Shown piece by piece: positions 1 to 64,000 of a DNA stretch of 64,000 nt; positions within the stretch are counted from its first letter, which is position 1, and the number at the start of each line of letters is the position of its first letter. The DNA lies in assembly GCA_026003195.1 (NCBI GenBank), contig BPGU01000001.1, forward strand, positions 791,398-855,397. The letters are read 5' to 3'. The translations under genes were made by a program, and so were the position numbers. Under the pieces are notes generated by a model that had not been told where the DNA came from, did no database searches, and saw nothing but the letters and a program-made list of their open reading frames with translations. The stretch is from Armatimonadota bacterium (GTDB taxonomy: Bacteria > Armatimonadota > HRBIN16).

Positions 1-656
1 CAAAGGTATTCAATGCCGTAGAGGACGTGGTTTTCTGTCAGCAACTCAGGAAACCAACCGAGATGCTTCGCCAAATGCGCTCGGGGAACCCACAGGTCGC
101 CTCCGTCCTGCCTCGCCAGCAGCTTCGTGTCGCCCACGAACACGTTGACGTAGGCTGGCGGTTCTTCGGGTTCACACTGTGGCAGCGGTGCGCTGGCGAC
201 GGCTTCCCTCAATCGGGCGCCCCACCCCACAAGGTCGTTCGTGTCCGGTTCAAGTTCGCCGTGTGTCAGCACGTCGCGAACATCAAGGTGGTAGCGTGAA
301 CACAGCACGCGACAGAGGTGCACCAGACCGTTCCATTGGCGGTCGTTGGGCTGTGTGCCCACCACCAGCACGCCTGCGCTGCCAACGTTGAATCTCCTTG
401 TGTGCCTCGCGTAGCCCTGCCCTCGTTGTGGTGAGGCGTTGTCACCCAGGGTGAACAACCCGCGTGCTACCGCGCCTGACCTGGCAATCAGAAAGTGGTA
501 GCAAACCCGAAGGTCATCGAGGGGCTCGCAAACCTCTTCGGAGTGCACGACCACACGGCGAAGGCTGCATACAGGAAACCAGTCGTAGGGGAGAAAAAAA
601 TCCCCCCACGATGACGCTCGACCTTCGTCATCGGAGGGGTTAGGCGAACAACCCAC
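1..656 (-). CDS. Amidase_2/T7-lysozyme-like endolysin, 3' end cut by window edge
   Basis: The frame is open from a GTG two bases after the TerS-like stop down to position 1. It is clearly homologous to the complete 250-residue protein at 34610-35362. Visible motifs match N-acetylmuramoyl-L-alanine amidases of the T7 lysozyme type: VVVHS, VCYHFLI, ARHTRRFN and THGELEPDTND, which would supply the zinc ligands His, His and Asp. It would cleave peptidoglycan and act as a lysin. The first 20 or so codons read through a conserved hairpin, so the true start could be further inside. The C-terminus is outside the window. Confidence 0.7.
   Translation of the reverse strand, partial: MGCSPNPSDDEGRASSWGDFFLPYDWFPVCSLRRVVVHSEEVCEPLDDLRVCYHFLIARSGAVARGLFTLGDNASPQRGQGYARHTRRFNVGSAGVLVVGTQPNDRQWNGLVHLCRVLCSRYHLDVRDVLTHGELEPDTNDLVGWGARLREAVASAPLPQCEPEEPPAYVNVFVGDTKLLARQDGGDLWVPRAHLAKHLGWFPELLTENHVLYGIEYL
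594..641 (-). terminator. Conserved hairpin plus U-tract after TerS-like gene (element 1)
   Basis: On the minus strand a stem of about 14 bp (CGATGACG paired with CGTCATCG, extended by a C-rich/G-rich arm) with loop AAGGTCGAG is followed by seven T. It sits just after the TerS-like stop, inside the opening codons of the amidase frame. Element 2 has a hairpin at the same place with a different stem sequence, a GGTCGAG loop and seven T, so structure rather than sequence is kept. Confidence 0.6.
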
Positions 657-657
657 A

Positions 658-1029
658 CTATTGGCAGCTAGCCTTGACACCGCGTATTGCTTCTTCCAAC
701 GCAATCAACATCGCCTGCCCAGTGTCGTGTTCTATACGCACGTTGTCGCGGAACTTCTCCGGTCTTCGCGCCTTCAGCAGGAACATCAGCAGCGTGTCGC
801 TACCGGCAAGCGCACGGCGCACGGCTTCATCTTCCAGCGCGTCTGTGCCCTGTTCCCAAGCGTCCTGCCACGCTTCGGCGAAGGTCGCGCTGCGTGCCCT
901 GCACCTGTAGGCGTGCTGTCGGGAAACGCCTGCCAGCCTGGCAGCCTGGCTGACACTGCACCCACGCGACAAGGCAGCCAGAAACTTCTCACGCCAATTG
1001 CGCCTTTTTATAGGTGTCACCTCTGTCAC
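658..1029 (-). CDS. Terminase small subunit-like HTH protein (element 1)
   Basis: This 123-residue protein has a helix-turn-helix at about 23-45 (SVSQAARLAGVSRQHAYRCR) and the pattern SDTLLMFLLKARRPEKFRDN at about 77-96. That pattern is common in proteins annotated as phage terminase small subunits, which recognise DNA for packaging. It overlaps the upstream coiled-coil gene by four bases and is about 70% identical by eye to the protein at 35364-35732. No large terminase is nearby, so packaging would have to rely on another phage. A simple DNA-binding regulator is the alternative. Confidence 0.6.
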   Translation of the reverse strand: MTEVTPIKRRNWREKFLAALSRGCSVSQAARLAGVSRQHAYRCRARSATFAEAWQDAWEQGTDALEDEAVRRALAGSDTLLMFLLKARRPEKFRDNVRIEHDTGQAMLIALEEAIRGVKASCQ

Positions 1030-1517
1030 CTCTCCGTCATCCGCTGGAACGGCTCCGCTGCTGGTGGCTCCTCACAGGGTGGTAGTTTGGCAAGCCACGT
1101 TTCGGCGTCTTGCGGTGTCTGCACTCTGTCTGGCGAAAGCGAGGTTAGACTGCTGGCGTCGTGTGCGTAACTTTTCAGCGCGGTCAGCCTGTGTTCGTGA
1201 CCGCGCCGTTCGCGCACGAGTGTGTCCACACGCTGCCGAATCTGGTCTAACTCGTGAAGCAGAGGCTGCAACTCAGCGTCCAGCCTGGCGATGCGCTGTT
1301 CTTCGGCTTGCGCCAGCTGCGCGTACCATTGCGCTGCTGCCGTCGCAGCCTGCCGGATGGCTTCAACCGCCCTATGGGGCAACGAGTGCTTGTTCGTCAA
1401 CACGCGAAGCACGGTTCGTTCGTCGCCAGTGGCAAGCAATCGGGCTTCGTTGGCAAGCAGTTCGCGCCACTCGCGAAGCAGCTCGTGGGCTGCTTTCAGT
1501 GCCTCTGTGTAGGTCAT
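1026..1517 (-). CDS. Coiled-coil protein of unknown function (element 1)
   Basis: I do not recognise this 163-residue protein. It is rich in Ala, Glu, Gln, Arg and Leu with long heptad-like stretches (about 5-115), so a helical coiled coil is likely; the tail (about 130-163) is Pro-rich. ATGA overlaps couple it both to the gene before and the TerS-like gene after it. A homologue of 164 residues occupies the same place in element 2 (35736-36230). The position beside TerS suggests a packaging or late function, but nothing in the sequence proves that. Confidence 0.6.
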   Translation of the reverse strand: MTYTEALKAAHELLREWRELLANEARLLATGDERTVLRVLTNKHSLPHRAVEAIRQAATAAAQWYAQLAQAEEQRIARLDAELQPLLHELDQIRQRVDTLVRERRGHEHRLTALKSYAHDASSLTSLSPDRVQTPQDAETWLAKLPPCEEPPAAEPFQRMTER

Positions 1518-1780
1518 AGCGTCACCCCCTCGGGCATGGGCACGGACACGCCAGCTGCTGCCAGCTGGCGCAACACGTCGCTGAACCGTTTGCGCAACTG
1601 CTGCGCACGCGCCAACGCGAACGGGTCGGGGTCTGTGCCCATCTGCTGCAGTTCGCGTTCAATCTCGCGCACCAACTGCACAACGTCGTTTAGCGCGGAA
1701 AATTTGTCACTCTCTGAGAAAGACGGGTCGAAGCGCGAAGTCTGCGCCTCAAGCACACTGATTGCCGTTGCGACGTCCAT
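1514..1780 (-). CDS. Small helical protein, unknown (element 1)
   Basis: The 88-residue protein has heptad-like helices (about 20-75) and a conserved tail SVPMPEGVTL that is identical in the 88-residue homologue of element 2. A GGAGGT ribosome binding site sits 10 bases before the ATG. Its stop overlaps the next start by four bases, so it is translated in one chain with the coiled-coil and TerS-like genes. No known domain was recognised. Confidence 0.6.
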   Translation of the reverse strand: MDVATAISVLEAQTSRFDPSFSESDKFSALNDVVQLVREIERELQQMGTDPDPFALARAQQLRKRFSDVLRQLAAAGVSVPMPEGVTL

Positions 1781-1825
1781 AACCGATTTACCTCCTGGCT
1801 TCTGTTTTCAGTATACGACTTTGGG

Positions 1826-2035
1826 CTAAGTTTTGTCAACATCGGTTGGTGCGGTGGGCTTCTCGCACCACGACTGCACCTCGCGCAGCAAGTCGTACAA
1901 TTCGGCAGCTTCCGGCGCCGTCAACTGCCCACGCGCACGCGCACGCGCCAGCAGATTCTCCACCCGCGCCAGCAGCACGCGCGTCTCATGACGCCTTCCA
2001 TCGGCATCGTTTGCAGTAAAATGTTTGTCACCCAT
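1826..2035 (-). CDS. Small conserved protein, unknown (element 1)
   Basis: The ATG at 2035 follows GGAGGTGCC and overlaps the primase end by eight bases, giving 69 residues (starting MGDKHFTANDADGRRHETR). The N-terminal part lies in a 256-bp block almost identical to element 2, while the C-terminal part differs (LYDLLREVQSWCEKP here, LYDRLWEIQALCEKP there). It looks helical and charged. Function unknown. Confidence 0.55.
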   Translation of the reverse strand: MGDKHFTANDADGRRHETRVLLARVENLLARARARGQLTAPEAAELYDLLREVQSWCEKPTAPTDVDKT

Positions 2036-2147
2036 CCGGCACCTCCAACAAGCGAACCGTCGCACACTGGACACATTGCCAGTGCACCATGCCGTTGCTT
2101 AGCCGGTACGGACGGTGGACGGTTGTTGTCTGGCACACACCGCACCA
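1892..2147. repeat. 256-bp block near-identical to 36606-36861
   Basis: The block covers the zinc-ribbon end of the primase and most of the 69-residue gene. By eye it differs from 36606-36861 by a single base, with equal length and sharp loss of similarity on the primase side. The neighbouring helicase domains are only distantly related. This points to recent recombination or gene conversion between the two elements or their relatives. Confidence 0.8.
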
Positions 2148-4517
2148 CCCAGTTCGCCCATCACGAACGGGGTAGTCTGGTGGCGGTTCGTTCCGACACG
2201 CGACGTCGTGGGATGGGTGTGTCTGGACGTTCTGGACGTTTCGGACGTTATTTCCAAAAAGTCCCCCGGAATCGTTCTCGCGTACGGACTTTTCGGAATC
2301 TACGTCCGAAACGTCCGAAACGTCCGAAACATGCATCTTCAGACGCAGTCCCTTTCGCAATCGTGTCCGCTTGGCGTCCGTACCACGCGCTGTGGGGAAC
2401 CCCCGTTTGGTGAGTCTCTGCCCGAACGCACGTTCGCTTAACAGTTCGTCTTCGCTTTCTCCGTTCTGCACCGCCCACTGCTTGTAAGCATTGTAGAGTT
2501 CTGCGCTTGGCGTTAACGCACGGGGGCTAATCTCGCAACATTCTGTGATGAACCCCTCCAGCACGTCTTGCTCCGAACGGTACTCCCGTGTGGCTTCCAT
2601 CACTGCTGGCGGTTCCTGTAGTCCGCATCTCCAGTATTCGCGCAGTCCGACTACCAACCACGCCAGAATGCCGTCCGCTTCGCGTTCCAGCTTCTGCGGT
2701 AGTTCGGGGTCGCGTTTCTCTGGCGGTATGGTCACGGTGAACGGAACCAGTCGCAAGCGTCGCCACGTGCCCTCCGTGTGTTCGGTCACACTGGGCTTCG
2801 TGTTGACAGCCACGAACGGGGTCAGTCCCAGACGCACTTCGCGGTAGTTCTCATACAATGCACGCACTTGCATCGGGTTGTTGCTGGTCAAGTCTTTCAC
2901 CGCCACCACAGACAACGTTACGTCGTCTGCCAGTTCTTCCAACGTGCCGAAGCGCAGTCCAATCAATGCGCTGTAAGCGGTTCTCTGCGCGTCTTGCTGG
3001 TGCTTGCGTGCTAACAGCGCGTCACGGGGAATTGCGCCAGCATACCCGCCCAGTGTGTAGCGTAGTGCGTGCAGAAAAGTGGACTTACCGTTTCCGCCCG
3101 CGCCGTGTAAGATGAACAGCAGATGATGGCGATTTTCGCCAATCAGTGCCATTCCGCAAGCACGCTGCATGAACGCAATCAGTTCGGTGTCGCCCGCGAA
3201 AATCTCATGCAGGAACCGCTTCCACGTTGGCGCGTCGGCAGACGGGTCGTAGTGGGCGTTTACCATCTTCGTGCATAACGCATCGGGGTCGTGAGGCTTC
3301 ATCTCCAACGTGCGCAGGTTCAGCAAACCGTTTCTGCAGTTCAGCAAGTAGGGGTCGGCGTCAAACTCATTCGCACCGGTAATGAACCCCTCGTAGCCGC
3401 GCAGCAAGTCCACCGCGTCGGCAACATGTTTCGTGGTGAAGACATCCAGCAGTCGCTTCGTCCACTTCTCCGCTTCCCTGTGTGAAGTGGCTGTTGCGAC
3501 TTGTTCGCTGTAGTGCTGCCTCAGCGCTTCTGTCGCAGTCGCCACCACCTGTTCGGTCGGCACGCGATCCCAAACCTCCCCGTTCCACTCCAGCCAGCAC
3601 TTCCATTCGGGGCACCAGCGGAACCGCCCAGCGAAGAGTTCCCGCAGGTGCAGCAAGTGGCGGTACGTCTTCTCCGGTTCCACTTCAACGTGGTCGTGCC
3701 CGTTGCGCTGGTGTGCATCCACAGCCTCGCGCAGCTGCTGCGGGAGACGCGAAAAACCAGCAACAGATTCCGGTGGCTTCGCGTAAGTGTCCCGCACAGC
3801 GCGAAGCCGGTCTTCCAGTTCGGGGTCACGCGCTTCGCAAGCAATCTCTCTGATGACTGCTTCTGCTTCCGGTTGGGGCACGCCTCGTTTGCGAAGCACG
3901 CCCGCTAACGCCAGCGCCGTCTCATGCCGTGTTCCTTCGCCCCATGACGCAACCGCAGCCCGCTTGAATGCTTTTGCAGCAAGCAGCTGCACCAACCAAT
4001 CCGGTGCTGGCGGTAGTTCGTCCGGTGGCACCAGAGGCTGTTCCCACTCGTAGTACCGTCCCGTCTGGTGTCGGCTTGGCGGTGCTACGACGTACCCGCC
4101 GTCGGTGCGGATGTCAACGCCTCGCAGGATGCTGGTGGCGTTCTTCGCTACCACACCGTCCGGCAACCGAAACCAGTAGTGCCACCCACCACCGCCGGTT
4201 CGGCAACATGGCGAGGCATCGGGCAGCGCTTTTCCGCGAATGCTGTCCAGCCCTCCTTTGTCGTGGTCAATGTCCAGCACCAACACGCCGCGCCCGACGG
4301 CGATGCCTACGTTCGCGTCAGGGTAGCGCGTCCACCACTCCCGAATGGTGTCGCCGTCGGCGGAAGCGTCTTTCACGCCGTGCTGCGTTCGCGGGTGTTT
4401 GCCAGGCGAGGGGCACTCTGGGTTGCCACAAGTGCACCGCCCGTCGCGGATGGCGTGCAGGGGAAGAACGCGGTAGCCGAGAGTGGCGTAGTGGGTTGCG
4501 AGGTCACCGGTCTTCAT
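2028..4517 (-). CDS. Prim-pol / SF3 helicase replication protein (element 1)
   Basis: The 829-residue protein should prime and unwind element DNA. An AEP-type bifunctional primase-polymerase domain fills about 1-190, with LDIDHD (Asp82, Asp84), GGGGWHYWF (His113) and GVDIRTDGG (Asp134) as likely catalytic residues. A D5_N-type region follows, then a P4-type helicase with Walker A HGAGGNGKST at about 468-477. A Cys4 zinc ribbon (CGVC...CVQC) closes the protein at about 790-829. The start overlaps the excisionase-like gene by 14 bases. The primase module differs from that of element 2 although the zinc-ribbon tail is nearly identical. Confidence 0.85.
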   Translation of the reverse strand: MKTGDLATHYATLGYRVLPLHAIRDGRCTCGNPECPSPGKHPRTQHGVKDASADGDTIREWWTRYPDANVGIAVGRGVLVLDIDHDKGGLDSIRGKALPDASPCCRTGGGGWHYWFRLPDGVVAKNATSILRGVDIRTDGGYVVAPPSRHQTGRYYEWEQPLVPPDELPPAPDWLVQLLAAKAFKRAAVASWGEGTRHETALALAGVLRKRGVPQPEAEAVIREIACEARDPELEDRLRAVRDTYAKPPESVAGFSRLPQQLREAVDAHQRNGHDHVEVEPEKTYRHLLHLRELFAGRFRWCPEWKCWLEWNGEVWDRVPTEQVVATATEALRQHYSEQVATATSHREAEKWTKRLLDVFTTKHVADAVDLLRGYEGFITGANEFDADPYLLNCRNGLLNLRTLEMKPHDPDALCTKMVNAHYDPSADAPTWKRFLHEIFAGDTELIAFMQRACGMALIGENRHHLLFILHGAGGNGKSTFLHALRYTLGGYAGAIPRDALLARKHQQDAQRTAYSALIGLRFGTLEELADDVTLSVVAVKDLTSNNPMQVRALYENYREVRLGLTPFVAVNTKPSVTEHTEGTWRRLRLVPFTVTIPPEKRDPELPQKLEREADGILAWLVVGLREYWRCGLQEPPAVMEATREYRSEQDVLEGFITECCEISPRALTPSAELYNAYKQWAVQNGESEDELLSERAFGQRLTKRGFPTARGTDAKRTRLRKGLRLKMHVSDVSDVSDVDSEKSVRENDSGGLFGNNVRNVQNVQTHPSHDVACRNEPPPDYPVRDGRTGWCGVCQTTTVHRPYRLSNGMVHWQCVQCATVRLLEVPDG

Positions 4518-4704
4518 GCCCGTCGCCCACCGCTTGCGTCAAGCTGTCCACGAACCGCTGGAGTTCGGCAGCTGGCACGCGCCGTGACTTGCCCAACTTG
4601 ACCGTGCGGATGCGCCCGTCGTTAACCAGCTTGTAGAAACTTGCACGCGACATGGACAGCATCTCAGCAGCTTCCGTCATTTTCAGCAGCAGTTTGCCGT
4701 TCAT
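4504..4704 (-). CDS. Excisionase/AlpA-like HTH protein (element 1)
   Basis: The 66-residue protein carries a MerR/excisionase-family helix-turn-helix: MTEAAEMLSMSRASFYKLVNDGRI followed by the wing KLGKSRRVPAAEL. Such proteins either direct integrase toward excision or switch early promoters. The ATG at 4704 is preceded by AAGGAGGTAAAC. It leads the replication operon and overlaps the primase start. Confidence 0.7.
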   Translation of the reverse strand: MNGKLLLKMTEAAEMLSMSRASFYKLVNDGRIRTVKLGKSRRVPAAELQRFVDSLTQAVGDGHEDR

Positions 4705-4714
4705 GTTTACCTCC

Positions 4715-4750
4715 TTGAACACGATTAAGCATTCTGCTACAATAATAGCA
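4715..4750 (+). promoter_or_regulatory. Promoter with overlapping inverted repeat for the 217-residue gene
   Basis: TTGAAC (4715-4720) and TACAAT (4738-4743) are separated by 17 bases. The -10 lies inside the inverted repeat TGCTA-N6-TAGCA (4735-4750), a plausible operator. It sits in the divergent gap before the excisionase-like gene, so one regulator could control both directions. Confidence 0.55.
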
Positions 4751-4807
4751 CCGGAACCGTCGCTTTTTCGCGATGACTTTCATTTTGGGGTGCATGTGGG
4801 TCTAAAG

Positions 4808-5461
4808 ATGAACAATCGCTATATACCGCTAAGCACCGAGATTGAGAACATCGTGGGGGCAGAGGTTGCCGACGCGATTTACAAAGCTTTCACTTTGGGC
4901 GCGGAACAAACCGAACGGCAACTCTACCTCGCCCAGCATCGGCAAAAGTGGCGTCGGATGTTGGTCAGCGAAGCACTGCCGGTGCTGCAAAGCACGGAAC
5001 CGGATGCGGTGTCCCACACCGCGAAAGTGGCAATTAGACTGCTGCGGTGGCGTCTGTTGGGGTTGGAAGCACCGGAGACGAGGCGCGAAAGACGATTGCA
5101 CTTCTTCTATGCCGTGATTCAAACGTGGTGGGCACTCAACGAAAGTGGGACAGCCACAATCAGCGACGCCATCCTCTCCTTACTACGCAGCTACCCCAGT
5201 CTACGTCCACGTCGGAACGAACCGTATACCGACGCAACGGAACCGGCGTTCTTAAAGATGGCACTCAAGCGTTTTCAGCGCGGGGTAGATGACGTTCTCG
5301 GTGCTTTGGGGCAGACACCGTCTGAACAGAGGCGCACCGCCGAGAATCTGCTACGTCACATTGCTGCGGTGGAAGAATGCCACCCCAGCGTCCACGTTTT
5401 GCATCGTGGCATCTGGTTCGACCGCGCCACGTTAGAGTTCCTGCTGGCACATCGGCTGTAG
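4808..5461 (+). CDS. Unknown helical protein at the right end of element 1
   Basis: The 217-residue protein (MNNRYIPLSTEIENIV...) is mostly helical with a Trp/Arg-rich middle (KVAIRLLRWRLLGLEAPETRRERR). No domain was recognised. It is divergent from the element's main operon and is the last gene before the attachment region. In element 2 this position is held by the integrase, so it may be element cargo such as a regulator, immunity or defence gene. The start was chosen because it lies downstream of a good promoter; the ribosome binding site is weak. Confidence 0.55.
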   Translation: MNNRYIPLSTEIENIVGAEVADAIYKAFTLGAEQTERQLYLAQHRQKWRRMLVSEALPVLQSTEPDAVSHTAKVAIRLLRWRLLGLEAPETRRERRLHFFYAVIQTWWALNESGTATISDAILSLLRSYPSLRPRRNEPYTDATEPAFLKMALKRFQRGVDDVLGALGQTPSEQRRTAENLLRHIAAVEECHPSVHVLHRGIWFDRATLEFLLAHRL

Positions 5462-5486
5462 TCTTGCCCTCTCGTGACCGTCCACG

Positions 5487-5529
5487 TTGATGCCAATTTG
5501 ATGCCAATTGCGGTAGACGGCGGTAGACG
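5487..5529 (+). repeat. Two tandem short repeats next to the attachment site
   Basis: TTGATGCCAAT occurs twice in tandem (5487-5508) and CGGTAGACG twice (5511-5519, 5521-5529); a related CGTAGACG lies at 5584-5591. Short repeated motifs beside a tRNA attachment site are typical of integrase or excisionase arm-binding sites. No gene is seen between 5462 and 5832; the rest of this gap holds only the tRNA fragment and a terminator. Confidence 0.5.
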
Positions 5530-5623
5530 AATCATAGAAAAACAGAGAAAATACCTCACCAGACTGCCTGAATTTTATACATTCGTAGACGTTAATGGAC
5601 AATAATAGAGCAGGGAGGTCAAT

Positions 5624-5668
5624 CTCGTAATGCGTAGGTCGGCGGTTCGAGTCCGCCCGTCGGCTCCA
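5624..5668 (+). other. tRNA-Thr(CGT) 3' fragment, element 1 attachment site
   Basis: From the anticodon loop CTCGTAA onward the sequence is a good tRNA 3' half: TGCGT, variable AGGTC, T-stem GGCGG/CCGCC with loop TTCGAGT, acceptor CGTCGGC, T and CCA. The upstream bases do not form a matching D-arm or anticodon stem, so the 5' half is missing. Elements that enter tRNA genes leave such a fragment at one end. Confidence 0.8.
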
Positions 5669-5785
5669 CCTCTCCCGTATTCTCGCTTCGAAAAGCGTGA
5701 TGGACCTCCCTTTATCGCACAACGTCGTTCTCACTCTGCAGCATGTGTTCACCGCTCGAGCCCTTCTCTGTCCGCGAAACCAGCC

Positions 5786-5818
5786 TGAAAAATAAAGGGG
5801 CGGCGCAATGCCGCCCCT
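5786..5818 (-). terminator. Intrinsic terminator after zinc-ribbon gene
   Basis: AGGGGCGGC (5796-5804) pairs with GCCGCCCCT (5810-5818). Read on the minus strand the hairpin is followed by TTTATTTTTC, downstream of the small zinc-ribbon gene. Confidence 0.8.
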
Positions 5819-5832
5819 GTTATCGCTTTGCC

Positions 5833-6018
5833 TCACGCTGCTTGCACAACCCGGAACACTTCCTTCACCCTTCGGTAACCGCACCGTCTGTCGGTGCATT
5901 GGAGCACGTAGACGGTATCCTTGCCCCGAAGGTCTATCGCCGTGTGCAGTGCCAGGTTGCTCCCGCAGCGTGGGCAGGTGTCTTCTATCACCCGGGCGAT
6001 GTCGTAACCGGTTTTCAT
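5833..6018 (-). CDS. Small zinc-ribbon protein
   Basis: The 61-residue protein contains CPRCGSN near residue 16 and CTDRRCGYRR near 44, a four-Cys zinc ribbon. The ATG at 6018 has GGGAGG upstream; an in-frame ATG six codons earlier is less likely. It stands alone between the element 1 attachment site and the GH4 gene with its own terminator. Function unknown; such proteins bind nucleic acid or act as small adaptors. Confidence 0.65.
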   Translation of the reverse strand: MKTGYDIARVIEDTCPRCGSNLALHTAIDLRGKDTVYVLQCTDRRCGYRRVKEVFRVVQAA

Positions 6019-6141
6019 CGTCGTTTCGCCTCCCAATAAGGGTTCGCCCCTGTTGTACCACAGTCATGTTAAGGAATGGTTGAGACAGGAAGCCTCTCTC
6101 TATCGGGAGGCAACCAGACGACGCTATACCAGCACTTTCTG

Positions 6142-7542
6142 CTATCCGAACTGCGGCAACCACTGTTTCTCCGCCTCAAACATCTCGTCCACCATGCGCC
6201 GAATCTGGGGCAAGGTGAGCAGAGCACCTGTCAGCGGGTCCATTGCCACTGCCTGATACACCAGCGAGCGGTCGCGGTTCAGCGCCGCCAGCACTGCGAG
6301 CTCCTGTACATGGATGCTCTGGCGGTTGATCGCCGCACACTGCGGGGGCAGGTCGCCAAAAGCCACCGGCTGCACGCCGTTGCGGTCTACCAGACAGGCA
6401 ACCTCCACACAGCATCCCTGCGGCAGGTTGGAGATGATATGTGACTGCGAGTGTTTCGGGTCCGTGCCGGGCGCGCCCCAGTTGGGCACGTTGCCGTAAA
6501 TCACCACCGGCTCGCCGGTCTCACACGCATGGATAATACGTGCTCCGTACTCCTCGCTGAGGTGCAATGGTCCCTCGCACAGCTGGCGCAGGTACTCCTG
6601 GTGGCTTTCCTCCTGATACGAGCAGGAAATCTGATAGTAATCCCACCGCACGGGGATATAGGCGTTCACGATGTCAGGGTTCTTGCGGAACCAGGGCACG
6701 TATTCGCTGCCGTGATGCGAGCTCTCAGTGTGGAAATAGCCGAAGGTGCGCATGATTTCGGTGCGCACGCGCTCATGGTAGTACACCTCGTCCTCCGCTT
6801 TGTGGTCTAAACCACGCTGGGCGAAGCGGCTGGTGGGCAGCTTGCTCTCTGCGTCCACCTCCAGCGGCGACGGATACTTCTGGAACATTACCTCTCGCAG
6901 GCGCGGATACACATCCACCCCCTTGTGCTTCAACTCGGTGAACCACGCCTGATGGTTGATGCCGCCGCACTTGAAGGAGACCTCTTCATAAGGCACGCCC
7001 AGCTCATGAGCCAGCATTTTACTGGTTCCCTGCACGCTGTGGCATAGCCCCACGACCTTTACCCCCATCAGGTTCAAAGCCCAGCAGTTGATGGACATGG
7101 GGTTGGCATACTGGAGCATCAGCGCGTCGGGGCACAGTTCGTGGATATCGCGCGCCATCTCTTCGAAGACGGCGATAGAACGTAGTCCTCGAAACACCCC
7201 GCCGGGTCCCAACGTATCACCTACACACTGGTCAATGCCGTACTGGCGGGGGATTTCCACATCCCACTTATACGCCTCCACTCCGCCTACCTGAAAGGCG
7301 ACGATGATGTAATCTGCGTCGCGCAACGCTTCACGCCTATCCAGTCCCGCCTCTACGCGGGTGGGCAGTCCGTTGCGCTCCACGATACCGTCGATAAGCC
7401 GTTTGGAGCGAGCCAGCCGCTCTGCGTCAATGTCATAAAGGTATAGTGTCGCATCCTGCAGCTCCGGAAAAGAGAGGATGTCCACTGTCAAGCGGATGGG
7501 GAAGACATACCCACCAGCTCCTACGATCGTAATCTTTGGCAT
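6142..7542 (-). CDS. Glycoside hydrolase family 4, alpha-galactosidase-like
   Basis: The 466-residue protein has the GH4 NAD-binding start ITIVGAGGYVFPIRLTVDIL, the metal/catalytic motif CHSVQGT (about 176) and GGINHQAWF. GH4 enzymes use NAD+ and a divalent metal to cleave by oxidation-elimination. CHS rather than CNxP points to non-phosphorylated substrates (alpha-galactoside or alpha-glucuronide). It has no signal peptide, so it acts in the cytoplasm. It is monocistronic, about 120 bases upstream of the zinc-ribbon gene. Substrate is uncertain. Confidence 0.88.
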   Translation of the reverse strand: MPKITIVGAGGYVFPIRLTVDILSFPELQDATLYLYDIDAERLARSKRLIDGIVERNGLPTRVEAGLDRREALRDADYIIVAFQVGGVEAYKWDVEIPRQYGIDQCVGDTLGPGGVFRGLRSIAVFEEMARDIHELCPDALMLQYANPMSINCWALNLMGVKVVGLCHSVQGTSKMLAHELGVPYEEVSFKCGGINHQAWFTELKHKGVDVYPRLREVMFQKYPSPLEVDAESKLPTSRFAQRGLDHKAEDEVYYHERVRTEIMRTFGYFHTESSHHGSEYVPWFRKNPDIVNAYIPVRWDYYQISCSYQEESHQEYLRQLCEGPLHLSEEYGARIIHACETGEPVVIYGNVPNWGAPGTDPKHSQSHIISNLPQGCCVEVACLVDRNGVQPVAFGDLPPQCAAINRQSIHVQELAVLAALNRDRSLVYQAVAMDPLTGALLTLPQIRRMVDEMFEAEKQWLPQFG

Positions 7543-7654
7543 CAGGTTCTCCTCCTTGGCGAACTACAGCAGGGCAGAGCCTGCTTTTTACCCCTAAGAT
7601 ACGCCGGGCGTCCACTGCTTCCTCTATACAGAGCCTGCCATTTCTACGAATTAT

Positions 7655-7684
7655 TTTGGCATTTTACTTATCTCTGTTGCCAAA
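7655..7684. promoter_or_regulatory. Inverted repeat in the GH4 / 609-aa divergent gap
   Basis: TTTGGCA and TGCCAAA form a perfect 7-bp inverted repeat with a 16-base spacer, between the divergent GH4 gene and the 609-residue gene. It could be an operator for a sugar regulator, but the spacing is long and no regulator is adjacent. Confidence 0.3.
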
Positions 7685-7754
7685 TGGAAACTTTTTGGGG
7701 AGAAAACGTGTCTAAATGGATACAACACTCATTCTGAGGAAGGAGGGTGCTGTG

Positions 7755-9584
7755 ATGCACAGTCATGATGCGACCTCTGAGGAGATGCAACTGTGGATTG
7801 AGCAAGTCGTTCAGGCTCTGGCGCCGTGCTTGACAACGCGGAACCTCGACCGTGAGAGCCGTCGTCAACTGCTGCTCACTGTGGAAACGCTTGCCTCATT
7901 ATGGAGCGACCTGCAACGGGATGCGCATCTGCTTGCCAGCAGGGCGAGTACCCTGCGCACACTGCTTGCCCTGTGCAATATGGCTGTGGCTTGTGACGAG
8001 GAGGAGATGCCTATCGCCTTGCGTGCGGCGTACCACCTCGTGGAAGGTTGGAACCCGACTGCCGCACCGCAAGGGGAAGCGCAGATTGCGGTGGCAGAGG
8101 AAATCCCTGTGGAACAGCCTGGCGAAATGATGCCAGGAGAGGCTGAAGAGCTGCCCCAGTTGGAAGCGGAGCAAACGCAGGAGGAAAGTGAGGCGGAAAC
8201 GCCCCCTCCAGCGTCCACCGAAGCGGATGAACTTCCTGCCCAGCCTGCCGCTACGCCACCACAGGAGGAGGTACCGCCAACTGCAGAGAGACACCAGGAG
8301 CAAGTGCGCGCTTACTTATCGGAGCAACTGGAGAGCCTCTCGAGCCGTCTGGATTACATCGAGAACCATACCCTCTCTCGCGAAGAGGCAGTGTCATTGC
8401 TGCTGGCGAGCGCATGCCAGTACCGCCAAATACATTCGCAGATGTTAGAGTGCGGACGCGACTGGGAGGCAACGCAGACCAAAAAGCAGTTGCTCGAACT
8501 CGCTAATCAACGGTTCGGCGGCGTGTGGCTGGCTCCACTGAATATGGATCAGAGCCTGAGCGAGCACGAGCTGGAAACCTTGCAACAGGGTTACGAGGCG
8601 CTGGCAAAGAGCTGGCAGATGTGGAGATGGTATGAGCAATATGGGGGCGAGCTGGACAAGGGAACTGCAGCCCCCCTTCTGGAGAGCATCGCCGCACCGA
8701 TACAGATGATACAGCAAATCTGGACATCCAAACAACTGCTGAACAGAATAATGGAGCAGGACGGTACTGCGAGCCTGTATGAGCAGGTGCGTGACGAAGC
8801 CCAGAAACGCAAGTGGAAAATCGAAATGCTCATGAGCAACAGCTCGAGGCAGAAGCAGCTGCACTACATCAGAAATGCGGACGAGCACTGGCAGGCAGCG
8901 GAACAGCAGGTACAAAAGAAGGCGCTGCAGCGGAAAGCTCTTGATGCTTTGCAAGAGGTGCTTGCCAAACCCAATCCAGATACCTTTGAGGAGGACCTGC
9001 TGTGTGCGCTGGTGGTGTGCCATCAGGCTCAGATACCTTACTCCAATAAGCAACTGCGGGAGTTGATGCAGGGGTATGACTACCTGCTCGTGAACCCTGC
9101 AATCCCCGAACGATGCAATCTGGCAGAATCGGAAGCGAGTGCCGCCCGCAAGTTTCTGGTGAACCTGGGCAAACAGTTGCTACAGCGTGAGGGAGAAGAG
9201 ACGCAGCAAGAACCGCCGCAGGAGGAAGCGCCTTCTGAACACAACGGAGACCTGTTACGCCGGGCACGCCAGATCACGCAGGGCAAAAAGCTGTTCGTGC
9301 TGTGCTTCAACCGCCGGGCGGAGGCGGAGCAGAATATCCGCGAGGAGCTGCAGTTTGCGGAGGTGGACTGGCCCGACCTGGACGGCGGCGAAAGCGTGAA
9401 CAGCATGGAGGCACATATCCGCAATGCCGATATGACCGTGGTGGTGGTACGCTACAGCCGCACGCACTGGAAAGAGGCACGCGACATCGCCAGAAGGTAC
9501 GGCAAGCAGTTTGTGATGGCGACGAAAGGCTATGGCGTCACCCATCTGGCGCAGCAGATTGTGGAGCAGTGTTACAGGGAATAG
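7755..9584 (+). CDS. Acidic coiled-coil protein with C-terminal DUF2325-like domain
   Basis: ATG 7755 follows GGAAGGAGGG. The 609-residue protein starts with a helical region (about 1-95), then a Glu/Pro/Gln-rich linker (about 100-190), a long helical central part (about 190-500) and a globular end (about 515-605). That end reads KKLFVLCFNRRAEAEQNI, then MEAHIRNADMTVVVVRYSRTHW and RRYGKQFVMATKG, a Rossmann-like pattern resembling DUF2325. No signal peptide or membrane segment is seen. Function is unknown. Confidence 0.65.
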   Translation: MHSHDATSEEMQLWIEQVVQALAPCLTTRNLDRESRRQLLLTVETLASLWSDLQRDAHLLASRASTLRTLLALCNMAVACDEEEMPIALRAAYHLVEGWNPTAAPQGEAQIAVAEEIPVEQPGEMMPGEAEELPQLEAEQTQEESEAETPPPASTEADELPAQPAATPPQEEVPPTAERHQEQVRAYLSEQLESLSSRLDYIENHTLSREEAVSLLLASACQYRQIHSQMLECGRDWEATQTKKQLLELANQRFGGVWLAPLNMDQSLSEHELETLQQGYEALAKSWQMWRWYEQYGGELDKGTAAPLLESIAAPIQMIQQIWTSKQLLNRIMEQDGTASLYEQVRDEAQKRKWKIEMLMSNSSRQKQLHYIRNADEHWQAAEQQVQKKALQRKALDALQEVLAKPNPDTFEEDLLCALVVCHQAQIPYSNKQLRELMQGYDYLLVNPAIPERCNLAESEASAARKFLVNLGKQLLQREGEETQQEPPQEEAPSEHNGDLLRRARQITQGKKLFVLCFNRRAEAEQNIREELQFAEVDWPDLDGGESVNSMEAHIRNADMTVVVVRYSRTHWKEARDIARRYGKQFVMATKGYGVTHLAQQIVEQCYRE

Positions 9585-9610
9585 GTGTTTTCTGAGCAGC
9601 TCACCGGCTC

Positions 9611-9697
9611 AACCTAACCCCCTATCCCCCTTCCCTATGAGGGAAGGGGGAATAAAAACTCCCCTCTCCCTGCAGGAGAGGGGATGGGGGAGAGGTT
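9611..9697. repeat. Intergenic double-hairpin repeat, copy 1
   Basis: Two adjacent palindromes, CCCCCTTCCC/GGGAAGGGGG and CCCCTCTCC/GGAGAGGGG, recur at 10563-10647 with the same order and flanks (ends GGGGGAGAGGT). It lies between the converging 609-residue and PEP-CTERM genes and looks like a dispersed REP/MITE-like repeat family. Confidence 0.75.
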
Positions 9698-9707
9698 AAC
9701 AAGTACC

Positions 9708-10388
9708 TTACGCACGCAGTCTTCGGCGAAGCGGTAGCAGCCCGGCGAGCAGCCCCGTGCCGAACAGTGCCATCGTGCCCGGCTCGGGGATGACAGGAGC
9801 GCCCAGCGTGCCGTAGCGGAACGCACCTACTGCCCAGGCCTCGTCCGAGCTGAACACCACGTACGCAATCGGCGTGGGCGAGGAGGCGGCAAACAGCCGT
9901 GCTCCAGCATAGCCGTTCACCTCCCGCGAGATGGTGCCCAGCAGGTTGTCCGAAGCGTCGTAGAATTTGGCAACCATGGTGAACGAGCCAAACGGGTCGG
10001 GTTCTGCCTCGAAGCCGAAGATGTTCACCGGTGAGGAGAGCACGAAACGCAATGCGGTCGCGAGATTCGAGTAGAACACGGGCAGGGTGTCGCTGGCACC
10101 GCGCTGCGAATCGGGAGCTGCGCTCCATGTTGCCCAACCGCCACCAGGCGCCGTGCGCTTGTTCACCGCCCAGGGAGCGGAGCCGTCGGACGTTTTGAAG
10201 GATACCGTCATCGTGCCATCGCTGATAGAGGTGACGTCGGTGAAGTCTGCAATGGCAGACGGGTCGATGTAAGAAGTGGAAGCCAGGTACGCCGCATTCG
10301 GGCTGGAGATGGGTGTAAACGCCATCGCCTTCACGCCGAAAGCCGCAATTGCTACTGCCACCGCCAGCAATACGGAGAATCGTTTCAT
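9708..10388 (-). CDS. PEP-CTERM secreted protein
   Basis: The 226-residue protein has a signal peptide (MKRFSVLLAVAVAIAAFGVKAMA) and a C-terminal sorting tag: VIPEPGTMALF, hydrophobic segment TGLLAGLLPL, then RRRLRA. The tag is the substrate signal of the exosortase system, which is not encoded in this window. The mature part is a beta-rich domain with FGFEAEPDPFG and VVFSSDEAWAVG patterns. It should end up at the cell surface or in the matrix; the role is unknown. Confidence 0.85.
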   Translation of the reverse strand: MKRFSVLLAVAVAIAAFGVKAMAFTPISSPNAAYLASTSYIDPSAIADFTDVTSISDGTMTVSFKTSDGSAPWAVNKRTAPGGGWATWSAAPDSQRGASDTLPVFYSNLATALRFVLSSPVNIFGFEAEPDPFGSFTMVAKFYDASDNLLGTISREVNGYAGARLFAASSPTPIAYVVFSSDEAWAVGAFRYGTLGAPVIPEPGTMALFGTGLLAGLLPLRRRLRA

Positions 10389-10424
10389 CTTTGATACCTC
10401 CTCGGGTTTATCTTTTACAGGCTA

Positions 10425-10453
10425 AGCATAGCAAAAAAATCATTCAATGTCAA
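10425..10453 (-). promoter_or_regulatory. Promoter of the PEP-CTERM gene
   Basis: On the minus strand TTGACA (10453-10448) and TATGCT (10430-10425) are 17 bases apart, and GAGGAGGT precedes the ATG at 10388. The surrounding 10389-10530 is very AT-rich, with TTGAATAAAA and CTGAATAAAA repeats. No gene is seen in 10389-10756 apart from this promoter and the repeat at 10563. Confidence 0.75.
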
Positions 10454-10562
10454 TAAAGTTGAATAAAACTGAATAAAAACCAATATTTTTATTTGAATTA
10501 TGCGTTAATATGCAAATTATGCACAGTAATTTTAAGGGCAGCGGTGGTGCCCGGTTGGACCG

Positions 10563-10647
10563 GACCCCCTGGCCCCCTTCCCTGAGAGGGAAGGAGGAAC
10601 AGCAGCAACGCCCCTCTCCTCGCAGGAGAGGGGACGGGGGAGAGGTA
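10563..10647. repeat. Intergenic double-hairpin repeat, copy 2
   Basis: Same architecture as 9611-9697: CCCCCTTCCC/GGGAAGG followed by CCCCTCTCC/GGAGAGGGG and a GGGGGAGAGGT end. The first hairpin has drifted on its 3' arm. It lies upstream of the HEAT-repeat gene. Confidence 0.75.
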
Positions 10648-10756
10648 GAACCTGACCTGACCCCCTCTGAAGGAAGCATGCTACGGAGCAGGATTCCTCG
10701 CCGGCGATACAGAAGCAATACATCGCATCAAAACCGTCTGGAGCGAGGGAAAAGAG

Positions 10757-12202
10757 ATGAACCGAGCGGCAGCCCTGCGGTGGGCCATCTGGATACTGAT
10801 TATCGGCGGCATCATCGGCTGGACGATATGGCGTAACGTGCAGACCCAGAAAACGGTAGACGCCCTTGTGGGCAAAGACCCCGCCAAACAGGTGGAAGCG
10901 GCGAAGATACTGGCAACGCACGACTCGCTGTATGATCTGGTGCAGCAACGTCCCATCGCCGCGCGGATGCGGGCAGCCGACGCTTTCGAGCGTCTGGGCA
11001 CAGAAGAGGCGGTCAAAGCACTGCTCGCCTTGCAGAAAGACCCGGAAATCCCAATGCGGGAGCATGTCACGCAGAAGCTCATCACTCTGGCTCCCCAATA
11101 TCCCCAGCCCTTACTGGATGCTCTGAAAGATGCAGACAGCAACGTCCGGGCGGGCGCTGCCAAAGCCATTGCCACCTTAGGCGATCCGATTGTGCCCAAG
11201 CTGGTGGAGGCGTTGAAGGATGGCGGCTCGCGCGCGGCGGCAAGCGATGCGCTGTCGCGCATCGGCAAGGTGTGCACACCGCAGGTGTTGCCACTCATGG
11301 AGGACAAGGACGAAGCGCTGCGCATTGCTGTCGCGGAGCTGCTGGGCAAACTGGGCGACCCTCGCGCCGTTCCCGCCCTGTTGAAGCATCAGAACGACTC
11401 CCCTGCTGTACGCCGGACGGTGATCGGCGCGTTGGCGGCGATTGCTCACCCCTCTGCGGAGGAGGCGTTGCTCTTTGCTCTCAATAACCCTGAAGACGAC
11501 GGCGACGCCCGGGCGCAAGCAGCGGTGGCGCTGGGCAAAATCGCCAGCCCGCGTGCGGTGGCGTCTCTGGTGCGCGCTTTGAGTGACGAGGACCTGATTG
11601 TTCGATCCGCAGCGGTGGGCGCGCTTGCACGGGCAGGACGAGCAGCTATCCCTGCGCTCTCTCAAGCCATCCGCAGTACAGACCCCGAAGTACGCCGACT
11701 GGCAGCGGAATCTCTGGGTGGGATGAGCGACCCTGCGGCGGTAGCACCTCTGTCCGTTGCTCTGAAAGACCCCGACTACCGGGTGCGCCGTACGGCGGCG
11801 ACCTCGCTCGGACAGACAGGGCAATCCGCAGCCATCCCCTACTTGCTGGAAGCGCTTTCCGACCCCGATGGTGGGGTGGGGGAGGCGGCAGCGACCTCAC
11901 TCGCCAATCTGGGTGCCCCTGCCGTTCAGCCGCTCATTACGAAATTAGGCAGCAATAACCCAACGGTGGCATACCTTGCAGCGCGTGCGCTTTCCGCGAT
12001 GGGCGAAACCAGCATACCTGCCCTGCAAAATGCTCTGAACTCACCGAATCCCACCACACGGCACTGGGCATTGATCGCGCTGGCAGGAAGCAGCAGCCCC
12101 AAAGCGGTGGAACTGCTGCAACAGGTGCAGCAGCGTATGCCCGAATCGGAACGCTGGATTATCGAAGAAGCCATCATGCGCCTCGGCTCGAGCGAGATGT
12201 AA
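10757..12202 (+). CDS. Membrane-anchored HEAT-repeat protein
   Basis: The 481-residue protein starts with a membrane segment (LRWAIWILIIGGIIGWTIW, about 5-23). About twelve HEAT/PBS-lyase-like repeats follow, with the signature DxDxxVRxxAAxALGxLGDPxAVPxLxxAL (for example EDLIVRSAAVGALARAG and DPDYRVRRTAATSLGQTG). Such solenoids bind partner proteins. Orientation is probably N-in with the solenoid outside, but this was not settled. No enzyme motif is present. Confidence 0.85.
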   Translation: MNRAAALRWAIWILIIGGIIGWTIWRNVQTQKTVDALVGKDPAKQVEAAKILATHDSLYDLVQQRPIAARMRAADAFERLGTEEAVKALLALQKDPEIPMREHVTQKLITLAPQYPQPLLDALKDADSNVRAGAAKAIATLGDPIVPKLVEALKDGGSRAAASDALSRIGKVCTPQVLPLMEDKDEALRIAVAELLGKLGDPRAVPALLKHQNDSPAVRRTVIGALAAIAHPSAEEALLFALNNPEDDGDARAQAAVALGKIASPRAVASLVRALSDEDLIVRSAAVGALARAGRAAIPALSQAIRSTDPEVRRLAAESLGGMSDPAAVAPLSVALKDPDYRVRRTAATSLGQTGQSAAIPYLLEALSDPDGGVGEAAATSLANLGAPAVQPLITKLGSNNPTVAYLAARALSAMGETSIPALQNALNSPNPTTRHWALIALAGSSSPKAVELLQQVQQRMPESERWIIEEAIMRLGSSEM

Positions 12203-12236
12203 CGGGAGTGGTTCTGCGGTTCAGGTGGAGAGTGCC

Positions 12237-12266
12237 TTGCTTTCCACCTGCCCGTTGCGCTACAAT
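12237..12266 (+). promoter_or_regulatory. Promoter of the BNR/dockerin protein
   Basis: TTGCTT (12237-12242) and TACAAT (12261-12266) with 18-base spacing lie upstream of the ATG at 12305, which has GGAGGT before it. Confidence 0.5.
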
Positions 12267-12304
12267 AGGATGGCTTTCTGTGAGTGCCGATGGAGGTGCT
12301 GGTC

Positions 12305-15300
12305 ATGAAGCATCTTTTCCTGCTGTTTGCAGTATGGGTGGGATTATCCTCTTTGGCTGGCGCACAGGAGATAGACCCCTGGGGGATGCCCAAACCCTGG
12401 AAACGTCTGGAATGGTTCTACAGCCGACGTGCCTTTCCCCACAACGATGTGCCTGCAGGAGCGTGGCTGAGAGCATACGAACAGGCTCAGCTGTTGCCGG
12501 TGTATCAGGGCGAGGGGTTGCAGGGACAGGCGCTCAGCTGGGAGTTCTTCGGACCGGACAGCACCAATCAGGGCTGGCTTGCCCGCGTGAACGCTATTGC
12601 TGTGCATCCCACCGACCCCAACACCCTCTACATTGGCGTCTCCAAAGGAGGCGTGTGGAAAAGCACCAACCGCGGCTCCACGTGGACAAACTTGACCGAC
12701 TTTCTCGCCGCGCAGTATGTGGGGTGTCTCACCATTGATCCTCACGACCCCAATACGATTTATCTGGGCACAGGCGAGGAGTACTATGCGGGCTACACGC
12801 TGGGAGGCGTGGGTATCTACCGCTCTACCGACGGGGGCAACTCGTGGACCCTCATCGGCAGCAGTGTCTTCTCCGGTCAGCGCATCAACGAGATCCTCAT
12901 AGACCCCACGAATCGCAACAGATGGATCATCAGCACCGACGCGGGCATCTATATCACCACCAACGGCGGAGGCAGCTTTACCCGCACGCTCAGCGGAGTG
13001 GCTTCTGCTCTACGCATGCATCCCACCAACCCCAATATCCTGTGGGCGGCGCTGGGCTCTATCTGGGGAAGCTCCAGCAACGGCGTGTACGTTTCCACCA
13101 ACGGAGGCAGCACGTGGACGCGCTACAGCGCACTGCCACTGGGTACCAGCGTGGGTAGAATCGAGCTGGACGTTTGTCGCAGCAACCCGAACGTTCTCTA
13201 CGTCGCCTTTGGACAGAACACTTCATCCGGAGCGCGTATTCACAGCGTCTGGAAGACGACCAACGGCGGCAGCAGCTGGACACAACTGACTAACGCGCCG
13301 ACAGGCAGCGGTCAGTCGTGGTACGACCTCGTGATGCGCGTAGACCCCAACGACCCCAATATCGCCTATCTGGGAGAAGTGGAGTTGTACCGTACGACCG
13401 ACGGGGGCAGCTCCTGGACGAGGATTAACGGCTCTGGTCTGTCCACTGCCCATGTCGATCAACACGCGCTGGAGTTCGACCCCACAGACCCGAGCAAAAT
13501 CTATATCGGCTGCGACGGTGGGCTCTTCTATTCGGAGAATCGGGGCACAACCCGGACGCACCTCAACACCGGCAGGGGCACGATGGAGTTCTACGCTTTC
13601 GATGTGCACCCCACGAATGCCAGCCGCCTTGTCGGGGGGACGCAGGACAACGGCACGCAGGTACGCTCCAGTTCCAACACTTACTCCATCACGCTAGGCG
13701 GTGATGGCTTCTGGGCGGCGTACAAACGCACCGACCCCAACACGGTGCTGGGGGAAGTGTACTACGCGATGGTGTATCGCTCCACCAACGGGGGAAGCAG
13801 CTGGAGCTTCGTGTTCAACGGCAGCAGTGATCCGCGTTCGCCATGGTCTGCCCCGCTGGTGAATGACCCGAACAATCCGTCCACCTTCTATGTGGGCACG
13901 GTGTATGTGTACCGTTCCACCAGCAACGGTATTTCAGGCAGCTGGAACAGGATTAGTCCCGACCTCACGCGTGGTTCAGGTTCCCTTTCGGTCATTGCCA
14001 TCGCGCCTTCTAACTCGAACGTCATCTACACCGGTTCCGACGACGGCGCAGTGTACGTAAGCACCGATGGGGGCAGTACGTGGAACGCTCGCTACACGGG
14101 ATTGCCCACGCGCTCTGTAGGGGGAATCGCCGTAGACCCGAACAACCCGGGCACGGTGTACGTGGGATTGCAGGGGTTCGGTACCGGGCACGTTTACAAA
14201 AGCACGAACTACGGTTCTTCGTGGAGCAACATCTCGGGGAACCTGCCCGATACGCCGGTGAACTCCCTGATTGTCAACCCTGTCGCACCGAACATGCTGA
14301 TTGCGGCAACGGACACTGGCATCTTCGTCACGACGGATGGGGGCACGAACTGGGCGAAATTAGGTACCGGTTTGCCCAGCACACCATGCCTGCATCTGCG
14401 AGCGAACCCCACCACCGGTTACTTGTATGTGGGCACGTACGGACGCGGTATCTGGCGCATGCCTCTGCCCACAGCGAGCTTCGTCACCACGCGCGTGCTG
14501 GTGGATAACGTGTCGGGCACACTGGGTGGCACGGTGAACCTCACCGCGACGCTACAGCGCACCGATACACTGGCTGGCGTCTCGGGTAAGACGTTGCAAT
14601 TCGCCATCAACGGTAACTCCATCGGCAGTGCGGTCACTGGCTCCAGTGGAGTGGCAGCGCTGGTGTATACTATCCCCGAAACATGGAGCACCGGCACTCG
14701 CATCATCTCGGTCTCCTTCGAAGGCGACGGCACTGCCAACCCATCCAGCGGCACGGGCACGCTCACCATCAGCCGGGCAACCGCTGAGTTCGTGCTGGAC
14801 AATCTCACCGCACGACGCGGGCAGACGGTGAACCTGCAAGCAACGCTTCGCCGACAGGATAACACCGCTCCCATCGTGGGCAGGACGGTCACCTTCAAGG
14901 TGGCGGGCAGCACTGTCGGTTCCGCAAATACCGACAGCACCGGCACTGCCACCGTGCCCTATACGGTGCCGTTGAACGCCTCACTGGGTAACCGAACACT
15001 TCGCGCCGAGTTCGCCGGAGATTCCGTCTACATGAGCACCTCGAAAGAGGCTATACTGGACGTGCGCAAGGTGCTGCTGCAGGGAAGCATCACTCTGGGC
15101 GACTATGCCGGTGCGGTGAACGGCTTGCCGGTGCAAATCGGGGTGACGCAGGGGAGCAACACGGAGAGCCTGTCGGCATCACTGGACAGCAGCGGGCGAT
15201 TCTCGGTGGAAACGGCACTGGCGGGCAGTGGAAGCGTCGCGGTGAAGGTCACACACTGGTTGCGCCAGCGGGTGAATGCGAACCTGTCCGGCGAGGTGTC

Positions 15301-15505
15301 GCTTGTCTGGAGCCTGATCAACGGCGACGTGGACGGTGATAACGAGGTGACGCTCTTTGACTTCGGTCAGCTGGTGGCGGCGTTCGGCTCGGTGCCTGGC
15401 GATGCGAACTGGAATGTGAACGCCGACCTGGATGGCGACGAGGAAGTCACGCTGTTCGACTTCGGCATCCTCGTGAGGAACTTTGGATTACTCGGGGATG
15501 AGTAG
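12305..15505 (+). CDS. Secreted BNR/sortilin-type beta-propeller protein with Ig-like and dockerin-like domains
   Basis: The 1066-residue protein begins with a signal peptide (MKHLFLLFAVWVGLSSLAGA). Repeats of the type STNGGSTWT or STDGGNSWT with VDPNNPGTVYVG spread over about 75-720, the hallmark of BNR/VPS10-like propellers. Two bacterial Ig-like domains follow (about 725-920, e.g. GKTLQFAINGNSIGSA and GRTVTFKVAGSTVGSA). The C-terminus has two dockerin-like calcium loops, GDVDGDNEVTLFDFG and ADLDGDEEVTLFDFG. Some BNR proteins are sialidases or xyloglucanases; no catalytic residues could be assigned here. Confidence 0.85.
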   Translation: MKHLFLLFAVWVGLSSLAGAQEIDPWGMPKPWKRLEWFYSRRAFPHNDVPAGAWLRAYEQAQLLPVYQGEGLQGQALSWEFFGPDSTNQGWLARVNAIAVHPTDPNTLYIGVSKGGVWKSTNRGSTWTNLTDFLAAQYVGCLTIDPHDPNTIYLGTGEEYYAGYTLGGVGIYRSTDGGNSWTLIGSSVFSGQRINEILIDPTNRNRWIISTDAGIYITTNGGGSFTRTLSGVASALRMHPTNPNILWAALGSIWGSSSNGVYVSTNGGSTWTRYSALPLGTSVGRIELDVCRSNPNVLYVAFGQNTSSGARIHSVWKTTNGGSSWTQLTNAPTGSGQSWYDLVMRVDPNDPNIAYLGEVELYRTTDGGSSWTRINGSGLSTAHVDQHALEFDPTDPSKIYIGCDGGLFYSENRGTTRTHLNTGRGTMEFYAFDVHPTNASRLVGGTQDNGTQVRSSSNTYSITLGGDGFWAAYKRTDPNTVLGEVYYAMVYRSTNGGSSWSFVFNGSSDPRSPWSAPLVNDPNNPSTFYVGTVYVYRSTSNGISGSWNRISPDLTRGSGSLSVIAIAPSNSNVIYTGSDDGAVYVSTDGGSTWNARYTGLPTRSVGGIAVDPNNPGTVYVGLQGFGTGHVYKSTNYGSSWSNISGNLPDTPVNSLIVNPVAPNMLIAATDTGIFVTTDGGTNWAKLGTGLPSTPCLHLRANPTTGYLYVGTYGRGIWRMPLPTASFVTTRVLVDNVSGTLGGTVNLTATLQRTDTLAGVSGKTLQFAINGNSIGSAVTGSSGVAALVYTIPETWSTGTRIISVSFEGDGTANPSSGTGTLTISRATAEFVLDNLTARRGQTVNLQATLRRQDNTAPIVGRTVTFKVAGSTVGSANTDSTGTATVPYTVPLNASLGNRTLRAEFAGDSVYMSTSKEAILDVRKVLLQGSITLGDYAGAVNGLPVQIGVTQGSNTESLSASLDSSGRFSVETALAGSGSVAVKVTHWLRQRVNANLSGEVSLVWSLINGDVDGDNEVTLFDFGQLVAAFGSVPGDANWNVNADLDGDEEVTLFDFGILVRNFGLLGDE

Positions 15506-15506
15506 G

Positions 15507-15957
15507 TGACCCTTACCGCAACCGGATAACCGCTTACGGGAACATCCTCACCGCCGGCTACAACGGAGACGGCTTGCGAGCGTGGAAGCAGACGGCGAGT
15601 GGCAGACGGTATGCGCTGTATGATGGTGAGGATCTGGTGTGCGAGCTGGACGCAGCGGGCAACGTGGTGGCGCCGGTGGTGTTCGGTGCGAACGGTCTGG
15701 TGGCGTATGGTGGTTACCTCTACCAGTTTGACCCGCAGGGCAACGCCGTTCACATCATGGATAACAGTCGTAACGTGCTGGCGAACCTGGCGTATGATGC
15801 GTGGGGTCAATTGATGTCCGGCTCCAACCCCACCCCCTACGGCTACAAAGCCCAGTGGGGCTACGACACCGACATAGAAACAGGTATACTGTTACTGACG
15901 CACCGTTACCTGGACCCCACGACGGGAAGGTTTCTGACGAGAAAAAACCATCTTGCC
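15507..15957 (+). pseudogene. RHS repeat core, 5'-truncated remnant
   Basis: Right after the preceding stop the frame reads RHS-type sequence (DPYRNRITAYGNILTAGYNGDGLR, then YDGEDLVCELDAAGNVV, YQFDPQGNAVHI, YDAWGQLMSG and the core end THRYLDPTTGRFLTR). It then breaks into KNHLAR and a stop. Intact RHS proteins are over 1000 residues, so the whole N-terminal shell is missing. The break sits exactly where RHS cores join their variable toxic tips. Confidence 0.75.
15821..15941 (+). repeat. 121-bp direct repeat of the RHS core end (other copy 16472-16592)
   Basis: The RHS segment coding for SNPTPYGYKAQWGY to GRFLTR occurs again 651 bases downstream at equal length with about 10% differences. The two copies bracket the HicBA genes. 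This fits tandem duplication or recombination at the RHS tip-exchange site. Confidence 0.85.
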
Positions 15958-15982
15958 CGATGACCTGCAACGGAGTTACAAT
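15953..15982 (+). promoter_or_regulatory. Promoter of hicBA
   Basis: TTGCCC (15953-15958) and TACAAT (15977-15982), spacing 18, lie 40 bases before the HicB start, so the module can be expressed independently of the RHS remnant. Confidence 0.5.
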
Positions 15983-16021
15983 AGAACTGTCTATGCGAGC
16001 TCTTGAGGACGGAGGCGGTCC

Positions 16022-16231
16022 ATGCGAACCTTTATCGCTATTGTGGAAAGATGCCCTGAAACGGGGCTGTATGTAGGATGGGTACCAGGTATCGCTGGTG
16101 CTCACAGCCAGGCAGAGAGCCTGGATGAACTGCGCCAGAACCTGCGCGAGGTGCTGGATATGCTGCAGGAAGACGGCGAACTGCGCGTGCAGAGCGAATT
16201 CGTGGGCACGCAGGTGATTACGGTAGCGTGA
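16022..16231 (+). CDS. hicB: HicB-family antitoxin
   Basis: The 69-residue protein has the HicB fold signature: FIAIVERCPETGLYVGWVPGIAGAHSQAESLDELRQNLREVLDML. It lacks a clear C-terminal HTH, so it may bind DNA only weakly. It overlaps the HicA start by four bases. HicB neutralises the HicA RNase; the order here (antitoxin first) is the reverse of the most common hicAB order. Confidence 0.85.
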   Translation: MRTFIAIVERCPETGLYVGWVPGIAGAHSQAESLDELRQNLREVLDMLQEDGELRVQSEFVGTQVITVA

Positions 16232-16455
16232 TGGGCAACATCCCCGTTCTCAAGCCCTCAGAGGTGGAGGCAATCCTGCTGAAGTTGGGTTTCGTGAGGG
16301 TTCGGCAGCGAGGTTCCCATCGCCAGTATCGTCACGCGGATGGCAGATGCACCACGTTGCCCTTTCACTCAGGGCGGGACATCTCCCCGATTCTGCTGCG
16401 CCAGATAGCGAAAGATATCTCGATGACGGTAGAGGAGTTGGTTCGGTATCGTTAG
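16228..16455 (+). CDS. hicA: HicA-family toxin (mRNA interferase)
   Basis: The 75-residue protein matches HicA: the dsRBD-like fold with LKPSEVEAILLKLGFVRVRQRGSHRQYRH contains the catalytic Gly-Ser-His, followed by LPFHSGRDISPILLRQIAKD. HicA cleaves mRNA when freed from HicB. The usual start is near MGNIPVLKPSE. The pair sits between two copies of the RHS core end. Confidence 0.88.
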   Translation: MMGNIPVLKPSEVEAILLKLGFVRVRQRGSHRQYRHADGRCTTLPFHSGRDISPILLRQIAKDISMTVEELVRYR

Positions 16456-17118
16456 GATGTTTCCTGCTCCTGCTCCAACCCCACCCCCTACGGCTACAAA
16501 GCGCAATGGGGCTACACCACGGATGTAGAAACAGGTATACTGTTACTGACACACCGTTACCTGGACCCCGCGGCGGGGAGGTTTCTGACGAGGGACCCGA
16601 TAGGGATTGAGGGAGGCGTGAACCTGTATGCGACTGTGGGGAATGGGGTGGTGGTGCTCAGCGATAGCAAGGGTATGCGTGGGGCGCCGAAAGCCCCGTG
16701 CCCCGGAAAGATGCCCCATATCAGCTGCAGTACCCTTGGAGGTGTGATAGGGCTACCTAAAAATGGCCCTGCTTATAGGTGTGCTCAAGAAGTTTGTCGT
16801 TGGTGGGCCAGGGAGTACCATGAGATCGGCGAGATAGCGAAGAAGCTGTGCGACACAGTGACAGATTGTGCTGAAACCAACAGGATACTTCCTCCAATAC
16901 CGCATGAGTCTCCCTGTTGGCGTGAAGGAGGCATCGAGAGGCCACACTGGTTGGACGACTGGATACCCAATCTTTGCTGTGCCGAATGCCAGAAGCGGGT
17001 CTGCTTTTGGTTTGAGGAACCAGCGGAGCAACTTCTTAACAGCGTCAGGGACTCCCGGCTTCGGCGATGTTGGCAGCAGTACCACGGGTGGTCAGATGAG
17101 CATAGCGCAGTACTTTAG
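16456..17118 (+). CDS. RHS core end with cysteine-rich C-terminal tip (candidate toxin), start missing
   Basis: After the HicA stop the frame is open and encodes the RHS core end (YGYKAQWGYTTDVETGILLLTHRYLDPAAGRFLTRDPIG, then GGVNLYATVGNG). A tip of about 150 residues follows that I do not recognise. It holds about a dozen Cys (CAQEVCRWW, CCAECQKRVC) and many Trp. In RHS systems this position carries the effector domain. No start codon lies before the core; GTG 16618 is possible for the tip alone, so it may be a silent orphan module. Confidence 0.55.
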   Translation, partial: DVSCSCSNPTPYGYKAQWGYTTDVETGILLLTHRYLDPAAGRFLTRDPIGIEGGVNLYATVGNGVVVLSDSKGMRGAPKAPCPGKMPHISCSTLGGVIGLPKNGPAYRCAQEVCRWWAREYHEIGEIAKKLCDTVTDCAETNRILPPIPHESPCWREGGIERPHWLDDWIPNLCCAECQKRVCFWFEEPAEQLLNSVRDSRLRRCWQQYHGWSDEHSAVL

Positions 17119-17647
17119 ACGGAGGTTCATATTCTGGGTCGTTGTGCTGGGGCTGATATCCCTAGCGTACTGGCTAGCCATTTATCTCACTCGTCCTATA
17201 GGGTATCGGAAGGGTACATTTCGTGAATACGAGACCAGCTCCGGGGTCTGTGTACAGATGCCGAACTTCAGCATTGTGTATGGACTGGATTGTTTCCGTA
17301 GCGCTTGGCCGAAGCATATTGCCTCTCCGGGGTGGGCAGCAGTGCAAGAGGTGTGGCTGCGAGATCAAGGTTGCACAGTGGTCGTCCGGTCTTTTACGTA
17401 TGAACGCGGTTCTGCTGAGCGGAAGATGAAGCGTTGGGTGTCGGATTTGACAGAGTATAGGGCGCTACTGCAGGAACGTGCAACGGTTTCCGGTCATCCT
17501 GCACTGAAGCTCTCGGCACCTGGTACGCTGTACCTGTTCGTCGTTTGGGATGACACCAAATTACTAGAACTGCAAGCGGACGGCTGCCAGGACGAGGAAC
17601 ACCAACGATGCTTGCGCAAACTCATCGGCTCGTTAGAGCTGCGATAG
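17096..17647 (+). CDS. Membrane-anchored protein, candidate immunity partner of the RHS tip
   Basis: The ATG at 17096 overlaps the end of the RHS tip gene by 23 bases. The 183-residue product has an N-terminal membrane helix (FIFWVVVLGLISLAYWLAIYL, about 11-31) and an extracytoplasmic domain of about 150 residues ending KLIGSLELR. The overlap and position fit an immunity protein; no known immunity family was recognised. Confidence 0.5.
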   Translation: MSIAQYFRRRFIFWVVVLGLISLAYWLAIYLTRPIGYRKGTFREYETSSGVCVQMPNFSIVYGLDCFRSAWPKHIASPGWAAVQEVWLRDQGCTVVVRSFTYERGSAERKMKRWVSDLTEYRALLQERATVSGHPALKLSAPGTLYLFVVWDDTKLLELQADGCQDEEHQRCLRKLIGSLELR

Positions 17648-17828
17648 GCACAGGCAGGGGAGGTGAAAGCATCCTGTTCAGCAGAATTGCCAAGATTTCG
17701 CCAATTGCCTTCTAAAGAAATGCGGTCTGCCCTACAGAAAGTATACGTTTCACGGAGGATGGGGCGATGATGGCTCCAATCAGTTCTGGATACGGGCGCG
17801 GTGAAAATGGTCCATCCTCCTGCCGAAG

Positions 17829-18251
17829 GTGTTAGTGGCAGCAGGGAGTACAGCGTTTGTCACAGGTCTGATTCGTTTGGTGCAGCTGGCATTCTCCAAC
17901 GAAGAGGTATCCGTCTATCTGTGGGCGGATCCGAGGCACCCATTGCAGTGGTGGATTTGGTATATCGCGCTGAGCATGAGCGCGATCGTGTGGTCTCCAT
18001 ATGGTTTGGTAGTAGGTTTAGCCGACCTACTTGTTTGGGCGCGCATCACAGGAGGCTGGAGGTTGTGGTTCGCTGAGGCTCTGGTCTGCATCTTTGGTAG
18101 TGCATTGTTCGGTTTCAACTGGTGGAGTTGGATGCGGGAGGGCGAAGGCTTAACCTTCGTTTGGCAGCGCGTTCCGGCGTTGCTGATTGGGGCAGCGGCG
18201 GGTGTCATTGGTCGGCAGGTGTTTGTGCAAAGGCGTTTGAGCAAGACATGA
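17829..18251 (+). CDS. Small integral membrane protein, unknown
   Basis: The 140-residue protein (GTG start) has about four membrane segments, e.g. HPLQWWIWYIALSMSAIVW, WFAEALVCIFGSALFGFNWW and VPALLIGAAAGVIG. It follows the putative RHS tip/immunity pair and may belong to that orphan cassette. No function could be assigned. Confidence 0.45.
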   Translation: MLVAAGSTAFVTGLIRLVQLAFSNEEVSVYLWADPRHPLQWWIWYIALSMSAIVWSPYGLVVGLADLLVWARITGGWRLWFAEALVCIFGSALFGFNWWSWMREGEGLTFVWQRVPALLIGAAAGVIGRQVFVQRRLSKT

Positions 18252-18323
18252 AGTGTGTGTGGCGGATATCTTGCATGGCGAGCGGGTATAATAAAACAAA
18301 ACGTTCAAAGAAGGATCTGCTGG

Positions 18324-19487
18324 ATGATAGCGGAACGCATTCTCGGCAACGAGTTGATGCCGATATACGAAAAAGTGATAGAGGGCGTTCGTCTGGATGA
18401 GGCGGATGGACGCCTGCTCTACAAAACCCCTAACCTCACAGGCGTAGGTTACCTGGCAAACCTCGTACGCGAGCGGATGCACGGCGACAAAGCCTATTAC
18501 GTGCGCAATCAGCACATTAACTACACCAACCTCTGTAACAAGCTGTGCAAGTTCTGCTCGTTCTATGCGAAAAAGGGTGGTCCCGCGCCCTACACGCTGA
18601 CCCCGGAGCAGGTGAAGCAACGACTGCGTCAGTACCTGCACGTGCCTATTACCGAAGTGCATATCGTCGGGGGAATTCATCCGAAACTGCCTTTCCAGTA
18701 TTACCTGGACCTGCTACATGCAGTGAAGGAAGTGCGCCCCGATGTGCATATCAAGGCGTTTACCGCGGTGGAGATTGTGCAGATTGCAGAAGTGGCGGGG
18801 ATGGACTATGAAGATACCCTGCGCGCCCTGAAGGCAGCGGGGCTGGACAGCCTGCCGGGGGGAGGTCTAGAGATTTACTCGGAGCGGATTCATCAAGAGT
18901 TGTTCCCGCGCAAGATAGGTGGGGATGAGTGGAGCGAGGTTGCCCGCGCCGCAGCGCGTGTGGGACTGAATCAGTACGCCACCATGCTTTATGGGCACAT
19001 TGAAACCGTTGAAGAGCGCGTAGAACACCTGATTCGCCTGCGTGAGTTGCAGGACGAAACGGGGCATTTTCTCGCGCTCACGCCGCTCAGCTTCCATCCA
19101 GAGGGCACGGAGCTGGAGCACCTGCCGCATCCATCGGGCTACGATGACCTGCGCAATATCGCCGTCTCGCGTCTGATGCTGGATAACTTCCCGCACATCA
19201 AGTCCTTCTGGGTGATGAATACGCCTGCGGTCACGCAGGTAGCACTCTGGTACGGGGCAGACGATGTAGACGGCACGGTACACGAATATGAAATCGTGTA
19301 TCAGGACGAATCGCCCGGCGAACGCCAGCAAGTGCTCACCCGCCACCAGCTAATAGATCTGATTCTGGAGGCAGGACGCATCCCTGTGGAGCGGGACAGC
19401 CACTACAATGAAGTTGCGCCGCCTCCTGGCGAGGAGAACCTGCCTGTCTCTGTACTTACTCGCGCTTCCGCGAGTGCTTTGCAATAA
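18324..19487 (+). CDS. mqnE: Aminodeoxyfutalosine synthase (radical SAM), menaquinone pathway
   Basis: The 387-residue protein has the radical SAM cluster C-x3-C-x2-C in TNLCNKLCKFCSFY (about 70) plus the MqnE/MqnC-family motifs VHIVGGIHPKLPFQYY, SLPGGGLEIYS and LTPLSFHPEGTEL. MqnE joins 3-enolpyruvoyloxybenzoate and SAM-derived adenosyl to make aminodeoxyfutalosine, early in futalosine-type menaquinone synthesis. Start 18324 has AAGGA before it, and a TATAAT box lies at 18287. It converges on the VKOR gene with a 32-base overlap. Confidence 0.9.
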   Translation: MIAERILGNELMPIYEKVIEGVRLDEADGRLLYKTPNLTGVGYLANLVRERMHGDKAYYVRNQHINYTNLCNKLCKFCSFYAKKGGPAPYTLTPEQVKQRLRQYLHVPITEVHIVGGIHPKLPFQYYLDLLHAVKEVRPDVHIKAFTAVEIVQIAEVAGMDYEDTLRALKAAGLDSLPGGGLEIYSERIHQELFPRKIGGDEWSEVARAAARVGLNQYATMLYGHIETVEERVEHLIRLRELQDETGHFLALTPLSFHPEGTELEHLPHPSGYDDLRNIAVSRLMLDNFPHIKSFWVMNTPAVTQVALWYGADDVDGTVHEYEIVYQDESPGERQQVLTRHQLIDLILEAGRIPVERDSHYNEVAPPPGEENLPVSVLTRASASALQ

Positions 19488-20589
19488 CCTCCTCTTTCAG
19501 CAGGCTGGTTGCCATGCCGCCGAAGGCTCTGTCTACCTTGCCGTCGGGGTAGCGCACGAACCACGTGGGGGTGAAAGTGACCTCCAGCGTTCGGGCGTCG
19601 GCGACATCTTTCTGGATACGCTCTATGTAAGGTTTTTGCAGTTGCTTGTTCTCCAGAATCTTCTGGGCTTTCTGTGCGTCCAGACCGATAGAGCGTATCA
19701 CCCGAAGCATTCCCTCGCGATGGGGGTTGCCTTCTCGCAGGTAGGTCTTGATGAAATCCCAGAATTTACCCTGTGATCCTGCCCATTCCGCCAGTAGAGC
19801 AGCCTCCAGCGAGGCAGTATTGTTTGTCTGGGGTATGAAGTGGCGATAGACTAGCCTGACCCGGCGCCGATGCCGTCTCTCTACATCCTCGATGACCTGT
19901 TGCATGGAGGCACGGCGGCAGACAGGGCACTGCAGGTCGGAGAACACCACCAGCAACACGGGCGCATCTGCGTCTCCCAGAGTGTGGCTTTGTTCGCGTT
20001 CAAGCACCGCGCCGGGTGGCAGGTGGTACTCTCTGGCGCGGGTCATTTCTTCCGCCCGGCGTATCAGGATAGCGCCATACACCCCCCCTGCCAGTAGAGC
20101 CACCGTCAGAGGGAGGGCAAACGCCCAGCCAGGCAAGCGTTTGGTCGGCTGTTCGCACCCCTCCAGTGCCACGGTTTGCACGACGAGTGCAAGCAACATC
20201 AGCACACCACTGGCGGTACACCAGGTGCATACCGCGCTCAAACCTATCCATGCGTAGGAGAGCAAGCCCGCGCTGATGAGCGTTCCTGCTGCGAGCACCA
20301 GCCACATCCAGACGCCTATCCTCTGCGTCTGCGGGAGCCCACGCCGCTCTCGTACCAGCGCTGCGAGAGCAATCATCAGATAGGCTCCCAACCCGAAAAA
20401 AGCGATGGGGATACCCACTATTTTGCTGACAGGGGATTCCGCAACGATGTCGCAACCGCTCAGTGCTTCACTTCCCACGCCACAAGGTAGTTTCGCTCCG
20501 GCGATATGCGCCAGACCGAGGACCAGTGCGACAAATGCTCCTGCGCAAGCAAGCAAAAAGACCAAACGGTTCGCTGTCTGGGTGCTCAT
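19456..20589 (-). CDS. VKOR-DsbA fusion, disulfide bond formation
   Basis: The 377-residue protein joins a vitamin K epoxide reductase domain (about 1-165; loop Cys in LPCGVGSEALSGCDI and catalytic VCTWC) to a DsbA/DsbG-like thioredoxin domain (about 195-370; active site DLQCPVCRRAS and cis-Pro loop TFTPTWFV). It should oxidise extracytoplasmic thiols and pass electrons to quinone, which fits the menaquinone gene next to it. The ATG 20589 was chosen because it begins the first VKOR helix. Confidence 0.88.
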   Translation of the reverse strand: MSTQTANRLVFLLACAGAFVALVLGLAHIAGAKLPCGVGSEALSGCDIVAESPVSKIVGIPIAFFGLGAYLMIALAALVRERRGLPQTQRIGVWMWLVLAAGTLISAGLLSYAWIGLSAVCTWCTASGVLMLLALVVQTVALEGCEQPTKRLPGWAFALPLTVALLAGGVYGAILIRRAEEMTRAREYHLPPGAVLEREQSHTLGDADAPVLLVVFSDLQCPVCRRASMQQVIEDVERRHRRRVRLVYRHFIPQTNNTASLEAALLAEWAGSQGKFWDFIKTYLREGNPHREGMLRVIRSIGLDAQKAQKILENKQLQKPYIERIQKDVADARTLEVTFTPTWFVRYPDGKVDRAFGGMATSLLKEEVIAKHSRKRE

Positions 20590-20766
20590 TTTGCCCTCCG
20601 ATTGCCAGCAGCGCGACTGCACAAGGTTTGCACTGTATATCAGCCCCATTCTGCTTGACAGCCCATTCGTCCTGCTGTGCCTCCGGGCGACACGATTCAC
20701 CGGTCAGAGAGGAACCACTGCTGTGGGGATTTTCAGAAAAAATATCCGGCGCCCTCGTGAAAATGC

Positions 20767-20795
20767 TTGACAGTACCGCTTGCGGAGTGTATACT
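20767..20795 (+). promoter_or_regulatory. Promoter of the first CHRD protein
   Basis: TTGACA (20767-20772) and TATACT (20790-20795), spacing 17, stand 75 bases before the ATG at 20871, which follows GGAGGAAGGG. Otherwise the 20590-20870 gap shows no gene. Confidence 0.75.
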
Positions 20796-20870
20796 GAAAA
20801 TAAGGTGGGAGCACAGCTCGCACCAGCATGGTTGTTCAACCCATCCATGATGATGAAAGGAGGAAGGGAT

Positions 20871-21392
20871 ATGCATCGAATCGCCATCCGATTGGGGCTG
20901 TTGGCTGTGTTGCTCGCAGCAATAGCCTCGCCATCCAGCGCCACAGTCTGGGTGTTGACGGCGAACCTCACTGGCAGCCAGGTGGTTCCGCCGACCAGCT
21001 CCACAGCGTATGGACAAGCCATCATGAGCTATGATGACGTGTCGAAGCTGTTTAACCTGGCAGTATACGAGGTGGGGCTCACCCAGAGTGAGATTCTCTC
21101 TGCGAAGATTTATGTGGGTGCGCCGGGCACGAACGGTCCCGCCATTTATGACCTGGACGGCGGTGCTTCATGGTCTGGAAGCGGCATTGCCTACACACGT
21201 TTCGTGGTAGGTGCGCTGCTACCCGTAGCAAACGAAGCGGACCTCCTGGCGGGTAATACCTATATCCAGATCACCACCCCGGGCGGAGTGAAGGACATCC
21301 GAGGTCAACTCATCCCCGTGCCCGAGCCTATGACGCTGGTCGGCTTGTCCACAGGTTTGGGACTGCTTTTGCTGCGACGAAGAAAAGCGTAG
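20871..21392 (+). CDS. CHRD-domain PEP-CTERM protein 1
   Basis: The 173-residue protein has a signal peptide (MHRIAIRLGLLAVLLAAIASPSSA), a CHRD domain (TANLTGSQVVPPTSSTAYGQ ... AKIYVGAPGTNGPAIYDL ... IRGQLIPV) and a PEP-CTERM tag (PVPEPMTLVGL, hydrophobic stretch, RRRKA). CHRD domains occur in chordin and in bacterial surface proteins; their role is unclear. A close relative follows directly. The CHRD His of AxxHxH-type relatives is replaced by AKIYVG here. Confidence 0.85.
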   Translation: MHRIAIRLGLLAVLLAAIASPSSATVWVLTANLTGSQVVPPTSSTAYGQAIMSYDDVSKLFNLAVYEVGLTQSEILSAKIYVGAPGTNGPAIYDLDGGASWSGSGIAYTRFVVGALLPVANEADLLAGNTYIQITTPGGVKDIRGQLIPVPEPMTLVGLSTGLGLLLLRRRKA

Positions 21393-21403
21393 GTACACAG
21401 AAG

Positions 21404-21440
21404 AGAATAGCCTGGGCATTTGCTCAGGCTATTCTGTTTC
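21404..21440 (+). terminator. Terminator after CHRD protein 1
   Basis: AGAATAGCCTG (21404-21414) pairs perfectly with CAGGCTATTCT (21425-21435), followed by GTTTC. Confidence 0.65.
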
Positions 21441-21515
21441 GGTGCGAGCAGACAGTAGAATGAAGCGAAACGGAGGACAAGGCGCAAACCAGTCGATGAA
21501 AGGAGGGACAGCTTT

Positions 21516-22049
21516 TTGAAAGCACTGAAGTGGCAATGGGCTTTGCTGGTAGCGCTGTTCGTAGCGGTAGCGCTGCCCTCTCAGGCGGGATTGTGGTACC
21601 TGCAGGCGACCTTGACGGGCTCGCAAGAGGTGCCACCGGTTTCGACGAGCGCCAGTGGGGTGCTTTTTGGCAGCTATGATGATGTTGCCAAGACGATCAA
21701 CCTGGCGATAACGGTGAGCGGCATCTCGCAAGGCGACCTCACCGCCTCGCACATTCACCGTGCTCCGGTGGGCGTCAACGGGCCTGCCATCTTCGGCATC
21801 GGTGATGGCAGCAGCTATGCCGTGTTGGGAAGCCAGCTCATCAAAGTGATTGCTGGTGCGCCGTTCCCGGCAGCCGAAGAGGTGAACCTGCTCAGCGGCA
21901 ACACGTACATCAACATCCACACGACCGCTTACCCGGGCGGTGAGATTCGGGGACAGATTACCGCTTTGCCGGTGGTGCCGGAGCCTGCGACGATGGCTGG
22001 GTTGGGCATTGGCGTAGGACTGCTGGTGCTGCGAAGGCGAAGGAAGTAA
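21516..22049 (+). CDS. CHRD-domain PEP-CTERM protein 2
   Basis: The 177-residue protein starts at TTG after AAAGGAGGG. It has a signal peptide (about 1-24), a full CHRD domain (LQATLTGSQEVPPVSTSASG ... LTASHIHRAPVGVNGPAIF ... YPGGEIRGQI) and a PEP-CTERM end (VVPEPATMAGL ... RRRRK). It differs from protein 1 in keeping the His-containing ASHIHRAP motif. The pair probably arose by duplication; each has its own terminator. Confidence 0.85.
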   Translation: MKALKWQWALLVALFVAVALPSQAGLWYLQATLTGSQEVPPVSTSASGVLFGSYDDVAKTINLAITVSGISQGDLTASHIHRAPVGVNGPAIFGIGDGSSYAVLGSQLIKVIAGAPFPAAEEVNLLSGNTYINIHTTAYPGGEIRGQITALPVVPEPATMAGLGIGVGLLVLRRRRK

Positions 22050-22068
22050 CCGTTTTTTCGGGCAACAG

Positions 22069-22100
22069 GTGGGCTGAGGTTCGCCTCAGCCCACTTTTTT
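22069..22100 (+). terminator. Terminator after CHRD protein 2
   Basis: GTGGGCTGAGG and CCTCAGCCCAC form a perfect 11-bp stem with a TTCG loop, followed by six T. Confidence 0.95.
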
Positions 22101-22122
22101 ATGGTTTTCCCCGCTGGACCGC

Positions 22123-22152
22123 TTGACAAAAGTATCTGATAAAGATTATCAT
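22123..22152 (+). promoter_or_regulatory. katG promoter with overlapping PerR/Fur-type operator
   Basis: TTGACA (22123-22128) is followed 17 bases later by TTATCA. The sequence TGATAAAGATTATCA (22137-22151) is a 7-1-7 inverted repeat with one mismatch, the architecture of PerR/Fur boxes (consensus-like TGATAAT-n-ATTATCA). It covers the spacer and -10, so binding would repress. Confidence 0.7.
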
Positions 22153-22160
22153 TACTATAA

Positions 22161-24389
<2,229 letters not shown>

Positions 24390-24406
24390 CAGACACTCCC
24401 AGAGGG

Positions 24407-24449
24407 CGGGGTCACGGTAGAGAATAGCCTCTTATCGTGACCCCGTTTT
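24407..24449 (+). terminator. Terminator after katG
   Basis: CGGGGTCACG (24407-24416) pairs with CGTGACCCCG (24436-24445) and is followed by TTTT. It may also serve the converging UroD-like gene. Confidence 0.75.
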
Positions 24450-24455
24450 GCGATT

Positions 24456-25517
24456 TCAACACTTGCACTCGACGAAAGCCTGCACCTTCTGCTTGATGGT
24501 CTGTTCGCATCCCTCCACGCTGAGCACATCACATTCACTACCCAGAATGAAGGGGTGTCCAGCCTGACGCATCTTTTCCAGCAGCTCGCAGGCAAGCTGC
24601 TCTACCTGCTCGCGTGTGACCAGCTCATCGGAGTAGAACCGCTTGGAGGGCAGGTTGCCGTACAGTACGACATGCTTGGGAACCAGCCGTGCATCTTCCC
24701 ACAGCACCCGCGAGCTGCCCAGGCTGAGAATGACCGGCTCGAGGGAGGCATACTGTTGCACCATTTCATCGGTCAGCTCGCCACAGCAGTGGAAGATAAG
24801 GTCTACCCCGCGCTCGTCCAGAAACGCCCGGATACGTCGGAGATAGCGCATGACCATTCGTTCGAAGATATCCGAGCCTTGCTCCATCTGCTTGGGAGAG
24901 ATGTACACCTTATTCGCTGCGGGTTCGGCGATAAAGATGGCACGCGCTCCTGCCTCGATCTGCGCCTCCATCGAACGCAGAATGACCATGGTGGACAGGT
25001 CAAGGGTTAGCTCCACCGTCCGCACCTCCGGCTCTTCCTCTGCGGTGATACCCATCCCCGCCAAATAGATAGGTGCAATGGGGTCGGCGATGAGCTTGGT
25101 CATCAGAGAGAACGGTCCGATGGTCATGCCTATTGGTAGCAAGTCGGTGTGCTGGGCGATGTACGCTACCGACCCCGCCTGTGCCTGTATCCGCACATGG
25201 AGCGGCACCTCGTGTAGCTTGCGACGCACCGTCTCCACCATTTCGGGTGAAGGAGGCTCCGAGAAGTGGTAAGTGGGTATTTGCTGGGCAGGTATGTCCA
25301 GCAGCTCCAGCAAGGCGGTCTTCTCAATCATCAGGTCCATGTGGGGAACTGCCAGAGGCGTGCGGTAGCGGCGTGTTGCCTCTTCCACCACCTGCCCCAG
25401 CCGATATCCGTCTACCAGAATACCGGGCACATCTTCTTTTTCGTGTAGCACGAGGTCGGTACCGATGGGCATGCGCAGCCCACTTTGTGCCAGTTCCAGG
25501 TAAAATCTTCTCTCCAT
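24456..25517 (-). CDS. Uroporphyrinogen decarboxylase-like (URO-D superfamily) protein
   Basis: The 353-residue protein has the URO-D/MtaA TIM-barrel layout: an N-terminal DLVLHEKED, TIGPFSLMTKLIADP, EAGARAIFIAEPAANKVYISPKQ, DLIFHCCGELTDEM and a C-terminal GSECDVL. The last Cys/His-type motifs (HCCG, GSECD) suit a zinc methyltransferase of the MtaA/CmuA kind more than HemE. Substrate cannot be told from the sequence. It is monocistronic and ends with CKC. Confidence 0.75.
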   Translation of the reverse strand: MERRFYLELAQSGLRMPIGTDLVLHEKEDVPGILVDGYRLGQVVEEATRRYRTPLAVPHMDLMIEKTALLELLDIPAQQIPTYHFSEPPSPEMVETVRRKLHEVPLHVRIQAQAGSVAYIAQHTDLLPIGMTIGPFSLMTKLIADPIAPIYLAGMGITAEEEPEVRTVELTLDLSTMVILRSMEAQIEAGARAIFIAEPAANKVYISPKQMEQGSDIFERMVMRYLRRIRAFLDERGVDLIFHCCGELTDEMVQQYASLEPVILSLGSSRVLWEDARLVPKHVVLYGNLPSKRFYSDELVTREQVEQLACELLEKMRQAGHPFILGSECDVLSVEGCEQTIKQKVQAFVECKC

Positions 25518-25572
25518 TGTCTGCTCCTACTCGTCTTGAATTGGAAAATACCAGATATAGACCGATCTGCCT

Positions 25573-26364
25573 CTACGCCAGCGGAACACCTGCCTCACGC
25601 ATCCTCTGGTAGAGCAGCTCCTTCAAGCGAAGTTCGCGCACCTCACGCTCGTGTGCAGGTGCTTCGCCGGTCAACCGTAGGGTGACGGAAGCGGCGTCAA
25701 ACGCGCTCACCCCGACCACCGGGTTCTCGACGCTTACCTCTCCCGCCGCGTCCTGCAGGATTTTCACTGCCGTCTGTACGTCTGCGCCGGACGAGACCCT
25801 CACCTCCACGCTAAGACGCACCCCTCCCTTGCGCGAGTGGTTGATGACCAGGTTCACATCACCATTAGCGATGACCACCATGCGTCCCTGCTCATCACGC
25901 AGGTGGGTGGTACGCATTCCCACTTCCTCCACCACGCCCGTAATGGCGCCGATGGTAACCACTTCCCCCACGGCGAACTGGTTCTCCGCGAGCAGGAAAA
26001 ATCCTGAAATCATATCGCGCACCAGTCGCTGGGCACCGAAACCGATGGCTAACCCTGCCACTCCAGCCGTAGCCAGCAGGGGGGTGATGTCCATTCCGAT
26101 GGCTCGCAATGCCATCAGTATAGCGACAATCAGCACCGTGTACTCCACGATGCTGCGCACCAGATTGCCCAGCGTGCGAATACGTGGTTTTTGCGTGGAG
26201 ATGCGTTCCACGCTTTCCAGGCGGTTCACCAGCGCACGTCCTACACGGGCAATCAACCATCGCACGAACAGATACAACAGGATAATCTTCAGGAGCTGTG
26301 CTCCCGCATCGATGCTATGTTGCAAGCGCTCTTCCAGACGAAAGGTCTCCCACCATCTATGCAT
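25573..26364 (-). CDS. mscS: Small-conductance mechanosensitive channel (MscS family)
   Basis: The 263-residue membrane protein has three membrane segments (about 25-45, 72-90, 97-120). The pore-lining helix region reads ATAGVAGLAIGFGAQRLVRDMISGFFLLAENQFAVGEVV, followed by the beta-domain (ITGVVEEVGMRTTHLRDEQGRMVVIANGDV). It releases solutes on hypo-osmotic shock. It stands alone. Confidence 0.93.
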   Translation of the reverse strand: MHRWWETFRLEERLQHSIDAGAQLLKIILLYLFVRWLIARVGRALVNRLESVERISTQKPRIRTLGNLVRSIVEYTVLIVAILMALRAIGMDITPLLATAGVAGLAIGFGAQRLVRDMISGFFLLAENQFAVGEVVTIGAITGVVEEVGMRTTHLRDEQGRMVVIANGDVNLVINHSRKGGVRLSVEVRVSSGADVQTAVKILQDAAGEVSVENPVVGVSAFDAASVTLRLTGEAPAHEREVRELRLKELLYQRMREAGVPLA

Positions 26365-26510
26365 GTGACCACCCCTTACTCATAGGATACCATCCGAAGG
26401 GGACCTGCGCAAGGTCTGCCGTTGGGGCAAGGGAGGGGCATCGGCTGAGGCGAAAACGGAAACGGTAAAGGTACAATAATCATTGAAACTGGTGAACAGG
26501 TTGGGTAATC

Positions 26511-27182
26511 ATGGAGGCTTTAGACGCACTGCGACGCGCGTTGTTCTCGCGAGAGGTGAGCGAAGAGGTTTTGCGAGGTCTGCTAACCCGATCTCGCGTT
26601 GTGCACGCAACCCGTGGGGAGGTGCTGTTCCTGCGCGGGGAACCCTGTCACGGATTGTACATCGTGCTAGAAGGCGCGGTGCGCGTGTACAACAGCAGTT
26701 CCAACGGGCGAGAACAGGTGATAGGGGTGGAACGTTCGGGATCTGTGATTGGTGAACTGCCTCTTTTCGATGGTGGAAACCAGCCCTATTCGGCAGAAGC
26801 CATGTCACCCAGTCGCCTGCTGTTTATCCCCCGCGACCACTTTTTGAGCGTGATACACGCACATCCCGAGATGATGCAAGCTGCTCTGCGCGCGCTCGCG
26901 ATTCGAGTACGCCGGTTACTACACTTGGTGGAGGAACTTTCTCTGCATGAGGTGCCCGAGCGCGTTGCGCGCTACCTGCTCTCGCAGGCGAAAGAAAGAG
27001 GCGCGTGTTTCACCCTCGACTATACCCACGCCGAACTAGCTGCGCAGCTGGGTACCGTTCGTGAGGTGGTCACGCGCACTCTGAACCGCTTTCGTAAAGC
27101 AGGCTGGATTGCTGTGCAAAACGGACAAATTACCGTGATAGACTCCGAAGCACTGCAGGCGTTAGCCAGTAGTGGGGACTAA
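26511..27182 (+). CDS. Crp/Fnr-family transcription regulator
   Basis: The 223-residue protein has a cyclic-nucleotide-type sensor domain (about 15-125; [37 protein letters not shown]) and a winged HTH (about 150-215). The recognition helix [13 protein letters not shown] keeps Arg184, Glu185 and Arg189, the CRP spacing that reads GTGA. No N-terminal Cys cluster for an Fe-S sensor is present. GTGA-N6-TCAC sites lie before both neighbouring ferredoxin genes. It converges on the first ferredoxin with a four-base overlap. Confidence 0.9.
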
Positions 27183-27457
27183 CCGCCTACCTGCCCACTC
27201 GTGAATGCCTCGCGGTTGATACGGATGAAGTGCTGCCACTGGCTGGGCACGTCTGTCTCCGCAAAGATCGCACTGACAGGGCACTCCGGCTCGCACAGAC
27301 CGCAGTCGATGCACTCGTCCGGGTTGATAAACAGCATGTCGTAGCTGGTGCCGTCGCTATCGGTGAAAACGCCCTCTTTGATGCAATCTACGGGGCAAAC
27401 CGCTACGCACGCCTTGTCTTTCACACCAATACAGGGTTCGGCAATCACGTATGCCAT
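27179..27457 (-). CDS. Ferredoxin, 7Fe/8Fe type, copy 1
   Basis: The 92-residue protein carries two cluster motifs: [18 protein letters not shown] and [17 protein letters not shown]. The first is Cys-poor in its opening (C-x7-C-x3-C) while the second is a regular C-x2-C-x2-C-x3-CP, as in Thermus-type seven-iron ferredoxins. It carries electrons in the cytoplasm. A CRP-like palindrome lies 84 bases upstream. Copy 2 is about 75% identical. Confidence 0.92.
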
Positions 27458-27540
27458 CTCGATTCGTGACCTCCTTTGGGAAGTGAGTAAGGTGCTTCAG
27501 ACACCGTATAGATTCTCTCCCGATCTGGGCAGAAGATGCC

Positions 27541-27554
27541 GTGATTTAAATCAC
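27541..27554. promoter_or_regulatory. CRP-like site upstream of ferredoxin 1
   Basis: GTGATTTAAATCAC is a perfect 14-bp palindrome, matching TGTGA-N6-TCACA at all but one outer base. It lies 84 bases before the ferredoxin start; a matching site stands 85 bases before ferredoxin 2. Confidence 0.7.
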
Positions 27555-27590
27555 ACGTCGCTGGCAGGGGGGACATGGTGCTCGCTGTGA

Positions 27591-27611
27591 GGGCAGGCGA
27601 TCCGCCTGCCC
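27591..27611 (-). terminator. Hairpin between the two ferredoxin genes
   Basis: GGGCAGGCG and CGCCTGCCC form a perfect 9-bp stem with a 3-base loop, ten bases after the stop of ferredoxin 2. No U-tract follows, so termination is uncertain. Confidence 0.4.
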
Positions 27612-27620
27612 CAGGTTTTA

Positions 27621-27890
27621 TCAACCCACCTGTCCGCTCGCGTAAGCTTCGCGGTTGATGCGGATGAAATGCTTATACTGGTCAGGAATGTCCGTCTCCG
27701 GGTAAATAGCGTTCACTGGACACTCCGGCTGGCACACTCCACAGTCGATGCATTCATCCGGGTTGATGAACATCATATCATAGGTGGTGCCGTCGGTGTC
27801 GGTAAACTGCCCCTCTTTGATGCAATCTACCGGACAAACCGATATACAGGCACCATCCTTCGTGCAGGCATCCACGATGACGTATGCCAT
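27621..27890 (-). CDS. Ferredoxin, 7Fe/8Fe type, copy 2
   Basis: The 89-residue protein (start at MAYVIVDACTKDG) has motifs CTKDGACISVCPVDCI and CIDCGVCQPECPVNAIY for two iron-sulfur clusters. GGAGGTTCTGCG precedes the ATG. A minus-strand TACAAT at 27952-27947 places the likely start of transcription about 41 bases from the centre of the CRP-like site, the position used by class II activators. Confidence 0.92.
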   Translation of the reverse strand: MAYVIVDACTKDGACISVCPVDCIKEGQFTDTDGTTYDMMFINPDECIDCGVCQPECPVNAIYPETDIPDQYKHFIRINREAYASGQVG

Positions 27891-27974
27891 TGTTCTTCGC
27901 AGAACCTCCTTACGAGAGTTCGGTGGTGTTTCCTCCACCACAAACGATTGTATCGTCTTGGTCGGGAAGATGCC

Positions 27975-27988
27975 GTGATTTAAGTCAC
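27975..27988. promoter_or_regulatory. CRP-like site upstream of ferredoxin 2
   Basis: GTGATTTAAGTCAC has the same half-sites as 27541-27554 and the same flank AGATGCC. It lies 85 bases before the ferredoxin 2 start and just after the feoB stop. Confidence 0.7.
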
Positions 27989-27993
27989 AATCT

Positions 27994-30186
27994 TCAGTGT
28001 ATCCACCGCACGATACCGTTGAGCACCAGCAGCACTGCGAAGGCGATACCCAGAGGCAGTAACGCGCCTATCGACGCCCATTTCGCGCTCTTTGTCTCGC
28101 GCCATATCGTCAGGATGGTGGTGGAACAGGGGTTGTGCAGCAGGGAGAAAAGCATCAGGCAAATCGCCGTCCACGTAGTCCAGCCGTGTTGGTCTACCAG
28201 TAAATGACGTAGCTCGCTTAGGTTTTCCAGCTCGGTCATCATGCCAGTGCCCATGTAGGTCATAATGATAGTGGGCACGACAATTTCGTTGGCAGGTATC
28301 GCAATGATATACGCCAACAGCACCACTCCATCCAGCCCGATAGCTCGCCCCACTGGGTCCAGCCATCTCGCTATCCAGTGGGAAAGGTTCTGTCCTTCTG
28401 CATGGATGTTGCCCAGCAGCCAGATGAGCCCTCCTGCGGGGGCTGCCATCACCACTGCTCGCCACAGCACCGTCAACGTGCGGTCTATCACGGAGGTATA
28501 CAGCACCGCCAGAATGTTGGGCTTGCGGTAGGGAGGCAGCTCGAGCGTGAAGCTGCTGGCTTCGCCTTTCAGGATGGTGCGAGACAGCACGACGGAGACA
28601 AGGAAGGTCATCCACACTCCTACCAGTAACACAACGACCAGCGTGCCTGCTGCCACAGCCGCTGCAAAAGCCGGAGGAAACGACGCTGCCACAAAGAGCA
28701 TGCTCATGGTGATGAGCAGGGGCCACCGCCCATTGCAGGGCATGAAGTTATTGGTCAGGATGGCAATCAGCCTCTCGCGCGGTGAATTGATGATGCGTGT
28801 TGCCACGACGCCCGCCGCATTGCACCCCAAGCCCATTGCCATCGTCAATGCCTGCTTGCCGTGTGCTCCCGCCTTCTGAAAGAACTTGTCCATGTTGAAA
28901 GCCACGCGCGGCAGATAGCCCATATCCTCCAGAATGGTAAAGATAGGAAAGAATATCGCCATCGGCGGTAACATGACCGAAACCACCCACGCCAGACCCC
29001 GGTATACCCCGTGCCATACGAAGCCGGTGAGCCACCACGGCACTCCCAGCGTGGTGAAGAGCGCACTGCCTTTGGCTTCTATCCAGAACAATCCGGCTGC
29101 GATGAACTCCGAAATCACGTTCGCTCCCTGAATAGTGACCCAGAAGACGCCCAATAACAGCAAACCCATCACGGGCAACCCCCACACCCGCGAGGTCAGA
29201 ATCCTGTCCAGCTTTTGATCCCAATCCCAGCGACGTTCGTCCTTGCGGTGCACCACCTTGCGGGCAATAGTTTCCGCCTCCGCGTAGAGGGATTCCACCA
29301 CCCGATCCCGGAAGGAGCCTTCCAGCCGTCTCTGCAGTGCCTCCGTTTGGGCAAGGATGGAAGGCGCATGTTGGCGAGCGTGTTCGATGTCGGCGTCACC
29401 AGCTTCAGGACGAGCCAAACGGAGCAGCTCGCCGCTCTCCAGAGACTGGCGCACGTTGTAGTCGCCGTCCAGCAGACGCATGGCGATCCAGCGCACGTTC
29501 GGCAGGTCAGGATAGACTTCATGGATGACTGGTGTGAGTTCGTCCAGTGCACGTTCTACCTTCTCGTCCGTTTTCACCCGCCGTGGGGAGGTGGTGATGG
29601 TGCCCGTTACCAGTTCCGCGACCGTCTGCATCAGCAGTCCCAGCCCCACGCCTTGTCTTGCAGCGGTAGGCACAACGGGCACGCCCAGTTCCCGTGAGAG
29701 CGCACGGTGGTCCACCTCGATGCCCTTGCGCTCTGCTTCGTCTATCAGATTCAGACACACTACCACCCGGTCGGTAATCTCCAGCACCTGCAGAACGAGG
29801 TTCAGATTGCGCTCCAGAATGGTGGCATCTACGACGACGATCACCGCATCAGGCTTGGCAAACAGCACAAAGTCCCGTGCAACCTCTTCATCCACCGAAG
29901 CGGAAAGCAGGGAGTAGGTTCCCGGCAGGTCTACGATTTTATACCGCTTGCCGTTGAACTCAAAAGCGCCCTCCATGCGCGTCACCGTCTTGCCGGTCCA
30001 GTTGCCGGTATGCTGGCGCAAGCCGGTCAGCGCGTTGAACACAGTGCTTTTACCCGTGTTCGGATTACCCATCAGCGCCAGCACGTAGTCGAACGAGTCC
30101 ACACGCACGCCCATCCGCACCAGATGCTCACGCAAAGCGCACGATTCGCATCCCTGCACGTCCATCGCCCTCCGCATACCCTTCAT
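27994..30186 (-). CDS. feoB: Ferrous iron transporter FeoB
   Basis: The 730-residue protein has an N-terminal G domain: G1 GNPNTGKST, G3 DLPGTYS and G4 NLID. A linker and about eleven membrane segments follow, with two Gate motifs (for example ILEDMGYLPRVAFNMDKFF with GLGCNAAGV, and ANEIVVPTIIMTY). It imports Fe2+. A short N-terminal Cys pair (GCESCAL) precedes the G domain. Its start overlaps the stop of the upstream DtxR-FeoA gene (ATGA) and has AAGGAGGG before it. Confidence 0.95.
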   Translation of the reverse strand: MKGMRRAMDVQGCESCALREHLVRMGVRVDSFDYVLALMGNPNTGKSTVFNALTGLRQHTGNWTGKTVTRMEGAFEFNGKRYKIVDLPGTYSLLSASVDEEVARDFVLFAKPDAVIVVVDATILERNLNLVLQVLEITDRVVVCLNLIDEAERKGIEVDHRALSRELGVPVVPTAARQGVGLGLLMQTVAELVTGTITTSPRRVKTDEKVERALDELTPVIHEVYPDLPNVRWIAMRLLDGDYNVRQSLESGELLRLARPEAGDADIEHARQHAPSILAQTEALQRRLEGSFRDRVVESLYAEAETIARKVVHRKDERRWDWDQKLDRILTSRVWGLPVMGLLLLGVFWVTIQGANVISEFIAAGLFWIEAKGSALFTTLGVPWWLTGFVWHGVYRGLAWVVSVMLPPMAIFFPIFTILEDMGYLPRVAFNMDKFFQKAGAHGKQALTMAMGLGCNAAGVVATRIINSPRERLIAILTNNFMPCNGRWPLLITMSMLFVAASFPPAFAAAVAAGTLVVVLLVGVWMTFLVSVVLSRTILKGEASSFTLELPPYRKPNILAVLYTSVIDRTLTVLWRAVVMAAPAGGLIWLLGNIHAEGQNLSHWIARWLDPVGRAIGLDGVVLLAYIIAIPANEIVVPTIIMTYMGTGMMTELENLSELRHLLVDQHGWTTWTAICLMLFSLLHNPCSTTILTIWRETKSAKWASIGALLPLGIAFAVLLVLNGIVRWIH

Positions 30187-31214
30187 GCCGCTCCCTCCTT
30201 GCGAGACGCCCCACCGTTCCTCTGCACCCAGATCCAGTCTGCCTGTTCGCGTCGCAGGGCTATCAGGCTATCGCGCACCCGATACGCCACCGGGTCACCG
30301 AACGCTGAGCGCATGACCACCTCAATCTGCGTGCCCGGTGTGATGCCCATGTCCAGGAACCGGCGGCGTGTTAAGCCCTGACAAGCATCATCGATGCGCA
30401 ACACGGTTGCCTGCTCGCCGGGCTCCAACGACCCCAACCGCTCTCCTTGCGGGGCACGTATTTCAGGAGCTGCCTCGCGCACGGTGATATTGGCTGCCAC
30501 GACGGGCGCCAGCACGTGTTCGTCGCTATCGCTTTCCAGCACAATGCGCGTCGCCGACCGCTCGATGACCGTGACCATCATGCCCGGGCACAACCCTTCT
30601 GCCACAATCTGAGCATACACATATGGAGGCTCGTCTTCCACGTGCACAATCTGCGCGGGCTTGCCCAGAGGAAACTCCACCAGCGACTGTCCCTCTATCT
30701 CTGGCATCTCACCGCTTGGAGAGGGAATGGGGTCTCCATGCGGGTCGACAACGGGGTGTCCCATGTACGCATCTAGCTGCTCCAGCTGCTGGGGCGTGAG
30801 TGTATGCTCCAGTCGGTGTGCCAGGTCGTGCACCTCATGCGGTGGTACAGAAGTTTCATCAGCGAGATAACGCTCAAAGAGGCGGTGTGCCCGTACGACC
30901 TGAATAGCCAGTCGGTGCCCATCCGGGGTGAGGTTCAAGCCTCCCGCTCCTGCCTGAAGCAGTCCTTGTTCTTCCATGCGTTGCACCAGCATCAGCGCCA
31001 GGCGCGTAGAGACCCCCAGTGACCCCGCCAGAGATTCTATCGATGCTGGTCGCCCTTCATGCTCTCGCTGGTGCAGATGCAACAGCGCATCTTCTATCGC
31101 CTCTCGTGAACGAAGCCAGCGTCGTTGCCTCCATCGTGTGACCACACCCCATTGCGGCGCAAACAGCACCAACAATAATACGAATAGTACCCAAATGTAT
31201 CCGGTATGCAGCAT
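30183..31214 (-). CDS. Membrane-anchored DtxR-type regulator with FeoA domains
   Basis: The 343-residue protein begins with a membrane helix (about 5-22, IWVLFVLLLVLFAP). A DtxR/MntR winged HTH (about 45-95, IESLAGSLGVSTRLALMLVQRMEEQGLL), the metal-binding/dimer helices (LFERYLADETSVPPHEVHDLAHRLEHTLT) and two FeoA/SH3-like domains (about 170-240 and 255-325) follow. DtxR proteins repress iron genes with Fe2+; FeoA domains assist FeoB. Here both jobs seem fused and tied to the membrane, co-transcribed with feoB. Start 31214 has AAGGTG at good distance. Confidence 0.8.
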   Translation of the reverse strand: MLHTGYIWVLFVLLLVLFAPQWGVVTRWRQRRWLRSREAIEDALLHLHQREHEGRPASIESLAGSLGVSTRLALMLVQRMEEQGLLQAGAGGLNLTPDGHRLAIQVVRAHRLFERYLADETSVPPHEVHDLAHRLEHTLTPQQLEQLDAYMGHPVVDPHGDPIPSPSGEMPEIEGQSLVEFPLGKPAQIVHVEDEPPYVYAQIVAEGLCPGMMVTVIERSATRIVLESDSDEHVLAPVVAANITVREAAPEIRAPQGERLGSLEPGEQATVLRIDDACQGLTRRRFLDMGITPGTQIEVVMRSAFGDPVAYRVRDSLIALRREQADWIWVQRNGGASRKEGAA

Positions 31215-31228
31215 GTTCATCACCTTTT

Positions 31229-31277
31229 TGAGAATCATTCCCAATAAGATTGTACCCGCAGGCACGTCACTTCTCAA
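31229..31277 (-). promoter_or_regulatory. feo promoter with Fur-like box
   Basis: On the minus strand TTGAGA (31277-31272) and TACAAT (31254-31249) are 17 bases apart. TGAGAATCATTCCCA (31229-31243), a 7-1-7 inverted repeat with one mismatch and a good Fur-box likeness, covers the expected transcription start. Confidence 0.7.
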
Positions 31278-31428
31278 CGTAAATCTCATTTCCGAATATC
31301 CCCCTGCGCCTCCTGCCTCATGACTATCGTCATGCCGCGTCTGGTCGCGACAGGAGACAGCACACTGCGACACGTATTCTACAGCGGGTTGCTATCGAAC
31401 GGACAGAGGAAAAGGAGGAGGGTTATCC

Positions 31429-34056
31429 ATGCCATTACTTCATAGCACCATCCAGCACACTTCGGGTATTCCGCTTGGTGGAATCGGCACCGGTTCAGTG
31501 GAAATACGCCCAGATGGTCTGTTCCACGAGTGGCAGATATTCAACATGGGAGCGTGGTCTCCCCACTCTCCGGGCGGAGTGCGTACCGAAGAGATAGTTC
31601 ACCCCGAGGACCTGGTTTTTGTGTTGCGCGTTGCGACTTCAGAGGGCAATGTGCAGATACGCTACCTCGCTCTGCGAGAGAGCCTGCACGACCTCTATTC
31701 GACAGGATGGGCGCGATCGGTGCAGGGCATCCAGTTCGAAGGTTCCTTCCCGCTGGCACGCTTGCAGTATCTGGACGCCTCGCTCCCCGTGCAGGTCATC
31801 GCGGAGGTTTTCTCGCCGTTTATTCCTCTGGACAGCCGTGCCTCGGGGACACCGGGTTTCTATGTACGCTTTCTGGTACAAAACCTCTCGGCAGAGCCGG
31901 TAACGGTTTCTCTCGCAGGCGTGATACGTAACATGGTTGGCATCGGACAAAAAGACAGGCAACCGCACAACCTGCTCCAGCCAGTGAGCGTGGGTACTGC
32001 GGTGCATCTGACAGCGACCTCCCTGCAGCCAGAACACCCTTCCAGCGGCGATATGACATTCGCCGCGTGTGGGGGGAAAATCAGCTACATTACCGGTGCG
32101 TATCGGGAGGAGTATCGCTCCCTGATGTTCTGGCAGAACCGCTTCGGTTTGAAGCCGGTGTCCATCTTGCGCCTTTTCCGTGAAGAGGGTGAACTGCCGA
32201 ATCTCGCTCCAGAGACAGCTCCCACCCTGCCCGAAGACCTTCAGCTATCCCAGTTGTCATCGTCAGAGCATGATGCCCTCTTACAGAATCTACTTCAGCA
32301 CCCACTTGTACACGGCAAGTATCGCAGTCTGAGCATCGTGGACCCGCAGCTGGTACACTCGGCGGAGTTTCTGGAGGAGATCGCGCTGCATCTGCGAGAA
32401 CTACGCGAACGACAGGTAGAGTGGGGCTACGCTGCACTCTGTTCCACGCAGCAGATTGAGCCGGAGAGTGAAGGCGAAGCACTGTTCACCGTGAGCTGGT
32501 TCTTCCCGAACCACATCAGCCCTACCGGTGCAAACATCGGTCACCAGTACGCCTGCTGGTGCAGCAACTCGCTGCAGGTGGCAGAGTACCTGCTGAGCAA
32601 CGCAGGCACCCTGCGCGAACGCACGCTGGATTTTGTGGATGTTCTTTACGATTCCACCCTTCCGGCGGAAGCCGCCGATGCTATCAGCGGGCAGCTTTCC
32701 ACCCTGACCAAATGCGCCTGGTGGACGCGCGACGGGCATTTCGGAGTGTGGGAAGGACTGGGCTGCTGCGGCTTCCATACCACCGATATCACCTATCAAG
32801 GCTCCTTCCCCATCATCGCCCTTTTCCCCGAGCTGCAGAAGGTGCAAATGGAACACGGCGCGAAGTTCCAGCGTGCGGATGGACGTGTGCACCATTTCTT
32901 TACCCCCGACTTCAGCGCGGTGGACAACGGCTTCGACCGCGTAGATATGAACCCGCAGTTTGTGATGCTGGCGGCGCGCGATTATTTATGGACAGGGGAT
33001 AAAGGCTATCTCGAACGTCTGTATCCTCATATCGTGCGCGCAATGGACAACACTCTTCTGCTGGATGCGGACGGCGATGCGTTGCCGGACCACGACACCC
33101 GCCGCAATACGTATGACGTGTGGGACTTTCAGGGTAGTCCGTCGTATATCTGCAGCCTGTGGCTGGGTGCGCTCAAGATTGCGGTGCGTCTGGCGCAGGA
33201 GGTAAACGATATGGAGCGTGCTGCAAAATGGCAAGAGCTTTACGAAAGAGGCGTCACGAGCTTCGTGCAGAAGCTGTGGAACGGTGAGTACTTCGTGCTC
33301 TGGCGCGATGGAGACCTGGTAGATGAGTGTTGCATGAGCGACCAGATAAGCGCGGACTGGTTCTTTGCGGTAGCCGGCTGGGAACCCGTCCTCCCAGAGG
33401 AGTATATCGACCGCGCGCTGGACGCCGTCATGCGCTATAATTTTCGCCCGGGTGAGGGGCTGCGCAACGCCTCATATCCGCCCGGTAAACCACACCGGCT
33501 CGCCGCGTCGAGCAACCTGCAGGCGGATGCTCTGTGGACAGGTATAGAATACACTGTAGCGGCACTGCTGCTGGCACGAGGCAGGGTTGCAGAAGGCATG
33601 GCGATTGTGCGCGACATTCATGACCGGCATCTGCGGGCAGGCAGGTTCTGGAACCACGTGGAGTGCGGCAACCACTACTACCGCGCGATGTCTGCCTGGA
33701 CTCTGCTCAACGCGCTGACGGGTTTCGGTTGGGATGCCCCAAAAGGCACCTTGACCTTCTCTCCGCCCATCCGCGCTACCGAGAGCCGGTATCCCTTCTT
33801 CACCCCAACCGCATGGGGTATCTACTCCGAGAGCACAGGCGTTGCAGGCACACGTGTCAGTATCACGCTGGCAGAGGGCGCGATGCGTCTGTGCTCATTG
33901 AGGCTCCCGCGCTGGCAGGGGACACACATGGTCTCCGTGACAATAGACAACCAGCCGTTGAGTGCGGAGGTGCTACCGGATGGGCAGGGTATCCAGCTGC
34001 GCTTTGCCGTGCCTGTGAGCCTGACCAGGGGACGCGAAATAGCGATAGAAGGGTAG
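31429..34056 (+). CDS. GH116 family glycosidase (GBA2-like beta-glucosidase)
   Basis: The 875-residue protein has the GH116 N-terminal beta-domain start SGIPLGGIGTGSVEIRPDG and a C-terminal (alpha/alpha)6 barrel with DPHG-type segments (DADGDALPDHDTRRNTYDVWDFQG, VDECCMSDQISADWFF, NASYPPGKPH). Family members hydrolyse beta-glucosides or beta-xylosides. No signal peptide is present, so the action is cytoplasmic. GGAGGAGGGTT precedes the ATG. Its stop lies 18 bases before the element 2 attachment repeat; transcription may now run into the element. Confidence 0.9.
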   Translation: MPLLHSTIQHTSGIPLGGIGTGSVEIRPDGLFHEWQIFNMGAWSPHSPGGVRTEEIVHPEDLVFVLRVATSEGNVQIRYLALRESLHDLYSTGWARSVQGIQFEGSFPLARLQYLDASLPVQVIAEVFSPFIPLDSRASGTPGFYVRFLVQNLSAEPVTVSLAGVIRNMVGIGQKDRQPHNLLQPVSVGTAVHLTATSLQPEHPSSGDMTFAACGGKISYITGAYREEYRSLMFWQNRFGLKPVSILRLFREEGELPNLAPETAPTLPEDLQLSQLSSSEHDALLQNLLQHPLVHGKYRSLSIVDPQLVHSAEFLEEIALHLRELRERQVEWGYAALCSTQQIEPESEGEALFTVSWFFPNHISPTGANIGHQYACWCSNSLQVAEYLLSNAGTLRERTLDFVDVLYDSTLPAEAADAISGQLSTLTKCAWWTRDGHFGVWEGLGCCGFHTTDITYQGSFPIIALFPELQKVQMEHGAKFQRADGRVHHFFTPDFSAVDNGFDRVDMNPQFVMLAARDYLWTGDKGYLERLYPHIVRAMDNTLLLDADGDALPDHDTRRNTYDVWDFQGSPSYICSLWLGALKIAVRLAQEVNDMERAAKWQELYERGVTSFVQKLWNGEYFVLWRDGDLVDECCMSDQISADWFFAVAGWEPVLPEEYIDRALDAVMRYNFRPGEGLRNASYPPGKPHRLAASSNLQADALWTGIEYTVAALLLARGRVAEGMAIVRDIHDRHLRAGRFWNHVECGNHYYRAMSAWTLLNALTGFGWDAPKGTLTFSPPIRATESRYPFFTPTAWGIYSESTGVAGTRVSITLAEGAMRLCSLRLPRWQGTHMVSVTIDNQPLSAEVLPDGQGIQLRFAVPVSLTRGREIAIEG

Positions 34057-34074
34057 TTCAGACGTGCAACATGA

Positions 34075-34141
34075 TTGGGTGCGGGGGAGGGATTTGAACC
34101 CTCGACCTCCGGGTTATGAGCCCGGCGAGCTGACCGCTGCT
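34075..34141. repeat. Left attachment repeat (tRNA-fMet 3' fragment)
   Basis: These 67 bases are identical to 40671-40737 and hold the tRNA-fMet 3' part from the D-arm to the CCA end, on the minus strand. The acceptor 5' strand is absent, so this is a fragment, not a gene. Confidence 0.95.
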
Positions 34142-34146
34142 TCAAA

Positions 34147-34195
34147 ACACAATATGTTGTGTACTTGCTGAACGTGAACCACTACATGTTGTGTT
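34147..34195. repeat. Putative integrase arm sites, left end
   Basis: ACACAATATGTTGTGT (34147-34162) is a near-palindrome, and CACTACATGTTGTGT (34180-34194) recurs inverted with one change at 40611-40625 next to the integrase gene. A shorter CACACAACAT lies at 40652-40661. Repeated short motifs on both sides of the core are what arm-binding recombinases use. Confidence 0.55.
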
Positions 34196-34395
34196 CCACA
34201 GACTGACAATTTTCAGGAATCCGGCGGTCTCAACAGGGGGCTTGACAGCGGGAACTGTTTGCGGTAAGATTCAACCGCGTTCAGCACCGCCCCTGCTGGA
34301 CGCCACGACGGCGGTAGTTCCGGCTACGCGCCGTCATTTTTCATCATAGCATCCTCTGCAAAGTGTGTCAAGCGGATTAGCTTGGATTGCAAAAA

Positions 34396-34569
34396 TTGCA
34401 TCAGGTCACAAATTTTTGTAACCTGATGCAACAATTGCGAGACAATCCGATTGGCTTAGATTGCAAAGATTGCGTCAGGTCGCAAATTTTTGCGACCTCA
34501 TGCAACAATTGCAAGACAATTGGATTGCAAAAATTGCATCAGGTCGGAAATTTTTCCGACCTGATGCAA
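34396..34569. repeat. Three tandem 36-nt hairpins with compensatory changes
   Basis: Inverted repeats at 34396-34431, 34470-34505 and 34534-34569 share the frame TTGC-A/G-TCAGGT ... ACCT-G/C-ATGCAA around AAATTTTT. The bases next to the loop arm change in pairs: AC/GT, GC/GC and GG/CC. Linkers GACAATxxGATTG are also shared. Periods are 74 and 64 bases. They lie at the element end opposite the integrase. Origin, packaging site or structured RNA are the candidates. The rest of 34196-34609 shows no gene. Confidence 0.85.
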
Positions 34570-34609
34570 CAATCGCAAGACAGCATCGGTGCGGATGGCA
34601 AGCAGTTTT

Positions 34610-35362
34610 TTATTCCTCAAGGGGTTCCAGTTTCAAGGCGCGAAGGCGGGTGTCCCACACAACGTGCCGGTGCAGCGATGACAGCACCTGACGCAACGGC
34701 ACGCAAACGAACTCCACGCCGTAAATGACACGCTTCTCCGTCGGCAACTCCGGAACCCAGCCGACCTGCTTCGCTAACTGCGCTCGGGGAAGCCACAGGT
34801 CGCCTCCGTCCTGCCTCGCCACCAGACGCTTCTGCCCAACGTCCACGAAGCAGTAGGCTGGCGGTTCTTCGTGTTCACACTCCGGCAACGGTGCGCTGGC
34901 GAGGGCTGCCCTCAATCGGTCGCCCCACCCCACAAGGTCGTTCGTGTCGGGTTCCAATTCGCCGTGCGTCTGCACGTCGCGAACATCCAGCTGGTAACGC
35001 GAACACAACAGCCGACACAGCGACACCAGAGTGTGCCACTGCCGTTCGTTGGGCAGTGTGCCCACCACCAGCACGCCTGCGCTGCCGATGTTGAATCTCC
35101 TTGTGTGCCTCGCGTAGCCCTGTCCTCGTTGCGGTGAGGCGTTGTCAGCCAACGAGAACAGCCCACGCGCTACTGCGCCACCCTTCGCGATGAGAAAATG
35201 GTAGCAAACCCGAAGGTCATCGAGGGGTTCGCAAACGGGCGCGCTGTGCACCACCACGCGACGGAGGGCGCACGGGGGGAACCAGTCCGGCGGTAAAAAA
35301 AGTCCCTCCACCCGGTGGGTCTCGACCTCGCCACCGGTGGAGGGATTGGACGAACAACCCAC
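34610..35362 (-). CDS. Amidase_2/T7-lysozyme-like endolysin (element 2)
   Basis: The 250-residue protein resembles T7 lysozyme: VVVHSAPV (His39), VCYHFLIAKGGAV, ARHTRRFNIGSAGVLVVG and THGELEPDTND (His133, Asp142) in the order and spacing of the zinc amidase fold, with Asp in place of the third Cys ligand. A C-terminal domain (about 165-250) is unknown. It would cut peptidoglycan and lyse the cell. The GTG start two bases after the TerS-like stop is conserved in element 1; the opening codons span a hairpin, so a later start is possible. Confidence 0.75.
   Translation of the reverse strand: MGCSSNPSTGGEVETHRVEGLFLPPDWFPPCALRRVVVHSAPVCEPLDDLRVCYHFLIAKGGAVARGLFSLADNASPQRGQGYARHTRRFNIGSAGVLVVGTLPNERQWHTLVSLCRLLCSRYQLDVRDVQTHGELEPDTNDLVGWGDRLRAALASAPLPECEHEEPPAYCFVDVGQKRLVARQDGGDLWLPRAQLAKQVGWVPELPTEKRVIYGVEFVCVPLRQVLSSLHRHVVWDTRLRALKLEPLEE
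35295..35345 (-). terminator. Conserved hairpin plus U-tract after TerS-like gene (element 2)
   Basis: Minus-strand arms CCCTCCACC and GGTGGAGGG, extended by GGTGG/CCACC, enclose a GGTCGAG loop and are followed by CTTTTTTTA. It stands 19 bases after the TerS-like stop, within the first codons of the amidase frame. It is the structural equal of the hairpin at 594-641. Confidence 0.65.
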
Positions 35363-35363
35363 G

Positions 35364-35732
35364 CTACGGCAGCTGGCTTTGAACACGTTTGAGTGCTGAT
35401 TCCAGCGCATCCAGCATCTCCCGACTGGCGTCGTGTTCCACGCGAACGTTGTCGCGGAACTTCTCCGGACGCCGTGCCTTCAGCAGGAACATCAGCAACG
35501 TGTCGCTGCCGGCAAGCGCACGGCGCACGGCTTCGTCCTCCAGCGCGTCTGTGCCCTGTTCCCAAGCGTCCTGCCACTGCTGGGCGAAGGTCTGGCTGCG
35601 TGACCGACACCGGTAAGCGTGTTGTCGGGAAATGCCTGCCAACCGGCTGGCTTGCGAAACGCTGCAACCACGCGCGAGGGCTGCAAGAAACTTCTCACGC
35701 CACATCTTTTTTATGGGTGTCACCTTTGTCAC
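35364..35732 (-). CDS. Terminase small subunit-like HTH protein (element 2)
   Basis: The 122-residue protein parallels 658-1029: HTH SVSQASRLAGISRQHAYRCR at about 22-44, then DALEDEAVRRALAGSDTLLMFLLKARRPEKFRDNV. The C-terminal 25 residues diverge between the elements, which could mean different partners. It follows the coiled-coil gene after three bases. TerS proteins of satellites redirect packaging of a helper phage; here that is inferred from context only. Confidence 0.6.
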   Translation of the reverse strand: MTKVTPIKKMWREKFLAALARGCSVSQASRLAGISRQHAYRCRSRSQTFAQQWQDAWEQGTDALEDEAVRRALAGSDTLLMFLLKARRPEKFRDNVRVEHDASREMLDALESALKRVQSQLP

Positions 35733-35735
35733 CTG

Positions 35736-36230
35736 TCACCTCTCAGCCATGCGCTGAAACGGCTCCGGCGGTGGAGGCACCTCGCAGGGTGGCAGTTTGG
35801 CTAGCCACGCTTCGGCGTCGGTTGGCGTCGTCACACGGTCAGCAGCCAGCGTGGTCAGCTGGCGGGCTGTTCGTTCGTAACCACGCAAGGCAGCCAATTG
35901 GTACTCGTGACCGCGCCTGCGCCTCACGAGTTCGTCCACACGCTGCCGAATCTGTTCCAACTCGTGAAGCAACGGTTGCAACTTAGCGTCTAATTCGGCG
36001 ATGCGCTGTTCTTCGTTGTTCGCCAACTGCGCGTACCATTGCGCTGCTGCCTCCGCTGCCTGCAGGACGGCACGATGCACCTGGGCAGGCAACGAGTGCT
36101 TTCGTGTGATTGTTGCAAGCACGGTCGCCTCGTTACCGCTGCTAAGCATCTGCTGTTCGTTCTCAAGTAATTCACGCCACGAGGCAATGAGTGCCGACGC
36201 GCGTTCTAGCGCTTGCTGGTAGTCGGTCAT
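35736..36230 (-). CDS. Coiled-coil protein of unknown function (element 2)
   Basis: The 164-residue homologue of 1026-1517 keeps the middle EEQRIAELDAKLQPLLHELEQIRQRVDELVRRRRGHEYQL and the tail TPTDAEAWLAKLPPCEVPPPPEPFQRM. Heptads suggest a long coiled coil. Start overlaps the preceding gene by four bases (ATGA). Confidence 0.6.
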   Translation of the reverse strand: MTDYQQALERASALIASWRELLENEQQMLSSGNEATVLATITRKHSLPAQVHRAVLQAAEAAAQWYAQLANNEEQRIAELDAKLQPLLHELEQIRQRVDELVRRRRGHEYQLAALRGYERTARQLTTLAADRVTTPTDAEAWLAKLPPCEVPPPPEPFQRMAER

Positions 36231-36493
36231 AGCGTCACCCCCTCGGGCATGGGCACGGACACGCCCGAACGGGCAAGCTGCTGGAGTGCCGACTGGAAGC
36301 GTCGGCGAAGCTCTGCCAACCGCACTTGCGCGAACGGGTCGGGGTCTGTGCCCATCTGCTGCAGTTCGCGTTCAATAGACAAAATCAGTTCGCGCACGTC
36401 GTTCAGCGCGTTGAATCTTTCAGTTTCGCTGAAAGACGGCTCAAAGCGACTTTGCTGCAGTTCCAAAATCGCGATTTTGGCTTGAATGTCCAT
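36227..36493 (-). CDS. Small helical protein, unknown (element 2)
   Basis: The 88-residue protein has the same length as its element 1 homologue, with conserved FNALNDV, ELQQMGTDPDPFA and SVPMPEGVTL. GGAGGTAAATC precedes the ATG at 36493. Confidence 0.6.
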   Translation of the reverse strand: MDIQAKIAILELQQSRFEPSFSETERFNALNDVRELILSIERELQQMGTDPDPFAQVRLAELRRRFQSALQQLARSGVSVPMPEGVTL

Positions 36494-36539
36494 AACCGAT
36501 TTACCTCCTGGCTTTCTGTTTTTAGTGTACGACTTTGGG

Positions 36540-36749
36540 CTAAGTTTTGTCAACATCGGTTGGCGCGGTGGGCTTTTCGCACAACGCTTGAATCTCCCAA
36601 AGCCGGTCGTACAATTCGGCAGCTTCCGGCGCCGTCAACTGCCCACGCGCCCGCGCACGCGCCAGCAGATTCTCCACCCGCGCCAGCAGCACGCGCGTCT
36701 CATGACGCCTTCCATCGGCATCGTTTGCAGTAAAATGTTTGTCACCCAT
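36540..36749 (-). CDS. Small conserved protein, unknown (element 2)
   Basis: The 69-residue counterpart of 1826-2035 is identical over the N-terminal part encoded in the shared 256-bp block. It overlaps the primase end by eight bases. Confidence 0.55.
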   Translation of the reverse strand: MGDKHFTANDADGRRHETRVLLARVENLLARARARGQLTAPEAAELYDRLWEIQALCEKPTAPTDVDKT

Positions 36750-36861
36750 CCGGCACCTCCAACAAGCGAACCGTCGCACACTGGACACATTGCCAGTGCA
36801 CCATGCCGTTGCTTAGCCGGTACGGACGGTGGACGGTTGTTGTCTGGCACACACCGCACCA
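36606..36861. repeat. 256-bp block near-identical to 1892-2147
   Basis: Same block as 1892-2147; one difference was seen (CCCGCGC here, CACGCGC there). It ends abruptly inside the primase zinc-ribbon region. Confidence 0.8.
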
Positions 36862-39201
36862 GCCACGAACAGGGTAGCCGTCTTGCGGAGTAACAGAAGT
36901 AACAGAAGTAACAGTATTTTCAAACCGATCTCCACTTGTTTCATATAGGGTTTCAGAAATCGTTACTTCTGTTACTTCTGTTACCGGCGGGTCGTTTTTC
37001 CAACAGATGCCAATCCACGCCCACCACTTGCGTTCTCCTTTTTGCGCTTCTTCGTACCCAAGTTCGCGCATTCGCTGGTTCACGCGCCGTGTCTGGTACT
37101 GGTTCATTCCGCGTGCTTGTAGCCACTCGTTCAGCCGGTCATTGAACTCATACTTGAACACGTAATCATCCGTCCGGAATGTCCTGTCGCAGTGTTCGGC
37201 AATGAACGTCTGAAGCGGGTCGGACAGTTCCTCATACATCCGGCGCTTCTCAGCAACCGACACGTCGCCGGTCATCTGGAACCCATTTTCCAACAGACGC
37301 TGAAGCACCGCCACCGCTTGTGTGACACACCAGGCGAACTCTCGCGCTTTCACGTCCGGTGGCAGCAAGTCCAGTTCCGTCTCAATTCGCGGGTCTTCGG
37401 CGAACTGGTGTTCAAACCGCACGATGAAGGCACGTCTGTAAAAAGCGTCTGTCCGGTCGTGTGTCAGCGGTAGCGCGTTGCCGGTAAAGAGTAGCTTCGC
37501 ATGGTTCCGGAATGTGACCGGTTCGCGGTACTTTCGGTCGGCAGTCAAAAGGTCACCGCCGGTCAAACTCTTCAGCGTGTCCGTCTGTGCCAGGTCGTCA
37601 TAGCGAAGTTCGCCAGAAAACGCAAGCAGCTTCCGATGCAACTGCGCGACGGCAAACCGGTTCCCGCCTAAATCATGAAGCGTCACGTTCGCCACGTTCT
37701 CCGTGCCTAACGCCGTCATTAGCATTTTCATTAAGTACGACTTGCCCGCACTCGCTTTGCCAATCCAGAAGAACGCGCGTTGCAGGGGGTAGCCGCGCCA
37801 CAGGCAATAAGCCAGGAACTCCCAGAAGTGTGTCCGAATCGCTTCGGGGAACGCGCCAAGACGCACTGCCAGCAACTCGCTGTGCGCGTCGGGGTCATAC
37901 CGCCAGGGCAGTTTACTGGTGAAGCCGTCTTCGGGCGTGTAGCCTCGCAGTTCGCCGGTGTGTAAGTCAAACACACCGTTGGCGAAGGGTATGAGTGTCG
38001 GCGGTGGCGTCGGCAACGGCGATTCATGCCAGCACAACTCGCGGATGTCCGCAATGACTTCGCGAACACAGGTCTCTTTCTTCCACTCTTCCGGCAGAAC
38101 GCCATCTTCGCGGAGTAAGTTTGCCAAGAACGCTTCAGCGTCTTCGCGCCACACACCGGCTTGTTGGTCGTACCGGTAGAAATCGCCAGTGCGCAGGTCG
38201 CCACACGAGTAGAACCGGTGCAGGTGCAGAATCTTCTCTGTGAACCGGCGTGGCACAAACTTCGTCATCACGCGCACAGCGTCCGTGTGTTCGTGGTCGT
38301 GCCCGTTGCGCTGGTGCGGTTCGTAGAACTCGGTTTTATGCGCAAGCGCAGCCTCCAGCGTGCGTTGTCGGTAGTCTGGTCGGTCGCGCCACTTCTCACG
38401 TTGAGCGAGAGCGGATTGCGAGAACAGCCGTTCTGCACGGTGCTGGTCACCGCCCGTCCAAAACAGCAACATGCTTAGCAACGCGACGTCGGCTTCACTC
38501 TGGCTTGGGTAGCCAGACGTGTCACCGTTCCACAGACGCCGGAACTTCTCGCCGTTCGCGGCGCACATGGCTTTCTCAATCAACTCAGCGTCCGTCATTT
38601 CAAGCACACACTTCTGTGTCGGTGGCGGTGCTGGTTCGCTTTCTCTGCCGAACAGCAATTCGTAAATTTCCGTGACCTCTTGCTGCCGGTGGCACACTTC
38701 GGCTGGCGTTCCTGGCAGATGGTGACCTGTGAGGCTGATGAAACGGTTGTGGTCATACATCTCAACGACGCAGCCGTTGAATGTTGTGCGATTACGCGTA
38801 CCGGGCAGTTTACCGAAGGCGACCAGTCGCAATCCCTTGCCGGACGGCGAGACCTCAGTGTATGTAGACATCTTGCGCACGATTTCAGTCACCCAGTCAG
38901 GCACACGCTGGTCTTCGCCGATGACTTCATCCAGGTCAATCGCCACCAGATTGAGTTCAGGCGTCAACGCGAGCCACAGACCGGCATACCCGTTGCGTTC
39001 GTACGCCTCGCAGGCGGTGGTGAAGTCAGCCCATGTGTTCGGGTCGCTAATGGACGCCAGTTCGCCGGTGTGCGGGTTGACAGGCAACTTCTTCGGCTTG
39101 CCCCCGTCGGGTGTTGGTGCGTACTTCCAACACGCCCACTGCGGGCAGCCGCGCAACTCGGCGGGAATGCCCGAGGGGTTAACTCTCGCTGTGGTCTGCA
39201 T
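36742..39201 (-). CDS. Primase / SF3 helicase replication protein (element 2)
   Basis: The 819-residue protein begins with a primase domain of the NrS-1/plasmid type (about 1-200; ELRGCPQWACWKY, NLVAIDLDEVIG with Asp-x-Asp, STYTEVSPSGKGLRLVAFG, GCVVEMYDHNRFISLTGH). A P4/D5-type helicase with Walker A GKASAGKS (about 478-486) follows, and then a Cys4 zinc-ribbon tail nearly identical to the one of element 1. The front domains differ from element 1, so the replication module was swapped. Start at MQTTARVN was chosen; it overlaps the excisionase-like gene by 23 bases. Confidence 0.82.
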   Translation of the reverse strand: MQTTARVNPSGIPAELRGCPQWACWKYAPTPDGGKPKKLPVNPHTGELASISDPNTWADFTTACEAYERNGYAGLWLALTPELNLVAIDLDEVIGEDQRVPDWVTEIVRKMSTYTEVSPSGKGLRLVAFGKLPGTRNRTTFNGCVVEMYDHNRFISLTGHHLPGTPAEVCHRQQEVTEIYELLFGRESEPAPPPTQKCVLEMTDAELIEKAMCAANGEKFRRLWNGDTSGYPSQSEADVALLSMLLFWTGGDQHRAERLFSQSALAQREKWRDRPDYRQRTLEAALAHKTEFYEPHQRNGHDHEHTDAVRVMTKFVPRRFTEKILHLHRFYSCGDLRTGDFYRYDQQAGVWREDAEAFLANLLREDGVLPEEWKKETCVREVIADIRELCWHESPLPTPPPTLIPFANGVFDLHTGELRGYTPEDGFTSKLPWRYDPDAHSELLAVRLGAFPEAIRTHFWEFLAYCLWRGYPLQRAFFWIGKASAGKSYLMKMLMTALGTENVANVTLHDLGGNRFAVAQLHRKLLAFSGELRYDDLAQTDTLKSLTGGDLLTADRKYREPVTFRNHAKLLFTGNALPLTHDRTDAFYRRAFIVRFEHQFAEDPRIETELDLLPPDVKAREFAWCVTQAVAVLQRLLENGFQMTGDVSVAEKRRMYEELSDPLQTFIAEHCDRTFRTDDYVFKYEFNDRLNEWLQARGMNQYQTRRVNQRMRELGYEEAQKGERKWWAWIGICWKNDPPVTEVTEVTISETLYETSGDRFENTVTSVTSVTPQDGYPVRGWCGVCQTTTVHRPYRLSNGMVHWQCVQCATVRLLEVPDG

Positions 39202-39370
39202 TTGCCCGTCGCCCCCCCACACGCAGCAACCGGCGCACCTCGCCTTCGGGGATGCGCACCCGTCCAGCGATGCGCACGGCGCGCACTTCGCCAAAGGCTA
39301 CCCACCTGCGAACAGTCCACCGGCTTACGCCAAGTGTGCGCGCACATGCTGAGATGGTCAGCAGTCTCAT
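39179..39370 (-). CDS. Excisionase-like HTH protein (element 2)
   Basis: The 63-residue protein has a MerR/excisionase HTH: LTISACARTLGVSRWTVRRWVAFGEV followed by RVRIPEGEVRRLL. GGAGGCGAAG precedes the ATG at 39370. First gene of the replication operon, next to the integrase. Confidence 0.7.
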   Translation of the reverse strand: MRLLTISACARTLGVSRWTVRRWVAFGEVRAVRIAGRVRIPEGEVRRLLRVGGRRANADHSES

Positions 39371-39648
39371 AGTCTTCGCCTCCAGTATTCGGTTGTGTAA
39401 ATGCAAGTGTTGGGAAAACAAGCGCGCGAGGGTGTGGTAGCCCGCGGTACTTCACGCTTGCTACCAATGCGCGCGTTTGGGGGAACTTTCGGGTCTCTCG
39501 TGATGGTTGGCTTCAGGCTAAATGAAAACGCTTGTTAAAGGTCGTTCTCCCCAATCGCCAATATTCAACTGTCTGTCCATATTTTACCACAGGTTGCAAC
39601 GGAAATGCAAGTGGTTTGGCGGGCGCGTCGTGACGCCCGCCTCCTCCT
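39371..39648 (-). promoter_or_regulatory. Control region of the element 2 replication operon
   Basis: No gene is visible. TTGCAT (39610-39605) and TAAAAT (39586-39581) on the minus strand, spacing 18, form a possible promoter for the excisionase-primase operon, with a long leader. An inverted repeat GGTAGC-N18-GCTACC lies at 39436-39465 and may be an operator. Confidence 0.4.
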
Positions 39649-40578
39649 CTACCTGCGTCCTCTGAGAAGATTCAACGGACTGTGCTGCTGGTGTGCCTGC
39701 CGAAGGTCGTCCTCCACCAGAGACAGGTATTGCTGTGTGGTCTTGAGGTCGCTGTGTCCCATGAGAAGCCTCAGGTGTTCCAGCGTAATGCCGTTGCGCA
39801 GAGACCATGTGGCGAAGGTGCGCCGTAGCTGGTGCGCACCTAACCGCAAGCCTGCACGCTTGCCTGCCTTGCGCACCGCTACCTTCAGCCCCTCTAAGGT
39901 GAGTGCGCCCCTGTCCCCCTGCCACAGCGGGCTGTCTGCCTGCAGTTTCACTCCCCCCTGTGACTGGTAAGCCTTCAGGTAACGTTGCACCGCAAGCCTC
40001 ACCTCTGCACTCAACACCGCCACGCGATGCTTACCGCCCTTGCCCCTGATGACCAGCGTGTTTTGCATGGCGTCGCCCACACGCAACGAGTGCGCCTCGT
40101 GGATGCGCAGTCCGGTGTCCAGCAGCAGCAGAATCAACGCCCTGTCGCGAAGATTCAGCCAGTGCTTGCCTTCACACGCCTGCAGCACTTTCTCCACCTC
40201 TTCAGGCGTCAGGGCAGGTTTAAGCACCTGTTCGCGCTTGGGCGGTTCCACCTTCGCGAAGGGGTTGTGTGTAGTCAAGCCTTCACGGATGCACCAGTTC
40301 CAGAAGGCGCGAGGGTTGCGAAAGCAGTTGAACAGCGTGTGTGTGCTGATGCCTTGCTGCTGGCGGTAGAGTAGCCACCGGCGAATGTGCTGAGGGGTCA
40401 CGTCGTCAAAGTCTGCACAACCCTGCTGTTGCAGGAAAGCCACGAAGGGGGTGACGTGTTCGCGGTAGCTTTGCACGGTGCGGGTGGACAGTTTACGTGC
40501 TTGCAGTGACTCCAGCCATACCTCCAATGCTGCCCGAAGCGTGTTTGTGTCAGTGATGACGAATCCGGCGGTCTGCAT
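39649..40578 (-). CDS. int: Tyrosine recombinase (integrase) of element 2
   Basis: The 309-residue protein has a SAM-like core-binding domain (about 8-95; LRAALEVWLESLQARKLSTRTVQSYREHV) and a catalytic domain. Arg (TGLRIHEA, about 156), His-x-x-Arg (GAHQLRRTF, about 250-253), His (GHSD, about 274) and Tyr (TTQQYLSL, about 283) are all there. Start 40578 has GGGAGG before it. The enzyme would recombine the 67-bp tRNA-fMet repeat 93 bases away. It shows no sign of decay. Confidence 0.95.
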   Translation of the reverse strand: MQTAGFVITDTNTLRAALEVWLESLQARKLSTRTVQSYREHVTPFVAFLQQQGCADFDDVTPQHIRRWLLYRQQQGISTHTLFNCFRNPRAFWNWCIREGLTTHNPFAKVEPPKREQVLKPALTPEEVEKVLQACEGKHWLNLRDRALILLLLDTGLRIHEAHSLRVGDAMQNTLVIRGKGGKHRVAVLSAEVRLAVQRYLKAYQSQGGVKLQADSPLWQGDRGALTLEGLKVAVRKAGKRAGLRLGAHQLRRTFATWSLRNGITLEHLRLLMGHSDLKTTQQYLSLVEDDLRQAHQQHSPLNLLRGRR

Positions 40579-40610
40579 GTTTTTGCCTCCCGTTTGTGTT
40601 TTGGGTGGAG

Positions 40611-40625
40611 GCACAACATGTAGTG
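40611..40625. promoter_or_regulatory. Putative integrase arm site, right end
   Basis: GCACAACATGTAGTG matches the reverse complement of 34180-34194 in 14 of 15 bases and lies between the integrase start and the attachment repeat. Confidence 0.5.
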
Positions 40626-40671
40626 GGGTCTTTGCTGTTTGAGAGGTCAGGCACACAACATCCAGCGGTCT

Positions 40672-40747
40672 TGGGTGCGGGGGAGGGATTTGAACCCTCG
40701 ACCTCCGGGTTATGAGCCCGGCGAGCTGACCGCTGCTCCACCCCGCG
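40672..40747 (-). tRNA. Initiator tRNA-Met (CAU), rebuilt by element 2
   Basis: A full cloverleaf is present: acceptor GCGGGG/CCCCGC, D-arm GAGC/GCTC, anticodon stem CCGGG/CCCGG with loop CTCATAA, T-stem GAGGG/CCCTC and CCA. The three G-C pairs in the anticodon stem and the unpaired C1-A72 mark it as initiator. The 3' 66 bases belong to the attachment repeat, so this copy has its 3' end from the element. No second fMet gene is in the window. Confidence 0.95.
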
Positions 40748-40798
40748 TCATCGCCCATTATTATATCATAAAATCGCGCACGGTGCAAACTGCCAGCC

Positions 40799-41554
40799 TT
40801 AGCGGAAGCGCCACAGCAGGTTCGCGCCCTTCTCCTGAGCCAGAATGGAAGCGGCGGAGTAGGTTTTGGCATGGCCGTCGGCAAAGAGGAGCGTCGCCAG
40901 CCCGCGATTGTCGCCTGTGGCAAAGTGGCGGGCGTAGAGCGGTTTCAACTGGGCGGGTGGGAGGTGGTTCAATTCCTGCACCAGATCGCGGTCTGCTACC
41001 AGAGGTGTGCCCAGACGCGGGTCTGTGAGATTAGGCTGCCCGACGTAGGGGTCAAACACGTAGCCTCGATACTTTTGCGCGGTGGGACCGCTGGCGGTAT
41101 CTCCAAAGAGCGGCGTGCGTGCAGGCTCTTCCATCTGTACCAACACTGCAGGGGTAGAAAATCCCTCTCTTTCAGCAGGGTCGTACGCAGTGGCGGCGGT
41201 ATAGCCCATCGAACCGATACCTCGTTGTGACCAGTCGGCAGGGAAGCCGCTGCCGCTGGCGCTGGGGCAGACGAAGATGTTTGTGTCTCGCACGTAGGGT
41301 TGTATCAACCGCGTCCAGATGCGCTCGGGGACAGAAGTTGGTACCGCGTAGTTGGTGGACGGTAGAAGCGCTTCATCATAGTCCTGTGTGTAGGTGGATA
41401 CCGCCATCGCCAGCTGTCGCGCGTTGGACAGGCAACCGGTCATACGTGCCCGCTCGCGCGCCTGACTGAAAACCGGCAGGAGTATTGCTGCCAGTATAGC
41501 GATGACGGTGATGACCACCAGCAGTTCGATGAGTGTGAAACCATCGCGTCGCAT
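40799..41554 (-). CDS. DUF1559-type prepilin-like protein
   Basis: The 251-residue protein has a type IV pilin-like N-terminus ([26 protein letters not shown]; cleavage before Phe) and the family end [12 protein letters not shown], with [18 protein letters not shown] typical of Armatimonadota/Planctomycetes DUF1559 proteins. It would be processed by prepilin peptidase. No pilus assembly genes are near. Confidence 0.88.
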
Positions 41555-41611
41555 GGTATCATTATACTACCATAGGCGAAGGAGATACCACACGGAGGGT
41601 GAACAGGAAAC

Positions 41612-42124
41612 ATGTCTATAGCCTACAATCGAAGCTGCGGACTATGGACAAATACAGAGGAACATTTCTACCGTGACAAGGTGATCCATCCGATTCGCCA
41701 GCAGGGACCGCGCTGTGTAGCCACTACCCTGGCGATGCTTACCGCAACCGAGCCTGAACGCTTTTACCCACCTGTCATCAACACACAGGACCCTGTGTCA
41801 TGGTCTGAGGCGCTGCGTCCATTTGGGATGAAGCTGGCTTACTGTCCTGCTGATGTCCGCAAACTACGGTTCTATATGGATGAACTCGTCGGCTATGATG
41901 ACCTGTTTCTGTTGTGCTACTATACTGCATCGGGAGAGGAAATCCTGTCCGACCCTGATGAGACAGGGTGGGTCTGTGGTTCGCATGTGGTCATTTTGCA
42001 TCGCGATCGGATTATTGATCCCGCCTCCGGTACGGTGCAGCCCGCACGAGAGCATGTTTGCAATCACTGTCATACAAAGCGCATCTTCCGGGTAGTGCCC
42101 TCTGAGCATCCGCGCGGTTTGTAG
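41612..42124 (+). CDS. Papain-like/C39-type peptidase-like protein
   Basis: The 170-residue protein reads HPIRQQGPRCVATTLAML near residue 27, matching the catalytic Cys helix of C39/papain-like folds (Gln, then Cys). GSHVVILHRDRIIDPASG near 122 supplies the His and Asp. A CNHCH motif lies near the C-terminus. It may be a peptidase or a transglutaminase-like acyltransferase. It diverges from the prepilin gene upstream. Confidence 0.55.
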   Translation: MSIAYNRSCGLWTNTEEHFYRDKVIHPIRQQGPRCVATTLAMLTATEPERFYPPVINTQDPVSWSEALRPFGMKLAYCPADVRKLRFYMDELVGYDDLFLLCYYTASGEEILSDPDETGWVCGSHVVILHRDRIIDPASGTVQPAREHVCNHCHTKRIFRVVPSEHPRGL

Positions 42125-42304
42125 GCGAGACCCGGTATACCTGTGAGATGCCGATGAAGAAGTGGCAGGAACACTACGGCACTTTGCGTTTCGGCTGCAA
42201 CCGTCCCCCCACAGCAAACGTCTTTAAATCGTGGTTGTGTGCAATGCCGCATTCCAGATGTGGTGCCGAGCACACATGAAACGTTTAAGTGCAGGAGGAG
42301 AGAC

Positions 42305-42958
42305 ATGTGCAGACGCAGCAGAACCGCATTCACCCTGATTGAGTTGCTGGTGGTTATCGCAATTATCGCGATACTGGCAGCGATCCTGTTCCCTGTTTTT
42401 GCGCAGGCGCGGGAAAAAGCACGTGCTGCCAGCTGTTTGTCCAACCAGAAACAGCTGGGTATCGCCTGTTCTATGTATGTGCAGGACTGGGACGGTATCC
42501 TACCGGGTCTTGCTTGGGGGCGCTGGGTTGGTCCAGTAGATGACCCTGCTACCGGACCCAACTACTGGGCACAGATGAGTCCCTATATCAAGAACAATGG
42601 AATTTGGGACTGCCCGAGCGCGCCCATTGGCGAGTACTACATCCCAGGGCATGTGAACCTCGCCTACTACGCTAACTGGTGGGCAATCTGGATGAACCCG
42701 CAGGCGGAGGCGTCTTTGCGCGAACCTGCCCGGTGCCCACTGTTCGTGGATGCTGGTGAGAAGTGGGGCTATACCTGGGAGTGTGATACCTGCGGATACG
42801 AGGAGTGGCCCCGTCCTCTACACAGCAACGGCATCAACGCGGTGTTCGCCGACGGACATGTGAAGTGGACCCCGCATGCCACCTACCGCCAGACCTGGTG
42901 GTGGGCATGTTGGGGCGCGTGGAACGCGGCAGACTACGGTATCGAATGTCCGCAGTAG
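42305..42958 (+). CDS. DUF1559-type prepilin-like protein
   Basis: The 217-residue protein has the N-terminus [29 protein letters not shown] and conserved [18 protein letters not shown], ending with [28 protein letters not shown] precedes the ATG 42305; an earlier in-frame ATG is not used in relatives. A 60-residue single-pass protein follows after 11 bases, as with the prepilin at 47108. Confidence 0.9.
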
Positions 42959-42969
42959 GAGGCAGAGCG

Positions 42970-43152
42970 GTGAACAAGCAGATTAGCCAGACCACAGCCA
43001 TTATCGTCATTGCTGTGGTAGTAGTGCTCGTGGTGGTGGTTGGCTGGTATATGATGAACCGTCCCAAGAAGCTCTCCTACCCGCCCAACTTTAACCCGGC
43101 GATGCCACCTACTACAGCTCCGGGCGCCCCTGCAGGCAGTGTGGGCAGGTAA
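42970..43152 (+). CDS. Tiny single-pass membrane protein paired with a prepilin
   Basis: The GTG start at 42970 gives 60 residues: a short Lys-containing head, a membrane helix (AIIVIAVVVVLVVVVGWYMM) and a Pro-rich tail (PAMPPTTAPGAPAG). AGGAGG precedes the start. The same architecture follows the prepilin at 47108, so the two proteins probably work together, for example in prepilin handling. Confidence 0.6.
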   Translation: MNKQISQTTAIIVIAVVVVLVVVVGWYMMNRPKKLSYPPNFNPAMPPTTAPGAPAGSVGR

Positions 43153-43247
43153 GCGCATCGCGAGGCAGGAAAGGCAAGTGTCTGGACAGAACAGGAGGGC
43201 AGGTGGAACACCTGCCCTCTCTCATCGTTATTGCAAGGAGTGACCTG

Positions 43248-45833
43248 ATGCGAATTGCTGGACTGATAGCCACCGCTGCGATGGCAGCCTTGTGTACGTT
43301 TGCTCTGTCAGCCCCTCAATCCCCCATGCGGGTCGGTGCCCAGCAAGATAGCTCCCACCTTGTCGCGACGGCTCAGCTCGTCCGCCCTGCTGGGGATAGC
43401 CTGCAGTTCGGAGGAAGACCGGTGGACATAGCGCTCTCCCCGGACGGGTGCACGCTCTATGTCAAGGACAACCGCGGTATCGTGGTCGTCGATGTGGAGA
43501 CGTGGACGGTGCGACAGGAGCTTCCTGTGGGGCGTGGAGGCAGCTCCATGCAGGGGATTGCGGTCTCTCCCGATGGCAAAAGGGTATATCTCAGCAACGC
43601 TGCCAGCCAGCTGCTCGAAGCAATTGTTCAGGCGGACGGCAGCCTGCAGTGGGGCAGGCGTATGGACATGCCGCAGCCAGCGGCAGGGGGTGAAAGCTAC
43701 CCCTGCGGTATCGCTCTGAGCGCGGATGGCGGTACGGCGTATGTGGCTCTCTCACGCAACAACAGCCTCGCGGTGGTAGACCTGCAAGAAGGCAAGGTGG
43801 CTGCACAGATTCCGGTGGGCGTTGCGCCGTTTGCGGTCAAAGTGTCGGCGGATGGGCGCCGGGCGTATGTGTCCAACTGGGGCGGTCGCCATCCCCGAAC
43901 AGGAGAGAAAACCGCCCCAAGCTCAGGAACGCCTGCCCTGATAGACCCGCGCGGCGTGGCGGCAAGCGGAACCGTATCGGTGGTGGACTTGCAGACGAAA
44001 GCGGTGATCGCGGAGATAGAGGTTGGGTTGCAACCGGGCGGACTGGCTCTCGTCGAGGTGCACCACCGTCTTTATGTTGCCAACGCCAACTCCGATACGG
44101 TGAGCGTGATAGATACCGGCTCCTTGCAGGTGGTGGAGACGATTTCCGTGCGTCCTGATGCCTCTTTGCCCTTTGGCAGTATGCCCAACGCGCTTGCTCT
44201 CACGCCAGATGGAGACAGGCTGTTCGTCGCCAATGGAGGCAACAACGCGGTGGCGGTGATTCGCATCGACCACCAGCGCAGGCGGAGCAGGTTGGAGGGG
44301 TTCATTCCCGCGGGCTGGTATCCGGGCGCGGTGCTGACCGACGGCAAAAGGCTGTTTGTGGCGAACATCAAGGGGTTGGGTTCCCGCAACCGCCAGCCGG
44401 AGCAGAAGGGATGGAGCGTATACAGCTTTTTAGGTACCGTGCAGCGAGTGGATATCCCATCTCGTCCGCAGCTCGCCCGCTATACCGCGCAGGTGAAACG
44501 CGATGCCCGTGTGCCGCAGATACTGCGAGCGTGGGAGCGAGTGCAAACGGGTAAGAAGCCCGTGCCGGTGCCGGAAAGGGTGGGGGAGCCATCCGTCTTC
44601 GAGCACGTGGTGTATATCATTAAGGAGAACCGCACCTATGACCAGGTATTCGGCGCCATCGGCAAAGGGGATAGCGAACCATCGCTATGTGTCTTTGGCA
44701 GAGAGGTGACACCCAATCACCACGCGCTTGCCGAGCAGTTTGTGCTGCTGGATAACTACTACTGCAACGGCGTCAACTCGGCGGACGGACATGCATGGTC
44801 TACCGAGGGCAACGCCACCGCTTATCTAGAGCGTTCTTTCGGCGGATGGACACGCAGCTACCCCTTCGGCGATGACCCGCTATCGTACTCCTCCACCGGC
44901 TTCCTGTGGGACCATGTGCTGGCAGCCGGTCTCTCTTTCCGCAATTACGGCGAGATGGACTACGCGGAGCCTGTGCCCGCCAATGCTTCCTTCGTGGACA
45001 TCTACAGGGATTTTGTGGAGGGTAAACGTAGCATCCGCTTCACACAGAACATCGGTATAGAGAACCTGCGTCGCTACAGCTGTCGGAACTACCCGGGCTG
45101 GAACATGCGCATTCCCGATGTGCTCCGTGCGGAGGTTTTCTTGAAGGAGCTCAGGGAGTTTGAGCGCAAAGGCTACTTCCCGAATCTGGTAATAGTGTAT
45201 CTGCCTCAAGACCACACCTCCGGCACACAGCCCGGTATGCCCACGCCACGCGCCCATGTTGCGGATAACGACCTCGCACTGGGACGCATTGTGGAGGGGA
45301 TCAGTAAGAGCCGGTTCTGGCAGAAGACTTGCATCTTCGTCATCGAGGACGACCCGCAGGATGGTTTTGATCACGTGGACGGGCATCGCTCGGTGTGCTT
45401 GGTCATCAGCCCCTATACCAAACGCGGAGCAGTAGTCAGCGAGTTTTACAACCAGAGCTCGGTGCTGCATACCATCTGCCGTATTCTGGGCATTCCGCCG
45501 ATGAACCAGATGGTGGCGATGTCGCCTGTGATGACCGCCTGCTTTACGGAGAAACCTGATTTCACCCCTTATACTGCCCTGCCGAACCGTATCCCTCTGG
45601 ACGAGTTGAACCCGCCTCTCCATACCCTGAATCCACATCAGCGTCACTGGGCGGAAGCCAGCCTGCGTCTGCCGCTGGACAAGCCCGACCGTGCGGACGA
45701 AGACCTTCTCAATCGCGTCATCTGGCATGCGGTGAAGGGGGTAGAGACCCCCTATCCGGCGGAGTTCGCCGGCGCGCACGGTAAAGGTCTCGCTGCCCGA
45801 GGACTGGTATTCGCGGAGGAGGAAGAGGAGTAG
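43248..45833 (+). CDS. YVTN beta-propeller protein with phosphoesterase domain
   Basis: The 861-residue secreted protein has a signal peptide (MRIAGLIATAAMAALCTFALS), a YVTN-type seven-bladed propeller (about 50-390; PDGKRVYLSNAAS, VADGRRAYVSNWGG-like repeats) and a phosphoesterase domain of the phospholipase C/acid phosphatase family (about 460-800; FEHVVYIIKENRTYDQVFG, VLLDNYYCNGVNSADGHAW, DPQDGFDHVDGHRS). Metal-binding Glu/Asn/Asp/His are in place. Start 43248 has AAGGAG. Confidence 0.88.
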   Translation: MRIAGLIATAAMAALCTFALSAPQSPMRVGAQQDSSHLVATAQLVRPAGDSLQFGGRPVDIALSPDGCTLYVKDNRGIVVVDVETWTVRQELPVGRGGSSMQGIAVSPDGKRVYLSNAASQLLEAIVQADGSLQWGRRMDMPQPAAGGESYPCGIALSADGGTAYVALSRNNSLAVVDLQEGKVAAQIPVGVAPFAVKVSADGRRAYVSNWGGRHPRTGEKTAPSSGTPALIDPRGVAASGTVSVVDLQTKAVIAEIEVGLQPGGLALVEVHHRLYVANANSDTVSVIDTGSLQVVETISVRPDASLPFGSMPNALALTPDGDRLFVANGGNNAVAVIRIDHQRRRSRLEGFIPAGWYPGAVLTDGKRLFVANIKGLGSRNRQPEQKGWSVYSFLGTVQRVDIPSRPQLARYTAQVKRDARVPQILRAWERVQTGKKPVPVPERVGEPSVFEHVVYIIKENRTYDQVFGAIGKGDSEPSLCVFGREVTPNHHALAEQFVLLDNYYCNGVNSADGHAWSTEGNATAYLERSFGGWTRSYPFGDDPLSYSSTGFLWDHVLAAGLSFRNYGEMDYAEPVPANASFVDIYRDFVEGKRSIRFTQNIGIENLRRYSCRNYPGWNMRIPDVLRAEVFLKELREFERKGYFPNLVIVYLPQDHTSGTQPGMPTPRAHVADNDLALGRIVEGISKSRFWQKTCIFVIEDDPQDGFDHVDGHRSVCLVISPYTKRGAVVSEFYNQSSVLHTICRILGIPPMNQMVAMSPVMTACFTEKPDFTPYTALPNRIPLDELNPPLHTLNPHQRHWAEASLRLPLDKPDRADEDLLNRVIWHAVKGVETPYPAEFAGAHGKGLAARGLVFAEEEEE

Positions 45834-45874
45834 CATCCATTTTGAAAAAATCCAGAAAAACCATTCTAAACCTC

Positions 45875-45903
45875 TTGACAATCAGAGGCACTTTTGGTAT
45901 ATT
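45875..45903 (+). promoter_or_regulatory. Promoter of the GntR-LacI regulator
   Basis: TTGACA (45875-45880) and TATATT (45898-45903) are exactly 17 bases apart; the ATG follows at 45924 with AAGGAGAT. Confidence 0.8.
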
Positions 45904-45923
45904 TGGATACAAGGAGATAGGGC

Positions 45924-47111
45924 ATGAGCAGACGTGCAAGCCACAAACTGGTCTCGCCCTCTGTCGTAGTGATCGCCAACACGTTGCGCGAGCGCGTGCT
46001 GGCAGGCGAGTACAGGGACAACGGCTGGCTCCCTACCGAGCGCGAGCTGGCAGAGGAGTTCGGTGTGAGCCGTACCATCGTGCGCCGCGCGATTGAGGAA
46101 CTGGAACGCCAGGGGCTGGTGGTACGCTCCCCTCGATGTCGTCCTGTGGTCCGGCGCAACTCCGTCGGTTCCCCATCCACCGAGACGCGACGGGTGACCT
46201 TTGGTCTCTGGCTGTGGCCCAGCGCGACCTTTCCGGGTGCCTCCGCCATCCTGCGGGGAATCTACAGGACCCTCGATGCCAACCGCTATCGGCTTATCGT
46301 GGAAAGTCCGGTAGATAGCGATTGGCGAGCGGTAGTGCAGAGCGAGGTGCAGTTTCTGGAGCGGGTCACTCGCGATAAGGATGTGGCAGGCGTCATCCTC
46401 TGGTACCTCGGTGGCGAGGCGAATCTGCCAGCACTGCAGAGGGTACGCTCCGCAGGTATCCCTCTGGTATTTTTGGATCGTCGTCCGCCAGAGGGTTTCC
46501 CTGCGGACTACGTAGGGGTGGATAACCGACACGCCGCCATGCAGCTGGTGCAACACCTGATTAGCAAGGGGCATCGGGATATTGCCCACATTACCAACGT
46601 GGATAATGCGTCCACGGTGTACGAGCGGTTACAGGGTTACCGGGATGCGCTCCTGGAAGCGGGCATTCCGTTCCGCCCGGAACTGGTGTTGACAGACACC
46701 GGCCAGCCGGAGGCAGGTTATCACGACGTGTATGAAGCACTGGCGGCGCGCCTGCTGGAGCTACCCGGTCCGCCCACAGCCGTTTTCTGCGTGCACGATG
46801 TGCTGGCACTGCGGTTGATTGATGCGCTCAGAGCAAAAGGGGTGCGCGTGCCGGAGGATATGGCTGTTGCCGGGTTTGACGGACTGGAACGATGGTTACC
46901 CGGCTCGCCGTTCCTGACCACAGCGGATCAGCCTTTCGAGCGAATCGGCGAGTGGGCGGCACGACTGCTGCTGCAGAGGGTGGAGCAGGGCGACAGGGGA
47001 GCGTACCAGCACGTGCTGCTCGAAGCCCCTCTCCATATTCACGCCTCCACGCGCCAATCGCGACGCGAGGGAGAAGTGCATCTATTCCATTCAAGGAGGG
47101 AAACATCATGA
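45924..47111 (+). CDS. GntR-HTH / LacI-sensor hybrid regulator
   Basis: The 395-residue protein has a GntR-type winged HTH (about 15-75; [26 protein letters not shown]) and a LacI/periplasmic-binding-like sensor (about 90-370; [54 protein letters not shown]). This is the AraR type of sugar regulator. Its last bases overlap the start of the prepilin (ATGA), so both come from one mRNA. Confidence 0.9.
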
Positions 47112-47887
47112 AACGGCACGCTTTTACTCTGATCGAGCTGCTGGTGGTCATCGCGATCATCGCGATACTGGCAGCCATCCTGTTCCCCGTCTTCGCACAG
47201 GCACGGGAAAAGGCGCGCCAGGCAAGCTGTACCAGCAACCTGAAGCAGATCGGTCTCGCCATGCGCATGTACATGGACGACTATGACCAGACGGTTGTGC
47301 CGGGGTACCGCTACCTGGACGATGCCCTCACCCAGATCCTGTGGTACATCGACCTGCTGGACCCGTATGTGAAGAACGCGGGTATCTGGAAGTGTCCTAG
47401 CCGATCGAACTACACCGAGTGGAATCGGGGGTTCTTGCCTGAGGGCGAGGGACCCAATAAGCGGCGACTGTACTGGTCGTACTCCTTCAACAACACGTGG
47501 AACTGCTGTGGCATTCCCAGCGACCGCCCCGAGGCGCAGAACTTCACCGGCGACCCGCTGGGGCGCTACATCCCCTATCCGCAGGAAGCTGCTTTCGCGG
47601 AACCTGCCAAATTGCTGACGGTGATGGATGGATGCACCATGCAAATCTGGGCAGCGGCGTATCCCTCGCCGTTCCTGGGGGCGGACACCTGGCATGGTTT
47701 CGACTATCTCGCCGGTGGTGAGCGACAGAGCTCCGCATGGGGACGGTGCAAGGCTTCTGTGCGCCTCGCCCATAACGACATGTTCAACGTGCTCTTCATG
47801 GACGGGCACGTGAAGTCGCTGCGCGAGACCACCTTTGAGATGTGGAACGCTCGCCCGGGCAATACCTACACCTGGGTAATGCGCTAA
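47108..47887 (+). CDS. DUF1559-type prepilin-like protein
   Basis: The 259-residue protein has [28 protein letters not shown] at the start, [30 protein letters not shown] and [16 protein letters not shown] at the end. It is translated after a four-base overlap with the GntR-LacI regulator and ends before a hairpin. Confidence 0.9.
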
Positions 47888-47895
47888 AAGGTACT

Positions 47896-47927
47896 CCGGG
47901 GGCACCGGTTGGTGCCCTCGGTATTTT
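47896..47927 (+). terminator. Hairpin after prepilin
   Basis: GGGGGCACC and GGTGCCCTC pair around GGTT and are followed by GGTATTTTCC. It could act as an attenuator before the small gene at 47953. Confidence 0.55.
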
Positions 47928-47952
47928 CCAAATATAGGGAGGTGTATCCACA

Positions 47953-48177
47953 GTGAAGAAGGAAGTGAGCCCGGCATTGGTGATCGCCGTTGTAGTGATT
48001 GTGCTGGCGATAGTGGCGTACTTCTACTACAGTAAAACCGCTACGCCGCCTCCACAGGAAGCTAGCGTGTTCGGTGCAGATGCACCGGGTGGAGGACGGG
48101 ATGGTGCAGGTGGCCCGGGCATGACGCCTGATGTGATGCCGCGCGCACCTCAACAAGCACCGATGGCTCCCCGATAG
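47953..48177 (+). CDS. Small single-pass membrane protein paired with a prepilin
   Basis: The GTG start gives 74 residues: head KKEVSP, membrane helix ALVIAVVVIVLAIVAYFYY and a Pro/Gly-rich tail (GGGRDGAGGPGMTPDVMP). It is the counterpart of 42970-43152 after another DUF1559 protein. GGGAGGTG precedes the start. Confidence 0.6.
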   Translation: MKKEVSPALVIAVVVIVLAIVAYFYYSKTATPPPQEASVFGADAPGGGRDGAGGPGMTPDVMPRAPQQAPMAPR

Positions 48178-48222
48178 AGAGTTTTTCATGACTTCGCGAT
48201 CAGGGTAAAGCCACGGCGAGAA

Positions 48223-48265
48223 ACCGGTGGACCTCAGGCTCCTTTCCAGTGTCCACCGGTTTTTT

Positions 48266-48267
<2 letters not shown>
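48223..48267 (+). terminator. Strong terminator between the small gene and uvrB
   Basis: ACCGGTGGAC (48223-48232) pairs perfectly with GTCCACCGGT (48251-48260), followed by eight T. It overlaps the uvrB stop and may work in both directions. Confidence 0.9.
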
Positions 48268-50263
<1,996 letters not shown>

Positions 50264-50364
50264 CCTGCCTCGCCTCCCTAACAGGCAGTATACCTGAGGG
50301 AGAGAACAGGGGGCAAGGGAGGGGTGATGAATCTGCAGATTCGACGAGGCATCTCCAGATGCCG

Positions 50365-50790
50365 TTAGGGTGAGATGGTTCCTGAGTCGCCTTCCTGCAG
50401 GTAGTTTTCTACCAGAGGACGAAGAGCCTCCAGAAACCGCTCGGCTTGCGCAATCGCTTCTTCGGCGTCTTCACTGCTCAAAAAGCCCGCGTCCGAGTAG
50501 TCTGCACTCATGCGGTCGTCCAGCCTGCGGGTAAACAGCCGACCTACCTCTTGCGGGAGCCTCCCTGTTCGGATAAAGTAAAGCCCCAGCATGGTACGCA
50601 CGCCTTCATGGGTACGGGGTTCTGCTCCCTCGGTAAGCAGCAGGGCACGCGCTGCCCAAAGCGTGGCGTAGTACGCTACCGACACGGCTTCCTCGTAGAA
50701 CCCCTGCTGGTACAGCAGACGCGCCGCCTTTAACCGCTCTTCCCCTTTATCCCAGAAGGTTCGAACGCGCTGCCGAACGATAGGCTCCAC
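50365..50790 (-). CDS. HEPN-domain protein (HEPN/MNT pair)
   Basis: The 141-residue protein fits the HEPN family: [41 protein letters not shown] and [13 protein letters not shown]. Partners of MNT nucleotidyltransferases of this type are RNases in some toxin-antitoxin systems; a clear RxxxxH was not found, so toxicity is open. It starts 61 bases inside the MNT gene. Confidence 0.82.
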
Positions 50791-51128
50791 AACAAGTAGC
50801 CCTCCTCCTCTGCATCCCGCAACACCCGTTCACCTCGACTGCGAGCGACTGCGTATTGCTCCCTTGTCCGTATCAGCAGCGAGATAGCGCGCAGTGTTTC
50901 CAGCTCCACCTCCTGCACCGCCCGGTACAGCCGGTCTACCGTTTCGGCGTCCTTTTCCGAAAGCACCACCAAAAGGTCGTAGTCCGAGTCTGGACGGTGG
51001 TCACCGCGCGCCCGCGAGCCGTACAGCACCACCATCTCCGGCGGACGAGGCAACTGCTGCACCTTCTCGACAAACAGGCGCAGGGCGCGGTCCCTCTGCA
51101 ATCTCGGTGGAAGCGGACGGGTGTTCAT
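50730..51128 (-). CDS. MNT-type nucleotidyltransferase (antitoxin-like)
   Basis: The 132-residue protein has the minimal nucleotidyltransferase motif VVLYGSRARGDHRPDSDYDLLVV (Gly-Ser, Asp-x-Asp). In HEPN/MNT modules it AMPylates or otherwise neutralises the HEPN partner. ATG 51128 was chosen over upstream in-frame codons because it gives the usual length. Confidence 0.85.
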   Translation of the reverse strand: MNTRPLPPRLQRDRALRLFVEKVQQLPRPPEMVVLYGSRARGDHRPDSDYDLLVVLSEKDAETVDRLYRAVQEVELETLRAISLLIRTREQYAVARSRGERVLRDAEEEGYLLWSLSFGSAFEPSGIKGKSG

Positions 51129-51303
51129 GATTTCATTGTACCACACGCCTGCGTGGTATACTATCCACCATCCCGCAGGACTCGGCAACGACAACAGTGA
51201 ATTCTGTTTCCACAAAAGGTCAGAATAAAGGAGAACAAATGGCAACGGTTGTGAGCAAGTACGACCCTTCAGGCGCGGGACAACACGTCACCGGAGCAGT
51301 AAC

Positions 51304-52197
51304 GTGAAACTCATCGAGGGAACCTTTTTGCAGTTTCAGGCGGGCATGCGTGAGGTCAGCCCGGCGCAGTGGGCGCAAGAACTGGACGCCATGCGCACGG
51401 TGAAGATACACACGATCATCCTGCAGTGGACACAGGCGGACGGTCAGAACCTGTTCGAACCCCCGGACCCATTTCCGGCGATACTGGAGCTGGCGCACCA
51501 GCGGCGCATAAAGTTCATTTTCGGATTGAGGCACGATAGTCGCTGGTGGCGCGAGTGGGGCAATGTCGAATATCTGCGGGAAGAAGCACGGGAAAGCGCG
51601 GCTCTCGCGCGAGAGGTGTACCGTCGCTACGGCAAACATCCTGCCTTCGCAGGGTTCTACATCCCCTATGAGCTGTGGGATGGCTCGTTCACGGACGCTC
51701 AGCTGAAGAGCCTGCGAGAATTGCTTCACGCCGTCGGCACCGTCTGTCGGCAGCTTGCGCCCAACAAGCCAGTGTTTCTCGCGCCCTTCTTTGCGGGCTT
51801 GCTCTCGCCCGAGCGGTTCGAGCAACTGTGGCTGAAATTGCTGCAGGGTAGACCTGTGGACGTGGTTGCGTTGCAGGACGGGGTGGGGGCGCGCGGCTGG
51901 GATGACCAGGTTGAAGAGCGCGTCGTACCGTACTTCGCAGCGATGCAGCGGGCTTGTCGCCAGCAGGGTGTGAAGCTCTGGTGCGACCTGGAGTGCTTTC
52001 GTCTGACGAACGCAAACCCTGCACGTCCCCAGTTTGCTCCTGCATCAGCGGAGCGCGTGATGCGGCAGCTCCGGGTGGTCTCTCCCTACGTGGAGCGGGT
52101 GGTCATCTTCGATTTCTACCACTATATGAGCCCCTACCGGGGTGAGGCACACAAGGCGCTCTACGAGGGATATCTGAAGGCGATCAGCAAGGAGTAA
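51304..52197 (+). CDS. DUF4434-type TIM-barrel protein
   Basis: The 297-residue protein starts MKLIEGTFLQFQ and contains ELDAMRTVKIHTIILQWTQ, YGKHPAFAGFYIPYELWDG, KPVFLAPFF, DVVALQDGVGARGW and GVKLWCDLECF, as in DUF4434 glycosidase-like barrels. It has no signal peptide. Glu in IPYELWDG and DLE are candidate catalytic residues. Function not established. Confidence 0.75.
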   Translation: MKLIEGTFLQFQAGMREVSPAQWAQELDAMRTVKIHTIILQWTQADGQNLFEPPDPFPAILELAHQRRIKFIFGLRHDSRWWREWGNVEYLREEARESAALAREVYRRYGKHPAFAGFYIPYELWDGSFTDAQLKSLRELLHAVGTVCRQLAPNKPVFLAPFFAGLLSPERFEQLWLKLLQGRPVDVVALQDGVGARGWDDQVEERVVPYFAAMQRACRQQGVKLWCDLECFRLTNANPARPQFAPASAERVMRQLRVVSPYVERVVIFDFYHYMSPYRGEAHKALYEGYLKAISKE

Positions 52198-52211
52198 TCT
52201 TCAGAGCTGTC

Positions 52212-52300
52212 TGTGTCGTTGCGATCTTCGCGGGGGCGAAACAATCCCCCTTCGGCAAAGAGGGGATTGCCTTGGGTGCTGTTGCCCCTCGCAATGACAC
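52212..52300. repeat. MITE-like intergenic repeat with inverted ends
   Basis: TGTGTCGTTGCGA at 52212 and TCGCAATGACAC at 52289-52300 are imperfect inverted ends around internal arms (GGGGCGAAACAATCC / GGGGATTGCC). Similar CATTGCGAGG...CAATCCC repeats are widespread in bacterial intergenic space. A further hairpin GGGTATGC/GCATACCC follows at 52314. No gene in 52198-52402. Confidence 0.6.
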
Positions 52301-52402
52301 GCACGCTAGGCGGGTATGCCTTGAGCATACCCGCAGGTGCTGTGACACCCCCACAAAGACACGAACGGCTCGGGGTGCATGCCTCCTTTGGATACCCCCG
52401 AG

Positions 52403-53407
52403 TTATTTCGCCTTTACGACTTGCTCCGTCTGCTGCACGAGGGGCAGGAGCTTGGCATCGATATCTGCCTCGTCCGTTCCCACGTCTGCCTTGAAGAGGA
52501 ACCAGTGTTCCACGTGCTCTACAGAGCCTCCTGCGGGTATCTTGCTCAGCGGTCCCAGCGTCTCCATTTCCAGCATGTCTGCATTGGTAAAGGTCTCCGT
52601 ATTGCAGCCATAGTCTGGGTAGGTCGCGGTGGGGTCATAGCCGTAGCGCTTCAGGAACACCTCGCCGTTCAGCACATACGCCGCCCAGCCCTGCTTGTTC
52701 AGCATCCCCACTTTTTGCTTGCCCTTGTCGTCTTTGGGGACAGTTGGGTCCTGTTTGAGCTGGATATAGCGGGTGCCCCATATCCAGCGCGGATCGCGCA
52801 TGTTTGTGTAGTGCCACAACACCAGCGCGCGAGCGGGCAATAGATATTCGGAATGCGGGATGTAAGGCTCCTGAGGGAAGATCGCTCGTCCTCCCGGAGC
52901 CATTACCGTCAGGCACCAGGGTGCCGCTTCGATGTCCCACAGGTTTTTATTCGTTAGCCGGTGCACCAATTTCACGGAGTTCCCCTCTGGCGACAGGGTG
53001 ATCTCTATCTGTTTCTGAATACCTGTGGAAGGTTCCACCGGCTGGGTGAGAGTAAGCGTTTTGCCGTCCCAGGCGTACTGCACCGGGTCGTTGTCCGGGG
53101 CGTAGGTACGGGGCATCTGCTCTGGAGCGTGCCACAACCTGTGCCCGCCGTACGAACGCCACTCGCTGCCGCCGGTCTTGCCGAGTTCCTCCTTCACCTC
53201 GTGGAACAGATTCTGCCCGCCAACGAAGCCGCACCGGATAACGCGCGGACCCACATCGGTGGTGATGATGATCTCCATTTGTCCGTTGCTCAAGCGTAGA
53301 CAGTTTTGCCAGCCTCCATAACGCACTTTCTCCTGAAACTGCAATTGCCCTGCAGACGCTGCAGAGAGCAGAGCAGGGATAAACAAACCCACCGTTCGCC
53401 AGCTCAT
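52403..53407 (-). CDS. Secreted DUF4380-like (galactose mutarotase-like) protein
   Basis: The 334-residue protein has a signal peptide (MSWRTVGLFIPALLSAASA) and a beta-rich domain: CLRLSNGQMEIIITTDVGPRVIRCGFVGGQNLFHEV, GGHRLWHAPEQMPRTYAPDN and FPQEPYIPHSEYLLPARALVLW. This resembles DUF4380 and aldose-epimerase-like folds. Carbohydrate binding is likely; enzyme activity cannot be told. Confidence 0.65.
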   Translation of the reverse strand: MSWRTVGLFIPALLSAASAGQLQFQEKVRYGGWQNCLRLSNGQMEIIITTDVGPRVIRCGFVGGQNLFHEVKEELGKTGGSEWRSYGGHRLWHAPEQMPRTYAPDNDPVQYAWDGKTLTLTQPVEPSTGIQKQIEITLSPEGNSVKLVHRLTNKNLWDIEAAPWCLTVMAPGGRAIFPQEPYIPHSEYLLPARALVLWHYTNMRDPRWIWGTRYIQLKQDPTVPKDDKGKQKVGMLNKQGWAAYVLNGEVFLKRYGYDPTATYPDYGCNTETFTNADMLEMETLGPLSKIPAGGSVEHVEHWFLFKADVGTDEADIDAKLLPLVQQTEQVVKAK

Positions 53408-53518
53408 GGCGATGACACCTCCTTCTTTCCATCTTTCTCCGCAGGCACATTCGCGCTGGAGAGAAGGGGTTCCTGCTCGGAAAGGGTCTCTTCCGGGCAG
53501 ACCTGCGTGTCCTACCAG

Positions 53519-53547
53519 TTGCCCCAAGTCTCGGTGTCTGCTACAAT
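53519..53547 (+). promoter_or_regulatory. Promoter of the GHL10 gene
   Basis: TTGCCC (53519-53524) and TACAAT (53542-53547), spacing 17, with GGAGG before the ATG at 53579. Confidence 0.6.
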
Positions 53548-53578
53548 AAGGATGCTATTTCTCGGCTGGAGGATGATC

Positions 53579-55759
53579 ATGCGGCGGTGCACCGGCTGGA
53601 TTCTGGGAATATATCTGGCGCTGGTGCTGGGGCAGGCGCATTCCGCGCCGGAGCTGCGCGCTTTCTGGGTGGACACCTGGCATGCAGCGATGCGCACGCC
53701 AGCGGAGGTCGATGCGCTGATTCAAGCAGCTCGCACTGCGAAGGCAAATGCGCTCTTTGTGGAGGTGCGCAAGCGTGGTGATGCGTACTACCTCTCGCAC
53801 TATGAACCTGCCGCCAGCGATGTGTCTGCCGGTTTTGATCCGCTGGCGTATCTGATTCAGCGGGCGCACAACGAAACGCCCCGTCTGGAGGTGCATGCCT
53901 GGCTGGTGATGCTGCCGGTGTGGAACTCCACGACGCCTCCGCCACAACCGACTCATCCTTATCGCCGCTTTCCACAGTGGCTGACACTCAATGATAGCGG
54001 CTCCGACTATGATGGCAGTAACTATAGCTTCGACCCGGGCAACCCGGAGGCTGCCGACTTCATGTACCGTGTTGCGCTGGACGTGTTGAGGCACTACGAT
54101 GTAGACGGTATTCACTTCGACTACATTCGCTTCGCGGGCAACCGGTGGGGATACAATCCTGTGAGCGTGAGCCGATTCAATGCTGTGTACGGGCGCACCG
54201 GGCAGCCTGCGTACGACGACAGCACCTGGTCGCAGTGGAGAAGGGATCAGGTCACGCAGCTGGTTCGGCGAATCTACGCCTCTGCAGTAGCCATCAAGCC
54301 CTGGTGCAAGGTGACCGCCGCAACGATTACATGGGGCAACGGTCCCACGACGGAATCGGCGTGGTTTTCTACATCGGCGTACAGTTCGGTGTTTCAGGAC
54401 TGGCGGGCGTGGACGGAAGAGGGTATCCTGGACATCGCCATTCCCATGTGTTATTACAACCATTCCAACTCCACCTACCGCACCTATTTCAACAACTGGA
54501 TAACGTGGACGAAGAACCACCGCTATAACCGCTCGGTGGCGATTGGGTTAGGGGCGTATCTCAATACGCTCTCCAACACGCTCACTCAGATCGATCTGGC
54601 GCGCACGCCCACTACACAGGGAGGCTACTCGGATGGGGTTGTCTTGTACTCGTATGCTGCGCCCAACGTGGACGGCTCCGGCAATATCCAGTGGTATAAC
54701 CCAACCGCCTACACCACCTTTGGCAGCTATTTCGGACAGTGGGAACCGACTCCAGACCTGCCCTGGAAGACCAACCCCACCACCGGTATTGTGATGGGAG
54801 TGGCTCTGCGCGGTTCGAACCTTCAGCCCCTCGACAGGGCGACTGTGACCCTGTTCGGCGGCAGCCTCTCCCGCTCGATGTTTACCGATGGCAATGGCGC
54901 GTTTGCTTTCGTCGATGTGCCTCCGGGCACCTACACCCTGCGCGTCAGTGCATCGGGCTTGGCTCCGGTGAACCGGACGGTCACCGTGTCCGCTGGCGGT
55001 GTATGGCGCGAGACCGTGCTGGCGGGCAGCTCGGGAGGCAATATCTGGCCGATGACTCAGCTCCTGCAGCAAAGCGATGGGCAGGTCGTGCTGTTACAGG
55101 ATGTACGTGTCGCCGCTGGCAACGACCAGCTCGGCGGAGCCATCTATGTGGAAGATGGGCAGTCCCCCGTTGCCATTCGGGTGAATACGAACCCGGCGGT
55201 GCCGTGGATCGAGGGGGACCGTCTGGTGATTTTAGGCACGCTCTCCACTCAGGGCAATGAGCGCGTGATTGTGCCCTCCGCGATACGGCTGGTGGGAGTG
55301 GAACTACCCTCCGCGCACTCCCTGCAGCTGCAAGTAGAATGGCAACAGTGGCTGGGTGGTAGTGTGCCGGTGCAGGTGGATGTGCTGCGTCCCAACGGCG
55401 TGCTGGTGCGGCGATATACCCTCACGCCCGATGAAGCAGGTATCGTCACATTGCCGAAGGACAGTGCTATCTCTCCGGGTTGGTACGATGTGCGGGTGAA
55501 GAGCTCCCACTGGTTGTCTGCGCGGTTGACAGGAGTTTTTCTTCCCAGCACGGGAGCGGCTTCGGTCTCCCTGATCAACGGGGATGTAGACGGCGACAAT
55601 GAGGTCACCCTGTACGATTTCGGGTTGCTGGTGGGGGCTTTTGGCTCGGTGCCAGGTGACGCTCATTGGAATGGGGAAGCAGACCTGGACGGCGACGGCG
55701 AGGTGACCCTGTTCGATTTCGGGGTGCTGGTGAGTAGTTTTGGGCAAAGCGGGGAGTGA
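53579..55759 (+). CDS. GHL10/DUF187 glycosidase-like secreted protein with dockerin-like end
   Basis: The 726-residue protein has a signal peptide (MRRCTGWILGIYLALVLGQAHS). A GHL10 barrel spans about 24-400 (ELRAFWVDTWHAAMRTPAEVDALIQAARTAKANALFVEVRKRGDAYY, HYDVDGIHFDYIRFAGN, DIAIPMCYYNH), with a carboxypeptidase-regulatory-like domain (about 405-485). The end has two dockerin-like loops, GDVDGDNEVTLYDFG and ADLDGDGEVTLFDFG. The same C-terminal module is on the BNR protein at 12305. Confidence 0.88.
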   Translation: MRRCTGWILGIYLALVLGQAHSAPELRAFWVDTWHAAMRTPAEVDALIQAARTAKANALFVEVRKRGDAYYLSHYEPAASDVSAGFDPLAYLIQRAHNETPRLEVHAWLVMLPVWNSTTPPPQPTHPYRRFPQWLTLNDSGSDYDGSNYSFDPGNPEAADFMYRVALDVLRHYDVDGIHFDYIRFAGNRWGYNPVSVSRFNAVYGRTGQPAYDDSTWSQWRRDQVTQLVRRIYASAVAIKPWCKVTAATITWGNGPTTESAWFSTSAYSSVFQDWRAWTEEGILDIAIPMCYYNHSNSTYRTYFNNWITWTKNHRYNRSVAIGLGAYLNTLSNTLTQIDLARTPTTQGGYSDGVVLYSYAAPNVDGSGNIQWYNPTAYTTFGSYFGQWEPTPDLPWKTNPTTGIVMGVALRGSNLQPLDRATVTLFGGSLSRSMFTDGNGAFAFVDVPPGTYTLRVSASGLAPVNRTVTVSAGGVWRETVLAGSSGGNIWPMTQLLQQSDGQVVLLQDVRVAAGNDQLGGAIYVEDGQSPVAIRVNTNPAVPWIEGDRLVILGTLSTQGNERVIVPSAIRLVGVELPSAHSLQLQVEWQQWLGGSVPVQVDVLRPNGVLVRRYTLTPDEAGIVTLPKDSAISPGWYDVRVKSSHWLSARLTGVFLPSTGAASVSLINGDVDGDNEVTLYDFGLLVGAFGSVPGDAHWNGEADLDGDGEVTLFDFGVLVSSFGQSGE

Positions 55760-55760
55760 G

Positions 55761-56576
55761 ATGTGGCGTCGTATCAGGCTGTGGTGGCGCAAAAGCAAGG
55801 CGGTTTTCAGCATCTATTTTCAGGACTCGCTGGCATATCGCGCGCAGGCGGTGATATGGATTCTGACCGATGTGGTGCCTGCGCTGGTGATGCCGCTGGT
55901 ATGGCTGTCCGCGTATAACGGGCGGTCTGCTATCGGCGGCTACACACCGGGCGAGATGGTGCTGTATTACCTGTGCATGGTCACGTTCACCAACTTCGTC
56001 GTGGCGCACCTGATGTGGGATGTGGCGATGGAGATTAAGGAGGGGCAGTTCTCGGTGTATCTGGTGCGCCCGTTCAGCTACTTCCAGACCACCCTCATCC
56101 GCAATCTGGCGTGGCGTGTGTTTCGCCTCCTTGTCTTTGTGCCGATGCTTGCGCTGGCTGTGTGGATATACGCTCCGCATCTCACACACGCACGGTTTGA
56201 GTGGGGACCGACCTTCTGGTTGTCTTTGGTGATGGGGCATCTCGTGTCGTTCATGTTATCGTATGCTCTGGGCTTGCTGGCTCTGTTCTTTCAGGAAGTG
56301 TTCAGCGTGTATAACATCTACTACATTCCGATGTTGTTCCTGTCGGGGCAGTTAGTGCCCATTGGCGTCTTCCCGGAGTGGCTGCAAGCTTTAAGCCGTT
56401 ACATGCCCTTCCAGTACACCGTCGCCCTGCCCACGGAGGTCTTCATGGGGCGCGTACCGGATACGGTGGCATGGCAGGGGATTGGCATGCAGGTGGCATG
56501 GACGGTGTCGCTGTATCTGCTGGCGAAGCTGTTCTGGCGGAAGGGATTGTTATACTATACAGGGGTGGGGATGTAG
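55761..56576 (+). CDS. ABC-2 type transporter permease, first subunit
   Basis: The 271-residue protein has six membrane segments and the ABC-2 family pattern of PF06182-like permeases (ARNLAWRVFRLLVFVPM-type region, YNIYYIPMLFLSGQLVPIGVFPEWLQALSRYMPFQYTVALPTEVFMGR). It begins one base after the GHL10 stop. The ATPase normally found beside such pairs is absent. Confidence 0.85.
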   Translation: MWRRIRLWWRKSKAVFSIYFQDSLAYRAQAVIWILTDVVPALVMPLVWLSAYNGRSAIGGYTPGEMVLYYLCMVTFTNFVVAHLMWDVAMEIKEGQFSVYLVRPFSYFQTTLIRNLAWRVFRLLVFVPMLALAVWIYAPHLTHARFEWGPTFWLSLVMGHLVSFMLSYALGLLALFFQEVFSVYNIYYIPMLFLSGQLVPIGVFPEWLQALSRYMPFQYTVALPTEVFMGRVPDTVAWQGIGMQVAWTVSLYLLAKLFWRKGLLYYTGVGM

Positions 56577-56577
56577 G

Positions 56578-57366
56578 GTGCGTCGCTACTGGCGGTTGTA
56601 CAAAGTGTTCTGGCGCAATGGCTTCCGGCGCGAGTTGGAGTTCCGCGCGAACTTCTGGGCGAAGGTCATGACCAACTTCGCCTGGATGTTCTTCTTCATT
56701 GCGCTGGTGGAGGTACTGTACGCACGCACCGATGCGATTGCTGGCTGGAACCGCAACGACGCCTTCCTGCTGGTCGCTACTTGCTACTGGATGAGCTCCA
56801 TCGCCAGTATTACCTTCTTCCGCAACCTGGGGATGCTCCCCAGCCTGGTGCGAATGGGCACTTTTGACTTCGTGCTGGTGAAGCCTGTTTCCAGCCTTTT
56901 CTGGACATCGTTTCGCTTCGTCAACATGGACGAAATCGGCACCCTCATCGGTTCTTTTGCCATGCTGGGCTATGCGGTGTCGCGGATGCGCCCGCTGCCT
57001 GACCTGATGCAGGTGGTGGAGTATTTCGTGCTGTGTTTCAGCGGGTTGACCATGTACTACTCTTTCTACCTGTTGACCATGACGCTTTCCTTCTGGCTGG
57101 TACGGGTGGACAACCTCTCTGCGCTGGTGGACACCATCCTGTATATGGCGCGCTTCCCGACCGACATCTTTCGAGGGGTGCTGCAACGCATCCTCACCTT
57201 CATCGTCCCACTGGCGTTCATCGCGACGATCCCCTCCAAGGCGATGTTAGGCAGGATGGAGTGGTGGCTACTGCCAGTCGGGGTCGGGCTGGCGAGCTTC
57301 TTCCTCGCGGGCGCGGTGGCGTTCTGGCGTTTCGCCACCAGGCACTATACCAGCGCAAGCAGTTGA
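56578..57366 (+). CDS. ABC-2 type transporter permease, second subunit
   Basis: The GTG at 56578, directly after the first permease stop, gives 262 residues with six membrane segments (FAWMFFFIALVEVLYARTDAI; SLVRMGTFDFVLVKPVSSLF; TILYMARFPTDIFRGVLQRILTFIVPLAFIATIPSKAMLG). Typical second half of an ABC-2 export pair. Substrate unknown. Confidence 0.82.
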   Translation: MRRYWRLYKVFWRNGFRRELEFRANFWAKVMTNFAWMFFFIALVEVLYARTDAIAGWNRNDAFLLVATCYWMSSIASITFFRNLGMLPSLVRMGTFDFVLVKPVSSLFWTSFRFVNMDEIGTLIGSFAMLGYAVSRMRPLPDLMQVVEYFVLCFSGLTMYYSFYLLTMTLSFWLVRVDNLSALVDTILYMARFPTDIFRGVLQRILTFIVPLAFIATIPSKAMLGRMEWWLLPVGVGLASFFLAGAVAFWRFATRHYTSASS

Positions 57367-57549
57367 GCACAGAACACGTTCATGGCGCAGATTGGAAACG
57401 GGCGTGCCTGCGGTTTTCCACCTCTCTGCATCCGTCTCAAAGGTGCTCTGTTTACCGACGAGAGCCTCTGGAGATATCGTCGTGGCAGAGGAGAACGCAC
57501 TGGCGATGCCGAATCACTTGTCACATTTCATGGACAACAAGGAGTTCCC

Positions 57550-59136
57550 ATGCATACTTCGCAGTTCTCCTTTGCCACTCTACGGGAAGCGCCTGCAGAT
57601 GCGTTCTATGTGCATGAGCGTCTGCTGCGTCGCGCGGGGTTTGTGCGCAAGGTGGAAGCGGGAACATACGTTTTGCTGCCGCCAGCGGCACGAGCGTTCC
57701 GCAAGATGAGGCAATTGCTGGAAAGGGAATGTGAAGATGCAGGTTTTCATCCGCTCGTCGTACCGCTGGTAGAGCCGGATCAGGCGGTGCTCGAGTCCGC
57801 TCGCCCTCAGGTGCGTTCGTGGCGCGCTCTGCCGTTGAGATGGTACGTGTGGAACCAGATTCACCGTGAAGATGTGGAGCCGCGCGGAGGTCTGCTGGAA
57901 ACGCGGGAGTTCTTCCGCCTGCAGTTATGGGGTTTCGATGACGATGCACCGTCGGCGATGGGGAACACGATACGGATCAAAGATACGCTTACTCGCATCT
58001 GTCGGCGGATGGGGTTGGCGGTATTAGCCGGGGAGTGCGACGGCTGGAGCATACTGGTGGTAGCAGAAGGCGGCGAGGATGTGCTCCTGCAGTGTTCTTC
58101 GTGTGGAGCCTCTGCTGCGCCAGAGTGGTGCCCTCTGCCTGCTTCGGAGGAGGCAGCGATGTCATACGATGCCGTACCACCTGCCGAAATCGTGAGCACG
58201 CCCGACCTGCGCACGGTGGAGGAGGTAGCGCGTTTTCTCCATGTGCCCCCTTCCAGGCTGGTGAAAACGCTGTTGCTGGAAGTGGGCGGGAAAGCGATGG
58301 CTGTGCTGGTGCGCGGTGACCACGAGCTGAGTTTGCCCAAAGTGCGGCGTGCGTTGAGTGCAGGCGAAGTGCGCATGATGTCGGCAGAGCGGGTGGAGGC
58401 AGTGAGCCGTGCGCCCGTAGGCTTCGCGGGTCCGGTAGGGCTGGAGAGTGTGCCTTTGATGGCAGACTGGGCGGTGCGCCAGATGCAGGATTTCGTGGTG
58501 GGGGCGAATCTGGCGGATGCACACCGCGTACATGTTTGCTGGGGGCGCGATTTCGAGGAGCCAGTATGGGCAGACCTGCGCATGGCATCTCCGGGCGATC
58601 GTTGCGCCCACTGCGGTGGCGAGCTGGTTTTGCAGCAAGGTATCCTGGTGGGCAGGGTGCGGATGTGGCACGGCGAGCATGGATTGGTGTATGATGATGC
58701 TCAGGGGATGCAGCGACCAGTGCAGGTAACGGTGGGGGAAACGAACCTGATGCGTACACTGGCGGCGCTAGTAGAGGCAAGTCACGACAGCGATGGTATC
58801 GTATGGCATCCGTGCGTTGCTCCCTTTGAGGCGCTGGTTCTGCTGTTGAACCCTTCGGAAGAGGCGCACCGACAGGTCGCGGAGAAGGTATACCAGTCTC
58901 TGCAGGAGCGCGGCATCGATGTGCTCCTGGATGACCGCGACGAGCGGGCAGGTGCGAAGTTCAAAGACGCTGACCTGATCGGCATCCCCGTTCAGGTGGT
59001 GGTGGGGCGGTCGGCGTCTGAAGGACGTGTGGAAGTGCGCCAGCGCCGCGACAGGCAACCTCATCCGGTCGCTGTAGAGGATGTGCCGATTGTGGTGGAA
59101 GAGCTGTTATACCGTGAGAAGGAGATAACCGCTTGA
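57550..59136 (+). CDS. Prolyl-tRNA synthetase-like protein with degenerate catalytic core
   Basis: The 528-residue protein keeps the bacterial ProRS plan: class II core, YbaK/INS editing-like insertion (about 205-370, LRTVEEVARFLHVPPSRLVKTLLLEVGGKAMAVLVRGDHELS) and an anticodon-binding end (about 435-525, GIVWHPCVAPFEALVLLL). But the GPTHEE segment between motif 1 and motif 2 is missing. Motif 2 reads HREDVEPRGGLLETREFFRLQLWGF instead of FRDE...REFIMKDAYSF, and the CYGIG part of motif 3 is VGET. Amino acid activation is doubtful. Start 57550 follows AAGGAG. Confidence 0.75.
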   Translation: MHTSQFSFATLREAPADAFYVHERLLRRAGFVRKVEAGTYVLLPPAARAFRKMRQLLERECEDAGFHPLVVPLVEPDQAVLESARPQVRSWRALPLRWYVWNQIHREDVEPRGGLLETREFFRLQLWGFDDDAPSAMGNTIRIKDTLTRICRRMGLAVLAGECDGWSILVVAEGGEDVLLQCSSCGASAAPEWCPLPASEEAAMSYDAVPPAEIVSTPDLRTVEEVARFLHVPPSRLVKTLLLEVGGKAMAVLVRGDHELSLPKVRRALSAGEVRMMSAERVEAVSRAPVGFAGPVGLESVPLMADWAVRQMQDFVVGANLADAHRVHVCWGRDFEEPVWADLRMASPGDRCAHCGGELVLQQGILVGRVRMWHGEHGLVYDDAQGMQRPVQVTVGETNLMRTLAALVEASHDSDGIVWHPCVAPFEALVLLLNPSEEAHRQVAEKVYQSLQERGIDVLLDDRDERAGAKFKDADLIGIPVQVVVGRSASEGRVEVRQRRDRQPHPVAVEDVPIVVEELLYREKEITA

Positions 59137-59636
59137 AGGCAGTACGTTTGCTGGTATTACTTGGGCTGTTGATCGTGTTGGGCATACAGTTTCGTGCCTG
59201 CCTGCGCCCTGCGATGACAGGCAAGCCGGCAGCGGAGCTGTTCGCCTCCCGCTGGTGGAACTCCGAGCCGTTGACCATGCAGAACTTGCGCGACAAGCTC
59301 GTGTTGTTGGATTTCTGGTCCGTGTGGTGAGGTGGATGTATGGCGGGGCTGCCGGAGGTAGCCCGGTTACACGAGCGGTACGCCTCACGAGGGCTGGTGG
59401 TGATTGGCGTGCACGACGCTTCGGGCAAGCTGGATGAGGTAGAACAGGCAATTCGCGAGAAAAACATCACGTATCCGGTGATGCGCGACACGGACGCTCG
59501 TGAAACCTTCTCCGGTTATCGCATTGTGGGTATTCCGCACCTGATTCTGGTGGGAAAGGACGGTAAAATCCTGGCGGACGGCAAGTCGCTGAAGGAGATA
59601 GAGAGGCTGATTCAGCAGGAACTGGATGCACCATGA
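59133..59636 (+). CDS. TlpA-like thioredoxin with in-frame TGA at the first active-site Cys (selenoprotein candidate)
   Basis: The frame starts at TTG 59133 (AAGGAG upstream, overlapping the previous stop) with a membrane anchor (VRLLVLLGLLIVLGIQF). It reads LVLLDFWSVW, TGA at 59328-59330, then GGCMAGLPEVARLHERYASRGLVVIGVHDASG to the stop at 59636. TlpA/ResA proteins have WCxxC here, so TGA replaces only the first Cys, giving W-U-G-G-C. The product would be 167 residues. The rest is intact (cis-Pro GIPHLILV). A nonsense mutation or read error is the alternative; in that case two fragments remain. Confidence 0.65.
59331..59371 (+). promoter_or_regulatory. Candidate bacterial SECIS hairpin
   Basis: Stem GGGCT (59346-59350) / AGCCC (59360-59364), loop GCCGGAGGT starting with G. 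After one G-G mismatch the stem continues with CGGT against GGTT-type wobble pairs. The loop begins 20 bases after the TGA, inside the 16-37 base window used for bacterial SECIS elements. High GC makes chance hairpins likely. Confidence 0.4.
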
Positions 59637-60616
59637 GCAGAGAGCTGGCGGTATTGACGGTGACCCTCAACGCGGCGGTAGACAAGACCTATCGCGTGGA
59701 GGGTTTTTGTCTGGACAGGGTGTTCCGCGTGGAAGCGGGCAGGGTGGTTGCCGGTGGGAAGGGCATTAATGTGGCGCGCGTGCTGCACACGTTAGGCGTG
59801 CCGGTAGTGGCGACCGGCTTCCTGGGTGGTCACAACGGCGCGTTTATTCTGGACAGCCTGAAGCAGGAGGGCATCCCCGGCGATTTCGTGTGGACGCAGG
59901 GGGAGAGCCGTGTCTGTCTGGCGGTGATTGACCCTGTCGGTGGTACGCAAACCGAGCTGAACGAAATCGGACCCGACATCCATCCTGAAGAGGTATCTGC
60001 GCTGGAGGCGAAGCTGGCGCAGTTGCTGCCCCGATTTGCTTACGTGACCCTCTCCGGCAGCGCGCCGCCCGGAGTTCCTCCTGACTTTCACGCGCGCGTG
60101 ATCCGTTTGGGGCGTGAGGCAGGAATCAAAGTGGTGCTGGACAGCAGTGGCGAGCTTTTAAGGCACGGGGTGGAGGCGGTTCCCTGGATGGTAAAGCCCA
60201 ACCGCGCAGAGTTATCTGCTCTCTTTGGGCGCGAACCGGCAGACGTAGATGAAGCGGTGGAGATGGCGCATCGGTTGCTCGCGAAAGGAATAGAGGCAGT
60301 GGTGGTCACGCTGGGCAAGCAGGGGGCGGTGTGGGTCAGCGTGGAAGGCGAGTGGTTTGCACAGCCGCCGGAGGTGGAGTTCGTGAGCGCGGTCGGCTCT
60401 GGCGACTCGATGCTGGCGGCGATGTTGTACGCCATCATACAGGGCATGTCTCCCCCCGACGTGCTTCGCTGGGGAGTAGCGGCTGGCGCGGCGAACGCAG
60501 CGGTATTCGGCGCGGGCTTCTGCACGCGAGAGCAGATAGAATCGCTTGTGCCGAGGGTGGCGGTTCGGGAGAGGAAGGCTTTCTCCTCCCTCTTGCCGAA
60601 ACCGCAGCATGTATGA
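59633..60616 (+). CDS. PfkB-family sugar phosphate kinase (1-phosphofructokinase/tagatose-6-P kinase-like)
   Basis: The 327-residue protein matches FruK/LacC: VTLNAAVDKTYRVEGF, the substrate loop GRVVAGGKGINVARVL, ELNEIGPDI, KPNRAEL and the ATP/anion-hole motif SAVGSGDSMLAAMLYA with catalytic Asp. It phosphorylates a sugar monophosphate in the cytoplasm. ATGA overlap with the thioredoxin gene and four-base overlap with the MFS gene show one operon. Confidence 0.9.
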   Translation: MSRELAVLTVTLNAAVDKTYRVEGFCLDRVFRVEAGRVVAGGKGINVARVLHTLGVPVVATGFLGGHNGAFILDSLKQEGIPGDFVWTQGESRVCLAVIDPVGGTQTELNEIGPDIHPEEVSALEAKLAQLLPRFAYVTLSGSAPPGVPPDFHARVIRLGREAGIKVVLDSSGELLRHGVEAVPWMVKPNRAELSALFGREPADVDEAVEMAHRLLAKGIEAVVVTLGKQGAVWVSVEGEWFAQPPEVEFVSAVGSGDSMLAAMLYAIIQGMSPPDVLRWGVAAGAANAAVFGAGFCTREQIESLVPRVAVRERKAFSSLLPKPQHV

Positions 60617-61800
60617 ACGCCCAAACGACAACTCTTCCCAAATGGCATCTGCAGGCGGTGCAGGTGGGGCAGTCTATCGCCACCACCATGATCCTGTACG
60701 GTCAACCCTTCTACGCGCAGCGCGCGCTGGGATGGAACCCCGCTACCATTGCTCTGGCACAAATCACCATCGGTGTGCTCACTGCGATCGGTTCGGTGCT
60801 GGGAGGCAGAGTCATTGAACAACGCGGCTGCCGCGCCTCGCTGAAGCTGGGGCTGGTTGGACTGGCGGTGGGTGCTCTGGCAGGCTGGGTGCTACCCGAA
60901 GGGTGGAACATGGTCACCGCGATTGTGCTGGTAGCGGGTTTTCAGGGCTTTATCTGGCCCGCCATTGAAGCGGCCCTCACGCGCGGCGAGCCACAGCATC
61001 GGGTGCAGCATCTGGTAGGCATGTACAACCTCGGCTGGTCGGGAGCGAGCGGTTTCGCCTTCTTCATCACCACGCCGTTGATGAGCGCGTTCGGCTTGCG
61101 GGCGATGTTTGCTCTGCCGCTGGCGCTGTACCTGTGGAACATGTTCCTGGTATGGCGCGTGCTGCCCGACTACGATAGCATCCCCGACGAGCATCATACG
61201 GTGGTAGACCCCGAAGGAGTGGTTCTCACCCCCCAGCAACGCCATGCTTTCCGCTTGCTGGGCTGGCTGGCGAACCCGATGGCGTACGTAGCGATTAACG
61301 TCATTGTGACCTACAACCCAGTGGTGGCACAGCGCATTGGAGTGAACTTTGCCACATCCAGCAGCTGGTTCAGCCTGTGGTTCTACGTGCGGATGCTTGC
61401 TTTTGACCTGTTGCGCCGATGGAGTGGCTGGCATTACCGTCCGGGCATGCTGTTTGCCGCGTTTGGGATGGCGATGCTGGGGTTCGCGGGTATGGTACTG
61501 GCGCCGTCGCTGGCGGTGCATGTGCTGGCGCAGGTGCTGTTTGGGCTGAGCATTGGCTTGCTCTACCAGTCCTCGCTGTTCTACTCGATGGCGGGCAGTG
61601 AGGAGAAGGGCACGCATGGCGGCTTCCACGAGTCCTTCATCGGGCTGGGTATCGCCACCGGGGCGAGCATGGCGTTTCTCGGTGACCGCATCGCACCGCA
61701 GCACCCTGCGCTATCGGTGGGACTGGTATGGGGCGTGATGGCGGTGGCTTTGCTGCTGATGTGGCAAATAGCGAGGAGGACAAACAGAGAGAGCGAATAA
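60613..61800 (+). CDS. Major facilitator superfamily transporter
   Basis: The 395-residue protein has about twelve membrane segments, a GSVLGGRVIEQRGCRAS loop between segments 2 and 3 (the MFS motif A position), and C-terminal half start with LLGWLANPMAYVAINVIVTY. Substrate unknown; the kinase beside it suggests a sugar. Confidence 0.85.
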   Translation: MNAQTTTLPKWHLQAVQVGQSIATTMILYGQPFYAQRALGWNPATIALAQITIGVLTAIGSVLGGRVIEQRGCRASLKLGLVGLAVGALAGWVLPEGWNMVTAIVLVAGFQGFIWPAIEAALTRGEPQHRVQHLVGMYNLGWSGASGFAFFITTPLMSAFGLRAMFALPLALYLWNMFLVWRVLPDYDSIPDEHHTVVDPEGVVLTPQQRHAFRLLGWLANPMAYVAINVIVTYNPVVAQRIGVNFATSSSWFSLWFYVRMLAFDLLRRWSGWHYRPGMLFAAFGMAMLGFAGMVLAPSLAVHVLAQVLFGLSIGLLYQSSLFYSMAGSEEKGTHGGFHESFIGLGIATGASMAFLGDRIAPQHPALSVGLVWGVMAVALLLMWQIARRTNRESE

Positions 61801-61872
61801 CTGCAGGAAAATCCAAACCCCTCGCGAATCTCGAACCAACATCATTGACCACACCGAAAGGGGGCAGGAACC

Positions 61873-62790
61873 ATGTCGTTCAAGTATGACCTGGCACGCT
61901 TCATCCCGTTTCGCGATGCAGAGGTGTGCGCCCGGGTGCGAGCTATTCCTCGCGAACGCATCACCGAACACCCCAATCCCGATTTCCGTATTCGCGTAAT
62001 AGACGACCGCGCGGAGTTCTATGCCGCCTTCGCCACCGACATTGTGACTCGCATCAAGCAGGCGCTGGACGAGGGCAGGCAATTTGTGGGAATCTTCCCC
62101 GTCGGTCCCATGCCTCAGTATCCTATCGCGGCGGAGATGATTAACCGTCTGCGTATCCCCATGCACCACGTGCATACCTTCAACATGGACGAATACGCCG
62201 ACCAGGACGGCAACACCGCTCCGCGCGATTGGGAAGGCTCCTTCCAGCGGGCGATGTGGGAGAGCTTCTTCCTGCGCATTGACCCCGAGCTGCGCCCACC
62301 CGAGAAGCAGATTCACTTCCCCACCACCGATGTCATCAAGGACTACAGCAAGATGATTGCAGATATGGGTGGGGCGGATGTGTGCTATGGCGGCATCGGC
62401 TGGTGTGGGCATATTGCCTTCTGGGAGGCGCACCTCGGCGATGAGTTCGGCGATGACCTGGAGGCGTACCAGCAGGCGGGTGCACGGCTGGTGGAACTGC
62501 ATCCGATGACCATCATGCAGAACGCACTGCATTCCTTCGGCGGCGACTGGTCGTGGGTTCCGCCCAAAGCCAATACCATCGGTCCTGCGGATATTTTGGG
62601 GGCGAAGCATCGCTCCTTCTGGCTGGACGGTGACCTTGGCGGCGGAGTGTCGTGGCAGAGGTTCATCGCGCGGCTGGTGGCGCACGGTCCCGTCAACACC
62701 TACGTGCCCGGCAGTATCCTGCAGCTTGCCCGCACCGACTACACCCTGCTGGGCGGCGTGGCGGACAATGTGGAAATCCACATGAGCTGA
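61873..62790 (+). CDS. NagB-like (glucosamine-6-phosphate deaminase family) protein with altered active site
   Basis: The 305-residue protein follows NagB: NMDEY (Asp72 equivalent) and GIGWCGHIAFWEA, where NagB has GVGNDGHIAFNEP. His143 and Glu148 are kept, but Asp141 is Cys. The phosphate loop reads GIFPVGPMP instead of GLPTGSTP. It may act on another sugar or be a related isomerase. GAAAGGGGGC precedes the ATG. A Gfo/Idh/MocA gene follows after 13 bases. Confidence 0.72.
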   Translation: MSFKYDLARFIPFRDAEVCARVRAIPRERITEHPNPDFRIRVIDDRAEFYAAFATDIVTRIKQALDEGRQFVGIFPVGPMPQYPIAAEMINRLRIPMHHVHTFNMDEYADQDGNTAPRDWEGSFQRAMWESFFLRIDPELRPPEKQIHFPTTDVIKDYSKMIADMGGADVCYGGIGWCGHIAFWEAHLGDEFGDDLEAYQQAGARLVELHPMTIMQNALHSFGGDWSWVPPKANTIGPADILGAKHRSFWLDGDLGGGVSWQRFIARLVAHGPVNTYVPGSILQLARTDYTLLGGVADNVEIHMS

Positions 62791-62803
62791 GGAGGCGCAC
62801 ACG

Positions 62804-63835
62804 ATGGCAGAGTACGGCGTGCTGGTTCACGGCGCGGGCTGGGTATCTACCGAGCATGTGCGCGCCTATCAACGCAACCCTTACACGGAAGTGGTCGCCA
62901 TCTGCAGCCGCACCCGCGAGAGCGCGGAACGCCTGAAAGAGACTACCGGCGCAGTGAACGCGAAGATTTACACCGACTACGAACAGGCGCTGGCAGACCC
63001 GAACGTGCATCTGGTCTCCATCTGCACACCGCCTAACCTCCACCCGCGCGAGACCATTCTTGCCGCGCAGGCAGGCAAACACATCCTGATTGAAAAGGCA
63101 GTCGCCAACAGCCGCGAGGAGCTTATCGAGATGGTAAAGGCGGTGCGTAAAGCGGGCGTGAAGACGGTGGTGAGCTTCGTGTTGCACTGGAACCCGCAGT
63201 TTATGTGCCTCAAACGCCTGCTGGAGCAGAACGCCATCGGGCGCATCTTCTACGCAGAGGTGGACTACTGGCACCACATCGGTCCGCACTACCGCCAGTA
63301 CGAATGGAACGTGAAAAAGAGCGTGGCGGGCAGCTCCTTCCTGAGCGCGGGATGCCACGCGGTAGACGCCATCCGCTACTTCGTGCAGGATGAGATCGAT
63401 GAGGTGATGGCGTACTCCAACAACACCGACCCCAACTACGAATACGATACCAACGTGGTGGCGGCGGTGCGCTTCCAGGGCGGCGCGATCGGCAAATTGT
63501 CTTCTATTCTGGACTGCCGATGTCCGTATGCCTTTAACATCGACCTGCTGGGCGAGCGGGGGACCCTGCGTGACAACCGAATCTGGGCGAAAGACCTGTT
63601 GCCCGGGCAGACCGACTGGGTGACCGTGCCCACCATCCGTCCCGACAGCGGGGATGTAACGCATCACCCCTTCCACGGCGAGATAGACCATTTCGTGGAC
63701 TGTGTACGCAACAACGTAGAAAGCCACGTGAGCCTGTACGACGCAGCGAGGACGCACGAGGTCATCTACGCCATCGACGAATCGGCGGCGACGGGCAAAC
63801 CGGTGAAAGTTCGCTACGAGGCATCGGCGTTGTAG
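62804..63835 (+). CDS. Gfo/Idh/MocA-family oxidoreductase
   Basis: The 343-residue protein has the Rossmann start YGVLVHGAGWVSTEHVRAYQRNP, the motif VSICTPPNLHPRETILAAQAGKHILIEKAVAN with the EK(P) lysine, and a C-terminal alpha/beta domain with AGSSFLSAGCHAVDAIRYF. It is likely NAD(P)-dependent sugar or inositol dehydrogenase. GAGGAGGC precedes the ATG. Confidence 0.9.
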   Translation: MAEYGVLVHGAGWVSTEHVRAYQRNPYTEVVAICSRTRESAERLKETTGAVNAKIYTDYEQALADPNVHLVSICTPPNLHPRETILAAQAGKHILIEKAVANSREELIEMVKAVRKAGVKTVVSFVLHWNPQFMCLKRLLEQNAIGRIFYAEVDYWHHIGPHYRQYEWNVKKSVAGSSFLSAGCHAVDAIRYFVQDEIDEVMAYSNNTDPNYEYDTNVVAAVRFQGGAIGKLSSILDCRCPYAFNIDLLGERGTLRDNRIWAKDLLPGQTDWVTVPTIRPDSGDVTHHPFHGEIDHFVDCVRNNVESHVSLYDAARTHEVIYAIDESAATGKPVKVRYEASAL

Positions 63836-64000
63836 GTGGTGAGGAGGGTGGAGCAAGAGCGCGTCAATCAGGTTCTGCGCTCGCTGGCGCAACGGTATGC
63901 AGAGGTCGCGCGGCAGGTGCTGGGCGAGAACCTGACCTCCGTCGTGCTGTATGGCTCGGTGGCGCGAGGGGAAGCAACATGCGGCTCCGACATCGACCTG
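63836..64000 (+). CDS. Nucleotidyltransferase-domain (MNT) protein, cut by window edge
   Basis: From GTG codons at 63836/63839/63848 the frame is open to the window end. It reads VEQERVNQVLRSLAQRYAEVARQVLGENLTSVVLYGSVARGEATCGSDIDL, the Gly-Ser and Asp-x-Asp core of minimal nucleotidyltransferases. The start is uncertain; 63836 immediately follows the previous stop. Confidence 0.6.
   Translation, partial: MVRRVEQERVNQVLRSLAQRYAEVARQVLGENLTSVVLYGSVARGEATCGSDIDL

Follow-up and report, generated by a model that had tools for sequence, protein, structure and literature searches.

Does an in-frame TGA at the redox cysteine codon of a TlpA-like gene encode selenocysteine (Sec), or does it mark a short or broken gene? 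This question is raised by a locus in the window analyzed here, a stretch of 64,000 nucleotides from a genome of the phylum Armatimonadota, in which a first-pass annotation had pointed to a possible TlpA-like selenoprotein with the motif WUGGC, a frame intact on both sides, and a TGA only at the first Cys of WCxxC. We confirmed that the frame at 59133-59636 (forward strand, as are all features described here), encoding 167 amino acids, contains a single internal stop, the TGA at 59328-59330. It corresponds to residue 66 in the context LVLLDFWSVW-U-GGCMAGLPEV and takes the place of the first Cys in a TlpA/ResA-type WCxxC motif, thereby yielding WUGGC, with Cys69 as the presumed resolving residue.

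The gene is packed between two others. Its TTG start overlaps the stop codon of the upstream gene (TTGA), a proS at 57550-59136 coding for a divergent class-II proline--tRNA ligase (ProRS), and its TGA stop at 59634-59636 overlaps the ATG (ATGA) of a gene for a PfkB-family carbohydrate kinase at 59633-60616. The order tlpA-pfkB-MFS is common to all six orthologue loci described below, and proS lies directly upstream in five of them. Regarding the proS product itself, it scored 353 of 558 and 279 of 307 against the two ProRS models of NCBI; Pfam matched its editing and anticodon domains and returned no match to the class-II catalytic core even at an E value of 10, while residues 77-517 could be aligned to solved ProRS chains.

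Profile and structure searches were carried out with Cys placed at the TGA position. Pfam matches above cut-offs were obtained for Thioredoxin_8 (1e-13), AhpC-TSA (3e-13) and Redoxin (2e-10). The nearest NCBIfam models were ResA, StoA, TlpA and DsbE, and the protein scored below the cut-off of every one of them (DsbE, 28 of 123; TlpA, 30 of 230; ResA, 61 of 170, that is, 61.1 bits against the curated cut-off of 170 for NF002854), placing it outside the ResA subfamily. ResA, DipZ and DsbE-like chains were the nearest in the PDB both by sequence and by fold. An AlphaFold model built on an alignment of five sequences displayed an N-terminal helix (residues 2-23) followed by a thioredoxin fold, with a mean pLDDT of 78 and the lowest confidence at the motif loop, residues 65-71. 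The thioredoxin fold, the redox motif, cis-Pro135 within the motif IPH and the sequence matches together place the protein in the TlpA-like (TlpA/ResA/DsbE) superfamily.

The N-terminal helix contains a hydrophobic segment, about residues 6-21 (59148-59195), flanked by positive charges (K2 and R5 before, R21 and R25 after). This likely signal anchor suggests that the protein is probably membrane-anchored. With charges on both sides of the segment and no lipobox in the N-terminal region, an extracytoplasmic location of the catalytic domain is no more than plausible. Cys23 (59199-59201), located directly after the hydrophobic segment and outside any lipobox, is invariant and might possibly be a third redox site or a lipidation site.

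Orthologues were sought in ten genomes of the genus, including that of the window. Six of the ten carry one, with 66-82% identity over the full length. The codon for residue 66 is TGA in all six and a Cys codon (TGC or TGT) in none, so that a TGA aligned with the catalytic Cys of homologues is conserved across species, as an alignment proposed by the first-pass annotation was meant to reveal. On either side of the TGA, changes between species fall mostly at third codon positions; for instance, the window and its orthologue L018 differ at 13, 7 and 39 sites at codon positions 1, 2 and 3, respectively. The stretch that follows the TGA is therefore selected as protein.

The same genome was found to encode the complete machinery for Sec, namely a tRNA-Sec with anticodon TCA, selB (416 bits against a cut-off of 242), and selA and selD (599 and 380 bits, respectively, both above curated cut-offs). 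The first-pass annotation had called for these four genes and held that a lack of selB or tRNA-Sec would refute a selenoprotein; all four are present. Furthermore, the selD gene also contains an in-frame TGA (AGUASKLGP), with a strong hairpin after it, indicating at least one further standard selenoprotein in the genome.

A SECIS-like hairpin lies just 3' of the TGA at 59346-59364 (GGGCUGCC-GGA-GGUAGCCC), with stem strands at 59346-59353 and 59357-59364 and a G starting its apical loop GGA (59354-59356). The stem lies 15 nt and the loop 23 nt beyond the TGA, within a few bases of the approximately 20 bases given in the first-pass annotation. Folding of a 51-nt stretch gave -20.7 kcal/mol (z = -2.57), a value that no sequence among 200 shuffles reached. 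We observed that 18 of the 19 hairpin bases are invariant in the six species, and the sole change, a C-to-T substitution, leaves a G-U pair in place, whereas third positions elsewhere in the gene have diverged widely. Among codons for unchanged residues, five inside the hairpin show no difference among the six species, versus 13 of 66 elsewhere (Fisher P = 0.003, including a sixth, varying codon at the hairpin edge). Judging from this pattern, the hairpin is under selection as RNA beyond the selection on the protein. It hardly varies, and no compensatory changes or covariation were seen among the six species. Rfam SECIS_1 gave no match across the whole genome; this negative result is uninformative because 14 controls, including E. 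coli, likewise gave none. At a permissive threshold, Rfam returned only chance microRNA and snoRNA matches in the region.

We searched 291 Armatimonadota genomes with a nucleotide motif for DFxxxWUxxCxxxxP[DE] bearing TGA and obtained hits in 12, six of which lie outside the genus and belong to two other families. With TAA or TAG in place of TGA, the motif was found in none of the 291 genomes, and a reversed-pattern control gave no match; chance therefore does not account for the TGA. All six loci outside the genus have open thioredoxin-like frames with hairpins after the TGA; four encode WUGFC, one WUGPC and one WUGGC, and their terminal stops are TAG (four), TGA (one) and TAA (one). The WUGGC locus, in G147, is the nearest TGA-bearing distant relative found; a Cys homologue with WCGPC is located at L070 in G040. 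All six genomes with a motif locus outside the genus have selB. Three motif-negative comparison genomes (G099, G100 and G112) had no selB match at E ≤ 1e-60 and three others have selB; hence, the motif implies selB, and the reverse does not hold. As a separate observation, a thioredoxin-like selenoprotein of a UGFC type (HWUGFC), longer and with an N-terminal region that looks helical, is found repeatedly in two other families of Armatimonadota (L073, L074, L076 and L077, near position 1501 in every case) and is distinct from the UGGC type of the window.

Could the TGA instead be a sequencing error, or a nonsense change of TGC or TGT in a decaying pseudogene of a former Cys protein? The assembly that contains the window is a draft of 29 contigs with 4.8% contamination, and the gene is absent from three related genomes, both of which would fit such a reading. 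However, the orthologues refute it, as five other independent assemblies carry TGA at the same codon, with identities of 66-82%, and six loci of other families have it at the matching place. Moreover, the downstream frame stays open with third positions changing the most, and TAA or TAG never occupies the position. We consequently reject error or decay, to which we assign next to no probability. An equally negligible probability is given to a functional short membrane peptide of 65 amino acids ending at the TGA, with the hairpin serving as a regulatory element. The near-invariance of the hairpin would fit this reading, but in all six species the sequence beyond the TGA codes for protein, and it completes the thioredoxin fold, including cis-Pro.

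Decoding of the TGA in another manner, either by stop-codon reassignment or by leaky read-through with insertion of Trp or some other residue, would likewise keep the frame under selection. Yet TGA terminates both the gene itself and the upstream proS, which argues against any general reassignment, and code reassignment was rejected on this ground together with the presence of the Sec machinery. Coincidence of the TGA with the redox Cys, the dedicated tRNA-Sec, SelA, SelB and SelD, and the conserved downstream hairpin also make such decoding highly improbable. The machinery, the conserved TGA and the conserved hairpin instead support the selenoprotein proposed at first, and on this sequence evidence we are nearly certain that the gene encodes a genuine selenoprotein whose TGA would be read as Sec.

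In the mechanism that we propose for this selenoprotein, SelB, bound to the hairpin located a short distance 3' of the UGA, would deliver Sec-tRNA(UCA), allowing the ribosome to read through the UGA and complete the protein of 167 amino acids. The selenolate of Sec66 would attack disulfides (or oxidized thiols or peroxides), and Cys69 would resolve the selenenylsulfide within the thioredoxin fold bearing cis-Pro135. A role as a disulfide reductase is quite likely. The sequences themselves establish the conserved frame, the TGA, the hairpin, the Sec machinery and the fold family, whereas Sec incorporation, catalysis, topology, substrate and electron donor are inferred.

In part of the genus, the gene is missing from its place between proS and pfkB. 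In G003, G007 and G009, selB is present, the selenoprotein gene is absent and pfkB directly follows proS; the stop of proS overlaps or abuts the start of pfkB in G007 and G003. The selenoprotein gene is thus dispensable in the genus, and the idea that its presence tracks selB was discarded, as nine of the ten genomes have selB above the cut-off, three of them without the gene. In G005, the contig ends, which leaves this genome out of the comparison. No Cys version was found at the locus in any genome of the genus, and the three loci without the gene, which were checked, showed a clean absence. In G009, pfkB (at L086:1615) opens with four codons (ATGAGGGTTGTG, MRVV) that match those at the beginning of the selenoprotein gene of the sister genome G001 (ATGAAGGTTGTA, MKVV). 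An in-frame deletion thus apparently fused the start of the selenoprotein gene to pfkB in G009, a scar that argues for loss of the gene. A tree of proS and pfkB sets G009 with G001 (support 1.0), apart from G003 and G007, indicating at least two absence events.

Several UxxC selenoproteins resemble the window protein. Thiol-disulfide isomerase-like UxxC selenoproteins, originally identified in the Sargasso Sea data set (PMC1088965), are catalogued as cd02966 TlpA-like (PMC13188914, table 1) and share with it a TlpA-like thioredoxin fold and a Sec first in UxxC. By their descriptions, they are set apart from the lineage reported here by its N-terminal hydrophobic segment, its UGGC or UGSC motif and its position between proS and pfkB. 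Prx-like thiol:disulfide oxidoreductases (PF00578, UxxC/UxxU) form a broad family defined by domain and motif (PMC13188914, PMC9312934); compared by description, the window protein also matches PF00578 and has UxxC. The Trx-like 1 family (COG0526), with UxxC sequences from marine metagenomes (PMC2398784), is by description of the same thiol-disulfide isomerase/thioredoxin type as the window protein, and UxxC selenoproteins of the redoxin family (PF08534) also appear in the lists of reviews (PMC13188914, PMC9312934, PMC1088965, PMC2398784). The UGC-containing TlpA family (PMC13188914) and the WAxxUGC ResA-like proteins (NF041054) also have Sec in a ResA-like fold, but with one residue between Sec and Cys (UGC) instead of UGGC; the window protein scored 37.6 bits against the NF041054 cut-off of 300. 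Finally, the Cys forms of ResA, DsbE and TlpA have in common with it the fold, the position of the redox motif, the cis-Pro and an N-terminal hydrophobic segment, but carry Cys where it has Sec, and it falls below their subfamily cut-offs.

The first-pass annotation had considered a UxxC TlpA with a membrane anchor uncommon. Its anchor topology remains plausible, whereas the rarity is modest, the UxxC TlpA/Prx-like kind being established. This kind of selenoprotein is already known, and the Armatimonadota lineage within it appears to be undescribed; a search of the open-access literature found no study of Sec or selenoproteins in Armatimonadota.

Our observations document the use of selenoproteins by TlpA-like proteins in this little-studied phylum, in which standard annotation would truncate such genes at the TGA or label them as pseudogenes. 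We also considered, as a tentative and rather doubtful interpretation, that they represent a selenoprotein-only TlpA-like lineage in Armatimonadota in which Sec is not exchangeable for Cys, the TGA being kept or the gene being absent, the latter at least twice. If true, this would suggest a reaction with a genuine requirement for selenium, which may take place outside the cytoplasm. The keep-or-delete pattern within a single genus provides a natural comparison for asking why a thiol-disulfide oxidoreductase would use Sec and not Cys.
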